Assembly (NCBI RefSeq): GCF_002217355.1
Contig: NZ_MUHA01000003.1
Span: 1 to 64,000 of the forward strand
Source of the DNA: Flavobacterium oncorhynchi
GTDB taxonomy: Bacteria > Bacteroidota > Bacteroidia > Flavobacteriales > Flavobacteriaceae
Direction of reading: 5' to 3'
DNA length: 64,000 nucleotides
In this document: in pieces, positions 1 through 64,000 of the stretch
Numbering within the stretch: the first letter of the stretch is position 1
Layout: every line of letters starts with the position of its first letter
The notes under the pieces: model-generated
Told to the model about the DNA's origin: nothing
The model's input: the letters and a program-made list of their open reading frames with translations, nothing else
Databases searched by the model: none
Translations under genes and position numbers: made by a program

Positions 1-387
1 ATGAAAAGAAAAATAGTTTTAACAGGCGCTTTTATTGGAATGATAGCTATTATTTTTGGAGCTTTTGGAGCCCATTTATTAAAGAAATATTTATCTATTG
101 AAGAGTTAAATACTTTTGAAGTTGGTGTTCGTTATCAAATGTATCATGCGCTTTTTTTACTTTTTCTTTCAACAAGAAAAGAAATTGCCGAAAAAACTGT
201 TAAAACAATCTATAATCTGGTAGTTGCAGGGGTAATTCTATTTAGTGGATCGATCTATTTACTAGCTACAAAAAGCCTGACTGTTTTTGACTTTAAAATT
301 ATCGTATTCGCAACGCCTTTGGGTGGTTTCTTATTAATTCTTGGTTGGTTGGTGTTATTTCTTGCTATTTTGAGGAAAAAATCATAA
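1..387 (+). CDS. DUF423 family small membrane protein
   Basis: A 128-residue hydrophobic protein with four predicted membrane segments (about residues 5-23, 42-60, 70-90 and 98-122). The N-terminal pattern GAFGAHLLKKYL followed by YQMYHALFLL is the hallmark of the DUF423 (YwdK/YgdD-like) inner membrane family, whose biochemical role is unknown. The length matches the family and the ATG lies exactly at the window edge, so the gene is probably complete, although an upstream start cannot be excluded. It precedes pckA in the same direction but is separated by about 200 bp containing pckA's own -7 box, so it is likely transcribed separately. Confidence 0.85.
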   Translation: MKRKIVLTGAFIGMIAIIFGAFGAHLLKKYLSIEELNTFEVGVRYQMYHALFLLFLSTRKEIAEKTVKTIYNLVVAGVILFSGSIYLLATKSLTVFDFKIIVFATPLGGFLLILGWLVLFLAILRKKS

Positions 388-548
388 AATCTCGAATAAA
401 AAATTCTATCTAAAATTAAATCTTTAATTTTGTCTCATAAATAACATATAACGTTACTTATGTGAATTTTTATTGCTTTTTGTCAACAGTGATAAAAAAT
501 ATAACAATTTGCAAACTCGAGATTAACATCTTAAGTATCAAGTAAAAT

Positions 549-556
549 TATATTTG
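549..556 (+). promoter_or_regulatory. -7 promoter box of pckA
   Basis: TATATTTG matches the Bacteroidota sigma-ABfr -7 consensus TAnnTTTG and lies 38 bp before the pckA ATG. No clear -33 TTTG was found at the expected 17-23 bp spacing, so the assignment rests on the -7 box and its position. Confidence 0.5.
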
Positions 557-593
557 TGCACCAAAAAAAATAACACACACAACATTAAATTTT

Positions 594-2198
594 ATGGACA
601 ATAACACACTTTTTGCGCAATCGATTTCGTTAAAAGATTTAGGGATAGAAAATGCAACGGTTCGGTACCAGTTAAGTGCAGATGAACTGCATGCTATAAC
701 TGTGCAGTCAGGACAAGGTGTTGAAGCCTCTACAGGTGCTTTGGCAATCAACACAGGTGAGTTTACAGGACGTTCTCCACAAGATCGTTTTATTGTAAAA
801 GACAGTATAACTGAGGATAAAGTTTGGTGGGGAAATGTAAATATCCCTTTTTCGCCAGAAGCTTTTGATAAGTTGTATAATAAGGTAACAAAGTTTTTAT
901 CAAACAAAGAAGTATTTGTTCGCGATTCTTACGTTTGTTCTGATAAAAATTACAGACTAAATGTTAGAGTCGTTACAGAAACTGCTTGGTCAAACTTGTT
1001 TTGCTATAACATGTTTTTAAGACTTGAAGAGTCTGAATTAGCGAGTTTTACTCCAGAATGGACGGTAGTTTGTGCACCAAGTTTTATGGCAGATCCTGCT
1101 GTAGACGGAACACGTCAGTCTAATTTTGCTATTTTAGATTTTACTAAAAAAGTAGCGCTTATTGGAGGAACAGGTTATACAGGAGAAATGAAAAAAGGAA
1201 TTTTTTCAGCTTTAAATTTCATTCTTCCAGTTTTCAAAAATACACTTCCAATGCATTGCAGCGCCAATGTTGGTAAAGATGGTGATACAGCAATTTTCTT
1301 TGGTTTATCTGGAACAGGAAAAACAACTTTATCTGCAGATCCAGAACGTAAGTTAATTGGAGACGATGAACACGGATGGACTGCTGAAAATACAGTTTTC
1401 AATTTTGAAGGCGGTTGTTATGCTAAAGTAATCAACTTATCTGAAGAAAATGAACCAGACATTTTTAGAGCAATCAAAAAAGGAGCGCTTTTAGAAAATG
1501 TGGTTTTCAAAGCGGGAACAAACGAGGTAGATTTTGACGATGTTTCAATTACTCAAAATACTCGTGTAAGTTACCCAATAACACATATTGATAATATTCA
1601 GCCAGGATCTATTGGACATAATCCTAAAAATATATTTTTCCTTACAGCAGATTCTTTTGGAATTTTGCCTCCAATTTCTAGATTAACTCCGGGACAAGCG
1701 GCTTACCATTTTATCTCTGGATATACTGCAAAAGTAGCAGGAACTGAAGCTGGAGTTACAGAACCACAGCCAAATTTCTCTGCTTGTTTTGGAGCGCCTT
1801 TCATGCCTTTACATCCAACAAAATACGCTGAGATGTTAAGCAAAAAAATGAAAGATGCTGATGTAAAAGTTTGGTTAATAAACACTGGTTGGACTGGTGG
1901 ACCTTACGGAACAGGAAGCCGTATGAAACTTAAGTACACTCGTGCTATGATTACAGCTGCATTAAACGGAGAATTGGATAATGTAGAATACAAAAATCAC
2001 GCAGTTTTTGGAATTGCAAAACCACAATCTTGTCCTAATGTTCCAGTTGAAATTTTAAATCCTAGAAATACTTGGGAAGACAAAGATTTATACGATAAAA
2101 AAGCGTTAGAATTAGCTCAAAAATTTAAAGCTAATTTCGCGAAATTTGAAGAATTTGCCAATGCTGAAATCTTAGCAGGCGCACCGATTATAGAATAA
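594..2198 (+). CDS. pckA: Phosphoenolpyruvate carboxykinase (ATP)
   Basis: Cytosolic enzyme converting oxaloacetate plus ATP to phosphoenolpyruvate, CO2 and ADP, the first committed step of gluconeogenesis. The 534-residue length is typical of the ATP-dependent family. The kinase-1a P-loop GLSGTGKTTLS is at about residues 237-247, followed by the kinase-2 metal site LIGDDEHGW at about 255-263. NTGEFTGRSPQDRF near residue 51 and the NTGWTGGPYGTG segment are also family signatures. The start follows a good -7 box, and a strong hairpin terminator lies about 30 bp after the stop, so the gene looks monocistronic. Confidence 0.97.
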   Translation: MDNNTLFAQSISLKDLGIENATVRYQLSADELHAITVQSGQGVEASTGALAINTGEFTGRSPQDRFIVKDSITEDKVWWGNVNIPFSPEAFDKLYNKVTKFLSNKEVFVRDSYVCSDKNYRLNVRVVTETAWSNLFCYNMFLRLEESELASFTPEWTVVCAPSFMADPAVDGTRQSNFAILDFTKKVALIGGTGYTGEMKKGIFSALNFILPVFKNTLPMHCSANVGKDGDTAIFFGLSGTGKTTLSADPERKLIGDDEHGWTAENTVFNFEGGCYAKVINLSEENEPDIFRAIKKGALLENVVFKAGTNEVDFDDVSITQNTRVSYPITHIDNIQPGSIGHNPKNIFFLTADSFGILPPISRLTPGQAAYHFISGYTAKVAGTEAGVTEPQPNFSACFGAPFMPLHPTKYAEMLSKKMKDADVKVWLINTGWTGGPYGTGSRMKLKYTRAMITAALNGELDNVEYKNHAVFGIAKPQSCPNVPVEILNPRNTWEDKDLYDKKALELAQKFKANFAKFEEFANAEILAGAPIIE

Positions 2199-2225
2199 GA
2201 ATAAGGGGGATTTTTTAATTCAAAT

Positions 2226-2259
2226 TAAAAAAGCTGTTCATTATGAACAGCTTTTTTTT
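2226..2259 (+). terminator. Rho-independent terminator after pckA
   Basis: Inverted repeat AAAAGCTGTTCA / TGAACAGCTTTT with a very short loop and a run of T, starting about 28 bp after the pckA stop codon. Confidence 0.85.
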
Positions 2260-2302
2260 GTTTCAATGATCAGCTTTTTGATGTTCAGTCGCAATTTAAA
2301 GT

Positions 2303-2367
2303 GTTATCCTGAGCGAAGTCGAAGGCTCTTGCATTGTATGGTTTCGACTTCGCTCAGCCTGACAAAA
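2303..2367. repeat. Palindromic repeat, TGAGCGAAGTCGAA family
   Basis: Two arms, CCTGAGCGAAGTCGAA and TTCGACTTCGCTCAG, face each other across about 20 bp in the gap between convergent pckA and the phytase gene. The same core recurs at 33828-33887 and inside three coding regions (10319-10375, 12261-12290, 23363-23392). It is a dispersed REP-like element. A short open frame running across this region is not a gene. Confidence 0.8.
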
Positions 2368-2415
2368 CAGATAGGAATTAAAAAGCTGAAGACTAAAAAA
2401 CGGAATACTGACCAC

Positions 2416-3474
2416 TTATTTTTTCCCTTCGTCAATTCGTTTTTGGATTGAATCCCAAGTGTAGTAATGAAATGTCATTCCGTTGCTCATCGCTACAAAA
2501 AGTCCATTTTTGTATTTTGGCCCTAAGTTTATACTTGTAACATCGGCTCCATCACATTCAATTGTTGAGGTTGGAACTTCTGCCAATAAAGGATGATTGT
2601 TTGGATTTCCGTTTGCACCTTCTCTCGGATAAACCATAAAAGAATTTGCTTGTTGATTAGATACTAAAATGTAACCTGTAGAATCTGTTTTTTTGTAGAT
2701 TGCAATTCCTTCATGATCTGCTTTGAAATCTTTTTGACCAAAAAAAGCTAGTTCTTTATTGTCATTTAAAGCAGGATCAGCTTTGTATTTTCTAATTCCA
2801 ACTTGTTCGTCGCAATAGTAAACAAAACCTAATTCGTTATCAACAGCAATAGCTTCAATTTCTTTCTTTCCGCTGTACGTTCCAAATTTACGAACCACTT
2901 TTGCCGCAGCAAATTTTCCGTTTCCAGAAAGTTCATATTGCCATAAATAACTTCCGGAAGGGCCTGTTTTTCTTCCTACAATGGCAAAAATCTTTTGATC
3001 GCTTGGGCGTGTGTATAACGAAACTCCCATAGGATCACGCAAAGATTCACCTTCAAAAACTTCAATTCCGCCATTATCAATAGGTTCTAAATCCGGCAGA
3101 CTGAAGATTCTAATTTTGTTGCTTTCACGTTCTGTTGTAACTGCAATATCAACTTTTTTTCCGTCGATGATTAATCCGTAAGCGATATCAACATTGTTAG
3201 GACGTTTTAGAGTAATTGATTTTTTAAGGATTTTTCCATTCAAATCAAAAGCATATAAAGCTCCGTCGGTATCTTTATCTGTTCCAACAATAATACTTTT
3301 CGAAGCATCAGTTGGGTGAATCCAGATCGAAGGATCATCAGTATCATGAGGCAAAGCTTCGGTAACAGTTGTTGGTTTTACTGCATTTGGTTGAATTGGA
3401 GCTAATTTGTCGTCTTTACAAGCAGTAAAGGCAAGGCTTATAAGTAAGAAAGCAAGTATCGATTTATTTTTCAT
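2416..3474 (-). CDS. Beta-propeller phytase (3-phytase-like) lipoprotein
   Basis: Predicted to release phosphate from phytate (myo-inositol hexakisphosphate) at the cell envelope. The 352-residue protein starts with a lipoprotein signal ending in a Cys at residue 19 (AFTAC). The body from about residue 40 shows BPP family signatures: HDTDDPSIWIHP, the RPNNVDIAYG strand, EIEAIAVDNELGFVYYCDEQVGIRKY, and DHEGIAIY, which carry Ca-binding acidic residues in characterised members. It lies 74 bp downstream of a TonB-dependent receptor on the same strand, which argues for a joint phytate-uptake role. Specificity for phytate is inferred from the family, not shown. Confidence 0.9.
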   Translation of the reverse strand: MKNKSILAFLLISLAFTACKDDKLAPIQPNAVKPTTVTEALPHDTDDPSIWIHPTDASKSIIVGTDKDTDGALYAFDLNGKILKKSITLKRPNNVDIAYGLIIDGKKVDIAVTTERESNKIRIFSLPDLEPIDNGGIEVFEGESLRDPMGVSLYTRPSDQKIFAIVGRKTGPSGSYLWQYELSGNGKFAAAKVVRKFGTYSGKKEIEAIAVDNELGFVYYCDEQVGIRKYKADPALNDNKELAFFGQKDFKADHEGIAIYKKTDSTGYILVSNQQANSFMVYPREGANGNPNNHPLLAEVPTSTIECDGADVTSINLGPKYKNGLFVAMSNGMTFHYYTWDSIQKRIDEGKK

Positions 3475-3496
3475 TTTGGTGTTTTATTTTAAATGA

Positions 3497-3526
3497 ATTA
3501 GACAGAACCGCTGAGTCCTGTCTAAT
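3497..3526 (-). promoter_or_regulatory. Intercistronic hairpin between receptor and phytase genes
   Basis: A perfect 9-bp inverted repeat ATTAGACAG / CTGTCTAAT with a 12-nt loop sits between the receptor stop and the phytase start. It lacks a downstream T tract on the minus strand, so an mRNA-stabilising or attenuating hairpin is more likely than a terminator. Confidence 0.45.
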
Positions 3527-3548
3527 TTAGTAGTTTTTATAATTGTTT

Positions 3549-6359
3549 TTACAAGTCTAGTTTCAATCCAAAATTGTAACGAGCTTGGTAATATTCAGCT
3601 TGTTTAGTGTGAGCAGAAACTCCTTGATAGTAACGTAAAGGCTGATTTGTTAAATTGTTTGCTTCAGCAAAAACACGAAGCTGTTTTGTAATTTTGAAAG
3701 AAGCATTTGCATCCAAGAAAAACTGTTTGTCATAGTAACTGTCTTTGTAAGATTCTGAACCCAATTCATCTAAATAATCAGAAGTAAAGTTGGTCGAAAT
3801 TCTAGCAGAAAAACGCTTGTTTTCCCAAGACAAAGATCCGTTAAACATATGAGGAGTTGTTCCTGGAAGACTGATGTTGTTTCTTTCGTTTCCATCTTCA
3901 TCAGAAATTCCTTTTGCTTTAGATTTAGTGTACGTATAGTTTAAATAGATACCAAAACCTTTTAAGAATTTACCTGGAAGAAAATCTAACTGACGTTGAA
4001 AAGCAACTTCAAATCCGTAAACATCAACTTTATCACCATTTCTAGATTGTAAAAATGACCAGTTTTCGCCAGCAGGAATTGGGTTTATCTGATTTGGAAA
4101 ATCAGCAGCAAATTTTACACTGTCGTATTGATTGTCGCTGTAGTTATAGATAAAATCATTTAATCTTTTGTAAAAAACACCTCCAGAAATCAAACCAACT
4201 GATTTGAAATAATTCTCGGCCATGAAATCATAATTGTAAGAGTAAGTAGCGTCAAGGTCAGGATTTCCTGCCGTGATTTCTTTATCAGCAGCAATATTGT
4301 TTACATATGGTGCTAGTGCATAATAGTTTGGTCTTGCCAGCGCCGTTGTTGCAGCCGCTCTTAAAACTAAATCTTTAGTAGCATTATATTGGAATGAAAT
4401 ACTTGGTAATAAATTAGTATAAGAGTTTGTAGTGTTGATTTGGCTTTCTAATTCCTCTTCGTCTAAAACTCTGTTTCCTGTATAATCAATGTGAGTGTTT
4501 TCAACACGGAAACCTAAAACCATAGAAAGTTTATCGTTAAAGTCTTGATCCCATCTCACGTATGCAGCAGTAATTCTTTCTTTAGCATTATAGTTTACAG
4601 CTAAATATTCAGCTGGATCAGTTTCTTTGTCAAATAATGATGCATTGTTTAAATCTAAACTTCCTAAGAAATCTTTAGAAGCAAAAGTTCCTGGTACATA
4701 TTTACTTCCCGGATTAAAGTTTTTTCCATCAAAATAACTAGTTGGAACTTCAGATAATAATCCCATTCCGTCATTGATTGGTTCGTAAGAATAGAAATTA
4801 TTGTTTCTTTCTTTTTCCTTTAAACGTAGTCTAAGTCCAGTTCTTAACCTTCCTTTTTCTCCTTCAATTACTGAGAAAGGAAAACGGATATTTACTTTAG
4901 CTCCAAATTCACTTTCGCTAGTTTCATCTGTATTTTCTGTAACCGAATCAAATTTGAATTTATCTGTAGATTCTCCAACAGTTGTCAATAAAGGAAATCT
5001 TGGATCAGATAAATCTTCCATCATTTCTAGACCTTTTTGACGGTATTCGATATAACGTTCTTGCGGACGATATTCTCTTGCTTTTGCATAGTTTGCCGAC
5101 CAATCTAAATCTAATTTTGAGTTAATCAAATGTTCACCTCTAATAGAATAATTTTGTACACGCTGGTCTTCTAATCTTCTGTTTTTATTTCGGTTATTGT
5201 CAACACCACCTTTCGTCTGACGTTTTACACGACCTTCAAAACCAGTAATTTTTTCACCATTATAAATTGGTTCAATATCATCATAAGTAGTTCTGAAACG
5301 ATTTTCTCTATCGTCTCTCCAGTTGTAAATAGCATTCGCAAAAATGGTGTTATTTTCGTCAAATTTATAATCTAAAGCAACTGATCCGCTTCGGCGAATA
5401 CGCTGTACATCGTATTTTCTAATTTCTGAAGCCTGAAGATATTCATTTCCGAAATCATCCTTTACCCATTCGTTTTCGATATTATCAGAACCATAATCAA
5501 CATTGTTGTATGATCCGCTGAAAACAGCACCAAGTTTGTTGTCTAAAAAGCGATTTCCATAAACAAAACCAGCTGTATAAGAAGCGTGTTCACGAATTGG
5601 TAAATAACCTCCAGCCAAAGTTGCCGAGATTCTTTCTCCATTTGGAGTTGCTCTTGTTATTAAATTTACAGAACCTCCAATCGCATCAGCATCCATATCC
5701 GAAGTCAAAGTTTTGTTAACCTCAATAGTCGAAATCATATCAGACGGAATCAAGTCCATTTGTACATTTCTATTGTCTCCTTCTGCAGACGGAATTCGGT
5801 CACCATTTAAAGTAACTGAGTTTAAAGATGGAGCAAGTCCTCTAATGATAATGTTACGAGCCTCACCTTGATCATTTTGCATTGTAATACCTGGAACACG
5901 TTTTAAAGCATCACCAACATTGGCATCAGGAAAACGTCCCACTTGATCAGATGAAATTACGTTTCCGATGTTTTTATTGTTTTTTTGTTGATTCAAAGCT
6001 TTAGCTTGACCTTTTAAAATATCGCCGACTACAACTTCATTAAGTTCAGTTCCCGAAGTTTTAAGAGCAAAATCAAGTACATTGTTTTTGCCTTGTTCAA
6101 CAGTGATTTCTTTTGTTATTGCCGTATAACCAATATATTTCACTTCAACTTTATAAGTACCAGCATTGATGTTTAATAGTTCAAAACGACCATTGTAATC
6201 TGAAACTGTGTATTTGTTTTCACCTGTTATTTGAATCATTGCTCCCGGCAGCGGAAGTTTGTCGTCTATATCTAATACTTTTCCTGATATTATTGCTTTT
6301 TGAGCAAACCCAGAAAAGGTCAAAAATAAAAACGTTAGTAATAAGTAGAATTTTTTCAT
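3549..6359 (-). CDS. TonB-dependent outer membrane receptor (phytase-linked)
   Basis: A 936-residue outer membrane transporter. It has a signal peptide at residues 1-19, then a carboxypeptidase-regulatory-like beta-sandwich at about 20-107 (ISGKVLDIDDKLPLPGA), a TonB plug at about 115-235 (DALKRVPGITMQ, NIIIRGLAPSLNSVTLNGDR, DADAIGGSVNLITR), and a 22-strand barrel to the C terminus, which ends in alternating aromatic/hydrophobic residues. It resembles the receptor class found beside phosphatases and phytases rather than SusC, and has no SusD partner. It is transcribed first, followed by the phytase. The substrate is inferred from context only. The gene is divergent from the DUF4407 gene. Confidence 0.9.
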   Translation of the reverse strand: MKKFYLLLTFLFLTFSGFAQKAIISGKVLDIDDKLPLPGAMIQITGENKYTVSDYNGRFELLNINAGTYKVEVKYIGYTAITKEITVEQGKNNVLDFALKTSGTELNEVVVGDILKGQAKALNQQKNNKNIGNVISSDQVGRFPDANVGDALKRVPGITMQNDQGEARNIIIRGLAPSLNSVTLNGDRIPSAEGDNRNVQMDLIPSDMISTIEVNKTLTSDMDADAIGGSVNLITRATPNGERISATLAGGYLPIREHASYTAGFVYGNRFLDNKLGAVFSGSYNNVDYGSDNIENEWVKDDFGNEYLQASEIRKYDVQRIRRSGSVALDYKFDENNTIFANAIYNWRDDRENRFRTTYDDIEPIYNGEKITGFEGRVKRQTKGGVDNNRNKNRRLEDQRVQNYSIRGEHLINSKLDLDWSANYAKAREYRPQERYIEYRQKGLEMMEDLSDPRFPLLTTVGESTDKFKFDSVTENTDETSESEFGAKVNIRFPFSVIEGEKGRLRTGLRLRLKEKERNNNFYSYEPINDGMGLLSEVPTSYFDGKNFNPGSKYVPGTFASKDFLGSLDLNNASLFDKETDPAEYLAVNYNAKERITAAYVRWDQDFNDKLSMVLGFRVENTHIDYTGNRVLDEEELESQINTTNSYTNLLPSISFQYNATKDLVLRAAATTALARPNYYALAPYVNNIAADKEITAGNPDLDATYSYNYDFMAENYFKSVGLISGGVFYKRLNDFIYNYSDNQYDSVKFAADFPNQINPIPAGENWSFLQSRNGDKVDVYGFEVAFQRQLDFLPGKFLKGFGIYLNYTYTKSKAKGISDEDGNERNNISLPGTTPHMFNGSLSWENKRFSARISTNFTSDYLDELGSESYKDSYYDKQFFLDANASFKITKQLRVFAEANNLTNQPLRYYQGVSAHTKQAEYYQARYNFGLKLDL

Positions 6360-6553
6360 TGTTTTTTAGTTTGATTTTGGTTGCGAAACTAGAACCTAAG
6401 TATTACTAAAAGCCTTTAAAAAAATTAACAAAAGGTTATAATTAATCAAATATGGCTGAAAATTATTAATGTTAAAATAACATTTATTACACAGGGTATT
6501 TGTTCCAAGTAAAAAGAAATCAAGTATTTATCTCAGATTTGAATTTTTGGCGT

Positions 6554-6561
6554 TAAATTTG
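6554..6561 (+). promoter_or_regulatory. -7 promoter box of the DUF4407 gene
   Basis: TAAATTTG fits TAnnTTTG and ends 31 bp before the ATG at 6593. A -33 element at ideal spacing is not obvious. Confidence 0.45.
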
Positions 6562-6592
6562 CCTTATCAATCACAATCAAAAATCATCAATC

Positions 6593-7693
6593 ATGTTAAA
6601 ACAATTTTTCATCTTATGTTCTGGAGCCGACAGAGATTTACTCGAAGGCTGCTCTGAAGGCGAACAAACCAAATATGTTGGTATTGGCGCCACCGTTTTT
6701 TTTACTGCTGTAATGGCGTTTTTAGCCAGTGCATATGCACTTTTCACTGTTTTTGACTCTATTTATCCAGCTCTGATTTTTGGATTTGTATGGAGTTTGT
6801 TAATCTTCAATTTAGATCGTTTTATTGTCTCTACAATCAAGAAGAGAGATCGTTTTTTTGACGAATTTCTACAGGCAACACCTAGAATTATGCTGGCAAT
6901 TATTATTGCGATCGTAATTTCGAAACCATTAGAGATTAAAATTTTCGAAAAAGAAATCAATACCGTTTTATTGAAGGAAAAAAACGAAATGGAACTGGCC
7001 AATAAAAAACAAATTGGCACTTATTTCAAATCAGATTTAGATAAAAACAAAGGAGAGATTGCTGCGCTAAAAGCTGATATTGTAAAAAAAGAGAAAGAAG
7101 TTAATGCTTTATATTCAACTTATATTACAGAAGCGGAAGGAACTGCCGGAACTAAAAAACTAGGAAAAGGACCAGTTTATAAAGAAAAACGCGAAAAACA
7201 CGATGCTGCTTTAAAGGAATATGAAACTCTAAAAGCAGCAAACGAAGCGAAAATTGCAGAGAAAGAAAAGGCTGGTAAACAATTGCAAACCGATCTAGAT
7301 AAAAAAGTTTCTCAGACTCAGCCTATTATTGAAGGTTTTGACGGATTAATGGCGCGCATAAATGCGTTGAATAAATTACCTTGGCTGCCTTCGTTTTTTA
7401 TAATGTTGTTGTTTTTGGCAATTGAAACATCTCCAATTATTGCCAAACTACTGGCTCCAAAAGGAGAGTTTGATTTTAAACAAGAAGAAGCCGAAACGGC
7501 TATGAAAGCGACTTTGGCTCAAAATAAATACCAACGTGATTTATTAGTTAAAACGAGTGCCGAAATGCATGATAAAGTTTATGCTGATATTGCCGAAGAT
7601 AAAGGACTGTTTGATTTACAGCGAAAGAACGCAAAAGAACTACTGGAACTGCAGTCGCATAAATTTGTAGAAAAACAGAAAGCGACTTTATAA
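6593..7693 (+). CDS. DUF4407 membrane/coiled-coil protein
   Basis: A 366-residue protein of unknown function. The N terminus (FFILCSGADRDLLEGC) and three or four hydrophobic segments (about 30-55, 60-78, 95-112 and 258-278) match the DUF4407 family. Between the third and fourth segments lies a long charged coiled coil (about 120-245), rich in Lys, Glu and Ala, that should project from the membrane. A second amphipathic helix follows to the C terminus. It is monocistronic, ending just before a repeat-bounded terminator region and convergent with the PH/SHOCT gene. No function is proposed. Confidence 0.85.
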   Translation: MLKQFFILCSGADRDLLEGCSEGEQTKYVGIGATVFFTAVMAFLASAYALFTVFDSIYPALIFGFVWSLLIFNLDRFIVSTIKKRDRFFDEFLQATPRIMLAIIIAIVISKPLEIKIFEKEINTVLLKEKNEMELANKKQIGTYFKSDLDKNKGEIAALKADIVKKEKEVNALYSTYITEAEGTAGTKKLGKGPVYKEKREKHDAALKEYETLKAANEAKIAEKEKAGKQLQTDLDKKVSQTQPIIEGFDGLMARINALNKLPWLPSFFIMLLFLAIETSPIIAKLLAPKGEFDFKQEEAETAMKATLAQNKYQRDLLVKTSAEMHDKVYADIAEDKGLFDLQRKNAKELLELQSHKFVEKQKATL

Positions 7694-7697
7694 GCCG

Positions 7698-7830
7698 AAA
7701 GTCAAAAGTCGAAAGTCTGAAAGTCGTATTACATACTTAAAAAGTAAAAGCCAGAAATAGATAGATTCTATTTCTGGCTTTTTATTTTAGACAAAGTCAA
7801 AAGACTTTACGACTTTCGACTTTTGACTTT
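7698..7830. repeat. Inverted AAAGTCAAAAGTCGAAAGTC repeat pair
   Basis: A perfect 20-bp arm at 7698-7717 is matched by its reverse complement at 7811-7830, between two convergent genes. Partly matching AGTC-rich sequence extends both arms inward. The pair encloses the terminator at 7749-7785. Confidence 0.85.
7749..7785. terminator. Bidirectional terminator hairpin
   Basis: AAAAGCCAGAAATAGA / TCTATTTCTGGCTTTTT forms a strong stem with A and T tracts on either side. It can serve both the DUF4407 gene and the convergent PH/SHOCT gene. Confidence 0.8.
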
Positions 7831-7835
7831 AAGAC

Positions 7836-8555
7836 TTACATATAACTTAAAATCTCTTTTTTAAAAGTGTCATATTCGCCTTGCATGATTAAACCATTAT
7901 CAAGAAGTTTTTTGTAATTCTGTAATTTGTCAAAAAGTTCTTCTTTAGATAAATCAGCTAATTTGCGTTCACCGGCTGGCTGACTTGGTTGAGTTGGAAG
8001 TGGTTCGAAAGTTTCAGTATAAGTTGGTGCCGCTGGTAAAATTTCAGCAAAACTTGTTACTTCTTCCGTTTCAACTTCTTCAACCTCTTCAACTTCATCA
8101 ATTTCCTCTTCGTATTCTGGCTCAACAACTTCTTCAATTGGTGTTGCCGTTACAACGGGATTTTTCAAGATATCTAATTGCTCTTTAGCGTAAGTAAAAA
8201 TCTTTCTAGCTTGAATTTTCGGAATATAATCTATAGAAGCTTGAATGTCTGTTTTAGTAGAAAAAGAAAATTCCGAACCTAAAATATTTTCTTTTACAAA
8301 AGTACCAACAATTTCATCCCAAGTATAATCTGTAAAATCCATCGACAGACCTAAGTTTTTAGGCTTACAAATAATAATACGTTTGTTTGTTAATACTATG
8401 CTGTCTGGAAAAACAGTAATTGCAGGTTTTTTTTGAACGGCTATATATCCAACTTCTTCACCTTTCATCAATAAATCTGTAAGTTTTGAAGTGATTTTTT
8501 CAATCGCTTTTGGATCTTGTTCTTCGTTCAGAAATTTTTTAAATTGTTCTTTCAT
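7836..8555 (-). CDS. PH-domain and SHOCT-domain protein
   Basis: A 239-residue soluble protein without a signal peptide. Residues about 25-125 resemble a bacterial PH (YokE/PH-like) fold, with the typical ITVFPDSIVLTNKRIIICKP segment. Residues about 135-190 form a very acidic, Glu/Val-rich low-complexity linker. The last 35 residues (LSKEELFDKLQNYKKLLDNG then GEYDTFKKEIL) are a SHOCT short C-terminal domain, often an oligomerisation or targeting module. The function is unknown. The acidic linker makes the other strand look open, but that frame is not coding. Confidence 0.8.
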   Translation of the reverse strand: MKEQFKKFLNEEQDPKAIEKITSKLTDLLMKGEEVGYIAVQKKPAITVFPDSIVLTNKRIIICKPKNLGLSMDFTDYTWDEIVGTFVKENILGSEFSFSTKTDIQASIDYIPKIQARKIFTYAKEQLDILKNPVVTATPIEEVVEPEYEEEIDEVEEVEEVETEEVTSFAEILPAAPTYTETFEPLPTQPSQPAGERKLADLSKEELFDKLQNYKKLLDNGLIMQGEYDTFKKEILSYM

Positions 8556-8663
8556 ATTTTTATAAGTTGCTAAGTTACACAGTAACTGAGTTGCTAAGTT
8601 TTTTTCTTACCGTGCAAATGTAATGCCTAATTTTTTAATTGCTCCGCCAGTTCGCTAAAAAAA

Positions 8664-9032
8664 TTACCTCAAGTCGATAATTTCGTTCTGAATTTTCTTT
8701 GTCAAACTTTTGAAAACTAATTCGTACGAATGATCAATTAATTCTTTTACGAATTTAATGGGTAAATTTCCATTTAAAGCAATCGTGTTCCAATGCACTT
8801 TACTCATATGGTATCCTGGTTGTATTTCATCATATTCGACTCTGAGTTCTTGTGCGCGTTCGGGGTCACATTTTAAATTTACCGATTGTTCGTTTTTCTC
8901 CCATTGTGATAGAGAAGATAAAGCAAACATTTTTCCGCCCACTTTAAAAACTAAAGTATCTTCATCAAAAGGAAAATGCTCGCTGACGCCTTTTTTTGAA
9001 AGACAATATTCATAAAACGTTTCTAAATTCAT
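8664..9032 (-). CDS. MmcQ/YjbR family protein
   Basis: A 122-residue cytosolic protein of the MmcQ/YjbR (CyaY-like fold, double-wing) family, some of whose members bind DNA. Family markers are the N-terminal YCLSKKGVSEHFPFDEDTLVFKVGGKMFAL, with conserved Phe-Pro-Phe, and the later PGYHMSKVHWNTI with conserved His and Trp. The length is typical. It is followed 6 bp upstream in the same direction by DUF4260 and GNAT genes, so the three probably form a small operon. The biological role is unknown. Confidence 0.85.
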   Translation of the reverse strand: MNLETFYEYCLSKKGVSEHFPFDEDTLVFKVGGKMFALSSLSQWEKNEQSVNLKCDPERAQELRVEYDEIQPGYHMSKVHWNTIALNGNLPIKFVKELIDHSYELVFKSLTKKIQNEIIDLR

Positions 9033-9038
9033 AATTTC

Positions 9039-9389
9039 TTATTTACCAATTTCACCTAAATGCGTGTATTTAAACCCTTTTTCATATTTCAATCCGTAAC
9101 CAAATATCCGATCCATTGCCGAATGTGAAAATAAAATAATTCCAGCTAATTGAATACTTTCAATACTGAAATAACATCCTAAACCATAAATTAAAAGAGC
9201 AATTCCTTTATGATGAAAAAGATTGTAAAGAAATGCACCAGTTTTATTCCCCAAAGCATATCCAATCATAGATAGATCTGGAGCTAGAATTAAAGCCAAA
9301 AACCACCACCATTCATAACTTAAACGGTTGAAAAGAAAAATTCCGAAAATAAATAAAGCTGCTTCTTCGAGTTTTAAGACTGTTTTCAT
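9039..9389 (-). CDS. DUF4260 family membrane protein
   Basis: A 116-residue hydrophobic protein with three or four membrane helices (about 8-22, 27-47, 58-72 and 76-92). The ALILAPDLSMIGYALG, LYNLFHHK and FSHSAMDRIFGYGLKY segments match the DUF4260 family (function unknown). Its ATG overlaps the stop of the upstream GNAT gene by 4 nt, indicating translational coupling, and the YjbR gene follows 6 bp later. Confidence 0.85.
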   Translation of the reverse strand: MKTVLKLEEAALFIFGIFLFNRLSYEWWWFLALILAPDLSMIGYALGNKTGAFLYNLFHHKGIALLIYGLGCYFSIESIQLAGIILFSHSAMDRIFGYGLKYEKGFKYTHLGEIGK

Positions 9390-9787
9390 TTGACTATTTT
9401 TTCCATCATCTTTTCAGGATGATTCAGTTTTGTAAACCCGAATTTCTCGTATAAAAAATGAGCGTCGGTAGTTGCTAATCGCCAAAGCTTGACATTTTGA
9501 AGCTGCGGTTCGTTTATCATTGTTTCGATTAAAATCGAAGAATATCCTTTTCCGCGGTGTTCTTCTGTAATAAAAACGTCCATTACATAAGCAAAAACGA
9601 TATAATCGGTAATCACGCGTGCAAAACCAATTTGTTCATCATTTAAATAGATTCCAAAACAAAATGAAGCATCAATTGCAGTCTGAACTTCTTCAATAGT
9701 TCTCGGCGCAGCCCAATAAATAGCTGCCAAAAAGTTTTGTATAAACGAAACGTCGAGTTTTGTTTTATCTGTAGAAACACTAATCAT
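9386..9787 (-). CDS. GNAT family N-acetyltransferase
   Basis: A 133-residue single-domain acetyltransferase predicted to transfer an acetyl group from acetyl-CoA to an unknown amine. The acetyl-CoA binding motif A is seen as VFITEEHRGKGYSSILI (about residues 72-88), preceded by the FARVITDYIVFAYVMDVF beta strands. YEKFGFTKL near residue 110 is the usual C-terminal signature. It is the first gene of a three-gene run with DUF4260 and YjbR, overlapping the former by 4 nt. Confidence 0.88.
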   Translation of the reverse strand: MISVSTDKTKLDVSFIQNFLAAIYWAAPRTIEEVQTAIDASFCFGIYLNDEQIGFARVITDYIVFAYVMDVFITEEHRGKGYSSILIETMINEPQLQNVKLWRLATTDAHFLYEKFGFTKLNHPEKMMEKIVK

Positions 9788-9800
9788 AGTATATTGTTTT

Positions 9801-9940
9801 TTGCCACTAATTACACAAATTTGCCCGAATTTCTTTTTATTCTGCCACAGATTAAAGGATTAAAATGATTCAATCTGTGTAAATCTTCTAATCTGTGGCA
9901 AAAAAGTTTAATTAGTGTAAATTTGTTTAATTAGTGGCAA
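9801..9940. repeat. Nested inverted GCCACAGATTA / GCCACTAATTACAC repeats
   Basis: An outer pair (TTGCCACTAATTACACAAATTT at 9801-9822, reverse complement-like at 9919-9940) encloses an inner pair beginning GCCACAGATTAAAGGATT at 9844-9861 and ending at 9899. The sequence fills the gap between the GNAT and cyclase genes. The same family recurs at 29002-29180, 29947-29990 and 31788-31849. Confidence 0.75.
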
Positions 9941-9945
9941 CCTCA

Positions 9946-10728
9946 TTAAATCTTATATAAAATTGGTTTTGATGGACTTGCATCATTTTCAAACGAAGCG
10001 ATTTGAAGATTTAGTATATAATTTCCATCTTCAATTTCATCTGGAACATAAATCATTTCCGTGATTGTGGCATTTAATCTTGCATCAGAATTAAGATTAT
10101 GCGTGTCTTTTACATTCCAAAACGCTTTGTGGGCTAATAATTTTCCTTCGTCATGTTCTTTGTCAACGCTTGGTAAATCGATCAATAAATGCTGAATTTC
10201 GCTTTCGCGGATAAATACTGCGGCTTCTTCAGATAAATATGGCGGATTTGTATTCGAGTATTTTCTTGACTTTTTGTCTTTTTGATTTGGAAGTGTTCGA
10301 ATTACTAACGCTTCGTTCGTCAAGCTGAGCGCAGTCGAAGCGCCTTCAGTTGTCACATTGAGCGAAGTCGAAATGTGTTCTTTAGTAATTACATAATCAT
10401 CTCCAATTTTAACAGGTTCAATCGTAATCAATTTAGCAAAAAAGAAAAACTGTTTTAAAGATTGATTGATACTGTAAAAATCATTTGTAATATGTCCCAG
10501 ACATTCCGTATGAGTTCCATGTCCATGCGGATTGAAGAAAATGTTATTAAAATTCGTAGATGATTTTCCTTCCGAAACTTTTCCAATCCAGTCTCCAAAA
10601 ACTACAGGTTCGATTGCAGGTTTTTCTATGTACCAAGCAATCGGGTTTTCGTCTGTATTGGTCAATGGAATAGATATATCAATAGGTTTTGATAAGTCGA
10701 TTTCGAAATTGTTTATTTTTGCTATCAT
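9946..10728 (-). CDS. Cyclase family protein (kynurenine formamidase-like)
   Basis: A 260-residue metal-dependent hydrolase of the cyclase/KynB-like family. The metal-binding motif is recognisable as NPHGHGTHTECLGHI (about residues 66-80), a variant of the HGTHxDxPxH pattern with Glu and Cys in place of Asp and Pro. LIDLPSVDKEHDEG supplies the later conserved Asp. The natural substrate is unknown and kynurenine formamidase activity should not be assumed. Residues about 118-139 are encoded by two in-frame copies of the TGAGCGAAGTCGAA repeat, a likely surface-loop insertion. The gene stands alone between repeat clusters. Confidence 0.85.
   Translation of the reverse strand: MIAKINNFEIDLSKPIDISIPLTNTDENPIAWYIEKPAIEPVVFGDWIGKVSEGKSSTNFNNIFFNPHGHGTHTECLGHITNDFYSINQSLKQFFFFAKLITIEPVKIGDDYVITKEHISTSLNVTTEGASTALSLTNEALVIRTLPNQKDKKSRKYSNTNPPYLSEEAAVFIRESEIQHLLIDLPSVDKEHDEGKLLAHKAFWNVKDTHNLNSDARLNATITEMIYVPDEIEDGNYILNLQIASFENDASPSKPILYKI
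10319..10375. repeat. Two in-frame TGAGCG(A/C)AGTCGAA repeats in the cyclase gene
   Basis: Direct copies at 10319-10342 and 10352-10375, 33 nt (11 codons) apart, are embedded in coding sequence. On the coding strand they give two similar peptides, STSLNVTT and STALSLTN. The core is the same as the palindromic intergenic elements at 2303 and 33828. Confidence 0.8.
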
Positions 10729-10735
10729 GTTGATC

Positions 10736-11273
10736 TAACCGCAAGGTTCGCTAAGGTTTACACAAAGGGCGCTAGGATTTTATTAGAGATTGTTGACTAC
10801 TCTTTTTATTCCGTTCTTTATTAAAGAAACATTAAAGTTCATTAATAAGCCTAGTTTGCAATTTGTTAATTTTAAATAAGTTAATAGCTGAGCAAAATGA
10901 ATTTCATTTAAACAATCGACAGCTTTTATCTCCAAAATTAGTTTATTTTCAACTAAAATGTCTAATCTATAACCAACATCTAATTTTACTTCTTCGTAAA
11001 TTAAAGGTAAAGATTTTTGTTTTTCAATTAGAAGACCTAATTTCTTTAGCTCGTAAAATAAACATTCTTCATAAGCACTTTCTAAAAGTCCAGGCCCTAA
11101 AGTTTGGTGTACCTTCAACGCGGAATGAAACACAATTCGAGATAAATCATTTTCTGACATATAACCAATATTTAAAGTTTCAAATATAACACTTGTCTCT
11201 TTGTAAATATAGATTTATTCCTACAAAATACAAATAGCGTTCTTTGCGTAAACCTTAGCGAACCTTGCGGTTA
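10736..11273. repeat. Inverted-repeat-bounded unit around the GxxExxY gene
   Basis: A 26-bp sequence starting TAACCGCAAGGTTCGC at 10736-10761 recurs as a perfect reverse complement at 11248-11273. The match extends imperfectly inward to about 40 bp per side. The unit of about 538 bp holds only the GxxExxY gene. I did not see flanking target-site duplications clearly. Confidence 0.75.
10783..11160 (-). CDS. GxxExxY protein (PD-(D/E)XK-like superfamily)
   Basis: A 125-residue protein named after its N-terminal motif, seen here as GPGLLESAYEECLFYEL (about residues 21-37). The central GYRLDILVENKLILEIKAVD (about 63-82) keeps the Asp...Glu-x-Lys pattern of the PD-(D/E)XK nuclease superfamily to which the family is assigned. 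No activity is established for the family. The gene is bounded by 26-bp perfect inverted repeats a few tens of bp from each end, and similar genes are commonly scattered in Bacteroidota genomes, so it may travel as a cassette. Confidence 0.9.
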   Translation of the reverse strand: MSENDLSRIVFHSALKVHQTLGPGLLESAYEECLFYELKKLGLLIEKQKSLPLIYEEVKLDVGYRLDILVENKLILEIKAVDCLNEIHFAQLLTYLKLTNCKLGLLMNFNVSLIKNGIKRVVNNL

Positions 11274-11276
11274 AAT

Positions 11277-12425
11277 TTAACTTTCAACATAAAATAAATC
11301 TGAAGCAATTCCATCCGTTAAGAATTTTCCTTTTGGAGTTGGTTTTAAAATGTTGTTTTTAATAGAAAGTAAATCATCATCTAAAAATTTCTGAGATTGT
11401 TTTTTGAGATAATTCAAATATTCCAAACCAAATTCCTTTTCAATACGATCTAAAGAAACGCCCCAAATGGTTCGTAATCCCGTCATTATATATTCGTTAT
11501 AACGATCTGAAATGGTCAAAATTTCCGTTTCTATTGGAAGTTCACTGTTTTGAATAGCTTTTAAATACAATGAATTATTGGCAATATTCCAGCCTCTTTT
11601 TTCGCCGTCATAACTGTGAGCCGAAGGTCCGATTCCGATATATTTTTTACCAAGCCAATAAGCCGAATTGTTTTTGGAGAAGTAATTCTTTTTTCCAAAA
11701 TTGGATAATTCGTAATGAATAAAACCATTTTTCTGAAGCGTATCCACCAAAATCATAAAATGATTCGAAGCCGCTTCGTCTTGGGGTTCAGCAATTTTAC
11801 CAGTTTGAATTAATTTGCTTAAGGCCGTTTTGGGTTCAACAGTTAAAGCATAACTCGAAATATGCGGAACACCAAAACTTAAAGCTGTTTCAATATTTTG
11901 TTTCCACATTTCGTCACTCATTCCTGGAATGCCATAAATTAAATCAAGCGAAATATTATCAAAATACTTCGTTGCTTCTTCTAAACATTTTTTGGCTTCC
12001 GCCGAATTATGAGCGCGATTCATCATCTTCAAATCTTCTTCATAAAAAGACTGAATCCCAATGCTTAATCTATTTATAGGGCTTTTAGATAATTCCAGAA
12101 TTCTTTCAGAAGATAAATCATCAGGATTTGCTTCCAAAGTAACTTCAGGGTTTTCTGAAACTTTATAGTTTTTATAAACTTCAGAAATTAAAAAGTTTAT
12201 TTCGTCATTTGATAACACTGAAGGAGTTCCGCCACCGAAATATATAGTTTCTACAATCTCATTGTCACTTCGAGCGGAGTCTAGAAGCTCATTTTTGCGC
12301 ATGGCAATTTCTTTAGCCAAAGCCAAAACCATTTCGTCTTTCTTTTTCATCGAAGTCGAAAAATGAAAGTCGCAGTAATGACAAGCCTGCTTGCAGAAAG
12401 GAATATGTATGTAGATACCGCTCAT
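11277..12425 (-). CDS. hemW: Radical SAM heme chaperone HemW
   Basis: A 382-residue radical SAM protein that binds heme and is thought to insert it into respiratory enzymes. The 4Fe-4S cluster motif is CKQACHYCDF (Cys 11, 15, 18); the residue after the third Cys is followed by Phe rather than the fourth Cys of HemN, which marks HemW. YFGGGTPSVL (about residues 62-71), LEANPDDL and RLSIGIQSF are SAM-binding and family segments, and the C-terminal HemN domain is present. Residues about 46-56 (ELLDSARSDNE) are encoded by a repeat related to the intergenic TGAGCGAAGTCGAA family. A true coproporphyrinogen oxidase role is unlikely. Confidence 0.93.
   Translation of the reverse strand: MSGIYIHIPFCKQACHYCDFHFSTSMKKKDEMVLALAKEIAMRKNELLDSARSDNEIVETIYFGGGTPSVLSNDEINFLISEVYKNYKVSENPEVTLEANPDDLSSERILELSKSPINRLSIGIQSFYEEDLKMMNRAHNSAEAKKCLEEATKYFDNISLDLIYGIPGMSDEMWKQNIETALSFGVPHISSYALTVEPKTALSKLIQTGKIAEPQDEAASNHFMILVDTLQKNGFIHYELSNFGKKNYFSKNNSAYWLGKKYIGIGPSAHSYDGEKRGWNIANNSLYLKAIQNSELPIETEILTISDRYNEYIMTGLRTIWGVSLDRIEKEFGLEYLNYLKKQSQKFLDDDLLSIKNNILKPTPKGKFLTDGIASDLFYVES
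12261..12290. repeat. In-frame GAGCGGAGTCTAGAAG repeat within hemW
   Basis: ATTGTCACTTCGAGCGGAGT followed by CTAGAAGCTC resembles the dispersed TGAGCGAAGTCGAA element with one arm degraded. It encodes about eleven residues between the SAM-domain helix and the YFGGGTP motif. Confidence 0.65.
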
Positions 12426-12552
12426 TTTGTAGTGTTCAGTGTTCAGTTTTTTTAGTATTCAGATTATTAGTGTTCAGTATTCAGGTTATTAGTATTCAGT
12501 TTTCTAATTTTCCGTGTTAGTTTGATGATTTTCAGTTTTTTATGCACTTAGT

Positions 12553-13072
12553 ACTAAAATCTGACCACTGATTACTCTTTTCTCACTCCAAACTTCTCTG
12601 GGTTTAAAAGCATATAGTTTAATAATTTACCTATTTCAATACTTTCAGATAAAAGTTCATTATAGTATTCGTTTGAAATATATTTACAAGCAAAAGCAAA
12701 TTCAAGCCAAACTTGTGTCTCAGAATTTTCGCCATCAGAATCGGTTAATTTACTGTAAAAATGTTTTGGATAAATGCGTTTTCTGTAAGCTTCGGCAATA
12801 GTAACTGGAACACTTCTAGATGAGCGTCTTATCTGATCGGTTAATGAATAAGTTTCTTCTTTTGGAAACTGTTTTGTAATATTGAATATCTTCATTGCTA
12901 AAGAAAAAGACTTTTTGTAAGCTAATAAATCTTGAAATCTCATCATTTTTTTATTCATAACGATTTTTCTGTAGGAAAATTACAAATAAAACAATAATTG
13001 TTTTCGACCTAATAATTGAATACTAAGAACTGATCACTAAAAATCTGACCACTGATCACTATTTTTTCACTC
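12553..13072. repeat. Direct repeats flanking the four-helix bundle gene
   Basis: A sequence of about 36 bp containing the identical core AAAATCTGACCACTGAT occurs at 12553-12588 and again in the same orientation at 13036-13072, at each end of the four-helix bundle gene. The 3' ends of both that gene and ruvC run into these copies. The upstream side (12430-12510) also contains tandem AGTGTTCAGTATTCAG-like sequence. Confidence 0.75.
12572..12958 (-). CDS. Four-helix bundle protein (23S rRNA IVP-like)
   Basis: A 128-residue small alpha-helical protein of the S23/four-helix bundle family first found in intervening sequences of some 23S rRNA genes. Signature segments are RFQDLLAYKKSFSLAMKIF at the N terminus, FPKEETYSLTDQIRRSSRSV (about residues 36-55) and IAEAYRKR. 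Its molecular role is unknown. It is not near an rRNA gene here. The coding region is enclosed by direct repeats, and its last codons lie inside one copy, suggesting mobility as a small repeat-bounded unit. Confidence 0.9.
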   Translation of the reverse strand: MNKKMMRFQDLLAYKKSFSLAMKIFNITKQFPKEETYSLTDQIRRSSRSVPVTIAEAYRKRIYPKHFYSKLTDSDGENSETQVWLEFAFACKYISNEYYNELLSESIEIGKLLNYMLLNPEKFGVRKE

Positions 13073-13613
13073 GTTCCTCATTTTGTTTCACAAAAGCATC
13101 CCAGCCCGAATAACTTTTCCCAGCAACGACTTTTCCTGAATTAAAGAAATGACAAACTGCAGCCGCCAAACCGTCTGTTGAATCTAGATTTTTTGGTAAT
13201 TCTTTTAAACCTAGAAGCTGTTGCAGCATTTTGGCAACTTGTTCTTTACTGGCATTTCCGTTTCCAGTAATTGCCATTTTTATCTTTTTTGGTTCGTATT
13301 CTGTAATCGGAATATCTCTCGAAAGTCCTGCTGCCATTGCAACGCCTTGTGCACGTCCTAATTTTAACATCGATTGTACGTTTTTGCCAAAGAAAGGTGC
13401 TTCAATAGCAATTTCGTCTGGATGATGCGTTTCGATTAATTCTATGGTACGTTCAAAAATGATTTTTAATTTTTGGTAATGATTGTCGTATTTGGACAAT
13501 TGCAATTCGTTTAATTGCAAAAACTCCATTTTTTTATTGATAACTTTTATCAATCCAAAACCCATAATTGTGGTTCCAGGGTCAATACCTAATATGATGC
13601 GTTCTTTTGTCAA
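13059..13613 (-). CDS. ruvC: Holliday junction endonuclease RuvC
   Basis: Resolves Holliday junctions with RuvAB during recombinational repair. From the TTG at 13613 the protein has 184 residues (MTKERIILGIDPG...), close to the usual length. The four acidic catalytic positions are visible: Asp11 in GIDPGTT, Glu71 in AIEAPFF, and Asp144/Asp147 in LDSTDGLAAAVCH. An upstream TTG at 13643 would add ten residues (MNLETSNKKQ) encoded by a dispersed AAGTTTCAAGATTC-type repeat, so I prefer the shorter form. The gene diverges from the flippase/glycosyltransferase pair. Confidence 0.93.
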   Translation of the reverse strand: MTKERIILGIDPGTTIMGFGLIKVINKKMEFLQLNELQLSKYDNHYQKLKIIFERTIELIETHHPDEIAIEAPFFGKNVQSMLKLGRAQGVAMAAGLSRDIPITEYEPKKIKMAITGNGNASKEQVAKMLQQLLGLKELPKNLDSTDGLAAAVCHFFNSGKVVAGKSYSGWDAFVKQNEERVKK

Positions 13614-13684
13614 TTGTTTTTTGTTTGAAGTTTCAAGATTCAAGTTTTTTGAAAATCAAAACGATTCATTTTCTCATTTTCAAA

Positions 13685-13713
13685 TTGCCACATTTCCAAA
13701 TTGATTACTTTTG
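13685..13713 (+). promoter_or_regulatory. Promoter of the flippase-glycosyltransferase pair
   Basis: TTG at 13685-13687, an 18-bp spacer and TACTTTTG at 13706-13713 fit the Bacteroidota -33/-7 consensus. The ATG at 13718 is only 5 bp after the -7 box, so the transcript may be leaderless. Confidence 0.55.
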
Positions 13714-13717
13714 CGGC

Positions 13718-14662
13718 ATGATTTCAATTCCTCACAAAGCTAAGCAATTCCTTGTTCTTCTGGTCAAACTTTTGATTGTAGGCGGCGCATTTTATTTTAT
13801 TTACAATCAGCTGGCTAACAATGACAAATTAGACTGGAACAAGTTTATCGTTTTGTTCAAAAAAAATCAGTCGGTTTTAGGGGTTTCGTTTATTTTGCTT
13901 TTGAGCGTTTTGAATCGTTATTTTGAAATTTTAAAATGGCAGAATCTGGCTAAAGTAATTCATGAAATCTCGGTTTACGAATCTACAAAACAGGTTTTGG
14001 CCGCTTTAACGGCTGGAATTTTCACGCCAAACGGAGTGGGAGAGTACGCGGGGAAAGCATTGTATTATCCAAAATCTGATGCAAAAAAAGTAGTTTTCTT
14101 GAACTTAATCTGCAACGGAATCCAAATGATTTTAACGATCATTTTTGGGATTTTCGGATTACTGTATTTCAATGCTCAGTTTAATGTTATCACCACCAAA
14201 ACCGTTCTAATCCTATTTGGCGGATTTGTACTGCTTTTGATTCTATTGTTTTCAATTAAAAAGATAAAAGTAAAAGGATATTCGATCGAAAAACTGATTC
14301 ATAAAATCAATGAAATTCCAAAATCAATTCATCAAAGAAATATCTTTTTGGGCATTTGCCGTTATTTGGTTTTTTCGCATCAATATTACTTTTTGTTTTT
14401 AGGTTTTGATGTCGATCTGCCTTATTTAACTTTAATGGCGGCGATCACATCGGTTTACTTTTTGGCTTCTTCATTACCAACATTTCAGTTTTTAGATTTT
14501 GCTGTAAAAGGAAGCGTTGCTATTTATTTTTTCGGAATTCTTGGTGTTAACGAATGGATTGTAATTTTTATCAGCACGTTAATGTGGTTTTTAAATGTTG
14601 TCTTGCCAGTTGTTTTGGGAAGTTATTTCGTGTTGAATTTTAAGACCAAAACAGCAGAATGA
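13718..14662 (+). CDS. Flippase-like (lysylphosphatidylglycerol synthase TM) protein
   Basis: A 314-residue integral membrane protein with about eight helices, of the UPF0104/LPG-synthase-TM family. Family features are KWQNLAKVI, the TAGIFTPNGVGEYAGKALYY segment (about residues 104-123) and the C-terminal LPTFQFLDFAVKGSVAIYFF. In characterised relatives this module moves lipids or supports glycolipid export, but the substrate here is unknown. The ATG at 13718 is chosen because the open frame upstream is repeat-rich and includes the promoter. Its stop overlaps the next gene's start by 4 nt, indicating a coupled pair with the glycosyltransferase. Confidence 0.85.
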   Translation: MISIPHKAKQFLVLLVKLLIVGGAFYFIYNQLANNDKLDWNKFIVLFKKNQSVLGVSFILLLSVLNRYFEILKWQNLAKVIHEISVYESTKQVLAALTAGIFTPNGVGEYAGKALYYPKSDAKKVVFLNLICNGIQMILTIIFGIFGLLYFNAQFNVITTKTVLILFGGFVLLLILLFSIKKIKVKGYSIEKLIHKINEIPKSIHQRNIFLGICRYLVFSHQYYFLFLGFDVDLPYLTLMAAITSVYFLASSLPTFQFLDFAVKGSVAIYFFGILGVNEWIVIFISTLMWFLNVVLPVVLGSYFVLNFKTKTAE

Positions 14663-15762
14663 TTTTTGCGTTATTCTCGATAGCAGCAATTTACACTTTT
14701 AGCATTTATTTACTTGTTTATGGTTTTTTTAAAGTAAAGCAATATCAAAAAACAGATTTAAGTCCAAGAACAAGCTTTACGATTATAGTTCCGTTTCGAA
14801 ATGAGAAAGAAAATCTTCCACATCTTCTACAGCGTTTTTCAAAGCTAAATTATCCAATTGATTTATTTGAAGTAGTTTTAGTCGATGATAGTTCAGTAGA
14901 AAAGTTTCAGGTCTCAAGTTTCAGATTTCAAGTTTCAGTAATTGAGAATATCAGAATATCAAATTCTCCAAAAAAAGATGCGATTACAACCGCAATGCAG
15001 CATGTAAAAACAGATTGGGTTATTACAACAGATGCTGATTGCATGGTGCCTGAAAACTGGCTTTTAACTTTTGATAATTATATTCAGGAAAATAAAGTTT
15101 CAATGCTTGCAGGAGCAGTTACGTATGAATGCGAGAATTCATTTTTACATGATTTTCAGCAATTAGATTTAACCAGTTTACAAGGTGCAACGATTGGAAG
15201 TTTTGGTTTGAGTAAAGGTTTTATGTGTAATGGAGCTAATTTTGCCTACACAAAATCAATATTTGAAAAGCTGAACGGATTTGAAGGAAATGATAAAATT
15301 GCCAGCGGAGATGATGTCTTTTTGCTTCAAAAAGCGATTGAAAAATTCCCCGACGAAGTTCATTATCTAAAAGCTAAAGAAGCAATTGTAAGCACAAAAC
15401 CAACTGAATCTTGGAAATCTTTGTTTTATCAAAGAGTACGCTGGGCAGCCAAAACTAGTTCATATAAAAGTAGTTTTGGAAAATTTTTAGGTTTAATTGT
15501 TTTCTTTGGAAATCTGAGTTTTGTAATTGGTTTTTTCTACTTCCTTTTAGGATTTTGGTCTTATTACGTATTTGTTTTACTTGCTTTTTTTAAGTTTTCG
15601 GTAGATTTTGTTTTGCTTTATACAACCAATAAATTTTTATCAAAAAAGAGAATAAAAAGTGTTTTACTTAGTAGTTTGTTTTATCCTTTTTTTAGTTCAA
15701 CAGTAGTTTTGTACAGCTTATTTGGATCGTATGAATGGAAAGATAGACGATTTAGAAGCTAA
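14659..15762 (+). CDS. Family 2 glycosyltransferase, membrane-bound
   Basis: A 367-residue GT-A glycosyltransferase with an N-terminal membrane helix (about 3-23) and two or three C-terminal helices (about 272-345). Motifs are IIVPFRNEKENLPHLL, VVLVDDSS, the metal-binding TTDADCMVP, the acceptor-site SGDDVFLL, and QRVRWAAK, which fits the Q-x-x-RW motif of processive, cellulose-synthase-like GT2 enzymes. The product is unknown; pairing with a flippase-like protein suggests a glycolipid or surface glycan. Between the LVDDSS and IENIRIS segments, a repeat at 14903-14938 adds the unusual stretch KFQVSSFRFQVS. Confidence 0.88.
   Translation: MIFALFSIAAIYTFSIYLLVYGFFKVKQYQKTDLSPRTSFTIIVPFRNEKENLPHLLQRFSKLNYPIDLFEVVLVDDSSVEKFQVSSFRFQVSVIENIRISNSPKKDAITTAMQHVKTDWVITTDADCMVPENWLLTFDNYIQENKVSMLAGAVTYECENSFLHDFQQLDLTSLQGATIGSFGLSKGFMCNGANFAYTKSIFEKLNGFEGNDKIASGDDVFLLQKAIEKFPDEVHYLKAKEAIVSTKPTESWKSLFYQRVRWAAKTSSYKSSFGKFLGLIVFFGNLSFVIGFFYFLLGFWSYYVFVLLAFFKFSVDFVLLYTTNKFLSKKRIKSVLLSSLFYPFFSSTVVLYSLFGSYEWKDRRFRS
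14903..14938. repeat. In-frame AAGTTTCAGGTCTCAAGTTTC repeat in the glycosyltransferase gene
   Basis: Tandem CAAGTTTCAG-like units occur inside the coding sequence and encode two copies of F-Q-V-S. Related AAGTTTCAAGATTCAAG sequence sits at the ruvC 5' end (about 13629-13645). Confidence 0.65.
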
Positions 15763-15779
15763 AACTTATTTAGAGAAAA

Positions 15780-16265
15780 CTATTTCTCGTCTTTTGCTTT
15801 AAGAATAACAGGTAAAATAAATTGCGTTTTTACTGGAATACCGCGTTTTATAGCAGGATTTATTTTTGGGAAATTAACTAAACGTGCATGAAGAATGCTG
15901 TCAATTTTTATCGTATCGTAAGCGACAGAATCTTTAGGAAACTGAGGTTCAAATTTCATAACAGCATTTGGAAAAATGGTTACTTTTACCTCAATAGTAT
16001 CAAGTTCAGGATACATAATAGATAAGCTGTCAACGTTTAGTTTTTCTTGAATCAGGGTCGACATAACATCAAAAAAACACTTTTGGCGTTGTTTTTTATC
16101 GGTGATTTTTTCACAGTCTGCTACTGTTGGATATTCGTCAACTTCTTTCCAGTTTATAGATTTTAATTCTTTTTGAAGTAATTCTTTTTCAGACGGAACC
16201 TGCTTCTCAAAATATTGACAAGAATTAAAAAAAAGAATAATTAAAAGAAGGAAAAAATGTTTCAA
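15780..16265 (-). CDS. Lipoprotein with TonB C-terminal-like region
   Basis: A 161-residue envelope protein with a lipoprotein signal (LLLIILFFNSC, Cys at residue 16). The middle region has two Cys (residues about 51 and 64) in a charged segment. The last 35 residues (FPKINPAIKRGIPVKTQFIL) resemble the beta-strand end of energy-transducer TonB-like domains. No function is assigned. The start is TTG at 16265, supported by the signal peptide beginning immediately there and the absence of an in-frame ATG nearby. It is convergent with the glycosyltransferase and downstream of another small secreted protein. Confidence 0.7.
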   Translation of the reverse strand: MKHFFLLLIILFFNSCQYFEKQVPSEKELLQKELKSINWKEVDEYPTVADCEKITDKKQRQKCFFDVMSTLIQEKLNVDSLSIMYPELDTIEVKVTIFPNAVMKFEPQFPKDSVAYDTIKIDSILHARLVNFPKINPAIKRGIPVKTQFILPVILKAKDEK

Positions 16266-16313
16266 GATTATGACGTTGTATTGAACAATGAAAAATAGGG
16301 TGTAAAAATACGA

Positions 16314-16697
16314 TTATTTTTTTTGAGAAGCTTTGTATTCAAGATAATCTTCATAGCGCTCTGAAAGCCATTGCTCTTTGTTTTGTTCTGCAACTTGCTT
16401 TTGGTCAGGGTATAAGTGTGCAAGACGATCAGAAAAAGCGGCAATTCTAACGGTGTAATTATAAAATTCTGTTTTACTTAGAACAATATTAGGATCGTTT
16501 TTTCGATTAAAAAATTCAAAGAAAAGCGTATCAAATTCTTTCATAGAGAAATTTTGAACTTTTTTCTTATTACTTTTATAAATGCTGTCCTGAAGAAATT
16601 GATCTTGAGGTGAAAGTTTTTTTGTTTGTGCGCATAAACTTATGCTGATTGAAAAAAACAGAACTAAAAAAACAATAAATTGTGAGAGACGATTCAT
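16314..16697 (-). CDS. Small secreted protein of unknown function
   Basis: A 127-residue protein with a clear signal peptide (about residues 1-23, ending SLCAQ) and a mature helical, charged domain containing FDTLFFEFFNRK and HLYPDQKQVAEQNKEQWL. I do not recognise the family. It lies 48 bp upstream of the lipoprotein gene on the same strand and could be co-transcribed, and is divergent from the DUF456 gene. Confidence 0.65.
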   Translation of the reverse strand: MNRLSQFIVFLVLFFSISISLCAQTKKLSPQDQFLQDSIYKSNKKKVQNFSMKEFDTLFFEFFNRKNDPNIVLSKTEFYNYTVRIAAFSDRLAHLYPDQKQVAEQNKEQWLSERYEDYLEYKASQKK

Positions 16698-16747
16698 TTA
16701 CTAATTTCGCTGCAAGTTTGTAAGCACAAAATTACAAAAAAATATAT

Positions 16748-17248
16748 ATGGATTTATTATTGTTGACGCTTGGTTTTATATGCATAATCATTGGCATTTT
16801 TGGAAGTTTTTTACCTGTTTTGCCTGGTTTGTCAAGTTGTTGGGTTGGTCTGCTTTTATTGTATTTAACGAAAGCTGTTGAGAATAATTATTGGGTATTA
16901 GGGATTACATTGCTGCTGACCGTAATTATTACAGTTTTAGATTATATAATTCCTGCTAAGGGAACGAAAAAATTTGGAGGCAGTTCTTACGGTGTTTGGG
17001 GAACTAATATTGGCTTGGTAGTTGGGATTCTTGCACCTATTCCGTTTGGTGTAATTGTTGGTCCTTTTGTTGGTGCTTTGGTAGGGGAAATGCTTTATGA
17101 TTCTAAAAATCATCAACGTGCTTTTAAAGCGGCGACGGGTTCGCTTCTTGGTTTTTTAGCTTCTAGTTTTATAAACTTTATGTTTTGTATGATTTATCTA
17201 GGTATTTTCATAACGATAGTTTGGCAGAATCGTTCACTATTGTTTTAA
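16748..17248 (+). CDS. DUF456 domain membrane protein
   Basis: A 166-residue protein with four or five membrane helices and Gly-rich repeats typical of DUF456: the N-terminal IIIGIFGSFLPVLPGLSSC, the DYIIPAKGTKKFGGSSYG loop (about residues 69-86) and GPFVGALVGEMLYD (about 112-125). The family has no proven function; its Gly-zipper-like segments suggest membrane oligomers. It is monocistronic and followed by 274 bp of AT-rich DNA. Confidence 0.88.
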   Translation: MDLLLLTLGFICIIIGIFGSFLPVLPGLSSCWVGLLLLYLTKAVENNYWVLGITLLLTVIITVLDYIIPAKGTKKFGGSSYGVWGTNIGLVVGILAPIPFGVIVGPFVGALVGEMLYDSKNHQRAFKAATGSLLGFLASSFINFMFCMIYLGIFITIVWQNRSLLF

Positions 17249-17522
17249 ATGTTAAAATTTATTTAAGCTTTTTCTTATTTTTTAATTTTTCTCGATTATT
17301 TTCTTAAAATTTTATTTTTTAGCTTGCTTCTCAAGGCTTTATGTTTATTGAGACTTGCGCTGTTTTTTATAAATGCGTATAAATGTCATCGGTAAAATTT
17401 TAACTAATTTTTTGGATATGTTAGAATATTTTATATTTTTATCACGATAAACGATAAAAAACCTCACTTTGTCGATTATTTTGAATGACTTTAAATAATT
17501 ATTTTTTAAATAAGTTAATAGT

Positions 17523-18125
17523 ATGACCCCAAACCTACAAATTGAACTTAGACGTTTTATTTCTTCTAATGTTGTTTCAAAGCTTAACAAATTTTATTTT
17601 GAAAATGATGCACTTTTAATAAAAGGAATCGATGTTTCAATAGGTACAGTTTTAATGGGGCTGTACAATAAAGCTGAAGAATCTGGTTTTTATAAAGATA
17701 TTGTATCGCTTATTGAAGATGATTCGACTTTTTATCAGGAAGTAGATTTCAATTCAGGGCGAATATTATCAGTAGATGACTGTTACCGTATAGAAGGAAA
17801 TGCTTTGCTGAAAGAAATTTTTACCAATAAAAAGGGAAGGATTTCTGAAATGATTTCGAATGAAGTTGGTATTAAAAGCGAAACAGCCCGAGAAATTCTT
17901 AATTTTTCAGCTCTTTTAGTTATCTCGTATCTTAAAAATAATCTGCAATTACTGGATAGTTTAAAATTACTATTAGAAGAGCAAAAAAGAGATATCTTAA
18001 ACAGTATTCAACCTGGAATCAAGATAATTTTAGGATTTTCATGTTATGAAAATGTTGAAGATAAAAATCAAAATATAGGAAGATCTATTTTTACACTTTT
18101 TGGACATAACTTTTTTGCATTCTAA
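17523..18125 (+). CDS. DUF937 domain protein
   Basis: A 200-residue largely helical soluble protein. ELRRFISSNVVSKLNKFYFE, followed by TVLMGLYNKAEESGFYKDIV and a later VGIKSETAREILNFSALLVI, fits the DUF937 pattern of repeated helix pairs. The C terminus (residues about 170-200) is not conserved-looking and ends in a Phe-rich tail. The function is unknown. No signal peptide is present. The gene is alone and is followed by a hairpin shared with the convergent pseudouridine synthase gene. Confidence 0.75.
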   Translation: MTPNLQIELRRFISSNVVSKLNKFYFENDALLIKGIDVSIGTVLMGLYNKAEESGFYKDIVSLIEDDSTFYQEVDFNSGRILSVDDCYRIEGNALLKEIFTNKKGRISEMISNEVGIKSETAREILNFSALLVISYLKNNLQLLDSLKLLLEEQKRDILNSIQPGIKIILGFSCYENVEDKNQNIGRSIFTLFGHNFFAF

Positions 18126-18128
18126 AAA

Positions 18129-18161
18129 AAAATCCCGTCTTACAAAGTAAAACAGGATTTA
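18129..18161. terminator. Bidirectional terminator between DUF937 and pseudouridine synthase genes
   Basis: AAATCCCGTCTTA / TAAAACAGGATTT forms an imperfect stem around CAAAG, with an A run on the left that gives a U tract on the minus strand. It lies between two convergent stops. Confidence 0.65.
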
Positions 18162-18192
18162 ATATTTTTAAACCTTTTTGAAAGATGATGTA

Positions 18193-19101
18193 TTAAGCAT
18201 TTTTCAAATTGATAACTTCTTGGTCAGTTAAGAAACGCCAGTTACCTCTTGGCAAATTCTTTTTAGTTAAGCCTGCAAAAGATACACGGTCTATACGAAG
18301 CACATCATAATCAAAATGTTCAAAAATGGCACGAACCACTTTTACATTTGATGAGCGTAGTTTAAGACCTACTTCACTTTTTGCTTCTTTTTCGATGTAG
18401 CTTATTTCTTCAACAAAAACACGGTGCCCGTCAAGAACTAAACCTTTGCTGATTTTTTCTAAATCTTCAAATTTTAGATTTTTATCTAAGGAAACTTGAT
18501 AGATTTTTGAAGATTTCTGACTTGGTAAAGTAAATTTACGAATCATATCAGTATCGTTTGTAAACAACAATAATCCTGTTGTATTTTTGTCCATTCTTCC
18601 TACAGGTGCAATTTTTGCGGTCGTAGAACCACGAACAAGTTCTAGAACGTTACGATATTCCTGCCCTTCATCAAGCGCAGTTGTAAAGTTTTTAGGTTTA
18701 TTCAATAAAATGTATTCTTTCTTTTCAGGAGTTAAAGTAACACCATCAAAGTTTACAACATCATTTAATTTTACTAAATAACCCATTTCTGTAACTGGAA
18801 CGCCGTTTACTTTAACGTTTCCAGACTGAATATATATATCAGCATCACGACGAGAGCAAACCCCTGAGTTTGAGATATATTTATTCAAACGAATCTCATC
18901 AGAAGCTTTTTGTCTTTTTGGTGCCTGATTTTGTTTCTTAATTTTTTGCTCCGCAGCTTCTTGTGCCGCTTTAACTTCAGGCTTCACTTTTTTCGGCCCT
19001 TGAGCACGTTTCGCCATAGGAGGTTTTGGCTTGCTAGAGTTTGATCTTGAACTGTTTGGTCTAGATCCGCCTCTTTTATTATTGCCTTCCTTATTGTTCA
19101 T
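18193..19101 (-). CDS. rluB: RluB/RsuA family pseudouridine synthase
   Basis: Predicted to isomerise a uridine in 23S rRNA (RluB-like). The 302-residue protein starts with about 65 residues of basic, Asn/Ser/Lys-rich low complexity that probably binds RNA. An S4 RNA-binding domain (IRLNKYISNSGVCSRRDADI, about 71-90) follows, then the catalytic domain with PVGRMDKNTTGLLLFTND (about 166-183), where the Asp of GRMD is the catalytic nucleophile. The C terminus holds RDxxDxxRIDRVSFAGLT-like sequence. RluB versus a close RsuA paralogue is judged from the S4 plus long tail layout and is not certain. Confidence 0.88.
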   Translation of the reverse strand: MNNKEGNNKRGGSRPNSSRSNSSKPKPPMAKRAQGPKKVKPEVKAAQEAAEQKIKKQNQAPKRQKASDEIRLNKYISNSGVCSRRDADIYIQSGNVKVNGVPVTEMGYLVKLNDVVNFDGVTLTPEKKEYILLNKPKNFTTALDEGQEYRNVLELVRGSTTAKIAPVGRMDKNTTGLLLFTNDTDMIRKFTLPSQKSSKIYQVSLDKNLKFEDLEKISKGLVLDGHRVFVEEISYIEKEAKSEVGLKLRSSNVKVVRAIFEHFDYDVLRIDRVSFAGLTKKNLPRGNWRFLTDQEVINLKNA

Positions 19102-19118
19102 AAATTCTGTAATTTGTG

Positions 19119-19126
19119 CAAAGATA
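19119..19126 (-). promoter_or_regulatory. -7 promoter box of the pseudouridine synthase gene
   Basis: Minus-strand TATCTTTG fits TAnnTTTG and is 18 bp before the ATG at 19101. The same octamer precedes mvaD, mvaA and the tRNA-Phe gene. Confidence 0.5.
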
Positions 19127-19310
19127 GTTTTTTCTGCCCAATTAATCTTAAGTTCTATGTTCTTAGATTAATAGCAATAAAATTTTAGTTGATTTAAAGC
19201 ATAATACGCAGCTTTTTTTAGTTGAAATTTCCTGTTTTTCGTTCCGCATATTTTATTTTTTGAATTGGAAAATAAATAGATTTCGAATTTAAATCTGTTT
19301 GAATTAACTT

Positions 19311-20267
19311 TTAGTAATTAGAGATCAATTCACGTCCGTGCCACAAAACACTTGGATTGATCAAAACAATGCAAAAAACTCCCGATACGATCAAGAATTT
19401 TAAAACATTATGTAACAATAAAAATTGTTCTTTAGAATTTGATTTCCACAGATAAAGCAGGAAAAAAAGCAAAACAATAAAACAGGTGTAAAAGTAAATA
19501 TCCATATAACCAACATCATAAATATTGACTAGAATATAGACCGGAATTACCGTTAAAAACGTCAAAATGGTGATGATCTGTTTAGATACTTTTTCGTTAT
19601 AAATAATTGGAATTGTATGGTAATTATTAGCTAAATCTCCTTTTAGATTTTCTAAGTCTTTTATCATTTCTCTAATCAAAAGCAGTAAAAACAAGAACAT
19701 TGCGTGTGCCGAAATTACGGCGAAATGGCTTCTGTGATTCTCAATTTCTTCAAATGAAATCGAATTGTAGAAATACAATAAAATGGCAAAAAAAGGAATA
19801 ACAGCCATAAATGCAGCAGTTAAATTGCCTATAATGGGGTATCTTTTTATTTTATGAGAGTAAAACCAGATTATAAAAATATAAGCAGAAAAGAATAAAA
19901 AAGCCCGCCAAGAAACAATAAAAGCCATTAAAGCGGCTAAAAAATTTAGACTAAAATAGACTGATAATTTGGTTTTTTGACTAACCAATCGATCCAGCAT
20001 TGATTTGTTGGGCCTGTTTATTAAGTCTTTTTGACTGTCATAAAAATTATTAATAATATAACCTGAAGCAATTGTTACGGCAGATGCAAAGACTATTAGG
20101 AATAAATTAAAATCAAGGAGAATGTCGAGTGCTCTTTTTTCTGGTGCTAAAATAAAAATTGCTGATAAATACTGCGCCAGAATAATAATCGGAATGTTGT
20201 AACCGCGAACCACAGAGAACAAACTTACAATTTTCATTAATAAAAGTTTGTGTTGTCTGCTTAACAT
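19311..20267 (-). CDS. UbiA family prenyltransferase (geranylgeranylglycerol-phosphate type)
   Basis: A 318-residue integral membrane enzyme with about nine helices. The first Asp-rich motif is NNFYDSQKDLINRPNK (about residues 66-81) and the second is KDLENLKGDLANNYHTIP (about 202-219), both needed for Mg-prenyl diphosphate binding in UbiA enzymes. The NRP motif and overall form match the geranylgeranylglycerol-phosphate geranylgeranyltransferase-like group common in Bacteroidota. It sits beside mevalonate genes, which make its prenyl donor. The exact acceptor is unknown. A second start at residue 11 is possible. Confidence 0.82.
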   Translation of the reverse strand: MLSRQHKLLLMKIVSLFSVVRGYNIPIIILAQYLSAIFILAPEKRALDILLDFNLFLIVFASAVTIASGYIINNFYDSQKDLINRPNKSMLDRLVSQKTKLSVYFSLNFLAALMAFIVSWRAFLFFSAYIFIIWFYSHKIKRYPIIGNLTAAFMAVIPFFAILLYFYNSISFEEIENHRSHFAVISAHAMFLFLLLLIREMIKDLENLKGDLANNYHTIPIIYNEKVSKQIITILTFLTVIPVYILVNIYDVGYMDIYFYTCFIVLLFFLLYLWKSNSKEQFLLLHNVLKFLIVSGVFCIVLINPSVLWHGRELISNY

Positions 20268-20328
20268 GAGTTATAAGGGGATTGATTAGATTTAGGGGAA
20301 GTTAAAAGTTATTTTTTGATTCTGAAAT

Positions 20329-20919
20329 TTAGAGTTTGTTTTTTAACAATTCTTTAGAGCCATAACCTAATTTTCGAATACAGGCTAGAGCTTGTTTTTG
20401 TGTAATTTGAATGTCAGTAATATCCTTTTTTTCAACAAAAACGACTGATCCGCTCCACGGATTTGGTGCATCTGGAATAAAAACCGTAAATTGATTTTCA
20501 TTTACCTGCTCTATTAAAAAAGCAAATTGCAAACCAGCATCAGTAGGAACTAAAATTACTTTTAAGTCTTCATTAGATTCAAATCCTAAAATATTTTCGT
20601 TCATGCTTTTCATAAATGAATAACCTGGAACGAAACTCAAAATGCCATCTTCTAGTTTCTGGACCAGCTTTTTAGCATTTGCCGTTTTTGCCAATACTCC
20701 AGCAACAAAACAAATAAGAATTATAATCAGTATTCCAATAAGCTCTTGAATGGCAATTCCTAAAACATTTACTTTAGGGAAGCTGTTTACAAGAGGGAGT
20801 GTGGTTTTTTGAACGATGACATATCCTTTTTCTAATACAATCAGTAATACAACTAAAGGTACTAAAAATAGAATTCCTCCTAAAAAAGTTGCTTTGATAA
20901 TTTTTAAAATACTTTTCAT
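20329..20919 (-). CDS. DUF502 family membrane protein
   Basis: A 196-residue protein with two membrane helices (about residues 8-30 and 56-78) and a soluble C-terminal domain. LVQKLEDGILSFVPGYSFMK and the later FVFIPDAPNPWSGSVVFV-like segment are hallmarks of DUF502. The function is unknown. It is located between the prenyltransferase and mevalonate kinase genes on the same strand, with gaps of about 60-75 bp, so co-transcription is plausible. Confidence 0.85.
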   Translation of the reverse strand: MKSILKIIKATFLGGILFLVPLVVLLIVLEKGYVIVQKTTLPLVNSFPKVNVLGIAIQELIGILIIILICFVAGVLAKTANAKKLVQKLEDGILSFVPGYSFMKSMNENILGFESNEDLKVILVPTDAGLQFAFLIEQVNENQFTVFIPDAPNPWSGSVVFVEKKDITDIQITQKQALACIRKLGYGSKELLKNKL

Positions 20920-20992
20920 ATTCAGTAACTTTTTTAGGATTAAATATTAGGAAAGTGTATTCAAATAATTATGCTTTTTAAGAAAATTAAAC

Positions 20993-21931
20993 TTAAAATT
21001 GGTAAACTACTTCTAGTTTGTAATCTTTTAAAGAGGCTTTTGCACGTTCTAAATCCTCAGTAAAACCAAGAATATAGCCGCCGCCGCCAGAACCGCAAAG
21101 TTTCAAATAGTAATCGTTTGTGTCAATTCCGTTTTGCCAGATTCCGTGAAACTGTTCAGGAATCATTGGTTTAAAGTTGTTTAAAACCACTTTAGAAAGT
21201 TTCTTTGTATTGGTAAACAAAGATTTCATGTCTCCATGTAAAAAGTTTTCTACACAAGCATCGGTATATTTTACAAATTGGTTTTTAAGCATTGTACGGA
21301 AACCTTTGTCTTTTAGGTTTTCCATGAAAATGTTAACCATCGGCGCAGTTTCGCCAACAATTCCAGAGTCTAATAAAAATACAGCGCCTTTTCCGTCAAA
21401 ACTTTGAGTTGGAATTCCCGTTGCTTCAATATTATCTTTAGAATTAATTAAAATTGGAATGCTCAAATAACTGTTTAATGGATCTAAACCAGAACTTTTT
21501 CCATGGAAAAAACTCTCCATTTGAGAAAATATGTTTTTTAACTGCAATAGTTTTTCGCGAGTTAAATTCTCTAAAACCGTGATTTTGTTTGTAGCATATT
21601 TATCATAAATTGCTGCTACAAGTGCACCGCTGCTTCCAACACCGTAACCTTGCGGAATACTAGAATCGAAGTACATTCCAGTTTCGACATCATTTTTTAA
21701 AGTGTCTAAATCAAAAGTAACCAATTCAGGCTGTTGTACATGTAAAACTTCAAGATAAGAAGCAAAGCTTTTTAAACTTCTGTTTGATGCAATAGCTTCA
21801 GCCGAAGGTTCTTCAGACTTTTTTAATGCACCGTTGTAAAAATTATAAGGAATAGAAAGTCCTTTAGAGTCGCGGATAATTCCATATTCTCCAAAGAGTA
21901 ATATTTTTGAGTAAAATAATGGTCCTTTCAT
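20993..21931 (-). CDS. mvk: Mevalonate kinase-type GHMP kinase
   Basis: A 312-residue cytosolic kinase predicted to phosphorylate mevalonate to 5-phosphomevalonate. The GHMP ATP-binding loop is IPQGYGVGSSGALVAA (about residues 92-107). The N-terminal motif SKILLFGEYGII and the C-terminal KLCGSGGGGYILGF (about 282-295) are the other conserved GHMP motifs. FHGKSSGLDPLNSYLS carries the substrate-site Asp region seen in mevalonate kinases. It lies downstream of mvaD with a toxin-antitoxin pair inserted between them. Confidence 0.85.
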   Translation of the reverse strand: MKGPLFYSKILLFGEYGIIRDSKGLSIPYNFYNGALKKSEEPSAEAIASNRSLKSFASYLEVLHVQQPELVTFDLDTLKNDVETGMYFDSSIPQGYGVGSSGALVAAIYDKYATNKITVLENLTREKLLQLKNIFSQMESFFHGKSSGLDPLNSYLSIPILINSKDNIEATGIPTQSFDGKGAVFLLDSGIVGETAPMVNIFMENLKDKGFRTMLKNQFVKYTDACVENFLHGDMKSLFTNTKKLSKVVLNNFKPMIPEQFHGIWQNGIDTNDYYLKLCGSGGGGYILGFTEDLERAKASLKDYKLEVVYQF

Positions 21932-21933
21932 GT

Positions 21934-22239
21934 TTATTTAATGTCTTTTTTTATTTTATTTGGGTCTTGTCTGGTGTCAAAAACGGTATGAATCCTAATT
22001 TCATTTGAGCCAAAACTATACAAGAGACTTGATTGCTTTGTAACAACGCATTTTCGATATTTTTTATTTACAGATGATTTAGGGAAAATTTCAGGATTCA
22101 TGCTGATTATTGAAATTGCTTTCTCAAATTTCATAAGAAACATTTCTTTGGATTTTCTTGACCATTTAGCTTCAATAAAATTTAAAACTGCATCTAAATT
22201 TTTCTCCGCTGTTTTTGAAAAACTTACTTTAAGATTCAC
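21934..22239 (-). CDS. RelE/ParE superfamily toxin
   Basis: A 101-residue predicted type II toxin. VSFSKTAEKNLDAVLNFIEAKW at the N terminus and the later EIFPKSSVNKKYRKCVVTKQ...LLYSF...IRIHTVFDTRQDP pattern match the ParE/RelE fold. Whether it targets gyrase (ParE) or ribosome-bound mRNA (RelE) cannot be read from sequence. The GTG start at 22239 shares its first base with the antitoxin's TAG stop. It ends 2 bp before the mevalonate kinase start, so it is embedded in the mevalonate operon. Confidence 0.82.
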   Translation of the reverse strand: MNLKVSFSKTAEKNLDAVLNFIEAKWSRKSKEMFLMKFEKAISIISMNPEIFPKSSVNKKYRKCVVTKQSSLLYSFGSNEIRIHTVFDTRQDPNKIKKDIK

Positions 22240-22457
22240 TATCTGTATTTTTTCATAACATCCTCATAGCTTTTAAATTCGCCTCTTTCAAATTCTAATT
22301 CGCTTTGAGTTATATCTTCTTTTTGTTGATCAGTTAAATCATCCCACCAATCTTTTTTCTTTTTAGAAAAAATTTTCTTGATAGAATCGATAATAGTTGG
22401 ATCTTCAGTTTCCACTAATTTTTTTATCAGCTCAAGTTTTTCTAATTGAATGTCCAT
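22239..22457 (-). CDS. Antitoxin of the RelE/ParE-type pair
   Basis: A 72-residue protein starting at the ATG at 22457; the TTG two codons upstream is less likely. It has an N-terminal helical region (LEKLELIKKLVETEDPTIID), a Lys-rich linker and an acidic Trp-containing C-terminal tail (WWDDLTDQQKEDI then ELEFERGEFKSYEDVMKK), typical of small Bacteroidota antitoxins encoded directly before RelE/ParE toxins. The stop codon overlaps the toxin GTG by one base (TAGTG), implying coupled translation. No DNA-binding domain is obvious. Confidence 0.78.
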   Translation of the reverse strand: MDIQLEKLELIKKLVETEDPTIIDSIKKIFSKKKKDWWDDLTDQQKEDITQSELEFERGEFKSYEDVMKKYR

Positions 22458-22487
22458 AATCAAAATTTTAATTAAAGATACGGAAAA

Positions 22488-23588
22488 TTACAATGCAATT
22501 GCTCCGTCTCCAATTTTGTCGCAAATGTACTGACGATTCTGACAAAATACAACTAATTCGTCCTGAATAAATTGAAGTACTTTTTCGGTAACGTTTTCGG
22601 GATAAAGTACATGTACATTTGCGCCGGCATCAAGTGTAAAACAAACTGGAATCTGGGTTTCGTTTCTGAATTTCCAAATTGCATTTATGATTTGCAGCGT
22701 ATTTGGCTTCATCAAAATAAAATAAGGCATCGATGTCATCATCATCGCATGTAAAGTCAAAGCTTCACTTTCAACAACTTTAATGAATTCGTCTAAATTG
22801 CCGCTTGCAAAAATCGAAATTAACTGATCTAAGTTTTCATGAGCTTGAGCAAAACGTCTTTCAGCATAAGGATGATTGTGCATTAAATCGTGACCCACTG
22901 TACTTGAGACTTGTTTCTCGCCTTTATCAACCAATAAAATTGTGTCTTGATAATTCTTGAAATTCTCATGAATTGTGTACGGAAATTCAACTCCAAATAA
23001 ATCAGAGCTTCCTTCAATATTAGCTTGGTTTCCCCAAACAACTACCTCTCCTTTTACACTTCGGCAGGCACTTCCTGAACCTAAACGAGCCAAAAATGAA
23101 GCTTTTTGATAAAAATATTGATCAGTCATTTCAGGATTTAGCAATTTTTCCAAACTCATAAAGTTCATTGCCAGAGCTGCCATTCCTGATGCCGATGAAG
23201 CAATTCCGGAACTGTGCGGAAATGTATTTTGTGTATCAATCGTAAAATGATAATCTTTCAAAAATGGCAGATAAACTTCAACTCTTTCTAGAAATTTCTG
23301 AATTTTTGGTTTGAAATCTTCCTTTGGTTTTCCTTCAAAAAGTAAATCAAAAGAAAATCCATTTGTCTCGCTGAGCGGAGTCGAAGCGCTTTTCTTAGAA
23401 AATCCTAATTTCGTAATTGTTTTACAATTGTTTAAAGTAAAACTTACCGATGGATTTGCCGGAATTTGATTGTCTTTTTTTCCCCAATATTTTACTAATG
23501 CAATATTGCTGGGAGCGCTCCACTCAAAGTTTCCGTTTTCGATTGTTGAAGTATATGGATTTGGAATAAAATCAGCTGCTGTAAACAT
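22488..23588 (-). CDS. mvaD: Diphosphomevalonate decarboxylase
   Basis: Converts mevalonate 5-diphosphate to isopentenyl diphosphate with ATP, releasing CO2. The 366-residue protein contains APSNIALVKYWGKKD (about residues 25-39), the ATP loop FPHSSGIASSASGMAALAM (about 123-141), SGSACRSVKGEVV, and FTLDAGANVHVLYP near the C terminus with the catalytic Asp region. Residues about 66-77 (KSASTPLSETNG) are encoded by an in-frame copy of the dispersed TGAGCGGAGTCGAAGCG repeat and are probably a surface loop. It is the first gene of a run mvaD, antitoxin, toxin, mevalonate kinase. Confidence 0.95.
   Translation of the reverse strand: MFTAADFIPNPYTSTIENGNFEWSAPSNIALVKYWGKKDNQIPANPSVSFTLNNCKTITKLGFSKKSASTPLSETNGFSFDLLFEGKPKEDFKPKIQKFLERVEVYLPFLKDYHFTIDTQNTFPHSSGIASSASGMAALAMNFMSLEKLLNPEMTDQYFYQKASFLARLGSGSACRSVKGEVVVWGNQANIEGSSDLFGVEFPYTIHENFKNYQDTILLVDKGEKQVSSTVGHDLMHNHPYAERRFAQAHENLDQLISIFASGNLDEFIKVVESEALTLHAMMMTSMPYFILMKPNTLQIINAIWKFRNETQIPVCFTLDAGANVHVLYPENVTEKVLQFIQDELVVFCQNRQYICDKIGDGAIAL
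23363..23392. repeat. In-frame TGAGCGGAGTCGAAGCG repeat within mvaD
   Basis: TGTCTCGCTGAGCGGAGTCG followed by AAGCGCTTTT matches the core of the palindromic elements at 2303 and 33828 and of the cyclase-gene copies. On the coding strand it gives SASTPLSET, similar to the cyclase peptide STALSLTN. Confidence 0.75.
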
Positions 23589-23605
23589 GAATTATAAAAT
23601 TTTGG

Positions 23606-23613
23606 CAAAGATA
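23606..23613 (-). promoter_or_regulatory. -7 promoter box of the mvaD operon
   Basis: Minus-strand TATCTTTG (TAnnTTTG) lies 18 bp before the mvaD ATG. Confidence 0.5.
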
Positions 23614-23714
23614 GTTTTTAAATTTTTTCGCCATATAAGTAATATGAGAAAATATAAATCGGCTTTACTAAAATGAACTTATAGTACTTATATGGTTTAA
23701 ACTTTTCTTTTGAC

Positions 23715-23722
23715 TATTTTTG
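23715..23722 (+). promoter_or_regulatory. -7 promoter box of the tspO-like gene
   Basis: TATTTTTG fits TAnnTTTG and lies 18 bp before the ATG at 23741. It overlaps the upstream alternative TTG start at 23720, which favours the ATG. Confidence 0.5.
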
Positions 23723-23740
23723 AATACAAAATTTAATGAA

Positions 23741-24217
23741 ATGAATAAATACGTAAAAATTGCAATAGCTTTATTGGTTTGTTTAGCAGTAGGATATTCT
23801 GCCAGTACAGTAACCAGACCGAGTGTTGAAAGTTGGTATCCAACGATTGTAAAACCAGTTTTTAATCCGCCAAATTGGATTTTTATGCCTGTTTGGACTT
23901 TGCTTTACATTTTTATGGCAGTTGCAGCGGGATTAGTTTGGGATAAAATAAAGGAACAAACCGAAAAGGTAAAAACAGCGCTTCTTTTCTTTTTGATTCA
24001 ATTAACGCTTAATGCGATTTGGTCGTATTTATTCTTCGGATTAAAAAATCCGCTTTTGGCTTTAATCGAGATTGTTCTTTTATGGCTTATGATTTACGAA
24101 ACGTATTTGAAATTCTCCAAAATCAATAAAATTTCAGGTTATTTATTAATTCCATATTTAGCTTGGGTTGCGTTTGCAACGGTTTTAAATGCTAGTATCT
24201 GGTGGTTGAATAAGTAG
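23741..24217 (+). CDS. tspO: TspO/MBR family protein
   Basis: A 158-residue protein with five membrane helices, homologous to bacterial TspO and the mitochondrial benzodiazepine receptor, which bind porphyrins and related ligands. Markers are the Trp/Pro-rich loop SWYPTIVKPVFNPPNWIFMPVWTLLY (about residues 26-51), NAIWSYLFFGLKNP (about 93-106) and the C-terminal YLAWVAFATVLNASIWWLN with the ligand-site Trp/Asn. The ATG at 23741 is preferred to an upstream TTG that overlaps the -7 box. It is divergent from mvaD and probably monocistronic. Confidence 0.92.
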   Translation: MNKYVKIAIALLVCLAVGYSASTVTRPSVESWYPTIVKPVFNPPNWIFMPVWTLLYIFMAVAAGLVWDKIKEQTEKVKTALLFFLIQLTLNAIWSYLFFGLKNPLLALIEIVLLWLMIYETYLKFSKINKISGYLLIPYLAWVAFATVLNASIWWLNK

Positions 24218-24273
24218 AATTTTGTTTGAGGTTTCACGTTTTTCTTTGTTTCAAGTTTATATAATGATTCAAC

Positions 24274-24981
24274 TTACTCAAGTTTCTTAAATTCTTCATT
24301 TTTAGCATACAAAAAATCCATAACAGCTAAAACATTTGGATTTTCGAGAAGCGTTTTGGATTTCGGATCTGAGTCGCAAAAATCAATAAAAAGCTCTTTT
24401 TCTTCAGGTTTTATTTTTAGATTTTTTAGAAAAAAATCTGAAGGACAAGCAGCAATAACCAGTTTCTTAAAACGGTCGTCGGCAACTTCAATTGTTTTCT
24501 TCTGTTTACCTTTTAAAGGGAATGAAACTCGAAGTGCTTCTCTAATTGAATTATCACTAACTCCTGTATTCCAGAATAAATCTTTGTTATTTTTACTAAT
24601 TAATACATCTGCAACATCATCAGCACTAATCTTAATTTTATCAAATTCGACCTTATTTATTATAACTTCATTCAATTCTTCAGGTTTCAGAATCATCTTA
24701 ACGAGGAGATTGTTGTTCTCAATATCTTTGGTGGTGATTTTTAATCTAGTAAATAAATAATCTTTCGTATAGAAAATTAAACTGTCCTGCATTTTTACCA
24801 AAATCGAGAATTCTCCTAATTCATTTGTTCTTGTACTAGTTTGTGCTGTTTTATTAATGACTTCAACATCTTTCAGAGCTAGATTTTGAGAAAGCACTTT
24901 TCCGTGAAGCACTTTTTCGGTCTGAGCAATACTAAATTGATAAGTGAAAAAAGAAATTGTGGTAAGTAATTTTAGTTTCAT
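24274..24981 (-). CDS. Carboxypeptidase-regulatory-like domain protein (tandem copy 2)
   Basis: A 235-residue secreted protein with a signal peptide at residues 1-19 (ending SIAQ) followed by a CarboxypepD_reg-like beta-sandwich (about 23-105; LHGKVLSQNLALKDVEVINKT, TNELGEFSILVKMQDSLIF). The rest has no recognised domain; the LKIKPEEKELFIDFCDSD and VMDFLYAKNEEFKKL segments are shared with the upstream neighbour. It is a clear paralogue of the gene at 24988, 6 bp upstream. The function is unknown. The start is the ATG at 24981, just after a TTG. Confidence 0.78.
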   Translation of the reverse strand: MKLKLLTTISFFTYQFSIAQTEKVLHGKVLSQNLALKDVEVINKTAQTSTRTNELGEFSILVKMQDSLIFYTKDYLFTRLKITTKDIENNNLLVKMILKPEELNEVIINKVEFDKIKISADDVADVLISKNNKDLFWNTGVSDNSIREALRVSFPLKGKQKKTIEVADDRFKKLVIAACPSDFFLKNLKIKPEEKELFIDFCDSDPKSKTLLENPNVLAVMDFLYAKNEEFKKLE

Positions 24982-24987
24982 CAAACT

Positions 24988-25740
24988 TTAGTTTTTAATT
25001 TCGGTTTTCAGCTTTTTAAATTCTTCATTTTTTGCATTCAAAAAATCTGTTATAGAAAGGATATTAGGATTTTCTGAAATTATTTTAGATTGAGAATCAG
25101 CATCACAAAACTGTAGAAACAATTCTTTTTCTTCTGGCTTTAGTTTTAAATCTTTGTCAAAAAAATCGGGATTTATAGTGTTTCTAATTAGTTGAACAAA
25201 TTCTATTTTTTTGATTTTTGGTTTAGGTTTTTCATCTTCTTTTTTTAATAGGTAGTAAATTTGCTTGCCGAGATAGACGAAATCGGGAGCATAGGGGTTG
25301 GGCCCAAAATCGTGATAACCTTCGATCTTTAATCCTGGCTTCGGTTTGTGCGAATTTAGTTTAATTTGCAATATTTCTTCCTTACTCAGTTTAATTGAGG
25401 TAGTTCTCTTGTCTAAAATAACTACTTCATTCAATTCTTCCGCTTTCGGAATCATATCTATGATAAGATTATTGGTTTCGATTTCCTTTGCGGTAATTTT
25501 CAACCGTGCGAATAGATAATCTTTAGAGAAGAATAGCAAGCTGTCTTTTGCTTTTACTAGAATCGAGAATTCTCCTCGTTCATTTGTTCTTGTACTAGTT
25601 TGAGCTGTTTTATTTATTACTTCAACTTTATTGAGAGGAGAATTATTAGAAATAACTTTCCCGTGAAGTAGTTTTTCGGTTTGGGAAATACTAAGCTGAT
25701 ATGTGAAAAAAGAAATTGTGGTAAGTAATTTTACTCTCAT
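24988..25740 (-). CDS. Carboxypeptidase-regulatory-like domain protein (tandem copy 1)
   Basis: A 250-residue paralogue of the protein at 24274-24981. It has the same signal peptide region (LLTTISFFTYQLSISQ), the same N-terminal beta-sandwich (LHGKVISNNSPLNKVEVINK) and the same C-terminal motif (LKLKPEEKELFLQFCDAD). The middle part (about residues 118-175) is different, with GLKIEGYHDFGPNPYAPDF and a Lys-rich stretch. The two genes probably arose by tandem duplication and then diverged in the centre. The function is unknown; secretion or periplasmic location is inferred. Confidence 0.78.
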   Translation of the reverse strand: MRVKLLTTISFFTYQLSISQTEKLLHGKVISNNSPLNKVEVINKTAQTSTRTNERGEFSILVKAKDSLLFFSKDYLFARLKITAKEIETNNLIIDMIPKAEELNEVVILDKRTTSIKLSKEEILQIKLNSHKPKPGLKIEGYHDFGPNPYAPDFVYLGKQIYYLLKKEDEKPKPKIKKIEFVQLIRNTINPDFFDKDLKLKPEEKELFLQFCDADSQSKIISENPNILSITDFLNAKNEEFKKLKTEIKN

Positions 25741-25813
25741 ATAGGATTAATTAGTTGAGAGTAAAATTATTAGAATAGTCTTAACGAAAACTTGTGAAAT
25801 CTGTAAATTCTTG

Positions 25814-26491
25814 TTAATAATATCGTTTGAGTTTTTGAACGAAGTTCTCTAACTCTCCATTATTTTTTAAAACAGGGCCATGTCCAAAACAAAGTATTTT
25901 AGGTTTTAAAGCCGCTAGTTTTAAAATGGATTTTCTATTCGTTTCTTTATCAGAGGTAAATAACTGAGGCGGTTCGTGTAAGCCGACTTTTGTTGTCAAA
26001 AGATTCATATTGGTCATCACATCACCAACAATTAAAACGCCATCACTTTCTCTAAAATAGGACAAATGTCCGCTGGAATGCCCTGGAGTTTCAATAACTG
26101 TGAATCCGCCAATTTTATCGCCTTCTTTTAAAGTTTCAGAAACTTGATGACCCTTTCCCGCCCAGAAGTTTTTTTGAAACTTTGAAATAATATGATTCGG
26201 ATTCGGATATTCGAAAATTACATTGCCATTTTCGGCAGCTATTTTTTCGGGTGAACTGCATAAAAGCGGAATGTTCAAAGTTTCACAGATTATTTTACTG
26301 CTTCCCTGATGGTCGGCGTGAGCATGAGTTAAAACATGTTTTGTTATTGATTTGTCTTTTAAGGCTTTTAAAATTATTCCGCTTGAACTTCGAATTCCGG
26401 CATCAATTAAAACATCTTCAATTACATAACAATTAATAGCATTTCTTGGAAACAATGGAATTTGGTAAACGTCTTTGGCAATATTTTTCAT
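25814..26491 (-). CDS. Metallo-beta-lactamase-fold hydrolase
   Basis: A 225-residue MBL-superfamily protein. The metal-binding HxHxDH motif is seen as LTHAHADHQGSS (about residues 53-64); TPGHSSGHLSYF supplies the next His and VGDVMTNMN the bridging Asp, with a final HGPV near residue 205. It lacks a signal peptide. It resembles glyoxalase II-like small hydrolases, but the substrate cannot be told from sequence. It is followed by 60 bp and a Crp/Fnr regulator on the same strand. Confidence 0.88.
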   Translation of the reverse strand: MKNIAKDVYQIPLFPRNAINCYVIEDVLIDAGIRSSSGIILKALKDKSITKHVLTHAHADHQGSSKIICETLNIPLLCSSPEKIAAENGNVIFEYPNPNHIISKFQKNFWAGKGHQVSETLKEGDKIGGFTVIETPGHSSGHLSYFRESDGVLIVGDVMTNMNLLTTKVGLHEPPQLFTSDKETNRKSILKLAALKPKILCFGHGPVLKNNGELENFVQKLKRYY

Positions 26492-26551
26492 TTTCTTGAA
26501 TTTTATATTGACAAAGATTTGAATTTGGTTTTTTATTCTACTTGATAAATG

Positions 26552-27124
26552 TTAAGAAATACTTTGGCGAATTCTACTCAGAGATTCCGGTGTAATTCCG
26601 AGAAAGGAAGCGATATAAATTAATGGAGTGCGCTGAATTATTTTGGCAGGAGCCGATTCGAGAAAAGTAAGATATTTTTCTTTTGCCGGAATCATTTGCA
26701 ATTTTAAAACGCGATCTGCCATGCATAGATAATTTTGTTCGGCTAAAATTCTTCCAACGCGTTCCCAATTTGGAATTTCGTGATACAGAAACTGCATTTT
26801 TTCGAAGGTGATCGAAAGTACTTCGCAATCTTCTATACACTGAATATTTTCAAAAGAAGGAGATTGATTTATAAAACTGGAATACGAAGCGATAAAACCT
26901 TCATCAGAGCTTAAATACGTTGTAATTTCTTTTCCATCTTTCAGATAATAAACTCGTGCTAAGCCTTCAACAATAAAGAAAATCTTACTGCTGATTTTTC
27001 CCATTGACGAAAGATATTCTTTGGCATTAAAATTTTCATATTCAAAACAAGAATCGATCTTTTCGATTTCATTTTCAGAAAACGAAGCGATTGATAGTAT
27101 TTGTTTTTGTAATGAAGAGTTCAT
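26552..27124 (-). CDS. Crp/Fnr family transcriptional regulator
   Basis: A 190-residue regulator with an N-terminal cyclic-nucleotide-binding-type beta-roll (about residues 15-115; FFIVEGLARVYYLKDGKEIT) and a C-terminal winged helix, in which IASFLGITPESLSRIRQSI (about 171-189) is the recognition helix. No Cys cluster is present, so it is not an FNR oxygen sensor. The C terminus ends right after the recognition helix, as in many Bacteroidota members. It lies 3 bp from the HAD phosphatase stop. The targets and ligand are unknown. Confidence 0.88.
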   Translation of the reverse strand: MNSSLQKQILSIASFSENEIEKIDSCFEYENFNAKEYLSSMGKISSKIFFIVEGLARVYYLKDGKEITTYLSSDEGFIASYSSFINQSPSFENIQCIEDCEVLSITFEKMQFLYHEIPNWERVGRILAEQNYLCMADRVLKLQMIPAKEKYLTFLESAPAKIIQRTPLIYIASFLGITPESLSRIRQSIS

Positions 27125-27127
27125 GAT

Positions 27128-27775
27128 TTATAATATCGCGATTAATTCCGAAGCATTGTTGATAACCAATTTTGCACCGCTGGTTTTCAATTCTTCTTCG
27201 GTTCTGTAACCCCAGGAAACACCAACAGGGAACATTTTAGCATTTACTGCCGTTTGCATATCAATATCTGAGTCGCCTACAAACAGAATTTCTTCAGGTT
27301 TTAAATTCCAGTTTTTGCTGATTTCTACAGCCTCAAACGGATTCGGTTTTTTAAGTTCTTCGATGCTTAAACCAACTGCGGTATCAAAATAATTTGGAAA
27401 TATTTCTGATGCTATTTTCTTTGTCAATTCATCCGCTTTGTTGGAGAAAACTGCCATTTTGATGTTTTGCGAAGTCAGATTTTCTAATAGTTCGACAATG
27501 CCTTCGTATGGTTTGGTTTTCAAAGTACAGATTTCACGGTACTCATTAATCATGCTTTCAAAACAAATTTCGATCTGCTCGTCAGAATTGTTTGTTGAAG
27601 GAAGTGCTTTACTAACAAGATTTCGCAATCCGCTTCCGATAAAATATTGATAGGTATCGTAAGTGTGCGTTGGATAATTTAGACTTTCAAGGACTGTATT
27701 CATTGCATCTGAAATATCGTGCAGTGAATCGACTAGTGTTCCGTCTAAATCAAAAATAATTCCTTTAAATTTCAT
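27128..27775 (-). CDS. HAD hydrolase, phosphoglycolate phosphatase-like
   Basis: A 215-residue haloacid dehalogenase-family phosphatase. Motif I is FDLDGTLVDS (about residues 8-17, nucleophile and acid/base Asp), motif II MAVFSNKA (about 111-118), and motif IV FVGDSDIDMQTA (about 167-178). The cap domain is alpha-helical. It is most like Gph-type phosphoglycolate phosphatases, although many such enzymes act on other small phosphates. It lies between the BaiN-like flavoprotein and the Crp/Fnr gene on the same strand with short gaps, so the three may be co-transcribed. Confidence 0.88.
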   Translation of the reverse strand: MKFKGIIFDLDGTLVDSLHDISDAMNTVLESLNYPTHTYDTYQYFIGSGLRNLVSKALPSTNNSDEQIEICFESMINEYREICTLKTKPYEGIVELLENLTSQNIKMAVFSNKADELTKKIASEIFPNYFDTAVGLSIEELKKPNPFEAVEISKNWNLKPEEILFVGDSDIDMQTAVNAKMFPVGVSWGYRTEEELKTSGAKLVINNASELIAIL

Positions 27776-27781
27776 TTTGTA

Positions 27782-28990
27782 TTAAATATTTTGAGCCAGA
27801 ATAAACCCGCTTGTCCAGGCATTCTGAAAATTAAATCCGCCTGTAATAGCGTCGATATTTACAATTTCACCCGCAAAATAAAGGTTTTCATGGATTTTGC
27901 TTTCCATTGTTTTGAAATTGATTTCTTTTAAATCGATTCCACCGGCGGTTACAAATTCTTCTTTAAAAGTGCTTTTTCCGTTTACTTTAAATTCGGCTTT
28001 TGTAAGCTGTGTGGTTAAATTCTGTAATTGAATTTTAGATAAATCCGCCCATTTGGTTTCAACTTCAATACCCGAAGCTAAAACTAAACTTTCCCACAAA
28101 CGATTTGGAAAGTCAAAAGGAGATTTTTTTGAAACTGCTTTTTTAGCGTGTTCCTGTTTTAAGTCTTTTAGGATTTTTTCAGCATCTTCGTAATCAACAT
28201 CATTTAACCAATTGACAAAAATGGTAAACTGATAATTTTTATCGTGTAAAATACGTGCGCCCCAAGCCGAAAGTTTTAGAATCGCGGGACCGCTCATTCC
28301 CCAATGTGTGATTAACAAAGGTCCTGTTGATTCCAGTTTAGTATCTTTTACGTTTACGGTAACTTGTGCAGCAACGCCTGGCAATTCTTTAATTCTGGAA
28401 TCTTTGATATTGAATGTAAATAGGGAAGGAACTGGGCTTACAACAGCATGTCCGTGTTGTTGTAGCATTTCCCATATTTTTGGATTACTTCCTGTTGCCA
28501 TGACTAATTTTTCGGCAGCGAAATTGTCGCTTTGTGTATCAATTTTCCAGTGATTTTCTTTTTTGAAAATAGATTGCACGCTTTGTCCAGTCAATACTTT
28601 TATCCCTAGTTTTTCGGTTGCTTTTAGGAAACAGTCAATTATGGTTTGTGATGAATTAGAAACAGGAAACATTCTCCCGTCTTCTTCTATTTTTAATTCT
28701 ACACCATGTTTTTCGAACCATTCGATTGTATCTCCAGAACAAAATTGATGAAAAGGCCCGCGAAGTTCTTTTTCTCCACGAGGATAAAATTTAACCAATT
28801 CGTTTGGCTCAAAACAAGCGTGAGTAACGTTGCAGCGTCCACCACCGGAAACGCGGACTTTAGAAAGAACTTCTTTTCCTCTTTCTAAAATGGCAATTTT
28901 TAGTTTCGGATTTTTCTCTGCAATATTAATTGCGGTAAAAAAGCCTGCGGCGCCTCCGCCGACGATTAGTATGTCGAAATTTTTGATCAT
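27782..28990 (-). CDS. HI0933/BaiN family FAD-dependent oxidoreductase
   Basis: A 402-residue flavoprotein with an N-terminal Rossmann motif DILIVGGGAAGFFTAINIAE, the family signature VSGGGRCNVTHACFEP (about residues 47-62), MATGSNPKIW, and the C-terminal AGEIVNIDAITGGFNFQNAW. The family (YhiN/HI0933) binds FAD; BaiN acts in bile acid reduction in clostridia, but the role in flavobacteria is unknown. I choose the ATG at 28990, because the GTG at 29008 lies inside the GCCACGGATTACACGAATT repeat element. It is followed 6 bp later by the HAD gene. Confidence 0.87.
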   Translation of the reverse strand: MIKNFDILIVGGGAAGFFTAINIAEKNPKLKIAILERGKEVLSKVRVSGGGRCNVTHACFEPNELVKFYPRGEKELRGPFHQFCSGDTIEWFEKHGVELKIEEDGRMFPVSNSSQTIIDCFLKATEKLGIKVLTGQSVQSIFKKENHWKIDTQSDNFAAEKLVMATGSNPKIWEMLQQHGHAVVSPVPSLFTFNIKDSRIKELPGVAAQVTVNVKDTKLESTGPLLITHWGMSGPAILKLSAWGARILHDKNYQFTIFVNWLNDVDYEDAEKILKDLKQEHAKKAVSKKSPFDFPNRLWESLVLASGIEVETKWADLSKIQLQNLTTQLTKAEFKVNGKSTFKEEFVTAGGIDLKEINFKTMESKIHENLYFAGEIVNIDAITGGFNFQNAWTSGFILAQNI

Positions 28991-29001
28991 ATTTTTTTTG
29001 G

Positions 29002-29180
29002 TTGCCACGGATTACACGAATTGGCACTAATTTTTTTTGCCACAGATTACATTGATTTAAAGGATTTTTTCTTTTCGCCACGAATTACACAAATTTCCAC
29101 GAATTATTTTATCATGTTGAAATTTGTGTTATTCGTGGTAAACAAATCTGTGCTAATCCTTCAATCTGGGGCTATTTTTT
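29002..29180. repeat. Cluster of GCCACGAATTACACAAATT inverted repeats
   Basis: Several related units (GCCACGGATTACACGAATT, GCCACAGATTACATTGATT, GCCACGAATTACACAAATTT at 29077-29096) face reverse complements (AAATTTGTGTTATTCGTGG at 29120-29138, CAAATCTGTGCTAATCCT at 29143-29160). They fill the space between the flavoprotein and the GDPD gene. Confidence 0.75.
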
Positions 29181-29184
29181 ACTT

Positions 29185-29862
29185 TTATATTTTGTCTGGA
29201 TTATCAGAGATAATTCCGTTTACGTTATAACTTTTTACTTTTTGAATGTCTTCTTTGCTGTTTACTGTCCAAGGTAAAACGAGAAAACCTTTTTCCTGTA
29301 TATGATGAACATTTTCTGTATTCAATAAATTAAAATCAGGATGAATGGCTTTTGCTTTTATTTTTTCGGCGAAAGCCAAAGCGGTATTTATATCTTCCTC
29401 TGTTAAAACACCAATCGGGATATTTGAATTTAAAGTTGATGTTTCCTCTAACATATTCCAATCAAAACTTGAAACTATAAAATGATTGTAATTCCAGTTT
29501 TTATCTGAAATATATTCTTCAATTAATGCAACAACTTTATTGGGAGTTGCCAAACCTTTTAATTCAATATTGATGAGACATTTTTTATCAACCAGATCAA
29601 AAACCTCATTTAAAGTTGGGATTTGGTATTTCCCATCAATCAAAAATGATTTTAACTCAGCTAAAGAAAACGAATTTACTAAACCTTTTCCGTTTGTTGT
29701 TCTGTCAATGGTTTCGTCATGAATTACAATAATTTGTTCGTCAGAAGATAAATGAACATCTAACTCAATTCCATCTGAATTTAGGTCTAAGGCTTTTTGG
29801 AAAGCTTGTAAAGTATTTTCAGGTTCGTAGGCCTTGGCGCCTCGATGTGCAATTTTTAGCAT
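29185..29862 (-). CDS. Glycerophosphodiester phosphodiesterase
   Basis: A 225-residue GDPD-family enzyme predicted to hydrolyse glycerophosphodiesters to glycerol 3-phosphate and an alcohol. Catalytic and metal residues are seen in IAHRGAKAYEPENTL (about 3-17, His4/Arg5 and Glu) and GIELDVHLSSDEQIIVIHDE (about 36-55), followed by TIDRTTNGKG. There is no signal peptide, so it is likely cytoplasmic, unlike GlpQ. LPWTVNS and GIISDNPDKI close the barrel. It is surrounded by repeat clusters on both sides. Confidence 0.92.
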   Translation of the reverse strand: MLKIAHRGAKAYEPENTLQAFQKALDLNSDGIELDVHLSSDEQIIVIHDETIDRTTNGKGLVNSFSLAELKSFLIDGKYQIPTLNEVFDLVDKKCLINIELKGLATPNKVVALIEEYISDKNWNYNHFIVSSFDWNMLEETSTLNSNIPIGVLTEEDINTALAFAEKIKAKAIHPDFNLLNTENVHHIQEKGFLVLPWTVNSKEDIQKVKSYNVNGIISDNPDKI

Positions 29863-29878
29863 TTTGCAGTGTTTTTTC

Positions 29879-29990
29879 TAACCGCAAAGGTCGCAAAGTT
29901 TTACGCAATCCCGATAGCTATCGGGAGCAAATATTATAAAAAAAGTTAGCCACAGATTATAGGGATTAAACTGATTTTGAAATCTGTGAT
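29879..29990. repeat. Repeat cluster downstream of the starch locus
   Basis: TAACCGCAAAGGTCGCAAAG (same family as the GxxExxY borders) is followed by the perfect 18-bp palindrome TCCCGATAGCTATCGGGA (29909-29926) and a GCCACAGATTATAGGGATTA / AATCTGTG unit (29949-29988). No gene is visible here. Confidence 0.7.
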
Positions 29991-30000
29991 AAATTATGTC

Positions 30001-30070
30001 TCTCGCAGATTTAGCAGATTCGGCAGATTTTATTAAAATTATCTGCTCAATCTCCTAAATCTGCGAGAGA
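30001..30070. repeat. Palindromic TCTCGCAGATTTAGCAGATT element, copy 1
   Basis: TCTCGCAGATTTAGCAGATT faces AATCTCCTAAATCTGCGAGA across about 30 bp. A near-identical element in the same orientation lies at 31863-31932, so the lipoprotein amylase gene is bracketed by two copies. Confidence 0.8.
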
Positions 30071-30084
30071 AAAAAATATTTATT

Positions 30085-31746
30085 TTAAATCTCTTCTAAT
30101 AAAGCAATATCAAAATCATTGTCTATAATTACTTTTCCATCAATAACTTCAACATTTTGATTTGAATAAGCGTCTTTTAGTTTTGTTCCGTTTGGGAAGA
30201 TATCGCCAACAGGAAGTTCTTTTCTGCCTTTTGGCAGATCAACTCCCATAATTACTTTATCTGTAAAAGTGCCTTTGGTAAAGGTTCTAGAAAAAGTGTA
30301 AGGATACGGATTAATCAGTTTGTGAACACCCGCACCAACTGCTGGATGATTTTTTCTAAACTGACCTAATTTCTGCCAATGCAAAAGTGTTTTTTGTGTT
30401 TCGGGATTATTCTGTATAGCATCCCAATTCATATTCGAGCGTAAAGTGGCATCGCCTTGCGTTCCTTCAATAACTAAAGATCTTGCCGATTCGTCTCCAT
30501 AATATATTTGTGACATGCCTGGTGAGAGTAATAATTTAGTTCCGGCTTCGATACTTTTTGTTCGGTTCGCATCAAAAGGTTGTCCGTCGTCGTGCGAAGA
30601 CATATAGTTTAAAACCGAATATCCTTTTAAGTCATTATTTAAATGATTCGAATATTTAGAAAATAAACCTTCATAATCGTTTTGTGCAGCGTTCCATTTA
30701 AATTCAAAATTGATCATGCTGTTGAAACCATTTTGGAAATAATTTACTTTTCGATCTCCAAAATCATAATCCTGCCCGCCGCTTATTCCGTAACCGTAAA
30801 CTTCTGCAATGGTATAAAACTGATTTTGATCTAAAACTTCTTTTGGATGGTTTTTCTTCCATGTTTCAAAAGCGTAATCGCATTCTTTTTTAAAATCGGC
30901 CCAAACGTTTTCATCGGTATGTTTTACGGTATCTCCACGATAGCCGTCAACTCCAAATTCTAGAATATAATCTGTAAGCCATTTTATAATGTAATATTTT
31001 GGCGTTCTTGGATAATTTGTTCTTTTGAAGAATTCGTCAAGTGAAGTAATTTCTTTTTCGTAACGGCCTTCTTTTCTCCATTTTTCAATTAAAAAAGGAG
31101 GTAATTCCACTTCTTGAACACTTTCTGTTCTGACGTCTGGAAGATTATCAACCAAAGTACACATTGTTGTATTTTCGAACGATTTGTAATCACAGATAAC
31201 ACCAGTTCTAACCCAGTCTGAAGGCCAAACAGGATCTTCTGGAGTTACTGGTCCGGTGTGATTTATTACGCCGTCTAGAATTATTCGAATACCTTTTTCA
31301 TGTGCTTTTTTGACTAGTTTTGCCAAGTTTTCTTTTGTTCCAAAGTTTGGATCGAGAGCAGTCCAATCTTTTGCCCAATAGCCATGATAACCGTAACTCA
31401 ATCCGGTTCCCTCGTCAACTCCGTCGTGAATTTGTTCGACAATTGGCGTAAGCCAAATGGCATTTATTCCTAGTTTTTCAAAATAACCTGATTCGATTTT
31501 TTTGGTAATTCCTATGATGTCGCCGCCTTCAAATCCGCGTAGTTTTCCCGGAGTTTTGGTTCGGTTAAAGTTGACATCGTTGGAAGTGTCTCCGTTGTAA
31601 AAACGATCTGTAAGTAAAAAATAAACATTTGCTCCTTCCCAAACGAAAGGTGTTTTCGAAGTATTATTCATTGCAACTGATTTTGAGCCAGAACAACTCA
31701 TTGTTAAGTATACTAAAGATAAAAAAAGGAAAGTGTATTTTTTCAT
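30085..31746 (-). CDS. GH13 alpha-amylase family lipoprotein
   Basis: A 553-residue envelope alpha-glucan hydrolase. The start at 31746 gives a lipoprotein signal (LSLVYLTMSC, Cys about 17). The (beta/alpha)8 barrel shows the four GH13 regions: ILDGVINHTGP, GVDGYRGDTVKH (nucleophile Asp), TIAEVYGYG (acid/base Glu) and YMSSHDDG (third Asp). Region II has Tyr-Arg-Gly-Asp instead of the usual Phe-Arg-x-Asp. It belongs to the starch locus, downstream of the second GH13 gene, but is separated from it by a repeat cluster and bracketed by two TCTCGCAGAT elements. Surface or periplasmic side of the lipid anchor cannot be told. Confidence 0.92.
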   Translation of the reverse strand: MKKYTFLFLSLVYLTMSCSGSKSVAMNNTSKTPFVWEGANVYFLLTDRFYNGDTSNDVNFNRTKTPGKLRGFEGGDIIGITKKIESGYFEKLGINAIWLTPIVEQIHDGVDEGTGLSYGYHGYWAKDWTALDPNFGTKENLAKLVKKAHEKGIRIILDGVINHTGPVTPEDPVWPSDWVRTGVICDYKSFENTTMCTLVDNLPDVRTESVQEVELPPFLIEKWRKEGRYEKEITSLDEFFKRTNYPRTPKYYIIKWLTDYILEFGVDGYRGDTVKHTDENVWADFKKECDYAFETWKKNHPKEVLDQNQFYTIAEVYGYGISGGQDYDFGDRKVNYFQNGFNSMINFEFKWNAAQNDYEGLFSKYSNHLNNDLKGYSVLNYMSSHDDGQPFDANRTKSIEAGTKLLLSPGMSQIYYGDESARSLVIEGTQGDATLRSNMNWDAIQNNPETQKTLLHWQKLGQFRKNHPAVGAGVHKLINPYPYTFSRTFTKGTFTDKVIMGVDLPKGRKELPVGDIFPNGTKLKDAYSNQNVEVIDGKVIIDNDFDIALLEEI

Positions 31747-31787
31747 TATTTTAGAATATTTTAGGATGGATTGTGTTGAAAAAAATA

Positions 31788-31849
31788 GCCACGAATTCAC
31801 GAATTTTTATTCTCAAAGATTGTCAAAAAATAATTCGTGAATTCGTGGC
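31788..31849. repeat. Perfect 18-bp inverted repeat GCCACGAATTCACGAATT
   Basis: Arms at 31788-31805 and 31832-31849 are exact reverse complements. The element belongs to the GCCACGAATT family and lies upstream of the lipoprotein amylase gene. Confidence 0.85.
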
Positions 31850-31862
31850 GGAAAAAAAAGTT

Positions 31863-31932
31863 TCTCGCAGATCTCGCAGATTTGGCTGATTTTTTTTTAA
31901 ATGATCTGCTTAATCTCCTAAATCTGCGAGAG
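31863..31932. repeat. Palindromic CTCGCAGAT element, copy 2
   Basis: TCTCGCAGATCTCGCAGATT ... CTTAATCTCCTAAATCTGCG, nearly the same as 30001-30070 and in the same orientation. Confidence 0.8.
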
Positions 31933-31943
31933 TGAAAATTTTG

Positions 31944-33806
31944 TTATTCCAATTCTAAAACCAAGGCTGATTTTGGTTCTAAAGTAATTTCAGTAGCTAA
32001 ATCGAATGTTTTTCCAGTGATAACATCTTTACCTGATTTAAAGTTTTTGATGTTTTCTTTGAAACGGTTGGTTTTTACAACCTGCTCTTTTGCATTGTTA
32101 TTGAAAACCACCATTACGGTTTTCGCATCAGTGTATCTGAAATAAACGTACGTATTATTTTCAGGAATATAATGCGTCATTTTTCCGAAATGTACTGCTT
32201 CATTCGATTTTCTCCAGTTGAATAATTTTGAACTAAAATCAAAATATTGCGCTTGTTGAGTTGTTCTTCCTGATGCTGTGAAAGCATTGTTTTTATCACC
32301 TACCCATCCGCCTGGGAAATCCTGACGAATATCGGCATCTCCGCCTTTACCTTTATCACCGCCCATTCCGATTTCTGAACCGTAATAGATTTGCGGAATT
32401 CCGCGAACTGTTGCCAATAAAGTTATCGCCAGTTTGTATTTTGGTAAATCATATTTAAAGTTATGATTTAAACGGTCTGTGTCATGATTTTCGGCAAAAA
32501 CTAAAAGATTATTGGTGTTTGGATATAAAAAGTCCATTGCAAAATTGTTGTAGAATTTAATCAATCCGCTGTCCCAGTTTGGTGTGTCTTCATTGAAAGC
32601 AGAAGCAATCTGACTTTGAAGCGTAAAGTCCATTACACTTGGAAGGTTTGAATTGTAGTTTTCAATAGCACCAATTTTACTGTCTTTCTGCCAAAAAGCT
32701 AAATTCGCTTGATTGTGCATCCAGATTTCGCCCACAATATTAAAATTCGGGTATTCATTTGTAATTGATTTTGCCCATTCTGCCATGGCAGTTTTATCCG
32801 AATAATTATAAGTGTCTACTCTAAATCCGTCAAGATTCGCAAATTCAATCCACCAAATCGCATTTTGCGTTAAGTATTTTGCAACCAAAGGATTTCTTAA
32901 ATTCAAATCGGGCATTGAAGGTACAAACCAGCCGTCAACACAAACTTCCTGATCTGTTTTAGAAGCATGAATGTCTGTAATTACTTCGCGACGGTGATGT
33001 GTTTGCGTGAAAGTTTCGAATTGGTTGAACCAAGTTTTAGTTGGAATATCTTTCATCATCCAGTGCGTAATTCCCCAGTGATTCGTAACATAATCCATAA
33101 CAAGTTTCATGTTTTTTTTGTGCATTTCTGCAGAAAGACGAGCGTAATCGTCATTCGTTCCGTAACGCGGATCTATTTTGTAAACATCCGATTGTCCGTA
33201 AGTATGGTACGAATGTTGTTTGTCGTTGTCTTCGCATAGAGGCGTGCTCCAAATTGTAGTGGCACCAAGAGACGAAATATAATCTAAGTTTTTGATAATT
33301 CCTTCGATATCGCCGCCGTGACGTCCACTTGGATCTTGACGATTTGCTTTTTCAGTTAAAGAAGCGTCGCTGTCGTTTTTTGGATTTCCGTTTGCAAAAC
33401 GATCCGGCATGATTAAATAAATTAAATCCGATGCATCGTAACTTTTTCTGTCTGCCGAATTTGATCTTCTTTCTTTAAGCGAATATTTCTGCGTAAAAGC
33501 GACTTTGTTTTTGTTTTTGAAAGAGAAAACCAATTCAGAAGCTTTTACATCTTTTGTATCGATTGTTACGAAAAGGTAGTTTGGATTTTCTGTTTTTTCT
33601 ATATTTTTAATCTGCACATTATTTGAAACCGAAGCTTCATATTGTGAAATGTTTTTTCCGTAGAACATAATCTGTAATTCTGGATTTTTCATTCCTGCAT
33701 ACCAGAAAGGCGGTTCTACTTTTTGGATTTGCGCTTTCGCGGAAGCGGAAAACAACAAAACCATTAGGATTAATTTATAGATGAGTGATGTTTTTTGGTT
33801 TTTCAT
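31944..33806 (-). CDS. GH13 cyclomaltodextrinase/neopullulanase-like enzyme
   Basis: A 620-residue secreted GH13 enzyme similar to SusA-type neopullulanases. From the ATG at 33806 there is a signal peptide (about 1-25, ending SAKA), then an N-terminal beta-sandwich (about 26-125; PPFWYAGMKNPELQIMFYG) typical of cyclomaltodextrinases, then the barrel with YLIMPDRFANG, LVMDYVTNHWG, GFRVDTYNYSD (nucleophile), IVGEIWMHN (acid/base) and FAENHDTDRL. A C-terminal beta domain closes it. No lipobox is present, so a periplasmic location is expected. The longer frame to 33863 translates a dispersed repeat and is rejected. It lies downstream of the GH97 terminator. Confidence 0.93.
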   Translation of the reverse strand: MKNQKTSLIYKLILMVLLFSASAKAQIQKVEPPFWYAGMKNPELQIMFYGKNISQYEASVSNNVQIKNIEKTENPNYLFVTIDTKDVKASELVFSFKNKNKVAFTQKYSLKERRSNSADRKSYDASDLIYLIMPDRFANGNPKNDSDASLTEKANRQDPSGRHGGDIEGIIKNLDYISSLGATTIWSTPLCEDNDKQHSYHTYGQSDVYKIDPRYGTNDDYARLSAEMHKKNMKLVMDYVTNHWGITHWMMKDIPTKTWFNQFETFTQTHHRREVITDIHASKTDQEVCVDGWFVPSMPDLNLRNPLVAKYLTQNAIWWIEFANLDGFRVDTYNYSDKTAMAEWAKSITNEYPNFNIVGEIWMHNQANLAFWQKDSKIGAIENYNSNLPSVMDFTLQSQIASAFNEDTPNWDSGLIKFYNNFAMDFLYPNTNNLLVFAENHDTDRLNHNFKYDLPKYKLAITLLATVRGIPQIYYGSEIGMGGDKGKGGDADIRQDFPGGWVGDKNNAFTASGRTTQQAQYFDFSSKLFNWRKSNEAVHFGKMTHYIPENNTYVYFRYTDAKTVMVVFNNNAKEQVVKTNRFKENIKNFKSGKDVITGKTFDLATEITLEPKSALVLELE

Positions 33807-33827
33807 AGTCATAATAATTATTCTAAT

Positions 33828-33887
33828 TGTCAGTCCAAGCGAAGTCGAGAACCTATGTGGCATCTCGACTTCGCTCGATTTGACAAA
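33828..33887. repeat. Palindromic repeat, AAGCGAAGTCGAGA family
   Basis: TTGTCAGTCCAAGCGAAGTC faces GACTTCGCTCGATTTGACAA. It is the same family as 2303-2367 and the in-gene copies, and sits directly upstream of the second GH13 gene. Confidence 0.8.
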
Positions 33888-33905
33888 AAGTTGTTGATTA
33901 AAAAA

Positions 33906-33941
33906 AAGACAAGTAATCTTGGGGGAGAGTTACTTGCCTTT
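33906..33941 (-). terminator. Terminator after the GH97 gene
   Basis: On the minus strand AAGGCAAGTAA / TTACTTGTCTT forms a stem around a C-rich loop, followed by a run of T. It lies just after the GH97 stop, so the downstream GH13 genes may be expressed at a lower level or from their own promoter. Confidence 0.8.
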
Positions 33942-33948
33942 TAAAGAA

Positions 33949-36075
<2,127 letters not shown>

Positions 36076-36090
36076 TTAGAGTATTGTAAT

Positions 36091-38394
36091 TTAATTAATT
36101 TGTACAAATTTATTTGCAGTTATAGGATTTCCGTTAACTACAATTGTTAAATCTTGATCGCCATCTACAGTAAAAGTGGTTTTATCGTGATTTACAGCTA
36201 CTTTTAGAACTTGATTTCTAAAGTTAATTTTAAAAGAGTAGCCTTTCCATTCTTTTGGAATTTTTGGAGAGAAATGCAATTGATTATTTTTCACTCTCAT
36301 TCCGCCAAAACCTTCCACAATACTCATCCAAGTTCCTGCCATTGACGTGATGTGACAACCTTCCTCAACTTCTTTGTTGTAATCATCAAGATCTAAACGA
36401 GATGTTCTTAAATAAAATGTATATGCCATATCCATTTTGTCTAAAACAGCAGCTTGAATTGAATGTACACAAGGCGAAAGAGAACTTTCGTGAACGGTAA
36501 ATGATTCATAGAAATCAAAATTTCTTTCTAATTCTTCTCGCGAAAAATGATCTTCGAAGAAATAGAAACATTGTAAAACGTCGGCTTGTTTAATGTATGG
36601 CGAACGTAAAACGCGATCCCAAGACCATTTTTGATTAATTGGACGCTGCGATTTATCTAAATCTTTTACTGGAACTAAATCTTTATCTAAGAAACCGTCT
36701 TGCTGTAAATAAACGCCAAGTTCTTCAGAAATTGGAAAATACATATCATCGGCAACTTTTTTCCATTTTTTAATTTCTTCTGAAGAAAGATTCACTTTTT
36801 GAAGAACGCGTTTATGATCTGCAGGATATTCTGAAGCTACTTTTTCAATTTGTTCTGCAGCAAAATCAATACACCATTTTGCAATATAATTGGTGTAGAA
36901 ATTATTGTTGATGTTGTTTTCGTATTCGTTTGGACCTGTAACTCCTAATATTACATATTGATTTTTATCTTTTGAGAATGATGCTCTTTGGTGCCAAAAA
37001 CGTGCAATTCCGATTAAAACTTCTAATCCTTTTTCTGGAATATAAGAGTAATCGCCGGTGTAACGGTAATAGTTGTAAATCGCAAAAGCAATCGCTCCAT
37101 TTCGGTGAATTTCTTCGTGTGTGATTTCCCATTCGTTGTGACATTCTTCACCATTCATGGTAACCATCGGGTACAATGCAGCGCCGTCTTTGAAGCCTAA
37201 ATTGTCTTTAGCGTTTTCAATCGCTTTATCCAATTGATTGAAACGGTAAGTCAATAAGTTTCTCGCAACTTGCTGATCTTTTGTCGCCATGTAAAACGGA
37301 ATACAATAAGCCTCAGTGTCCCAATAAGTAGATCCTCCGTATTTTTCTCCAGTGAAGCCTTTTGGACCAATATTTAAACGAGAATCTTTTCCTAAATAGG
37401 TTTGGTTTAATTGGAAAATGTTGAAACGAATTCCTTGTTGTGCTTTTACATCGCCTTCAATAGTAATATCTGACATTTCCCAAATTTTTGCCCAAGCCTC
37501 AATTTGATTTTGAAGCAAAGTTTCATAACCTGAATTTACAGCAGATTTAATTACTTTTTCGGCTGCTGCCAAAGTATTTTCGTGGTTTAAAGAAACCGTA
37601 TATCCACCGATTTTTTGAATAGATGAGGTTTGTCCTTTTGCAATAATTGTTCCGTAAGTGTACTGAACTTTATCTGCCGTTGAATCGATTGTAGATGGCG
37701 AAACATTGATGTTTTCTCCGTTTGCCAAAATCGTATTGTGCATGAAAGTCGTAACTTTAAAATGCGTTTTAAACGTTTGAGCCGTAACAAAAGCTTCGTT
37801 TGTACCTTTTTTTACTTCAAGCGGTTCCCAGAATTTTTCTTCCCAGTTCGCATCTTCATTACTTACACCAGCATCAACGTAAGGTTTATAAACGATTTTT
37901 GCATCTTTATTTAAAGGTGTAATATCATATTTGATAACTCCTGCTTCGTCTAAATCTAAGGAAAGGAAACGACGAACGTTTACTGCGATTTCGGTTCCGT
38001 TTTTTAGAATTGCTTCAAAAGAACGATTGTACCAGCCTTCTTTCATATTCAATTCTCTGTGGAAGTTTCTAACTTCGGTACACGTATTTAAATCAAGATT
38101 TTCTTCGTTGATTTCAATGTCAATTCCAATCCAGTTTGGAGCGTTTAATACTTTGGCAAAATATTTCGGATAACCATTTTTCCACCAGCCCACTTTTGTT
38201 TTGTCTGGATAATAAATCCCGGCAATGTAACTTCCTTGAAAAGTTTCTGCTGAATATGTTTCTTCAAAATTGGCGCGTTGTCCCATAGCACCATTTCCGA
38301 TACTAAAGAGACTTTCAGACGATTTGACCCTTTCAGCATCAAATCCTTCTTCTATAATTGACCAATTATCTGGTTTTATATAATCTTGGTTCAT
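36091..38394 (-). CDS. GH65 disaccharide phosphorylase (maltose phosphorylase-like)
   Basis: A 767-residue cytosolic enzyme (no signal peptide) predicted to split maltose with phosphate into beta-glucose 1-phosphate and glucose. Family features: the N-terminal beta-sandwich (ESLFSIGNGAMGQRANFEE), the barrel with GGSTYWDTEAYCIPFY, the catalytic acid region NGEECHNEWEITHEEIHRNG (about 412-431), and GPNEYENNINNNFYTNY. The Tyr-Pro-Met-Val-Thr-Met-Asn-Gly lead-in is typical of maltose phosphorylases; kojibiose or trehalose specificity cannot be fully excluded. The next gene upstream is pgmB, which uses its beta-glucose 1-phosphate product. Confidence 0.92.
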   Translation of the reverse strand: MNQDYIKPDNWSIIEEGFDAERVKSSESLFSIGNGAMGQRANFEETYSAETFQGSYIAGIYYPDKTKVGWWKNGYPKYFAKVLNAPNWIGIDIEINEENLDLNTCTEVRNFHRELNMKEGWYNRSFEAILKNGTEIAVNVRRFLSLDLDEAGVIKYDITPLNKDAKIVYKPYVDAGVSNEDANWEEKFWEPLEVKKGTNEAFVTAQTFKTHFKVTTFMHNTILANGENINVSPSTIDSTADKVQYTYGTIIAKGQTSSIQKIGGYTVSLNHENTLAAAEKVIKSAVNSGYETLLQNQIEAWAKIWEMSDITIEGDVKAQQGIRFNIFQLNQTYLGKDSRLNIGPKGFTGEKYGGSTYWDTEAYCIPFYMATKDQQVARNLLTYRFNQLDKAIENAKDNLGFKDGAALYPMVTMNGEECHNEWEITHEEIHRNGAIAFAIYNYYRYTGDYSYIPEKGLEVLIGIARFWHQRASFSKDKNQYVILGVTGPNEYENNINNNFYTNYIAKWCIDFAAEQIEKVASEYPADHKRVLQKVNLSSEEIKKWKKVADDMYFPISEELGVYLQQDGFLDKDLVPVKDLDKSQRPINQKWSWDRVLRSPYIKQADVLQCFYFFEDHFSREELERNFDFYESFTVHESSLSPCVHSIQAAVLDKMDMAYTFYLRTSRLDLDDYNKEVEEGCHITSMAGTWMSIVEGFGGMRVKNNQLHFSPKIPKEWKGYSFKINFRNQVLKVAVNHDKTTFTVDGDQDLTIVVNGNPITANKFVQIN

Positions 38395-38474
38395 TTGTTT
38401 TTAATTTGATAATTCAGTTAATTAGAAAATGAGATAATTACGCGATTTCGGAAATTATCTAATTGACACATTTT

Positions 38475-39128
38475 CTAATTGATTAATTTTTCTATAAAGC
38501 TTGTTTCGATTTGGGTGAAATCTTTAAAAATGAAATCAGCTTCATGCAAAATTGTTTCCTCACCAATTCCCACGCTTACCATTTCGCCTATGTTTGCTGC
38601 CTGAATTCCAGCAACAGAATCTTCAAATACGATTGAGTCTTTTGGATTAATGTTTAATAATTGAGCCGCTTTTAAGAATACTTCAGGATCTGGTTTTGCA
38701 TTGGTAACGTCATTTCCGTCAACAATAACATCGAAGTAAGACAGGATTCCTGTTTTTTCTAAAATTGGTCTTGCATTTTTACTGGCAGAGCCCAATGCAA
38801 TTCCTTGGTTTTTATCTTTTAATAGTTTTAGAATTTTTAAAACTCCTGGAAGAATCTCACTTTCATCCATGTGTACTAAATAAGATAGATAATCTTCGTT
38901 TTTTTGAATCAGCCATTTGTCTTTGTCTTCTTGCGAAGCCTGAACATTTCCTAATCCAAGTATAATGTCAAGAGAGCGAACTCGGCTTACGCCTTTTAAA
39001 AGTTCGTTGTCTTCATGTGTAAAATTTATATTTAATGCTTTGGCAATTTTCTGCCATGCCAAAAAGTGGTATTTAGCGGTATCAACGATTACTCCGTCAA
39101 GATCGAATATGAAGGCTTTTTTGTTCAT
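38475..39128 (-). CDS. pgmB: Beta-phosphoglucomutase
   Basis: Converts beta-glucose 1-phosphate to glucose 6-phosphate through an aspartyl-phosphate. The 217-residue HAD protein shows motif I FDLDGVIVDTAKYHFLAW (nucleophile Asp8, acid/base Asp10), the cap specificity loop KGVSRVRSLDIIL (about residues 45-57), ALGSASKNA (motif II) and VFEDSVAGIQAA (motif IV). The Arg/Lys-bearing KGVSR loop is characteristic of beta-PGM rather than generic HAD phosphatases. It sits between GH65 and the MFS carrier, completing the phosphorolytic route. Confidence 0.93.
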   Translation of the reverse strand: MNKKAFIFDLDGVIVDTAKYHFLAWQKIAKALNINFTHEDNELLKGVSRVRSLDIILGLGNVQASQEDKDKWLIQKNEDYLSYLVHMDESEILPGVLKILKLLKDKNQGIALGSASKNARPILEKTGILSYFDVIVDGNDVTNAKPDPEVFLKAAQLLNINPKDSIVFEDSVAGIQAANIGEMVSVGIGEETILHEADFIFKDFTQIETSFIEKLIN

Positions 39129-39154
39129 TTTAAAGGAAATTCTTCTTTATGATT

Positions 39155-40501
39155 TTAAATAGTGTCGTCTACATCTTTTACTTTGTAGACTAAAAGAGCG
39201 GCAATTAAAAAACTTACTCCGCTGGTAATTAAGGCATAAATGGCATCGCCATTGTAAAGATATTTTACAATTGGACCACCAATTAATGCGTTTACAATTT
39301 GTGGGATAACAACAAAAAAGTTGAAGATTCCCATGTAAACTCCCATCTTTTTTGGAGCAATAGATCCTGCAAGAATTGCATACGGCATTGCCAGAATACT
39401 TGCCCAGGCAACTCCAATTAAAATCATTGGCAACACAACCCAGTCTTCATTTGGCATAAAATAAATAGAGATTAAACCAATTCCTCCAATGATTAATGAT
39501 ACAGCGTGAGTTGATTTTCGTCCGATTTTTTTTGCGATGTACGGTAAGAAAAACAAAGCGACAATAGCAGAAACGAAGTTGTAAACGCCAAATAGAATTC
39601 CGACCCAGTCACCAGCGTCTTGATATTGTTGACTAGACGTATCGTCTAATGGTAATCCGTAAATGTGATGCGCGATTGCCGGAGTTGTAAAAACCCACAT
39701 TCCGAATAATCCGAACCAAGAAAAAAACTGCACCCAGCTCAGCTGACGCATTGTGGTTGGCATTTTTGCGAAGTCAGTAAAAATATCTGTAAGTTTTGAT
39801 TTTTCTTCAGAATCAGAAGTTACATCATTTTGAGGATCTTCAAATTTGGCTAATTCTTCTGGCGAATATTCTTTGGTTGTAAACAGTGTAACTAAAATAG
39901 AACCAATCAGAACCGCAGCGCCAATAATAAATGACAAAGTCAGATTTAAGGGAACGCTTCCTGGAACTGTACTGTTTGGTATATGAAACCATTTTGTTAA
40001 AACATAAGGAAGTGCAGAACCAATTACGGCTCCAAAACCGATCAATGAAGTTTGAATACTAAATCCTGCTGTTCGCTGATCTGTTCTTAAATTATCACCA
40101 ACAAGTGCACGAAACGGCTCCATGGCAATGTTGAAAGAAGCGTCCATTATCATTAACATTCCGGCTCCAACCCATAAAGCGGGTAATACTGAAATGAAAA
40201 TATTGGCCTGCGGCATTAAAATTAATCCTACCGAAGCTAAAATCGCACCTACTAAAAAGAAAGGTTTTCGTCTGCCGAATTTTCCCCAAGTTTTGTCGCT
40301 GTAGTGACCAATAACAGGCTGTACTATTAATCCCATTAAAGGAGCAATAATCCAAAACCATGATAATTCATGTACATCGGCACCAAAAATTTGAAGAATT
40401 CTGCTGGCATTTGCATTTTGAAGTGCAAATCCCATTTGTATTCCTAAGAAACCGAAACTCATGTTCCAAATTTCCCAGAAACTTAATTTACGCTTTTCCA
40501 T
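39155..40501 (-). CDS. MFS sugar transporter (SLC45/maltose-type)
   Basis: A 448-residue inner membrane carrier with twelve predicted helices. The N-terminal IWNMSFGFLGIQMGFALQNANASRILQ and PVIGHYSDKTWGKFGRRKPF (cytoplasmic loop 2-3) match the SLC45-like GPH/MFS group that carries sucrose and maltose. A charged cytoplasmic loop (about residues 215-245) separates the halves. It is the first gene of the minus-strand operon with pgmB, GH65 and GH97, so maltose or short maltodextrins are the probable substrate, probably with proton coupling. The 5' region contains a palindrome that may be an operator. Confidence 0.9.
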   Translation of the reverse strand: MEKRKLSFWEIWNMSFGFLGIQMGFALQNANASRILQIFGADVHELSWFWIIAPLMGLIVQPVIGHYSDKTWGKFGRRKPFFLVGAILASVGLILMPQANIFISVLPALWVGAGMLMIMDASFNIAMEPFRALVGDNLRTDQRTAGFSIQTSLIGFGAVIGSALPYVLTKWFHIPNSTVPGSVPLNLTLSFIIGAAVLIGSILVTLFTTKEYSPEELAKFEDPQNDVTSDSEEKSKLTDIFTDFAKMPTTMRQLSWVQFFSWFGLFGMWVFTTPAIAHHIYGLPLDDTSSQQYQDAGDWVGILFGVYNFVSAIVALFFLPYIAKKIGRKSTHAVSLIIGGIGLISIYFMPNEDWVVLPMILIGVAWASILAMPYAILAGSIAPKKMGVYMGIFNFFVVIPQIVNALIGGPIVKYLYNGDAIYALITSGVSFLIAALLVYKVKDVDDTI

Positions 40502-40527
40502 TATCGTAATTAAAGAATTAATTAGAC

Positions 40528-40546
40528 GATAAGCGCTTTGCTTATC
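40528..40546. promoter_or_regulatory. Candidate operator upstream of the maltose operon
   Basis: GATAAGCGCTTTGCTTATC is an inverted repeat with 7-bp perfect arms, 27 bp before the transporter ATG. Its size and position suit a LacI-family operator, and the regulator gene is the next gene. No copy was found by eye upstream of susC, so the link is tentative. Confidence 0.4.
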
Positions 40547-40627
40547 AAAACTTACTGTTTTTTTCGAAGTAAAAGTAAAAGCTTTGAGCAGGCGTAAAAG
40601 TATTAATTATTTTTTTAAATATGCTAA

Positions 40628-40660
40628 CAAAAAAGCCATAAATTTTTTTTATGGCTTTAG
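40628..40660 (-). terminator. Terminator of the LacI-family gene
   Basis: Minus strand AAAGCCATAAA / TTTATGGCTTT with a short A-rich loop is followed by a T run. It lies about 20 bp after the regulator stop. Confidence 0.88.
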
Positions 40661-40681
40661 AAAGGGTTGATTTTAAGAATT

Positions 40682-41713
40682 TTAGTCAGTAGATTCTCGT
40701 TCTATTAAATGTGTTTCGATAACTTCGGTAGTGTAATTTTCATTTTCTTCGTCATCATCATCGTGTTCGGCTTCGAGTCTTTCGATCAGCATTTTAGCTG
40801 CTTTATTTCCCATTTTTTCGCCGCTTTGACTTACTGTTGTAATACTTGGAGTGGAGTATTTTGAAATGATTCCGTCAGTAAAAGCGATTACCGCTAAATC
40901 TTCAGGGATTTTTAATCCCATTTTAGAAGCGGTTTTAATAATGGTTACGGCAAAAAGTTCGTTTACCGCAAAAACAGCATCAAAAGCTCTGTCGTGTAAA
41001 AGCTGGCTGATGGTAATTTCGCAAGTATCTACATCTTCAATTTTAATAATTAAATCTTCATTGAAAGGAATTCCGTTATCTCGAAGCGCTTTTTCGTAAC
41101 CGTCGGTTCTTAGTTTTCCAACACTTACATAATCGACTGTGGTAACTAATGCAATCTTTTTTCTTCCGTTATCAATTAAACTTTGAACTGCTTCATACGC
41201 AGCAGCTTTATCATCAATAATAACTTTATCGCATAAAATATCGTTAGTAACACGGTCAAACATTACCACGGGCATTCCTTGATTGATGACTTCGGTGATG
41301 TGATGAAAGTCGCCTTTGAACTGTGTTTCTTTAGAAAGCGACATGATAAAACCGTCGATACTTCCGTTGGCTAACATTTCCATATTTAAAACTTCTTTAT
41401 CGAAAGAATCATCAGATAAACAGATCACAACACTGTAACCATGTTCGTTAGCCACTTGTTCGATTCCGTTAATTACGGTAGAGAAAAAATGATGTACAAT
41501 TTCCGGAATGATAATACCAATACTTTTGGTTTTTCGATTTTTTAAACTAAGGGCAATATTGTTGGGTTTATAGTTGTAAAACTTTGCAAATGCCTGCACT
41601 TTTAAGCGTGTTTCTTCGCCTATTTCAAGACTGTTTCTTAGTGACTTAGAGACAGTTGAAATGGATACGTCGAGTTCCTTTGCAATTTGTTTTAGTGTTA
41701 TTTTACGTTTCAT
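40682..41713 (-). CDS. LacI family transcriptional regulator of the starch locus
   Basis: A 343-residue repressor-type protein. The DNA-binding helix-turn-helix is KRKITLKQIAKELDVSISTV (residues 2-21), with the hinge helix YKPNNIALSLKNRKTKSIG, followed by a periplasmic-binding-protein-like sensor (about 63-330; IIIPEIVHHFFSTVINGIEQ). It ends in an acidic tail (EHDDDDEENEN) unusual for the family. It sits between the two divergent halves of the starch locus and is the only regulator here; no SusR-like membrane regulator is present. It probably controls both arms in response to a maltose-like sugar, by inference. Confidence 0.92.
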   Translation of the reverse strand: MKRKITLKQIAKELDVSISTVSKSLRNSLEIGEETRLKVQAFAKFYNYKPNNIALSLKNRKTKSIGIIIPEIVHHFFSTVINGIEQVANEHGYSVVICLSDDSFDKEVLNMEMLANGSIDGFIMSLSKETQFKGDFHHITEVINQGMPVVMFDRVTNDILCDKVIIDDKAAAYEAVQSLIDNGRKKIALVTTVDYVSVGKLRTDGYEKALRDNGIPFNEDLIIKIEDVDTCEITISQLLHDRAFDAVFAVNELFAVTIIKTASKMGLKIPEDLAVIAFTDGIISKYSTPSITTVSQSGEKMGNKAAKMLIERLEAEHDDDDEENENYTTEVIETHLIERESTD

Positions 41714-41855
41714 AGTACTTATTTGAAAAAAATCTAATTGACAATAAAGGTGAATAATATTTTTGGGATTGACAATTTTTGACTTAAAAGATTACAAAAA
41801 ATAGAAAGTTTTCAACACTACCACGTTTTCGTAAACCAATTAAAAATGCCTCTTG

Positions 41856-41884
41856 TTGAGCGTGTTAATTAATTCCTAATTTTG
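41856..41884 (+). promoter_or_regulatory. Promoter of the susC operon
   Basis: TTG at 41856-41858, an 18-bp spacer and TAATTTTG at 41877-41884 fit the Bacteroidota consensus. The box lies 65 bp before the susC ATG. Just upstream, CCACGTTTTCGTAAACC (41821-41837) contains an ACG-TTTT-CGT inverted repeat that could be a regulator site. Confidence 0.6.
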
Positions 41885-41949
41885 AAATTCGAAGTAAAAT
41901 TAAAAACTTAACTAACAATCAAAAACTCAAACTAATTTAAACAAAAAGT

Positions 41950-44931
41950 ATGAAAACAATTTACAAAAAGTTGTTATTTTTATTCCTATTGTTGCCATTT
42001 ACGGTGCTAGCTCAAAGCACTTTAAGTGGGACTGTTGTCGATAAAGCAACAGGTCAGCCAATACCAGGAGTAAACGTAAATGTACAAGGTGCTCCAACTG
42101 GTGCATCGACAGGATTTGATGGTAATTACCAATTACCTAATGTTAAAAGCGGAAGTAAAATTTCTGTTTCTTTCATTGGATACAAAACTCAAATTCTTGA
42201 TTATAATGGACAAAAAACATTAAATGTTTCTTTAGAAGAAGATACTAATCAGCTTAAAGAAGTTGTAGTACAAGTAGGTTATGGTACTGTTAAGAAAAAA
42301 GACGCAACAGGATCTGTTTCTCAAATTTCTGCTAAAGAATTCAATAAAGGAATTAACGTTACTCCAGAGAGTTTGATCAGTGGTCGTATTGCTGGTGTAA
42401 ATGTTATTACTGGAGGTGCGCCAGGAGCTAAAGCAGATATTAGAATTCGTGGAGGATCTTCATTAAGTGCATCAAATGAACCATTAATTGTAGTTGATGG
42501 ACTTCCTATGAGTAATGCGGTTCCTAGTGGATCAACTAGTATTTTGTCTACAATTGACCCAAATGATATCGAATCTTTTACAATATTGAAAGATGCTTCT
42601 GCAGCTGCAATTTATGGTTCTAGAGCTGCAAATGGTGTAATTGTAATTACTACTAAAAAAGGAACAAAAGGCGGTGTAAAAGTTAACTTTAATTCGCAAG
42701 TAGGTATTAATACTGTTGCTAATACAGTAGATGTTTTAAGCGGAGATCAATATCGTGCTTTAGTAAATGAAAAAGGAACTGCTGCGCAAAAGGCTTTATT
42801 GGGTACAGCAAATACTGATTGGCAAGATGAAATTTTCCGTACTGCGTTAACAACAAACAATAATATCTCTGTGAGCGGTTCATTGTTTAATAAATTGCCA
42901 GTACGTTTATCTGTTGGAAATGTAGATACTCCTGGAATCTTAAGAAACACTTCTTTTGAAAGAACAACGACATCGTTATCGTTAAATCCAGTTTTATTTG
43001 ATAATCATTTAAAAATTGACATTACAGGAAATTTAGCTTTTGGAAAAAATCAATTTCAAGATGAAGGACCAGTAATCAGCAGTGCTATTATATTTGATCC
43101 AACTCAGTCAGTTTACCAAGCAGGTTCTCGTTACGGAGGTTATTTTGAATGGTTGGAAGCAAATGGAAATGTACCATTATTACCAGCAAGAAACCCTGTT
43201 GCAAGATTGAATCAAGATGAGCGTAGAGCAACTTCTACTAGAAAATGGGGTAACATTAGATTAGATTATAAATTTCATTTCTTCGAAGATTTAAGAATTG
43301 TTGCTGAAGCAGGTATCGATAAATTTGATAGTAATGGTTATACAAGAGTGAGTACTGAAAGTATTACAGGATATCAACCGACAACATTCGACAAAGGAAA
43401 CTGGACTAATTTAGGAGGATATACAGGTTATACAGACAGCCGTCAAAATAAAAACTTAAATACTTATTTTAACTATACTAAAGATTTAGGTAAATTTAAA
43501 ATTGATGCTACAGCTGGATATAACTACCAATTGTTTCAACGTGAGGGGTATAACTCTGGCGATGTCATGAGACCAAATCCGCCTTCAGATGTTACTACAG
43601 ATCCAGATGTTAACTTACAATCGTATTTCGGACGTTTGAATTTAGGATACGACAGCAGATACTTGTTGACAGTAAATTATAGAAGAGATGGAACTTCACG
43701 TTTCTCTAAGGAAAACAGATGGGGTAATTTTGCCGGAGGTGCGTTTGCATGGAATGTAGCGGAAGAAGATTTCTTAAAGGACAACGGGACTTTGTCAAGT
43801 TTAAAATTAAGAGTTGGATACGGAACTACAGGACAGCAAGATATTCCGCCTGCATACGATTATTTACGTCGTGTAACTTTAGGAACGCTTAATACTCAAT
43901 ATGTTTTTAACGGTGTTATTTCTAAAGCGGCAAGACCAGAAGGATATAATGAAGATATAAAATGGGAAGATTTAGCCGAGATGAATCTTGGAATAGATTT
44001 TGGATTTCTTAATGAAAGAATAACAGGGTCTGTTAATTATTTTGATAAAAAATCGAGTGATTTATTAGCAAATATTCCTGTGCCGGATGGTGCAAACATC
44101 AGAAATCAAGGTTACAGCAATATTGGTAGTGTAAGAACAAAAGGGGTGGAGTTCAGCCTTCAGTCTGACATTATTAAAAATGACAAACTAACTTGGAATG
44201 TTGCTGTTAATGCCACTTATATTGATCAAAAAATTTCTGATTTAGGAACTACTGTTCCAGGATTTCAAGGATACTTAACAGGAGATAATATTGCTGGGGG
44301 AACAGGAAACCAAGTGTTGATTCATTCTGAAGGGTTTGCACCAAATTCATTCTTTGTATTTGAACAATTATACGATGCAAACAAACGTCCTATTCAAGGT
44401 GCGTATGCTGACAGAAATGGCGACGGTGCTATTACTGATGCGGATCGTTATATCTATCATAAGCCAACTGCAGATTATACTTTTGGATTGTTTTCTACTT
44501 TGAATTACAAAAACTTCGATTTCACAATGAACTGGAGAGCTAGTTTAGGAAATTACATTTTTGATAACGTAAGTTCTGACAAAGGATATTTACAAGCAGG
44601 TTTAAGAAGAGACTCTGATTTGGCTAACATTACTACAGATTATTTTAATACTGGATTTACTACTGAAAGTAACTCTAATGGAACGCAGCGTAACTATTCA
44701 AATTACTTCGTAAAAGATGCTTCTTTTATTAAGTTGGATAACATCGTATTTGGGTACACTATTAATAAGAAGGTATTAAAAGCGGCAACGTTGAGATTTA
44801 CTGCTGGAGTTCAAAATGTTTTTGTTCTTACGAAATACAATGGTTTAGATCCTGAGAAATTTAACGGAATTGACAATAACGTTTATCCAAGAGCTAGAAC
44901 ATTCTTGTTTGGAGTAAATGCGAATTTCTAA
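41950..44931 (+). CDS. susC: SusC/RagA-type TonB-linked outer membrane transporter
   Basis: A 993-residue outer membrane importer for maltooligosaccharides, acting with the SusD protein encoded next. It has a signal peptide (1-21, ending VLAQ), a carboxypeptidase-regulatory-like domain (about 24-98; LSGTVVDKATGQPIPGVNVN), the plug with VQVGYGTVKKKDATGSVSQI (about 107-126), and the SusC signature DASAAAIYGSRAANGVIVITT (about 215-235), then a barrel to the C terminus. Length and signatures are classic SusC. It starts a plus-strand operon of susC, susD, susE-like and the T9SS amylase. Confidence 0.96.
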   Translation: MKTIYKKLLFLFLLLPFTVLAQSTLSGTVVDKATGQPIPGVNVNVQGAPTGASTGFDGNYQLPNVKSGSKISVSFIGYKTQILDYNGQKTLNVSLEEDTNQLKEVVVQVGYGTVKKKDATGSVSQISAKEFNKGINVTPESLISGRIAGVNVITGGAPGAKADIRIRGGSSLSASNEPLIVVDGLPMSNAVPSGSTSILSTIDPNDIESFTILKDASAAAIYGSRAANGVIVITTKKGTKGGVKVNFNSQVGINTVANTVDVLSGDQYRALVNEKGTAAQKALLGTANTDWQDEIFRTALTTNNNISVSGSLFNKLPVRLSVGNVDTPGILRNTSFERTTTSLSLNPVLFDNHLKIDITGNLAFGKNQFQDEGPVISSAIIFDPTQSVYQAGSRYGGYFEWLEANGNVPLLPARNPVARLNQDERRATSTRKWGNIRLDYKFHFFEDLRIVAEAGIDKFDSNGYTRVSTESITGYQPTTFDKGNWTNLGGYTGYTDSRQNKNLNTYFNYTKDLGKFKIDATAGYNYQLFQREGYNSGDVMRPNPPSDVTTDPDVNLQSYFGRLNLGYDSRYLLTVNYRRDGTSRFSKENRWGNFAGGAFAWNVAEEDFLKDNGTLSSLKLRVGYGTTGQQDIPPAYDYLRRVTLGTLNTQYVFNGVISKAARPEGYNEDIKWEDLAEMNLGIDFGFLNERITGSVNYFDKKSSDLLANIPVPDGANIRNQGYSNIGSVRTKGVEFSLQSDIIKNDKLTWNVAVNATYIDQKISDLGTTVPGFQGYLTGDNIAGGTGNQVLIHSEGFAPNSFFVFEQLYDANKRPIQGAYADRNGDGAITDADRYIYHKPTADYTFGLFSTLNYKNFDFTMNWRASLGNYIFDNVSSDKGYLQAGLRRDSDLANITTDYFNTGFTTESNSNGTQRNYSNYFVKDASFIKLDNIVFGYTINKKVLKAATLRFTAGVQNVFVLTKYNGLDPEKFNGIDNNVYPRARTFLFGVNANF

Positions 44932-44968
44932 TAGTACATTGAAAATTAAAATTTAAAAAATAAATAAA

Positions 44969-46591
44969 ATGAAAATATCATTTAAATATATATCTTATTT
45001 TCTCCTATTCATTTTAGGATTAAATATGACACTTACTTCGTGTACGAGCGATTTAGATGTGAAGCCGACAGATGATGATGAGTTTCTTTCTGATGACTTT
45101 TTTAAAGATCCGGGATCTTACAAACAAGTATTGGCAAAACTATATGCTGGTTTGTATGTAGGTGGAAATGATGGTGATACAGATCCTAACAGCCCATCTG
45201 GGGATATTGCAGGTATTGGTGGTGACTTTAGCAGTTACTTGCGATTGTTATTTGTTACACAGGAGTTTCCAACAGATGAAGCTATTATAGCTTGGTCAGA
45301 TGATGGTTTGCCTGCGATAAATGGACAAAAATGGAGTCCGAGCAACCAGTTCTTGTACGGAGTTTTCTCAAGAGCATTTTATGAAATTAGTGTTGCTAAT
45401 GAGTTTTTGAGACAAACAACAGATGAAAAACTAACGGAACGTGGTATTGATACTGCTACAAAAGCCGAAATTGTGAAATTTAGAGCAGAAGTTCGTTTCT
45501 TAAGAGCGTTTTCATACGTTAATTTAATGGATTTGTTTGGTAATGTGCCAATTACTACAGAAAAAGATCCAGTTGGTTTCTTTTATCCAGAACAAAAAAC
45601 AAGAGCAGAAGTTTTTGCTTTTGTAGAGTCAGAACTAAAAGATATCGACAATACTTTAGCGCCTTCTAAAGCTAATGAATATGGAAGGGTTGATAAAACA
45701 GCAGCTAAATTTTTATTAGCACAAATTTATTTAAATTCTAAAGTTTACACAGGAACTGAAAGATATAATGATGCTGCTACAGTGTGTAATGATATTATAA
45801 CAGGTTCTGCATACACTTTTGCAGATGTGCCTTATCGTTATTTATTCTCTGCTGATAATAATAGAAATGGAGCACAAAGTGAATTTATTTTTCCAATTGT
45901 TGGAGATGGTAATGCAATTAGAGCAATAGGTGGTGGTATGAGTTTTATTATTCATGCGTCTATTGGAGGAAGTATGGTATCAGCTAATCAAGGTATGGAT
46001 GGAGGCTGGTCTGGAACAAGAGCAAGACCAGAATTTGTTAAATTGTTTCCTGATGCAACAGCAACTGCTGATCAAAGAGGTACTTTTTACACTAACGGGC
46101 AAACTCTAGATATTGCTGATTATGGAGTATTTACTAATGGGTATGCAGTTACAAAATTTGTCAATGTTAATTCTGATGGTACTGCTGCGCAAAGAAATGA
46201 TATGCCAGATACAGATTTCCCAATGTACAGATTGTCAGATGTTTACTTGATGTATGCTGAGGCAACACTTAGAGGAGCGTCATCAGGTGATATTACAAAA
46301 GCTTTAGGATATGTAAATAAAATTAGACTTAGAGCTAAAGCGGGTGTTATTACAGCTTCTGACTTAACTCTGGACTTTCTTCTAGATGAAAGAGGAAGAG
46401 AATTGTTTTGGGAATGTCACAGAAGAACAGATTTAATTCGTTTTGGAAAATTTACAGGAGGAGCTAAAATATGGCAATGGAAAGGCGGCGTTAAAAATGG
46501 AAGCGGAACGGAAGAGTTCAGAAATTTAATGCCTATCCCTTCAAAAACTATTCAGGCAAACCCAACTTTAAAACAAAATCCAGGATACTAA
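44969..46591 (+). CDS. susD: SusD/RagB family starch-binding lipoprotein
   Basis: A 540-residue surface lipoprotein that caps SusC and binds glycans. The lipobox gives Cys at residue 25 (LNMTLTSC). TPR-like helices typical of SusD are seen, with EVRFLRAFSYVNLMDLFGNVPITTE (about 169-193) and the C-terminal FLLDERGRELFWECHRRTDLIRFGKF (about 468-493) and NPTLKQNPGY as family marks. It starts 37 bp after susC. Starch binding is inferred from the locus. Confidence 0.96.
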   Translation: MKISFKYISYFLLFILGLNMTLTSCTSDLDVKPTDDDEFLSDDFFKDPGSYKQVLAKLYAGLYVGGNDGDTDPNSPSGDIAGIGGDFSSYLRLLFVTQEFPTDEAIIAWSDDGLPAINGQKWSPSNQFLYGVFSRAFYEISVANEFLRQTTDEKLTERGIDTATKAEIVKFRAEVRFLRAFSYVNLMDLFGNVPITTEKDPVGFFYPEQKTRAEVFAFVESELKDIDNTLAPSKANEYGRVDKTAAKFLLAQIYLNSKVYTGTERYNDAATVCNDIITGSAYTFADVPYRYLFSADNNRNGAQSEFIFPIVGDGNAIRAIGGGMSFIIHASIGGSMVSANQGMDGGWSGTRARPEFVKLFPDATATADQRGTFYTNGQTLDIADYGVFTNGYAVTKFVNVNSDGTAAQRNDMPDTDFPMYRLSDVYLMYAEATLRGASSGDITKALGYVNKIRLRAKAGVITASDLTLDFLLDERGRELFWECHRRTDLIRFGKFTGGAKIWQWKGGVKNGSGTEEFRNLMPIPSKTIQANPTLKQNPGY

Positions 46592-46615
46592 CTAACCATA
46601 TAAAAAAATAATAAA

Positions 46616-47437
46616 ATGAAAAACATATATAAAATTTTAATCGCATTCATTGGTGTTTTAGCAGTGTCATGTAATGCTGATGATGTAGAAGAGAGACCAG
46701 TAATTGAGCCAGTTACAGCTCCAGTTTTATTAAGCCCTCAGAACGATTTTAATATTGTTCTTACAAAGGAAAAAGAAAAAGAGGTTGCAACAACTGTAAT
46801 ATGGAACGATGCTAAGTACGATGGTACAGCAACAGTTGTAAATTATACAATTGAAATTGCAAAAGCAGGAACTAAATTTGCAGCTCCTATAGCAGTAACT
46901 ACAACTACAGCTCGTTTTAAAGCTTTAACAGTGGCCGAATTGAACTCAGCTTTAGTTAACGGAGGTTTTGTTGAGAAAGAGGAAAACAGTGTTGACATTC
47001 GTATTAAATCTACTGTTGGTACAGGTGCAGAAGCGCAATACTCTAATTTCTATACTATTAAAGCGACTCCATATCACGTGCCATTGGCAACTTCTCATTG
47101 GTTAGTTGGAGCAGCTACTCCAGGTGGATGGTCATGGGATGGTGATGCTGAAACAGAATTCCCATTAGTAGTTGGAAAAACAAATGTTTACCAAGTAAAA
47201 GTTGTTCTTAAAAGCGGAGAAGCATTTAGAGAGTTTTTATCAAATGACTTTACAAGTGGTGGTAACTGGGGTGCTAGTAATAGCCATAACTACACTTATT
47301 ATTCAGGATTAGGTTATACTATAGATTCAGAATTAGTAAATGCTGCCGATGGTGATAGTAACTTTAAATACACTGGACCAACTGGACTAAGAACTTTGAC
47401 AATTGACAATGGTGCAAAAACTATAACAGTAGATTAG
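46616..47437 (+). CDS. susE: SusE/SusF-like outer membrane lipoprotein
   Basis: A 273-residue lipoprotein (signal ending AVSC, Cys about 19). Residues about 35-140 form the SusE N-terminal immunoglobulin-like domain (APVLLSPQNDFNIVLTKEKE, VIWNDAKYDG), and residues about 155-273 form one starch-binding-type domain with exposed Trp (HWLVGAATPGGWSWDGDAET, GGNWGASNSHNYTYYSG). It has only one such C-terminal domain, so it is shorter than Bacteroides SusE/SusF, which have two or three. It is third in the susC operon and followed by a hairpin. Confidence 0.9.
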   Translation: MKNIYKILIAFIGVLAVSCNADDVEERPVIEPVTAPVLLSPQNDFNIVLTKEKEKEVATTVIWNDAKYDGTATVVNYTIEIAKAGTKFAAPIAVTTTTARFKALTVAELNSALVNGGFVEKEENSVDIRIKSTVGTGAEAQYSNFYTIKATPYHVPLATSHWLVGAATPGGWSWDGDAETEFPLVVGKTNVYQVKVVLKSGEAFREFLSNDFTSGGNWGASNSHNYTYYSGLGYTIDSELVNAADGDSNFKYTGPTGLRTLTIDNGAKTITVD

Positions 47438-47454
47438 TTCTAGCATGAATAATT

Positions 47455-47487
47455 AAAGGGCTATCTGTATAAGGTAGCCCTTTTTTA
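47455..47487 (+). terminator. Terminator/attenuator between susE and the amylase gene
   Basis: AAAGGGCTA / TAGCCCTTTTTT stem-loop 18 bp after the susE-like stop and 26 bp before the amylase start. It may reduce amylase expression relative to susCDE. Confidence 0.8.
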
Positions 47488-47512
47488 ATCTAACTAACCA
47501 TTAACCGCAAAT

Positions 47513-50383
47513 ATGAAAAAAACTTTACTATTAATTTTTCTATTGTTATCTACGGCAATTTTTGCACAGGTGCAAACTATAACCTATTCTATAAATCCGC
47601 CGACTTTTGAAGATACGACCTCTATTACAATTACAATAAATGGAAATAGTATAAACGAATCAGCTTGGTCAGTAACAGGAAATGCATTGTATCTTTGGTC
47701 ATGGTCTTATGATGTAAATGATACCAGTCAACAAGATTCACCTTCTAATGGATCTTGGACCGCTTCGGCCGAAGCTGGTAAATTTACTTATAATGCAGGA
47801 ACAGATACTTATACGAAAACATTTACGCCGTCTGCCTATTTTAATAGAAACGGAATCGGAAAATTTGGTTTCCTTGTAAAAGCTAAGGATGGTACTGGAT
47901 CTAAACAGTCACAAGATATTTTAGTTGAGGTTGGTTCTTTTCAGGTAACATTGTCTTCTCCTGTAGAGAACAGTAATACTGTTGTTGCAAATGGAGGAAG
48001 TTTAAATATTGCAGTAACAAATACAAATGGAACAGCGAGTTACACCTTAAAATCAAATGGAGTAGTAATAGATTCTAATTCTAGTACATCTAGTTATTCG
48101 TTTAACCATACAAACATTACAAGTAATCAAAGTTATGAATTGAGTGTTACTCAGGCATCAACAACGGTAGTTAAAAAATTTACTGCGATTGTTGATCCCA
48201 ATACCATTTCTGAAACTATGCCTGCAGGTTTGGCAGACGGAATTAACTATAATGCTGATGTTACAAAAGCAATTTTGGTATTAGATGCTCCTTTAAAAGA
48301 TTTTGTTTACGTTGCAGGAAGTTTTAATAATTGGCAGCCCACATCGGCGTATGCCATGAAAAAAGATCCTGTTTCAGGTAAATTTTGGTTAGAATTGACA
48401 GGATTGGTTTCTGGACAAAATAATACGTATCAATATTGGGTTGTTGATAAGACTCCTTTAGCCAATTCACCTTCAATGGTAAAAACGGCGGATCCTTACT
48501 CAACTTTAGTATTGTCTCCGTATGATGATTCTTCAATTCCTGCAGTTTCTTATCCAAATATGCCGGTTTATCCAACAGGACAGAGTTTTGAAGTTACTGT
48601 GCTTAAAACAGGGCAGACACCATATAATTGGCAGGTTACTAATTTTACAAAACCAGAAAAAGACAAGCTAGTTGTTTATGAAGTATTAGTTCGTGATTTT
48701 GACGCTGCTCGAAGCTATCAAAGTTTGATTGATAAGATTGATTATTTTAAAACGCTTAAAATAAATGCAATAGAATTGATGCCGATAATGGAATTTGAAG
48801 GTAATGAAAGTTGGGGGTACAATACTTCGTTTCATATGGCTTTGGATAAATTCTATGGTACTTCAGATAAATTAAAAGAACTAATCGATTTATGTCATCA
48901 AAACGGAATTGCCGTAATTCTTGATGTAGCTTTAAATCATGCCTTTGGACGCAATCCGATGGTAAGAATGTGGATGAACGATCCTGATGGAGATGGTTTT
49001 GGTTCACCAACTGCTGAAAATCCGTATTTTAATACCGTTGCAAAACATACTTTTAGTGTAGGAGAAGATTTTAATCATCAATCTGCAAAAACACAATATT
49101 ATGTAGAGCGTGTAATTAAGCAATGGATCGAAGAATATAAAATTGATGGTTTTCGTTGGGATTTAACCAAAGGATTTACTCAAGCCTGTACAGCATCAGA
49201 CGAAAGTTGTACTAATAATTATCAGCAGGATAGAGTTGATGTATTAAAGAAATATGCGGATTATTCGTGGAGTTTAGATCCTACTCATTATACTATTTTC
49301 GAACATTTAGGATCTGATACAGAGGAAAAAGAATGGGCAAATTATAGAGTAAATGATCCAGTTAGCAAAGGTGTGATGATGTGGGGAAAAATGACAGATC
49401 AATACAGTCAATTGGCAATGGGATATGCATCAAATAGTAATATTTCAAGAATGACAAATTCAAGCCGTGGTTTTACAGCAAACAGATTAATGGGATATGC
49501 AGAAAGCCATGACGAAGAACGTTTAATGTATAGAAATTTGCAATATGGAGCATCAGGCGGAACTTATGATGTAAAAACGTTAAATACAGCCTTGTCAAGA
49601 ATGTCAGCAATTGGAGCCGTTTCCTTATTGATTCCAGGGCCAAAAATGATTTGGCATTTTGGAGAGTTAGGCTGGGACAGCTCAATTTTTACTTGTAATA
49701 ATAATACAGTAAATACAGATACAGATGCTGCTTCTGGCGATTGTAAATTAGATACAAAACCACAGCCTCAATGGACAAATAATTGGTTAGGAAATGCCAA
49801 TCGAAATAAAATTTATTACGACTGGGCAAAAATAATTAATCTTAAAATAACGGAGCCTGTATTTTTAGGAACTGCAACAGTTGCCAGTGCTAATTCACTT
49901 TCAGTCAACATAAAAATTACAAACAGCGCTTTGGCAGCTACTCAGTTAAAAGACGTATTGATTTTGGCGAATTTTGATGTAACAGCGCAAAATGTACCAA
50001 CAGGTTTTCAATATACTGGAACATGGTATAATTTAATGGATAACACCACAATAAATGTTTCTGATGTTAATGCTTTAATAAATATTCCCGCGGGAGAATT
50101 TAGAATTTATGGAAACAAAGTTGCGAATTTAGCTATAGCCGATTTCGAAAAAGGAGCAACAGTCAATTTATATCCAAATCCAGTTTCAGATTATTTTACA
50201 TTAAACATATCGACAGCAAAAGTGCAGGTTTATAATATATCAGGACAATTAGTAAAAAGCTTTAATGCAAGCGGGAAAACAGATTTTCAGTATGAAGTAA
50301 GTGATTTAGAGGCGGGATTGTATATTGTAAAAGCAATAGATGAGAATAAGAAAACTCAGGTAATGAAATTTATAAAAAAATAA
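47513..50383 (+). CDS. Secreted GH13 alpha-amylase with T9SS sorting domain
   Basis: A 956-residue extracellular starch hydrolase. Domains: signal peptide (1-19), two N-terminal beta-sandwich modules (about 20-245), a CBM48/E-set-like domain (about 260-345; FVYVAGSFNNWQPTSAYAM), and a GH13 barrel (about 387-790) with AVILDVALNHAFG, IDGFRWDLTKGF (nucleophile), TIFEHLGSD (acid/base Glu in a variant IFEH context) and GYAESHDEERL. From about 885 to the end there is a type A T9SS C-terminal domain (NLYPNPVSDYFTLNI, LEAGLYIVKA, KFIKK). It replaces the lipoprotein SusG of Bacteroides as the surface enzyme and is the last gene of the operon. Confidence 0.94.
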   Translation: MKKTLLLIFLLLSTAIFAQVQTITYSINPPTFEDTTSITITINGNSINESAWSVTGNALYLWSWSYDVNDTSQQDSPSNGSWTASAEAGKFTYNAGTDTYTKTFTPSAYFNRNGIGKFGFLVKAKDGTGSKQSQDILVEVGSFQVTLSSPVENSNTVVANGGSLNIAVTNTNGTASYTLKSNGVVIDSNSSTSSYSFNHTNITSNQSYELSVTQASTTVVKKFTAIVDPNTISETMPAGLADGINYNADVTKAILVLDAPLKDFVYVAGSFNNWQPTSAYAMKKDPVSGKFWLELTGLVSGQNNTYQYWVVDKTPLANSPSMVKTADPYSTLVLSPYDDSSIPAVSYPNMPVYPTGQSFEVTVLKTGQTPYNWQVTNFTKPEKDKLVVYEVLVRDFDAARSYQSLIDKIDYFKTLKINAIELMPIMEFEGNESWGYNTSFHMALDKFYGTSDKLKELIDLCHQNGIAVILDVALNHAFGRNPMVRMWMNDPDGDGFGSPTAENPYFNTVAKHTFSVGEDFNHQSAKTQYYVERVIKQWIEEYKIDGFRWDLTKGFTQACTASDESCTNNYQQDRVDVLKKYADYSWSLDPTHYTIFEHLGSDTEEKEWANYRVNDPVSKGVMMWGKMTDQYSQLAMGYASNSNISRMTNSSRGFTANRLMGYAESHDEERLMYRNLQYGASGGTYDVKTLNTALSRMSAIGAVSLLIPGPKMIWHFGELGWDSSIFTCNNNTVNTDTDAASGDCKLDTKPQPQWTNNWLGNANRNKIYYDWAKIINLKITEPVFLGTATVASANSLSVNIKITNSALAATQLKDVLILANFDVTAQNVPTGFQYTGTWYNLMDNTTINVSDVNALINIPAGEFRIYGNKVANLAIADFEKGATVNLYPNPVSDYFTLNISTAKVQVYNISGQLVKSFNASGKTDFQYEVSDLEAGLYIVKAIDENKKTQVMKFIKK

Positions 50384-50458
50384 TGTTTAGTTGATTTCTT
50401 TTAGTGCGTTTGAACTCAATTAAAAACAGCGGTAAGTTTTGGTTTGGTTAGTAGTGAA

Positions 50459-50492
50459 AAGGGCTTTTCTAGCAATAGAAGGCCCTTTTTTT
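50459..50492 (+). terminator. Terminator of the susC operon
   Basis: AAGGGCTTTTCT / AGAAGGCCCTT stem with an AGCAAT loop and T run about 75 bp after the amylase stop. Confidence 0.85.
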
Positions 50493-50512
50493 ATTGAAGA
50501 TATACTGTTATT

Positions 50513-50740
50513 TTATTTCTTTCGGTCATTATATTCGCCAATTAAAGCAAAGTAGCCAAATGTACCAAGACCTAAAACAATTAGCGGCGTAAGAATAAAA
50601 AGAATAATAATACCAAAGACCAGATCGTCTTGTTTGTCCGAGAGCAATTTGGGCAAGCCAAATTCAAACACACAGAAATAGGCGGCAGCAATGGAAAGTA
50701 CAATCCATAAAACACCTAAAATTTGTTTAATCGCATTCAT
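50513..50740 (-). CDS. Small two-helix membrane protein beside a transporter
   Basis: A 75-residue protein with two hydrophobic helices (about residues 7-27 and 42-66) and a short polar C terminus (GEYNDRKK). It begins 12 bp after the stop of the MHS-family transporter on the same strand and is probably translated with it. I do not recognise a characterised family. It may be an accessory or stabilising subunit of the transporter, which is inference from position only. Confidence 0.7.
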   Translation of the reverse strand: MNAIKQILGVLWIVLSIAAAYFCVFEFGLPKLLSDKQDDLVFGIIILFILTPLIVLGLGTFGYFALIGEYNDRKK

Positions 50741-50752
50741 AATAGTGGTTTA

Positions 50753-52249
50753 TTAAAGGTGGTTAGTTTTGTTTTTGTTATCAATATAAATCATTCCAAT
50801 TACGAAGCATATAGAAGCAATAATAATTGGATACCAAAGCCCGTCAAGATAAAAATCACTTTTTCCTGCTGCTTTTGAATGAGTTACAAAATAAGTTGAA
50901 ATTGCAGGAAGCAAACCTCCAAAAATTCCGTTTCCTACATGGTAAGGAAGAGACATTGAGGTGTATCTAATTTTTGTAGGGAACATTTCAACTAAAAAGG
51001 CTGCAATCGGACCGTAAACCATAGTGACAAATAAGACCTGAATGAAAACCAGCAAAATCAAAGTCCATTCGTCGCTTGAATTGATATTGATCGAAATACT
51101 GCTTTGAGATTCTTTTTTATCGGCAAAATCAGTTTTTTTCTCTACGTAAGATGTTCCGTCAGTGTACGTTTTAGAAATTGTTGTTATGGTATTGTTCTCG
51201 GCTGTTGTTTCAGTGTTTTGTGTTGTCTTTTCTGTGATTTCGGTTTTATAACTTACATCAGTAGTACTGTACATCATTTTGTAAATTGGTCTGTAGAATA
51301 AAATCGCCAAAAGCATTCCAGTCATCATAATATATTTTCTCCCAACTTTGTCACTCAGCCATCCAAATACAATAAAAAATGGCGTTCCTATTAATAAAGC
51401 GATTCCTAGTAATCCATCGACTTGCGATGAATCTATGTTCATAACCGTTTTCATGAAACTCATAGCGTAGAACTGCCCGGTATACCAAACAACACCTTGT
51501 CCCATTGTGGCTCCAAATAAAGCCAGTAAAACAAATTTTAAATTGTATCGATTTCCAAAGCTTTCTTTTAGCGGATTCGTGCTTGTTGTTCCCTCTTTTT
51601 TAGCTTTAGCAAAAACAGGAGATTCGTCCATGTTTTTTCTAATTAAATAAGATACACCAACCATTGCTATAGAAACCCAAAAAGGAACACGCCATCCCCA
51701 CGAATCAAAAGCTTCGCTCGAAAGTACATTTTTAGTGGCTAGAATTACCATTAATGAAATGAATAGACCGACCGTCGCAGTGGTCTGAATCCATGAAGTC
51801 CAATATCCTTTTTGATTTGCCGGAGCATGTTCCGCAACATAAGTAGCTGCGCCGCCATACTCACCGCCAAGTGCTAATCCTTGCAGTAAACGCAAAATTA
51901 AAACTAATAAAGGAGCTAAAAAGCCAATTGTTTCATAACTCGGAATACAGCCTATTAAAAAGGTAGAACCTCCCATTAATAATAAAGTAGCCATGAAGGT
52001 GTATTTTCGACCAATAATGTCGCCAAGTCTGCCAAAAAACAAAGCCCCAAAAGGGCGAACAACAAATCCGGCTGCAAAAGTGGCTAAAGTCGATAAAAAT
52101 GCTGCAGTTGGATTATCACTTGGGAAAAATTTGGTTGAGATTACGACGGCTAAACTTCCAAAAATATAAAAGTCATACCATTCAATCATTGTTCCCATAG
52201 AAGAGGCAGAAATAACTTTCCAAATGCCCTTAGTAGAAGATTTACTCAT
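50753..52249 (-). CDS. MFS transporter, metabolite:H+ symporter (MHS) type
   Basis: A 498-residue inner membrane carrier. The N terminus (SSMGTMIEWYDFYIFGSLAV) and loop GRLGDIIGRKYTFMATLLLMG are classic for the MHS group (ProP, KgtP, ShiA relatives), and the LLQGLALGGEYGGAATYVAEH segment is diagnostic. Between helices 8 and 9 (about residues 325-390) there is a polar Thr/Glu-rich insertion (TEKTTQNTETTAENNTITTI and on), absent from typical members of about 430 residues. The substrate is unknown, probably a carboxylate or zwitterion. A small membrane protein follows. Confidence 0.88.
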   Translation of the reverse strand: MSKSSTKGIWKVISASSMGTMIEWYDFYIFGSLAVVISTKFFPSDNPTAAFLSTLATFAAGFVVRPFGALFFGRLGDIIGRKYTFMATLLLMGGSTFLIGCIPSYETIGFLAPLLVLILRLLQGLALGGEYGGAATYVAEHAPANQKGYWTSWIQTTATVGLFISLMVILATKNVLSSEAFDSWGWRVPFWVSIAMVGVSYLIRKNMDESPVFAKAKKEGTTSTNPLKESFGNRYNLKFVLLALFGATMGQGVVWYTGQFYAMSFMKTVMNIDSSQVDGLLGIALLIGTPFFIVFGWLSDKVGRKYIMMTGMLLAILFYRPIYKMMYSTTDVSYKTEITEKTTQNTETTAENNTITTISKTYTDGTSYVEKKTDFADKKESQSSISININSSDEWTLILLVFIQVLFVTMVYGPIAAFLVEMFPTKIRYTSMSLPYHVGNGIFGGLLPAISTYFVTHSKAAGKSDFYLDGLWYPIIIASICFVIGMIYIDNKNKTNHL

Positions 52250-52404
52250 AAAAACGCTCTGTGTTTTTGATAATAAATAAAAAGTTAAAATACGATTTTA
52301 CGAATATATGAGATATTTTCTTATTCAGTCGTTACTTTTTTAACAAAATAAGCTTAATTGTTGAGATTCTATTTTTTAAAAGTAAAGAAGATTTAAAGAG
52401 GTTT

Positions 52405-52504
52405 TTAACCGCAAAGAGTGCAGAGAAAAAAACGCAAAGGTTCGCAAAGTTGAAAAATAACTTTGCGAACCTTTGCGAAAAAAACTTGCGCTCTTTGCGG
52501 TTAG
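52405..52504. repeat. Nested inverted repeat TTAACCGCAAAGAG / AAAGGTTCGCAAAGTT
   Basis: Outer arms TAACCGCAAAGAG (from 52406) and CTCTTTGCGGTTA (to 52503) enclose a perfect 16-bp inner pair AAAGGTTCGCAAAGTT (52437-52452) / AACTTTGCGAACCTTT (52459-52474). It is the same family as the repeats at 10736, 11248 and 29880. No gene lies in it. Confidence 0.8.
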
Positions 52505-52529
52505 GCAAAACAGAAAAGTATAGAAAACA

Positions 52530-52554
52530 AAAAACCCACTCATTGAGTGGGTTT
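52530..52554 (-). terminator. Terminator of tRNA-Phe
   Basis: Minus strand AAACCCACTCA / TGAGTGGGTTTTTTG immediately after the tRNA 3' end forms a hairpin with a T run. Confidence 0.85.
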
Positions 52555-52556
52555 CG

Positions 52557-52629
52557 TGGTACCTCCAGGGATCGAACCAGGGACACATGGATTTTCAGTC
52601 CATTGCTCTACCATCTGAGCTAAGGTACC
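52557..52629 (-). tRNA. tRNA-Phe (GAA)
   Basis: The minus strand folds as a cloverleaf: acceptor GGTACCT / AGGTACC, D arm GCTC-AGATGGTA-GAGC, anticodon loop CTGAAAA with anticodon GAA (52594-52596), variable loop GTGTC, and T arm CCTGG-TTCGATC-CCTGG. It has 73 nt including discriminator A; CCA is not encoded. A TATCTTTG -7 box (52651-52658, minus) lies 22 bp upstream. Confidence 0.97.
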
Positions 52630-52650
52630 GTGCTGTGCACATTGCGGGTG

Positions 52651-52658
52651 CAAAGATA
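52651..52658 (-). promoter_or_regulatory. -7 promoter box of tRNA-Phe
   Basis: Minus-strand TATCTTTG (TAnnTTTG) lies 22 bp before the mature tRNA 5' end. Confidence 0.5.
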
Positions 52659-52732
52659 GAATCATTTTTCGTTTATCCAAAACATTTTAAAAAAAAAATC
52701 AATTCGTATCTTCGCAGAAACAAAAAGGAAAT

Positions 52733-53467
52733 ATGATTTTAACTGTTGATGTTGGAAATACTCGAATTAAAGCAGCTGTTTTTGAAGGAACTGCTGTTTT
52801 GGAGAGTTTTGTTTTTGAGAAAAATGAGCTCGAAAAAAAAATTAAAAAAATTTTAGACAACTATCAAAAATGCTCAGATTTAATAGTTGCCTCAGTAGGT
52901 AATGTCGAAAAACAATCTTTTTTGATTTTTGAAAAGCAGTTAAAGGTTCATTTTTTTACTCACGAAGATAAATTTCCTTTTCATAATAAATACGCAACAC
53001 CCAAAACTTTAGGAATAGATAGGATGATTTTGGCAGCAGGAGCAACTTTGCAGTTTCCTAAACAAAACAGATTAGTGGTTGATGCCGGCACTTGCATAAC
53101 CTACGATTTCATCGACGAAAATGATAATTATTTGGGCGGTGCGATTTCTCCGGGACTTCGTCTGCGTTACGAATCTTTGCATAATTATACAGCCAGACTG
53201 CCTTTGCTGAGTTTTGAAGAACCAGATCAATATATAGGAAATACCACAATGCAGGCGATTCATTCAGGAGTTGTAAACGGCTTCGTCTATGAGATTGATG
53301 GTTTTATCGATGAATATCGCCGAAACTTTTCAAATTTTATAATAATTTTAACGGGAGGAGATGCAGAATTTTTGGCTAAACGATTAAAAAATACCATATT
53401 TGCCAATTCAAATTTCCTTTTGGAGAGTTTGAACCAAACATTTCAATATAAAATCAACAATGATTAA
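52733..53467 (+). CDS. coaX: Type III pantothenate kinase
   Basis: Phosphorylates pantothenate with ATP in the first step of coenzyme A synthesis. The 244-residue protein has the ASKHA fold motifs: LTVDVGNTRIKAAVFEG (phosphate-1, residues 3-19), TLGIDRMILAAGA (about 92-104), VVDAGTCITYDFID (about 117-130) and GGAISPGLRLRYESLHNYTA (about 138-157). Type III enzymes need a monovalent cation and are not inhibited by CoA. The gene starts a plus-strand operon; its stop overlaps the start of the next gene by 8 nt. Confidence 0.96.
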   Translation: MILTVDVGNTRIKAAVFEGTAVLESFVFEKNELEKKIKKILDNYQKCSDLIVASVGNVEKQSFLIFEKQLKVHFFTHEDKFPFHNKYATPKTLGIDRMILAAGATLQFPKQNRLVVDAGTCITYDFIDENDNYLGGAISPGLRLRYESLHNYTARLPLLSFEEPDQYIGNTTMQAIHSGVVNGFVYEIDGFIDEYRRNFSNFIIILTGGDAEFLAKRLKNTIFANSNFLLESLNQTFQYKINND

Positions 53468-54689
53468 AAAAATTATAATAAGCGCTTGTTTGCTTATATC
53501 GTTCGTTTCATTCGCTCAACAAGGTACTGCTTCTCCATATTCTTTTTATGGAATTGGTGATACTAGATTTAAAGGAACTCAGGAATTTAGGTCTATGGCA
53601 GGAGTTGCAGTTGAACAGGATAGTATTCACTTGAATATTGAAAATCCTGCGAGTTATGCGAGTTTGCTGCAAACAACATTTACAGTTGGGGGATCGTTTG
53701 GAACTTCTACTCTAAAAACAGATACAGAATCGGCAAAAGCACAAAGAGCCACTTTTGATTATTTGGCGGTTGGAATTCCAATGGGAAAATTTGGAGCTTC
53801 ATTTGGTTTAGTTCCGTTATCATCAGTTGGATATAAAATTTTAAATGATAATACAGCCACTCCTGGAGCAACAAGTACTCAGCTTAGCGGTAAAGGTGGT
53901 GTAAATAAAGCTTATTTTGGTTTAGGGTATAAAATTAGACGAAATTGGAATATTGGTGCTGACATGCAGTACAATTTCGGAACCATTAAAACAACAAGTG
54001 TAGAAGCTATATCAGGTGTTCAAAATTCGACTACAGAGTTAAATACTTCTGAATTATCTGGTGTGAATTTTAATATTGGTACTATGTATCAGACAAAGAT
54101 TTACAAAAAAGTTTCGTTGTTTACGAGTTTGAATTACACTTTTGCAAGTACATTAAGATCTAATAATACTAGAGAAATTACGGTAAGCGGTGATCCAGAT
54201 CCTTATGTTTATAATCCAGATGCAGAAGATTTAAAACTGCCAAACAAGTTAACTATTGGAGCTGGTATTGGAGAAGCTAGAAAATGGTTAGTAGGTACTA
54301 CAATGGCTTTTCAAGGAAATGGAGAATTTGCAAATTATTACAATGCAAACCCAAAAGTTCGTTACGAAAAATATGCTAAATATGCTGTTGGGGGGTATTT
54401 TATTCCAAACTATACTTCATTCACGAGTTACTTGAGCAGAATTACTTACCGTGCCGGATTAAAATATGAAAAATTAGGTTTAATAGTTAATAATCAGTCA
54501 ATAAATGATATTGGGATGACTTTAGGTGCTGGAATTCCAATTCCGGGGTATTTTTCAAATGTAAATATCGGAGTTGAATTTGGTAAAAGAGGAACGACGT
54601 CAGCGGGATTGATTCAAGAAAACTATGTAAACTTTAGTGCGAGTTTCTCATTTAATGATAAATGGTTTGTGAAGAGTAAATTTAATTAA
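53460..54689 (+). CDS. Outer membrane beta-barrel protein, FadL-like
   Basis: A 409-residue protein with a signal peptide (1-19, ending SFAQ) followed by an N-terminal hatch-like region (GTASPYSFYGIGDTRFKGTQ) and repeated amphipathic beta strands to an aromatic C terminus (NDKWFVKSKFN). The Gly/Ser/Asn-rich strands and N-terminal lid resemble OmpP1/FadL-type porins, though a specific substrate is not evident. Its ATG overlaps coaX by 8 nt and lptC follows 50 bp later; the coaX, OMP, lptC order suggests an envelope biogenesis unit. The function is unproven. Confidence 0.78.
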   Translation: MIKKIIISACLLISFVSFAQQGTASPYSFYGIGDTRFKGTQEFRSMAGVAVEQDSIHLNIENPASYASLLQTTFTVGGSFGTSTLKTDTESAKAQRATFDYLAVGIPMGKFGASFGLVPLSSVGYKILNDNTATPGATSTQLSGKGGVNKAYFGLGYKIRRNWNIGADMQYNFGTIKTTSVEAISGVQNSTTELNTSELSGVNFNIGTMYQTKIYKKVSLFTSLNYTFASTLRSNNTREITVSGDPDPYVYNPDAEDLKLPNKLTIGAGIGEARKWLVGTTMAFQGNGEFANYYNANPKVRYEKYAKYAVGGYFIPNYTSFTSYLSRITYRAGLKYEKLGLIVNNQSINDIGMTLGAGIPIPGYFSNVNIGVEFGKRGTTSAGLIQENYVNFSASFSFNDKWFVKSKFN

Positions 54690-54739
54690 GCATAACCTAA
54701 TGTTTTTTTAAGCTCATTACAATTTACTACATTTGGCAA

Positions 54740-55291
54740 ATGATTTTACCAAAGAAATATATTGTTCCTGTTGTTGTATCTGCTGTCGTAACTCTTTTTT
54801 TTGGCTGCGAAAGCAATTTTAAAGAAGTTCAAAAAATTAACTTCTCAGAGTTTGTTCCGGCAAGCGATGCTGATACGGTAAATATTAAGTATACAGACTC
54901 AGGACGCATAACAGGAGTTTTGATAAGTTCAAAAATGTTAGATTATTCTAACCTTGATTTCCCGTTTACAGAATTTCCAAAAGGAATAGATGTTACTTTA
55001 TATGATAAGAAACAAAAGCGTACTTTTATAAAGTCAAATTATGCTGTTTCCTATAAATTTACAAGTATAATTGATTTACAGGGAAAAGTGCGAATAACAT
55101 CTGAGGAAGGTCAGGTTTTAGAAACCGAGCAGCTGTATTTTGATCAGAAAAATGAATGGTTTTATACAGAAAGAAAATTCAAACTTACAGATGCCAAGGG
55201 AGTTTCTTACGGGCAGGGAATTGATTTTAGTAAAGATTTTAAAGTGATTAATTCGCAGCGAATAAGTGGCGAAATTGAATCAAATGAATAA
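54740..55291 (+). CDS. lptC: LPS export protein LptC
   Basis: A 183-residue envelope protein predicted to bridge the LptB2FG transporter and LptA during lipopolysaccharide export. Its N terminus has a hydrophobic segment with a lipobox-like LFFGCES (Cys 23), unlike the simple membrane anchor of E. coli LptC but common in Bacteroidota. The rest is a beta-jellyroll of alternating strands (TDSGRITGVLISSKMLDYSN, LYDKKQKRTFIKSNYAV, ETEQLYFDQKNEWFYTE), the family pattern. It sits between the outer membrane protein and a 64-residue membrane protein. Confidence 0.88.
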   Translation: MILPKKYIVPVVVSAVVTLFFGCESNFKEVQKINFSEFVPASDADTVNIKYTDSGRITGVLISSKMLDYSNLDFPFTEFPKGIDVTLYDKKQKRTFIKSNYAVSYKFTSIIDLQGKVRITSEEGQVLETEQLYFDQKNEWFYTERKFKLTDAKGVSYGQGIDFSKDFKVINSQRISGEIESNE

Positions 55292-55299
55292 ATATAATT

Positions 55300-55494
55300 A
55301 TGGGTTATTTAAAATATACACAATACGTTTACATCCTTTTTGCTGTTTTTTTTATTTATGACGGTGTGACAAAATTAAACGAAGGAAACGAAAGTTATCC
55401 AATGAGTTTGATTATTGCCGGAATGGCGGTGTTTATGTTTTTCTTTAGAAGAAGATTTGTCAAGAAATTTGACGATCGTAATAAAAAACAATAA
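55300..55494 (+). CDS. Small two-helix membrane protein
   Basis: A 64-residue protein with two hydrophobic segments (about residues 7-22 and 33-50), a basic C-terminal tail (FRRRFVKKFDDRNKKQ) and a short polar loop (NEGNESYP). It is 8 bp after lptC and 2 bp before the CNNM/CBS gene, so it is almost certainly part of the operon. No family is recognised. The positive-inside rule places the tail in the cytoplasm. Confidence 0.75.
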   Translation: MGYLKYTQYVYILFAVFFIYDGVTKLNEGNESYPMSLIIAGMAVFMFFFRRRFVKKFDDRNKKQ

Positions 55495-55496
55495 AA

Positions 55497-56756
55497 ATGG
55501 AAATTAGTATTATAATATTATGTTTAATACTATCAGCCTTTTTCTCTGGAATGGAAATAGCTTTTATTTCCTCAAACAAAATTTATCTTGGTATTGAGAA
55601 GAAACAAGATAATTTCTTGTCGCAAATTTTAACTAAACTTACAGAAAATCCATCAAAGTTTATTGCTTCTATGCTTATTGGCAACAATATAGCATTAGTA
55701 ATTTATGGCTTTTATATGGGAGATTTAATTATTGGCTGTATTGCCGGTTTTGGTTTTCAATTTTCGGCTCTCTCAACAGTTTTGCTTCAAACTTTAATTT
55801 CGACTTTTATAGTTCTAATTACTGCTGAGTTTCTTCCAAAAGTTTTTTTTCAAATTTATGCCAATACGCTGATTAAGGTTTTTGCTGTACCAGCATATCT
55901 TTTTTATCGATTGTTTTACTATTTGTCTACCTTTTTTATTTGGATTTCTGACTTTGTTTTGAGGAAGTTTTTTAAAACAGAAGGAGATCAAGTTCAATTG
56001 TATTTTAGTAAAGTTGAATTAGGGAATTATATCACAGAACAAATGAGTTCAGTAGAAGATGATGAAGAAGTAGATTCTGAGATTCAGATTTTTCAGAATG
56101 CGTTAGAATTTTCAGGTGTAAAAGCACGTGATATTATGACCCCGAGAACAGAAATAGTCGATATAGATTTGTTTGACAGTATAAAAGATCTTAAAGAGCT
56201 GTTTATAGAAACAGGATATTCGAAAATTGTTGTAAGTCAAAATTCTCTTGATGATATTGTGGGCTATGTTCATTCATTTGACTTGTTTAAAAAGCCAAAA
56301 ACAATAAAATCAGTTTTGATGACTGTGGAGTACGTTCCGGAAACAATATTGATAAAGGACGCCTTAAATATTTTGATAAAAAAGCGAAAAAATGTTGCAG
56401 TTGTTCTTGATGAATATGGCGGGACTTCTGGCATTATTACTATTGAAGATATTGTCGAGGAGCTTTTTGGAGAAATAGAAGATGAGCACGACTTAGACGA
56501 AGAATTGATTGAGCAGGAATTGGGTGAAGGGAAATATTTGTTTTCGACAAGATTAGATGTTGAGTATTTAAACGAAACCTACAAACTGATGATTCCCGAA
56601 GAAGATTCGTACGGAACGTTAGGCGGTTTTATTGTAAATTATACTAAAGAAATTCCTCAAAAAGGAGATGAAATTGTAATCGACAAGTATCATTTTGTGA
56701 TAGAACAAGCTTCAAACAAGAAAATCGAGTTGGTCAAAATGACAATAAAAGAGTGA
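55497..56756 (+). CDS. CNNM/CBS-domain hemolysin-like (CorC/HlyC) protein
   Basis: A 419-residue inner membrane protein. The N-terminal CNNM (DUF21) domain (about residues 1-180; LSAFFSGMEIAFISSNKIYL, ASMLIGNNIALVIYG) is followed by two CBS domains (about 205-325; VKARDIMTPRTEIVDID, VVLDEYGGTSGIITIEDIVEELFGEIEDEHD) and a C-terminal CorC_HlyC domain (about 340-419; YGTLGGFIVNYTKEIPQKGD). Relatives mediate Mg/Co efflux or Na-Mg exchange; the flavobacterial GldE gliding protein is also of this family, but the context here does not show that role. It is fifth in the coaX run. Confidence 0.92.
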   Translation: MEISIIILCLILSAFFSGMEIAFISSNKIYLGIEKKQDNFLSQILTKLTENPSKFIASMLIGNNIALVIYGFYMGDLIIGCIAGFGFQFSALSTVLLQTLISTFIVLITAEFLPKVFFQIYANTLIKVFAVPAYLFYRLFYYLSTFFIWISDFVLRKFFKTEGDQVQLYFSKVELGNYITEQMSSVEDDEEVDSEIQIFQNALEFSGVKARDIMTPRTEIVDIDLFDSIKDLKELFIETGYSKIVVSQNSLDDIVGYVHSFDLFKKPKTIKSVLMTVEYVPETILIKDALNILIKKRKNVAVVLDEYGGTSGIITIEDIVEELFGEIEDEHDLDEELIEQELGEGKYLFSTRLDVEYLNETYKLMIPEEDSYGTLGGFIVNYTKEIPQKGDEIVIDKYHFVIEQASNKKIELVKMTIKE

Positions 56757-56865
56757 TTTTTTTAGTAATTGAAAAAAATTGTGTAAAATAAAACCCTAGT
56801 TGTATTGTTATTAACTAGATAATTGTATTTTCGCAAACTGAATATAAAATTAACGATAATTAAAA

Positions 56866-58965
56866 ATGGCAGTTTTAGCAAAAATTAGACAGCGTTCCGC
56901 TTTATTGATAGGAGTTATTGCACTTGCATTATTTGCATTTATAATACAAGATCTATTTACTAGAGGAACATTTGGTCAAAGTTCAAAAGATGTAGGAAGC
57001 ATCGATGGAAAAGATATTTCATTTGAAGACTTTAGAGTTAAAGTTAGTAATGTTGAAAAAAGTGGTCAAGGAATTACTTCCACTGAAGCTGCAAATAGAG
57101 TTTGGGACCAAGAGGTTTCAATCGCATTATTATCAACTCAGTTTGATAAATTAGGATTGAGAGTTGGTGAAAAACACTTACTTGAAGTTTTAAAATCTGA
57201 TCCAAATATTGGTAAAAACCCAATGTTTTTGAATGCAGCAGGAATGTTTGATGTAGTAAAGTTTAAAGACTACTTTAAAGCAAATCCTGAAGCGGCTCAA
57301 TTTATTTCTGAAAAAGAAAAAGATGCTGAGTTAAATGCAAAATTTCAAATTTACAATACTTTAGTAAAAGCTGGACTTTACACAACTGCTAGTGAAGGAA
57401 AGTTGAAATACGAAATGGAAGCAAACAAAGTAAACTTTGCTTATGCTGCTGCTTTATATTCGTCTATAAAAGATAGTGAAGTGAAAATTTCTGATGATGA
57501 AATCGTAGCTTACATGAAGAAAAACGAGAAAAAATTCAAAGCTGATGCAACTCGTGAAATTCAATACGTTTTAGTTGAGGATAAAGCTTCAAAAGAAGAC
57601 GAAGCTGAAATTAAAGCTAAATTAACAGCTTTATTAAACGGAAGAGTAGAGTATAATGCAAAAACAGGTAAAAACGATACATTGCCAGGTTTTAAAAATG
57701 CAACAAATATTGCTGAATTTGTAAACTCAAATTCTGATGTTCCTTACGATTCTACTTATGTTGCTAAAAACAATCTTCCAGCAGTAGATGCTGATAAATT
57801 ATTCAGCTTACCAGCTGGTTCTATTTATGGTCCTTATGTTTACGGAAGATACTATGCTATTTCTAAATCATTAGGATTTAAAGCTGGTGTTAATGCAAAA
57901 GCTAGTCATATTTTAATTGGTTACGAAGGATCTCAAACTCCAAGTCCAAAAGAAAAAAGAACAAAAGAAGAAGCAAAAGCTAAAGCTGAAGAAATTTTAG
58001 CTCAAGTTCAAGCTAATCCAGATAGTTTTATGATGCTTGCTTTTACAAGCTCTGATGATTCATCTGCACAACAAGGTGGTGATTTAGGATATTTTGGTCA
58101 AGGTCAAATGGTAAAACCATTCAATGATTTTGTATTCAATAACGGAATTGGAAAAGTTGGTTTAGTAGAAACTCAATTTGGTTTCCACATTATCAAAATT
58201 ACAGATAAACAAGACGGTATTCGTTTAGCTACAATTGCACAAAAAATTGAGCCATCTGAAGTTACTTCTGATAAAGTATTTACATTAGCAACTAAATTTG
58301 AAATGGATGCTGCTAATAAAGATTTTGCTGCTACAGCAAAAGAATTAGGTTTAAAAGTTGCTGCGCCGGTTACTGCAAAAGCAATGGATGAAGCATTTGG
58401 TCCGTTAGGAAATCAAAGAAACATCATTAGATGGGCATTTGACAAAGAAACAAGTACAGGAGATGTAAAACGTTTTGAAATCGCTAATATTGGTCACGTA
58501 ATTGCACAATACAAAAGCGAAAATAAATCTGGTTTAGTTTCTGTTACTATGGCAAGACCTTACGTTGAGCCAATCTTGAAAAACAAGAAAAAAGCTGAAA
58601 TGTTAAAAGCTAAAATGACAGGTTCAAGCATCGAAGCTATTGCTAAGAGTGCTGGTGTAGCTGTACAGCAAGCTGCTAATGTTACTTTAGAGAATCCAGT
58701 TTTACCTGGAGGAGTTGGACAAGAGCCTAAAGTTGTAGGTAATGCATTTGCTTTAGCTACTAACAAAATTTCTGCTCCAATCGAAGGAAATACTGGAGTT
58801 TATGTGGTGAAAAACATAAGTACTGTTAAAGCTCCAACTCTTGCAAATCACGCAGAGTATGTTGCTAAAGTAAAAGCTCAAAGTGCATCAGATGCAGGAA
58901 GAATTTTACCAGCATTAAAAAACAATGCTAAAATTGAAGATAATAGATTACAGTTCAATTACTAA
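56866..58965 (+). CDS. PpiD/SurA-type peptidyl-prolyl isomerase
   Basis: A 699-residue membrane-anchored periplasmic foldase. It has an N-terminal helix (about 12-31; SALLIGVIALALFAFIIQDL), a SurA_N-like chaperone domain (about 40-225), and a parvulin rotamase domain (about 345-447; NAKASHILIGYEG, QGGDLGYFGQGQMVKPFNDF, FGFHIIKITDKQDG). The long C-terminal region is a further chaperone-like part. The architecture matches E. coli PpiD and Bacteroidota SurA homologues helping outer membrane proteins fold. It lies about 110 bp after the CNNM/CBS gene and is followed by a strong terminator. Confidence 0.92.
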   Translation: MAVLAKIRQRSALLIGVIALALFAFIIQDLFTRGTFGQSSKDVGSIDGKDISFEDFRVKVSNVEKSGQGITSTEAANRVWDQEVSIALLSTQFDKLGLRVGEKHLLEVLKSDPNIGKNPMFLNAAGMFDVVKFKDYFKANPEAAQFISEKEKDAELNAKFQIYNTLVKAGLYTTASEGKLKYEMEANKVNFAYAAALYSSIKDSEVKISDDEIVAYMKKNEKKFKADATREIQYVLVEDKASKEDEAEIKAKLTALLNGRVEYNAKTGKNDTLPGFKNATNIAEFVNSNSDVPYDSTYVAKNNLPAVDADKLFSLPAGSIYGPYVYGRYYAISKSLGFKAGVNAKASHILIGYEGSQTPSPKEKRTKEEAKAKAEEILAQVQANPDSFMMLAFTSSDDSSAQQGGDLGYFGQGQMVKPFNDFVFNNGIGKVGLVETQFGFHIIKITDKQDGIRLATIAQKIEPSEVTSDKVFTLATKFEMDAANKDFAATAKELGLKVAAPVTAKAMDEAFGPLGNQRNIIRWAFDKETSTGDVKRFEIANIGHVIAQYKSENKSGLVSVTMARPYVEPILKNKKKAEMLKAKMTGSSIEAIAKSAGVAVQQAANVTLENPVLPGGVGQEPKVVGNAFALATNKISAPIEGNTGVYVVKNISTVKAPTLANHAEYVAKVKAQSASDAGRILPALKNNAKIEDNRLQFNY

Positions 58966-58986
58966 TAAAAAGTAGTCACTATCATA

Positions 58987-59023
58987 AAAACCCGAAATGT
59001 CATTTTTGATGTTTCGGGTTTTC
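58987..59023 (+). terminator. Terminator after the PpiD-like gene
   Basis: AAAACCCGAAA / TTTCGGGTTTT stem with T-rich 3' side 21 bp after the stop. Confidence 0.9.
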
Positions 59024-59374
59024 TTTTGTTGGTTACTAATTCGTGCTTAATTCCTGCAATTTAATACACAGTTTTGGTAAACAAAAAGATCTTTTAATGT
59101 CGATTAAAAGTTTAGAAAAAGACTTTCAATTTCTCGCTAAATAGGCCTCTATGCTTTTGGACATCACTTGTCAAAAGGTATATGTGTCTTTAATTACTGT
59201 AAATTTCTTAAAATTAAATATTTTATTGTAGGAATAATATTTATTTAATTTGAAAAAATTTGTGATTTCCAATTAATTGCAGTTAATTTGTAAGAATTTC
59301 GACTTTATACTATGTAGGTGTTTTCTTTCGTAGTTGAGTAAGGAAAAGAAAAAATAATAATAATCGAGCAATTA
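59024..59374. other. AT-rich intergenic stretch with no supported feature
   Basis: About 350 bp between the PpiD terminator and the next gene. I see no open frame of interest on either strand, no tRNA-like fold and no member of the dispersed repeat families. Its 3' end must hold the promoter of the gene at 59375, but no convincing TAnnTTTG box was found. Confidence 0.6.
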
Positions 59375-59806
59375 ATGTCAAACATGTTTAGTTTCTTACG
59401 AAAAAAAACAAAGGTATATTCTAAAATTGAGAATCATATCTTTGGGATAATTACGGAGCTTTTAAAAGTGAGCAGTACTGATATCAATGTTGATGAATTA
59501 GGAGGCAAATACTATTTAAGTAACGAAGAGCAGCACTTTAACGTTACGATTTTAAGCAGTGACTATGTCATCAGACTTACAAACACAAGAGATTCTGTTG
59601 CTGAGAAATATGAGAAAGTTTTTGTAGAAGATATTTTGAAAGCTGTAAAAGAAGAAAAACATCGCAGAATGGAATTGGTATATATTTCAATTACAAACAG
59701 TATCGAAAAAATGGCAGAACGTCTTCATAATGCACTTATAGAATCTAATGAGCTTGAGAGTGAAAAAGTCAAACGCCTAGAAACCAAAAAGGCTAGTAGT
59801 AATTAA
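59375..59806 (+). CDS. Hypothetical protein, possible small alpha/beta protein
   Basis: A 143-residue soluble protein with no signal peptide. An N-terminal basic stretch (FSFLRKKTKVYSKIENHIFG) is followed by an alpha/beta-like segment (YYLSNEEQHFNVTILSSDYV) and a long C-terminal helix rich in Glu and Lys (EEKHRRMELVYISITNSIEK and on), possibly coiled coil. I do not recognise the family. It is isolated, convergent with the GYDIA kinase gene. A start at the second Met (59384) is possible. Confidence 0.65.
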   Translation: MSNMFSFLRKKTKVYSKIENHIFGIITELLKVSSTDINVDELGGKYYLSNEEQHFNVTILSSDYVIRLTNTRDSVAEKYEKVFVEDILKAVKEEKHRRMELVYISITNSIEKMAERLHNALIESNELESEKVKRLETKKASSN

Positions 59807-59833
59807 AGATAAATTGAAAATTATTATGATTGA

Positions 59834-60748
59834 TTACTTTTGTAAAATTATTTCGGTATAAGTCAAAAAAGTTTTATATCCTCTTTTAAGGAAATATTCT
59901 CTAGGGTTTTCTTTAGAAATTACCATTACAAAATCTCCACCCCAAGCACCAAGACTTTTAATTGTGCCATTAAAGTCAGGAAAAGCAACTTCTTTAATAG
60001 TTTCAATTTCAAGAATATTACTTAAATGAATTTCATGTTTTTCGACTGCATATTCAAATTCTTTTAGAGTCTTAGCGTTCAAAATTGCCTTAGTAATTTT
60101 ATTGTTTTCAGCAACGCTTTTGGTTAAATTTTGGTCTTTATGCCTGTTATAAGCATGTATTGCTGCTTTGCTGTTCTGCTTTTTATTTAGATAAACAAAG
60201 AAAATGTTTTTTGTAAAATCAGGTCTAAATGAAATTGGTTCAACATTGTTATTTTCTATTTTGTAGAGAATCGGCGTATTATTTTGAGCACAAGCAATAT
60301 CATAACCACTTCCCCCAAAACTGTTTTTAAGCAATGTAAAAGCATTAACTTTTGTCCATTGAGCAATGTTGTTGATTAGTGTTGATGATGTTCCTAATCC
60401 CCAATTTTTTGGAAAAGTTAGATGCGTGGTAATTCGATAACCGTTAGACTGTTCAATGAAATCTGGATTTAACAGGTAGGCTTCGTGAAGAATATCAATT
60501 AAAGTTGTTCTTACAGTTTCAATTTCTGAATCGGCATTGGTTATTATTTCTGCAAATGTAAAAGTGTCTTCAAACCAAAGTTTTTGATCGTAGTCATAGC
60601 TTTTCCATTCAATAATTTTGTCATCACTATTTTCGATAACTAAATTTTGACCAAATTTTGTTGGCAGTGCAAATGCATCGGCACCATCTAGAACTAAGTA
60701 TTCTCCAGAAATGAGTAGTTTTCCGTTACTGTAGAAAGTTGTTTTCAT
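59834..60748 (-). CDS. GYDIA-family GHMP kinase, candidate phosphomevalonate kinase
   Basis: A 304-residue GHMP-fold kinase. N-terminal FYSNGKLLISGEYLVLDGAD is motif 1, FPKNWGLGTSSTLINNIAQW (about residues 112-131) is the ATP loop, and FGGSGYDIACAQNN (about 144-157) holds the GYDIA signature that names the family. LGAWGGDFVMVISK near 268-281 is a variant of the C-terminal GHMP motif 3, with Trp in place of Ser/Gly. It is 122 bp downstream of HMG-CoA reductase on the same strand. The window contains mevalonate kinase and decarboxylase but no recognisable canonical phosphomevalonate kinase, so this protein is a reasonable candidate for that step. Confidence 0.85.
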   Translation of the reverse strand: MKTTFYSNGKLLISGEYLVLDGADAFALPTKFGQNLVIENSDDKIIEWKSYDYDQKLWFEDTFTFAEIITNADSEIETVRTTLIDILHEAYLLNPDFIEQSNGYRITTHLTFPKNWGLGTSSTLINNIAQWTKVNAFTLLKNSFGGSGYDIACAQNNTPILYKIENNNVEPISFRPDFTKNIFFVYLNKKQNSKAAIHAYNRHKDQNLTKSVAENNKITKAILNAKTLKEFEYAVEKHEIHLSNILEIETIKEVAFPDFNGTIKSLGAWGGDFVMVISKENPREYFLKRGYKTFLTYTEIILQK

Positions 60749-60808
60749 GCTTCAGTTTATAAAAAATCCAATATTTTAGTTGTTTCTCCTCTTTGCTATC
60801 GCTCTAGT

Positions 60809-60836
60809 CCAAATTCCAATTATCGTTGGAATTTGG
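60809..60836. repeat. Perfect hairpin CCAAATTCCAA / TTGGAATTTGG
   Basis: 11-bp perfect arms around TTATCG in the gap between mvaA and the GYDIA gene. It may act as a weak terminator or processing site on the minus strand; the sequence looks like another dispersed flavobacterial repeat. Confidence 0.65.
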
Positions 60837-60870
60837 AATTTTATGTAGAGACTATAATTTTTTGGAATTT

Positions 60871-62184
60871 TTATTTTCTTAAGTTTTCAATAAATTCAAC
60901 TACAGCACTATGAGAAACTGCAGTTTTCTTGAAATGTGATTTGATTAAATGACGTTCTTCGCTTGTAGCTTCAAATTGATTGATGATATTGTTCAGGTGC
61001 ATTTTCATGTGTCCTTCCTGGATTCCAGTTGTAGTTAAAGAACGCAATGCAGCAAAATTTTGCGCTAAACCTGCAACAGCAGTAATTTCCATTAATTCTC
61101 TTGCCGAAGGTTTTTGAAGAATTTCTAAACACAATTTTACCAAAGGATGCAGCGAAGTTAGGCCTCCTACTGTTCCTAAAGCCAAAGGTATTTCTAACCA
61201 GAAAGTAAAAATTCCGTCTTCAATTTTAGCATGCGATAAACTTGAATATTGCCCGTTTTTTGATGCATAAGCATGAACGCCGGCCTCAATAGCTCTAAAA
61301 TCGTTTCCAGTTGCCAGAACTACAGCGTCTACACCGTTCATGATTCCTTTGTTATGCGTGACAGCTCTAAAAGGTTCGACTTCTGCAATTTGAACAGCTT
61401 GTACAAAACGTTCTGCAAATTCTTGTGGATTCTGGATGTGTTTCTCGGTTAAATCTTCAATTGGGCAAGAAACCTCGGCTCTTACAACACAATTTGGGAC
61501 ATAATTAGATAAAATGCTCATTATTACTTTCAAGCTTTCTTCATCAGAAAATAAAGCAGAATCTTGAAATTCTTCTTTTAAAGTTGATGCAAATTGTTCT
61601 AAACAAGAGTTTATGAAATTTGCGCCCATACTGTCTTTTGTTTCGAAAGTGGCGTGAAGTTGAAAATAATTGTTAAGTAAGCTTCTTTTATCCTTTAACT
61701 GAATATCTAATATTCCTCCGCCACGCTGCTGCATGTTTTTTGTAATGCTTTGTGTATCAAAGAAAAATTTTGGTTTTATTTCTTGAAAGAAAGATTGAAG
61801 TTTTTCAACATCTCCGCTGTAAGTAAAATGAACTTGACCTATTTTTTCAGTATCAATAATTGTTGTTTTAAAACCTCCGCGCGTCGACCAGAATTTCGCA
61901 GCTTTTGATGCCGCGGCAACAACTGAACTTTCTTCAATTGCCATTGGGATGGTTTTGTATTTTCCGTTTATCAAAAAATTCGGAGCAACTCCAAGTGGAA
62001 TATATAAATTTGAAATCGTGTTTTCGATAAATTCGTCATGCAATTGTTGGAGCTTTTCGTCTGAATTCCAGTAATTTCTTATAATATTTAGTGCCTCTTC
62101 TGGCGTTGAAAAATACTCTTTGGCAATCCAGTTTATTTTTTCCTTTTTGGATAATTTAGAAAATCCGGCAACAGCGTTGTTCAT
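60871..62184 (-). CDS. mvaA: HMG-CoA reductase, class II-like
   Basis: Makes mevalonate from HMG-CoA (or the reverse) using NAD(P)H. The 437-residue length and lack of membrane domain match class II bacterial enzymes. Catalytic Glu lies in AIEESSVVAAASKAAKFW (about residues 82-99), the Lys/Asn region in VTHNKGIMNGVDAVVLATGND (about 272-292, with the Asp), and the general-acid His region in EGHMKMHLNNI (about 394-404). LGTVGGLTSLHPLVKLCLE is also conserved. In a biosynthetic context, with mevalonate kinase and decarboxylase in the window, it most likely works in the forward direction. Confidence 0.95.
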   Translation of the reverse strand: MNNAVAGFSKLSKKEKINWIAKEYFSTPEEALNIIRNYWNSDEKLQQLHDEFIENTISNLYIPLGVAPNFLINGKYKTIPMAIEESSVVAAASKAAKFWSTRGGFKTTIIDTEKIGQVHFTYSGDVEKLQSFFQEIKPKFFFDTQSITKNMQQRGGGILDIQLKDKRSLLNNYFQLHATFETKDSMGANFINSCLEQFASTLKEEFQDSALFSDEESLKVIMSILSNYVPNCVVRAEVSCPIEDLTEKHIQNPQEFAERFVQAVQIAEVEPFRAVTHNKGIMNGVDAVVLATGNDFRAIEAGVHAYASKNGQYSSLSHAKIEDGIFTFWLEIPLALGTVGGLTSLHPLVKLCLEILQKPSARELMEITAVAGLAQNFAALRSLTTTGIQEGHMKMHLNNIINQFEATSEERHLIKSHFKKTAVSHSAVVEFIENLRK

Positions 62185-62213
62185 TCTCAGTATATTAAAT
62201 AATATTGTTGCGG

Positions 62214-62221
62214 CAAAGATA
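62214..62221 (-). promoter_or_regulatory. -7 promoter box of mvaA
   Basis: Minus-strand TATCTTTG (TAnnTTTG) is 30 bp before the mvaA ATG, the same octamer as at mvaD. Confidence 0.5.
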
Positions 62222-62364
62222 CTATTTTAAGAGTTTTGTTTGCAATGTATTTCAAACATGAAAATACGCAATCGTTATTTTTTTTAACATTTAACACTTA
62301 AAATGTGTATTATGTTTATTTTTTTTACTAAAATTGGGCTCTTTTTATATTTAAAATAATTCTG

Positions 62365-64000
62365 ATGAATACAAGTAAAATTACTGTTGTGCTTTTGTTA
62401 ATAGTTGCGACAGTTTTTGGGCAGCAAAAGATAACGGTTGAAAACATCTACGGCGGGGCATTTCGGGCAAAAGGAATGGATGCATTGCAATCTTTAAAAA
62501 ACACAAACCAATATACGGTTTTAAATGTTGACCAAGCCAGCAGGAGTATGCAGATCGATTTATATGACTTTGCAACTCTAAAAAAAGTATCAAACTTAAT
62601 AGATACTAAAAGCTACGCAGCACTTTCAGACGGGATTGACAGCTATACCTTCGATGCTTCAGAAAAAAAGATTTTAATTGCCTGCAATTCTAAAAAAATC
62701 TTCCGTCACTCTTTTACAGCAGATTATTTTTTATATGATATTGCTTCTAAATCACTGACAAAACTTGTCGATTTTCAAATTCAAGAGCCAACTTTTTCTC
62801 CTGATGGAACTAAGATTGCTTATGCGAAAGAAAACAATTTATACGTTTACGACTTAGCATCAAAAAAATCTACAGCGATAACTACTGATGGAAAGAAAAA
62901 TGCAATTATAAACGGTATCACTGACTGGGTTTATGAAGAGGAGTTCTCTTTTGTACGCGCATTTGACTGGAGTAAAGACAGTAAAAAAATAGCTTATATT
63001 CGTTTTGACGAAAGTCAGGTTCCTGAGTTTTCGATGTCTATTTTTCAAAAAGATTTGTATCCAACGGTTGAAACGTTTAAATACCCTAAAGCTGGAGAAA
63101 AAAATTCAGTAGTTTCATTACATATTTATGATGCTGCAGGAAATACTTCTAAAAAAGTTGATTTAGGAAATTACAATGACTTTTATATTGCAAGATTACA
63201 ATGGACAAATGATAATAATACATTATCAGCTCAGGTTTTAAACCGTCACCAAAGTAATCTTGATTTGTTATTTGTTGACGGAACAACTGCTGCTGCAAAA
63301 GTGGTTTTAAATGAAAAAGACAAAGCTTACGTTGATGTTACAGATAACTTAACATTCTTAAAAGATAATAGTTTTATCTGGACAAGCGAAAAAGATGGTT
63401 TCAATCATATTTATCTTTATGATAAAACAGGGAAACTTAAAAATCAGGTTACAAAAGGAAACTGGGAAGTGGTTTCATACTACGGTTTCGACGAAAAAAC
63501 AAAAACTATTTTCTACCAATCTACAGAAAATGGTTCTATCAATAGAGATGTTTACAGAATTGGTTTAGACGGAAAAAGCAAAACTCGTTTAACTTCTAAA
63601 GTTGGAACAAGTGCAGCGACATTTAGTCCTAACTTCCAATTTTTTATTAATACTTATTCTAGCGCTTCTCAACCAACAACTTATACTTTAAATGAGGCTA
63701 AAGCTGGAAAAGAAATTCAAGTAATAGAAAACAATCAAGCACTTGCAGATAAATTGAAAGCATATAATCTTCCTGCAAAAGAATTTTTTGTTTTAAAAAC
63801 AGCTAAAGGAAATGAATTGAACGCATGGATTATGAAGCCGAAAGATTTTGATGCTTCAAAAAAATATCCAGTTTTCATGTACCAATATTCTGGTCCAGGA
63901 TCGCAGCAAGTAAATAATGATTGGAACAATTCTGATGATTATTGGTTTGCTTCTTTAACACAACAAGGATACATTGTAGCTTGTGTTGATGGTAGAGGAA
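62365..64000 (+). CDS. Dipeptidyl peptidase IV family S9 peptidase (3' truncated)
   Basis: The first 545 codons of a serine exopeptidase that removes Xaa-Pro dipeptides from peptides; the frame is open to the window end. A signal peptide spans about residues 1-19 (VVLLLIVATVFGQ). The beta-propeller follows, including the substrate N-terminus-binding DWVYEEEFSFVRAFDWS (about 189-205, with the double Glu), then the start of the alpha/beta-hydrolase domain (YPVFMYQYSGPGSQQVNNDW, VACVDGRG). The catalytic Ser motif (GWSYGG-like) and the Asp and His lie beyond the window. It is divergent from mvaA. Confidence 0.93.
   Translation, partial: MNTSKITVVLLLIVATVFGQQKITVENIYGGAFRAKGMDALQSLKNTNQYTVLNVDQASRSMQIDLYDFATLKKVSNLIDTKSYAALSDGIDSYTFDASEKKILIACNSKKIFRHSFTADYFLYDIASKSLTKLVDFQIQEPTFSPDGTKIAYAKENNLYVYDLASKKSTAITTDGKKNAIINGITDWVYEEEFSFVRAFDWSKDSKKIAYIRFDESQVPEFSMSIFQKDLYPTVETFKYPKAGEKNSVVSLHIYDAAGNTSKKVDLGNYNDFYIARLQWTNDNNTLSAQVLNRHQSNLDLLFVDGTTAAAKVVLNEKDKAYVDVTDNLTFLKDNSFIWTSEKDGFNHIYLYDKTGKLKNQVTKGNWEVVSYYGFDEKTKTIFYQSTENGSINRDVYRIGLDGKSKTRLTSKVGTSAATFSPNFQFFINTYSSASQPTTYTLNEAKAGKEIQVIENNQALADKLKAYNLPAKEFFVLKTAKGNELNAWIMKPKDFDASKKYPVFMYQYSGPGSQQVNNDWNNSDDYWFASLTQQGYIVACVDGRG

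Follow-up and report, generated by a model that had tools for sequence, protein, structure and literature searches.

Single genes enclosed by repeats have been described in RAYT/REPIN systems and in intervening sequences of the 23S rRNA. RAYT genes (REP-associated tyrosine transposases) are flanked by their own repeats, the repeat type follows the gene, and the genes are mostly vertically inherited at the species level, as laid out in an excerpt of PMC3116915. For the S23 protein of the 23S rRNA intervening sequence, the excerpted text of PMC4990558 gives the function as unknown. It describes the S23-bearing intervening sequence of Coxiella as an ORF-bearing stem-loop that is cut by RNase III, and reports a mobile origin of such sequences as proposed but not shown.

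Here, we analyse a GxxExxY gene enclosed by inverted repeats within a window of 64,000 nt (i.e., the whole stretch of DNA under study). The literature searched (subscription journals outside its scope) yielded no function for GxxExxY, and no account of an association of the family with repeats was found in it either, mostly among titles and abstract starts.

The cassette in the window and its protein

The core TAACCGCAAGGTTCGCTAAGGTTTAC is found as an exact 26-nt inverted repeat at positions 10736-10761 and 11248-11273, just as an earlier note on this DNA had stated, and a single GxxExxY gene lies in between. The full arms comprise 42 nt each (10733-10774 on the + strand at the 3' side of the gene, with inward CRCRRAK-type units; 11235-11276 on the - strand at its 5' side, from the repeat search), are 90% complementary and show a spacing of 460 nt. 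When up to 3 mismatches are allowed, a 20-nt core occurs twice in the window compared to 0/100 shuffles. The one gene between the arms is the ORF at 10783-11160 (- strand, 125 aa); an overlapping + strand ORF of 108 aa is also present. Both neighbours are co-directional with the gene, i.e., a HemW-like radical SAM protein upstream (11277-12425, - strand), which serves as anchor for orthologous sites, and a putative cyclase downstream (9946-10728, - strand; ORF and family match). Repeats of another family (CTTCGACTGCGCTCAGC / CACTTCGAGCGGAGTC, about 10304-10375 and 12258-12290) are, by eye, in frame within the cyclase and HemW genes and look like hairpin elements inserted in coding sequence.

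The product of the enclosed gene matches PF13366 (PDDEXK_3; E 1.1e-40, 139.1 bits vs. a cut-off of 22) as well as TIGR04256 (GxxExxY; E 1.2e-42, 144.9 bits vs. a cut-off of 35). Across 16 diverse copies, E27 (in the GxxExxY motif), D67, E77 and K79 never vary, such that both the family assignment and the nuclease-like pattern proposed earlier are borne out. The AlphaFold2 model (pLDDT 95.9) shows a restriction-endonuclease-like core with the acidic D and ExK residues. With VIA-align, it is matched to SSO0001 (4ic1_G; Z 9.9, rmsd 3.5, 100 aligned), which we take to be a Cas4, to a restriction-endonuclease-like protein of Spirosoma (3ijm_A; Z 8.3, rmsd 3.2, 99 aligned) and to an archaeal Hjc (1gef_B; Z 7.1, rmsd 3.1, 86 aligned), while Hjc resolvases and EcoRV are among many structural matches near Z 6-7. 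Foldseek reports tRNA-splicing endonucleases among its weak matches (E at least 0.06), and Y1/HUH proteins are absent from the Foldseek and VIA matches listed. Respective family searches gave PF13366 only and no known transposase family. Model and residues support a PD-(D/E)XK nuclease fold with the catalytic residues in place, a fold that by itself does not tell the substrate.

Inward-facing repeat arrays around GxxExxY genes

GxxExxY genes are associated with arrays of a degenerate unit, CRCRRAK, that is shared by the arms and reads inward from both outer ends. Units are mostly spaced by 8-12 nt (commonest value 9), with a second peak at 21 nt. We counted a locus if CRCRRAK units were found on both sides, with at least 3 units in all.

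The gene is present in 50/61 Flavobacterium genomes with up to nine copies per genome. Our Flavobacterium loci comprise the 5 copies of the window's own genome, the best copy of 29 genomes and 20 copies hand-picked from four genomes. From these 54, we dropped L031 and L034 (short flank) as well as L045, L080 and L094 (motif not found by the script; L045 with an internal stop), and the resulting 49 loci collapse into 24 sites. Inward arrays on both flanks are observed for 34/49 loci, compared to 0/49 for outward and 1/49 for reversed-letter units. Among control genes, 5/338 show inward arrays (outward 5), as do 0/76 small genes and 0/33 S23 genes (35 loci, of which L107 and L125 were dropped). 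The comparison of GxxExxY flanks with those of other genes suggested in the earlier note thus supports that the gene and its inverted ends belong together (34/49 vs. 5/338).

A second set (genome_contigs) holds the best 80 of 588 confirmed loci, found with a query that represents just one part of the family. We dropped L177 and L222, and some of the Flavobacterium entries in this set are the same contigs as in our genome collection. Entries without that genus in the title form the set outside Flavobacterium (n=59). Here, 36/59 loci show inward arrays (outward 12/59, reversed 1/59). Without L163, which is a contig of the Flavobacterium genome G001, and L159, which is labelled Rhizobium but probably is a Flavobacterium, the count is 34/57. 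Among non-adjacent genes of the same contigs, 1/123 has inward and 1 has outward arrays. Some of the outward matches represent complete hairpins next to the gene, e.g., at L237 (by eye). With one representative per site, inward arrays are found for 15/24 sites in Flavobacterium and 32/53 outside (site-level Fisher p about 1e-16).

The pairing of the flanks leads to a similar picture. When the 5' flank is aligned with the reverse complement of the 3' flank (Smith-Waterman), 38/49 Flavobacterium loci score at least 30 and 32/49 at least 36, compared to 5.6% and 3.2% of mismatched flank pairs (n=980). Within 464 kb of the window's genome, only 4/339 ORFs of at least 100 aa reach 36, including the GxxExxY and S23 genes of the window. 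Unit count or inverted score together identify 43/49 loci in Flavobacterium and 43/59 outside; 6/49 Flavobacterium loci show neither. The window's genome has five PF13366 genes, all with iterated short repeats in their flanks (by eye) and each with its own sequence family, i.e., CCGCAAGG, CTCGCAGATT, CATTAAG (not CRCRRAK), CACAGATT and CACGAATTT. The second copy (L002) scored only 25 and has a hairpin on its 5' side while its 3' side is unclear.

To describe other groups, we compiled a further set from 24 of 30 loci of ten genomes (six fragments left out) and 5 of 8 plasmid matches; L245 and L246 (short or no 3' flank) and L270 (no motif) were dropped, which leaves 26 loci. Inward arrays are found for 11/26 (outward 4, reversed 1), for 6/12 outside the FCB group (outward 3, reversed 1) and for 5/18 when the eight genes already in the genome_contigs set are taken out. 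The association is therefore strong in Bacteroidota and looser elsewhere, given the lower rate in this further set of mostly other groups. Clear cases, by eye as well as by count, come from a Tolypothrix, an Anaerolineae and a Planctomycetota genome, all metagenome-assembled, such that their phylum rests on binning. In the Anaerolineae genome, three of four copies have inward arrays and the fourth has CACTGAT arms scoring 41. Regarding isolates, arrays flank a plasmid copy of Bacteroides finegoldii, while the copies of Sphingomonas, Treponema saccharophilum and Fusobacteria ZRK30 do not show such arrays on both flanks. On a plasmid of Sphingomonas parapaucimobilis (L266), the gene sits between fabD and fabG at 33 nt and 2 nt from its neighbours and has a CGCGAAG-type array that is confined to the 5' side. 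Plasmids and phages were searched with one query and hardly ever carry the gene (8/72,556 plasmid records, 0/50,697 phage records and one viral-contig locus).

Gene-less hairpins, orthologous junctions and joint evolution

The window holds several members of the repeat family that enclose no gene. One of the same kind as the cassette is located at 9801-9940. Others are hairpins with CACGGAT, CACAGAT and CACGAATT units at approximately 28998-29172 (nested by eye), a TCTCGCAGATT hairpin at 29999-30070, whose type is that of the arms of the GxxExxY copies L056 and L077, a CACGAATT hairpin at 31788-31849 and another TCTCGCAGATT hairpin at 31863-31934, which is missing from the orthologous junction of G053. 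In G057 (C1:1441694-1441993), four consecutive matches to the hairpin at 31788 are seen, a sign of tandem growth.

The earlier note had seen solo copies of the repeat family at 29880 and 52405. The repeat unit is indeed common to both places while the 26-mer itself is not shared, and neither copy is single: 52405-52500 is a gene-less inverted pair of CGCAAAG type, and 29880-29920 (+ strand) is what remains of a CGCAAAG hairpin, namely its left arm. G042, G006 and G054 have the whole hairpin at the orthologous junction, while the window's genome lacks the right arm and shows further hairpins behind the left one. The majority of the gene-less copies inspected form short hairpins by themselves, and the reading of solo repeats as target sites or scars is not supported. 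In G042 (53141-54577, spanning L315 and L316), an arm of the hairpin orthologous to 52405 carries a 1435-nt insertion with an ORF that resembles a transposase (by eye).

Across 464 kb of the window's genome, we find 50 arrays, and 14 of them have no other array at a distance of up to 150 nt. Pairs within this distance are convergent in 15 cases, divergent in 1 and of the same direction in 5. At 150-1500 nt, the GxxExxY cassette is the sole convergent pair, and three divergent pairs are 700-1500 nt apart. With a strict hairpin finder, just 2 nested pairs are found, and the one in G006 looks like two halves of a single hairpin. The support for nesting thus comes from individual cases judged by eye, i.e., from the window and others at the first junction, from G049, G053 and G015 at the second and from G015 at the third; in the region 29870-30090, a hairpin of one family lies in the loop of another in G049, G053 and G015 (by eye).

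Genome-wide CRCRRAKNNCRCRRAK matches number 1-20 in 11 gene-less genomes (reversed control 1-6), with a median of 23.5 in 50 gene-bearing ones (control 2; Mann-Whitney p 3e-5); the richer genomes reach dozens to more than 100. At most 10 matches are found in 10/11 gene-less and in 11/50 gene-bearing genomes, while the gene-less G044 has 20. Gene copies and arrays show a rank correlation of 0.68 (0.57 given genome size), compared to 0.29 for S23 counts after correction for size. These genome-level tests are inflated by shared ancestry, and one genome of the eleven is only 60% complete.

Relatives provide the empty sites that the earlier note had proposed to look for. Of 30 HemW junctions inspected by eye, 5 hold the gene with its arms and 1 a frameshifted gene. 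Gene-less hairpins are seen at 13 junctions (CACAAAG/CGCAAAG type) and at another 4 (CGCTGAT type), and 7 are without a hairpin. At the HemW-cyclase junction of two other species, L141 (G010) and L145 (G007), a short ORF, presumably GIY-YIG-like, takes the place of GxxExxY. A second junction (28990-29185) is empty in G053, G054 and G060 and filled with one or more hairpins in G000, G006, G008, G015, G042, G049, G052 and G057. The overlap on the empty allele is 7 nt (ATATTTT) in 4/7 filled genomes compared and 5-16 nt in the other three. It could be a target-site duplication but is AT-rich and seen at this single junction; beyond it, no target-site duplication was found. Other repeat families without such a gene inside show presence and absence as well. 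Movement of gene-less hairpins is supported by this presence and absence at orthologous junctions.

The gene-bearing copy, on the other hand, is not a recently jumping cassette since several species have inherited it at the HemW-cyclase junction, where selection on it is strongly purifying. Here, dN/dS is 0.04-0.08 in 14/15 pairs (dS 0.6-1.2), and the fifteenth pair (L053-L156) shows dN 0 at dS 0.11. The GxxExxY gene is thus under strong purifying selection. From the small mobile cassette of the earlier note, it remains that gene and inverted ends belong together and have gene-less relatives elsewhere, while a gene-bearing cassette was never caught moving. A homing-like behaviour is not supported: although the HemW-cyclase junction has empty and hairpin-only alleles, neither a recognition site nor allele conversion was seen. 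Of the two refuting outcomes the earlier note had named beforehand, i.e., the gene without repeats in all relatives or repeats equally common at unrelated small genes, neither occurred.

Gene and arms also evolve jointly. In L038 and L130, i.e., the copies of G057 and G049, the two arms have an identical 34-nt sequence that recurs unchanged in the window's copy (L001) on the 5' side, and the remaining HemW-site orthologues differ at few arm positions. Over eleven orthologous cassettes, 88% of the arm pairs are kept, compared to 27-44% when the arms are slid against each other. Double-change cells amount to 12 vs. 5.8 after shuffling (1/500 shuffles as high), while arm pairs with a double change are not unusually frequent (6 vs. 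4.6; 121/500 shuffles). That is, arms stay paired through some compensatory changes. For non-orthologous pairs, arm similarity follows protein identity (Mantel 0.23; maximum of 999 permutations 0.127), and 5/9 pairs above 75% identity have arms scoring at least 36. Among 14 large genomes, the CGCAAAG family is commoner along with the HemW-site gene (p 0.021; other family p 0.53), where the frameshifted G053 copy was counted as gene present, and the CGCAGATT family is commoner along with its clade's gene (p 0.062; other family p 0.5). This is only suggestive of a coupling of each gene clade to its own repeat family at the genome level, with a test keyed to the HemW-site gene.

Orientation, competing readings and known systems

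GxxExxY genes lie in sense between co-directional neighbours at 45/47 Flavobacterium loci (22/23 sites), compared to 186/344 ordinary ORF triples (loci at contig ends are left out of all orientation counts). Respective numbers are 52/72 for the genome_contigs set and 36/49 for its sites outside Flavobacterium. Gene-less hairpins are without such a bias (14/18 vs. 272/371). Such a placement is not expected of a free DNA transposon and suggests that the gene is expressed from the host operon or that a step at the RNA level is involved.

S23 genes provide a parallel. The window's S23 gene (23S rRNA IVP, four-helix-bundle; 12572-12958, - strand) lies alone between inverted iterated repeats of TTCAGTGTTCAG type (arms at about 12430-12486 and 13007-13062), and by eye all six S23 genes of the window's genome are placed in this way. 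In the genus, 20/33 S23 flanks score at least 30, compared to 6.8% of mismatched flanks, and S23 genes are in sense between co-directional neighbours at 32/32 loci (12/12 sites). Unlike the GxxExxY arms, their arm units are heptamer-like; a membership of S23 genes in the GxxExxY system was ruled out, with 0/33 flanks for CRCRRAK arrays.

The layout of the cassette family is that of two inward-facing CRCRRAK arrays that enclose either little, i.e., a short hairpin, or one gene, which is GxxExxY. On balance and with reserve, we lean towards a chromosomal repeat-nuclease system that would follow a RAYT/REPIN-like logic with an unrelated enzyme and of which the cassette would be the gene-bearing member of an inverted-repeat family. 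From the analogy with RAYT/REPIN and from the fold, we infer that GxxExxY binds, cuts and mobilises the hairpins. As a PD-(D/E)XK endonuclease, it would recognise the arrays, probably by docking as a dimer to arms in paired or cruciform form, and would nick or cut there. The released or copied hairpin could then be repaired or inserted elsewhere, sometimes into the loop of a hairpin already present, such that gene-less hairpins would spread in trans, while the gene-bearing copy would be kept in place as a resident enzyme expressed from the surrounding operon. Against this reading stand the mostly vertical inheritance of gene-bearing cassettes, the six of 49 loci with neither signal and the 5/18 of the further set; the count outside the FCB group and the array-poor among the gene-bearing genomes weaken it slightly. 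Furthermore, S23 cassettes have a similar architecture with a non-nuclease protein, and a nuclease may therefore not be what such cassettes need.

It is possible, if doubtful, that both genes represent a distinct bacterial class of operon-embedded stem-loop cassettes, in which one small sense ORF occupies the loop of an iterated inverted repeat and gene-less hairpins are the mobile derivatives. GxxExxY (CRCRRAK arrays) and S23 (heptamer-like arrays) would each have their own repeat type, and insertion would be hairpin- or RNA-dependent with existing loops among the targets, matching no known transposition class. If true, this would explain the purpose of GxxExxY and S23 genes and link them to rRNA intervening sequences.

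A strong alternative to the repeat-nuclease reading, though in itself rather unlikely, is a role at the RNA level. Here, the arms would pair in the polycistronic transcript with the ORF in the loop, and GxxExxY or a host RNase would process the stem-loops in the mRNA, i.e., the cassette would be an operon-embedded processing or autoregulatory device, with spread being secondary or RNA-mediated. The sense placement between co-directional genes (45/47 loci, 22/23 sites vs. 186/344; S23 32/32), the arm pairing that is kept with some compensatory change, the tRNA-splicing endonucleases among the weak Foldseek matches (E at least 0.06) and the RNase III-cut, ORF-bearing stem-loop that the excerpt of PMC4990558 describes for Coxiella are consistent with it. 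However, the bias is weaker in the genome_contigs set (52/72; 36/49 sites outside Flavobacterium) and missing for gene-less hairpins (14/18 vs. 272/371), and a promoterless ORF that needs read-through would yield part of the same bias. In addition, PD-(D/E)XK enzymes are mostly DNases.

GxxExxY could also be a passenger, i.e., a gene that was captured or domesticated and stays inside hairpins by coincidence, with another enzyme such as a Y1 transposase moving the hairpins. The stable inheritance of most cassettes, the host use suggested by strong purifying selection and the presence and absence of repeat families that have no such gene inside would fit. We nevertheless consider this improbable given that one gene is found again and again within one kind of repeat across genomes of several groups, that arms follow the protein clade and that gene-less genomes are poor in the repeats. 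Even less probable are arrays that act as operators bound by GxxExxY as an autoregulator, with solo hairpins marking regulated genes or terminators: arm sequences persist between species that are highly diverged at synonymous sites and the second spacing peak of 21 nt is about two helical turns, but inverted pairs on both sides, the presence and absence of hairpins and dozens to more than 100 array matches do not fit operators. That abundant intergenic hairpins happen to flank a small gene by chance can practically be dismissed, since hairpins are common in the window's genome but arrays flank only 0/76 small, 1/123 nearby and 5/338 other genes (site-level Fisher p about 1e-16), and all four controls (mismatched flanks, other genes, reversed letters, outward orientation) argue against it.

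With the repeat-nuclease reading, the GxxExxY family gains a partner sequence, a candidate substrate and a simple genetic system of one gene and one repeat, and the abundant CGCAAAG/CACAGAT-type hairpins of these genomes gain a candidate enzyme. If the nuclease moves or processes hairpins, the RAYT/REPIN way of life would have arisen independently a second time, or GxxExxY and S23 genes would share a new class of operon-embedded element. With its 125 aa, a nuclease specific to hairpins would be of practical interest as well.

Among known systems, the Cas4 / lambda exonuclease / Hjc branch of PD-(D/E)XK proteins shares fold and catalytic residues with GxxExxY. Cas4 has iron-sulphur cysteine ligands, whereas GxxExxY has no invariant cysteine, just 125 aa and low sequence identity. 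An insertion sequence with MITEs likewise combines one gene between inverted ends with short gene-less derivatives. The GxxExxY cassette is nevertheless not an insertion sequence of a known family: it has neither a transposase match nor a clear target-site duplication, its copies are stable and vertical, and it is hardly found on plasmids or phages. The TAACTGA heptamer repeats of Beggiatoaceae, Cyanobacteria and Bacteroidetes are iterated intergenic short repeats of patchy distribution, too, but nearly all are direct, and the excerpt of PMC4679880 that describes them makes no mention of a nuclease gene.

The 23S rRNA intervening sequence with its S23 ORF also places a small single ORF in the loop of a terminal inverted repeat. 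The proteins are unrelated, however, the cassette lies between the hemW-like and cyclase genes and not in rRNA, and the repeat units differ. With regard to RAYT/REPIN, the GxxExxY system does not count as a RAYT because its cassette encodes a PD-(D/E)XK nuclease of 125 aa instead of a Y1 HUH transposase, and its repeats are iterated 7-mers in contrast to the tetranucleotide-tagged REPs described in part of PMC3733652. What both have in common are single genes flanked by short repeats that are also dispersed without a gene as inverted doublets. For GxxExxY, both the repeat flanks and the dispersed hairpin doublets are found, its arms follow protein identity (Mantel), with a weak coupling of repeat type and gene clade at the genome level (p 0.021 and 0.062), and its gene is mostly vertical.
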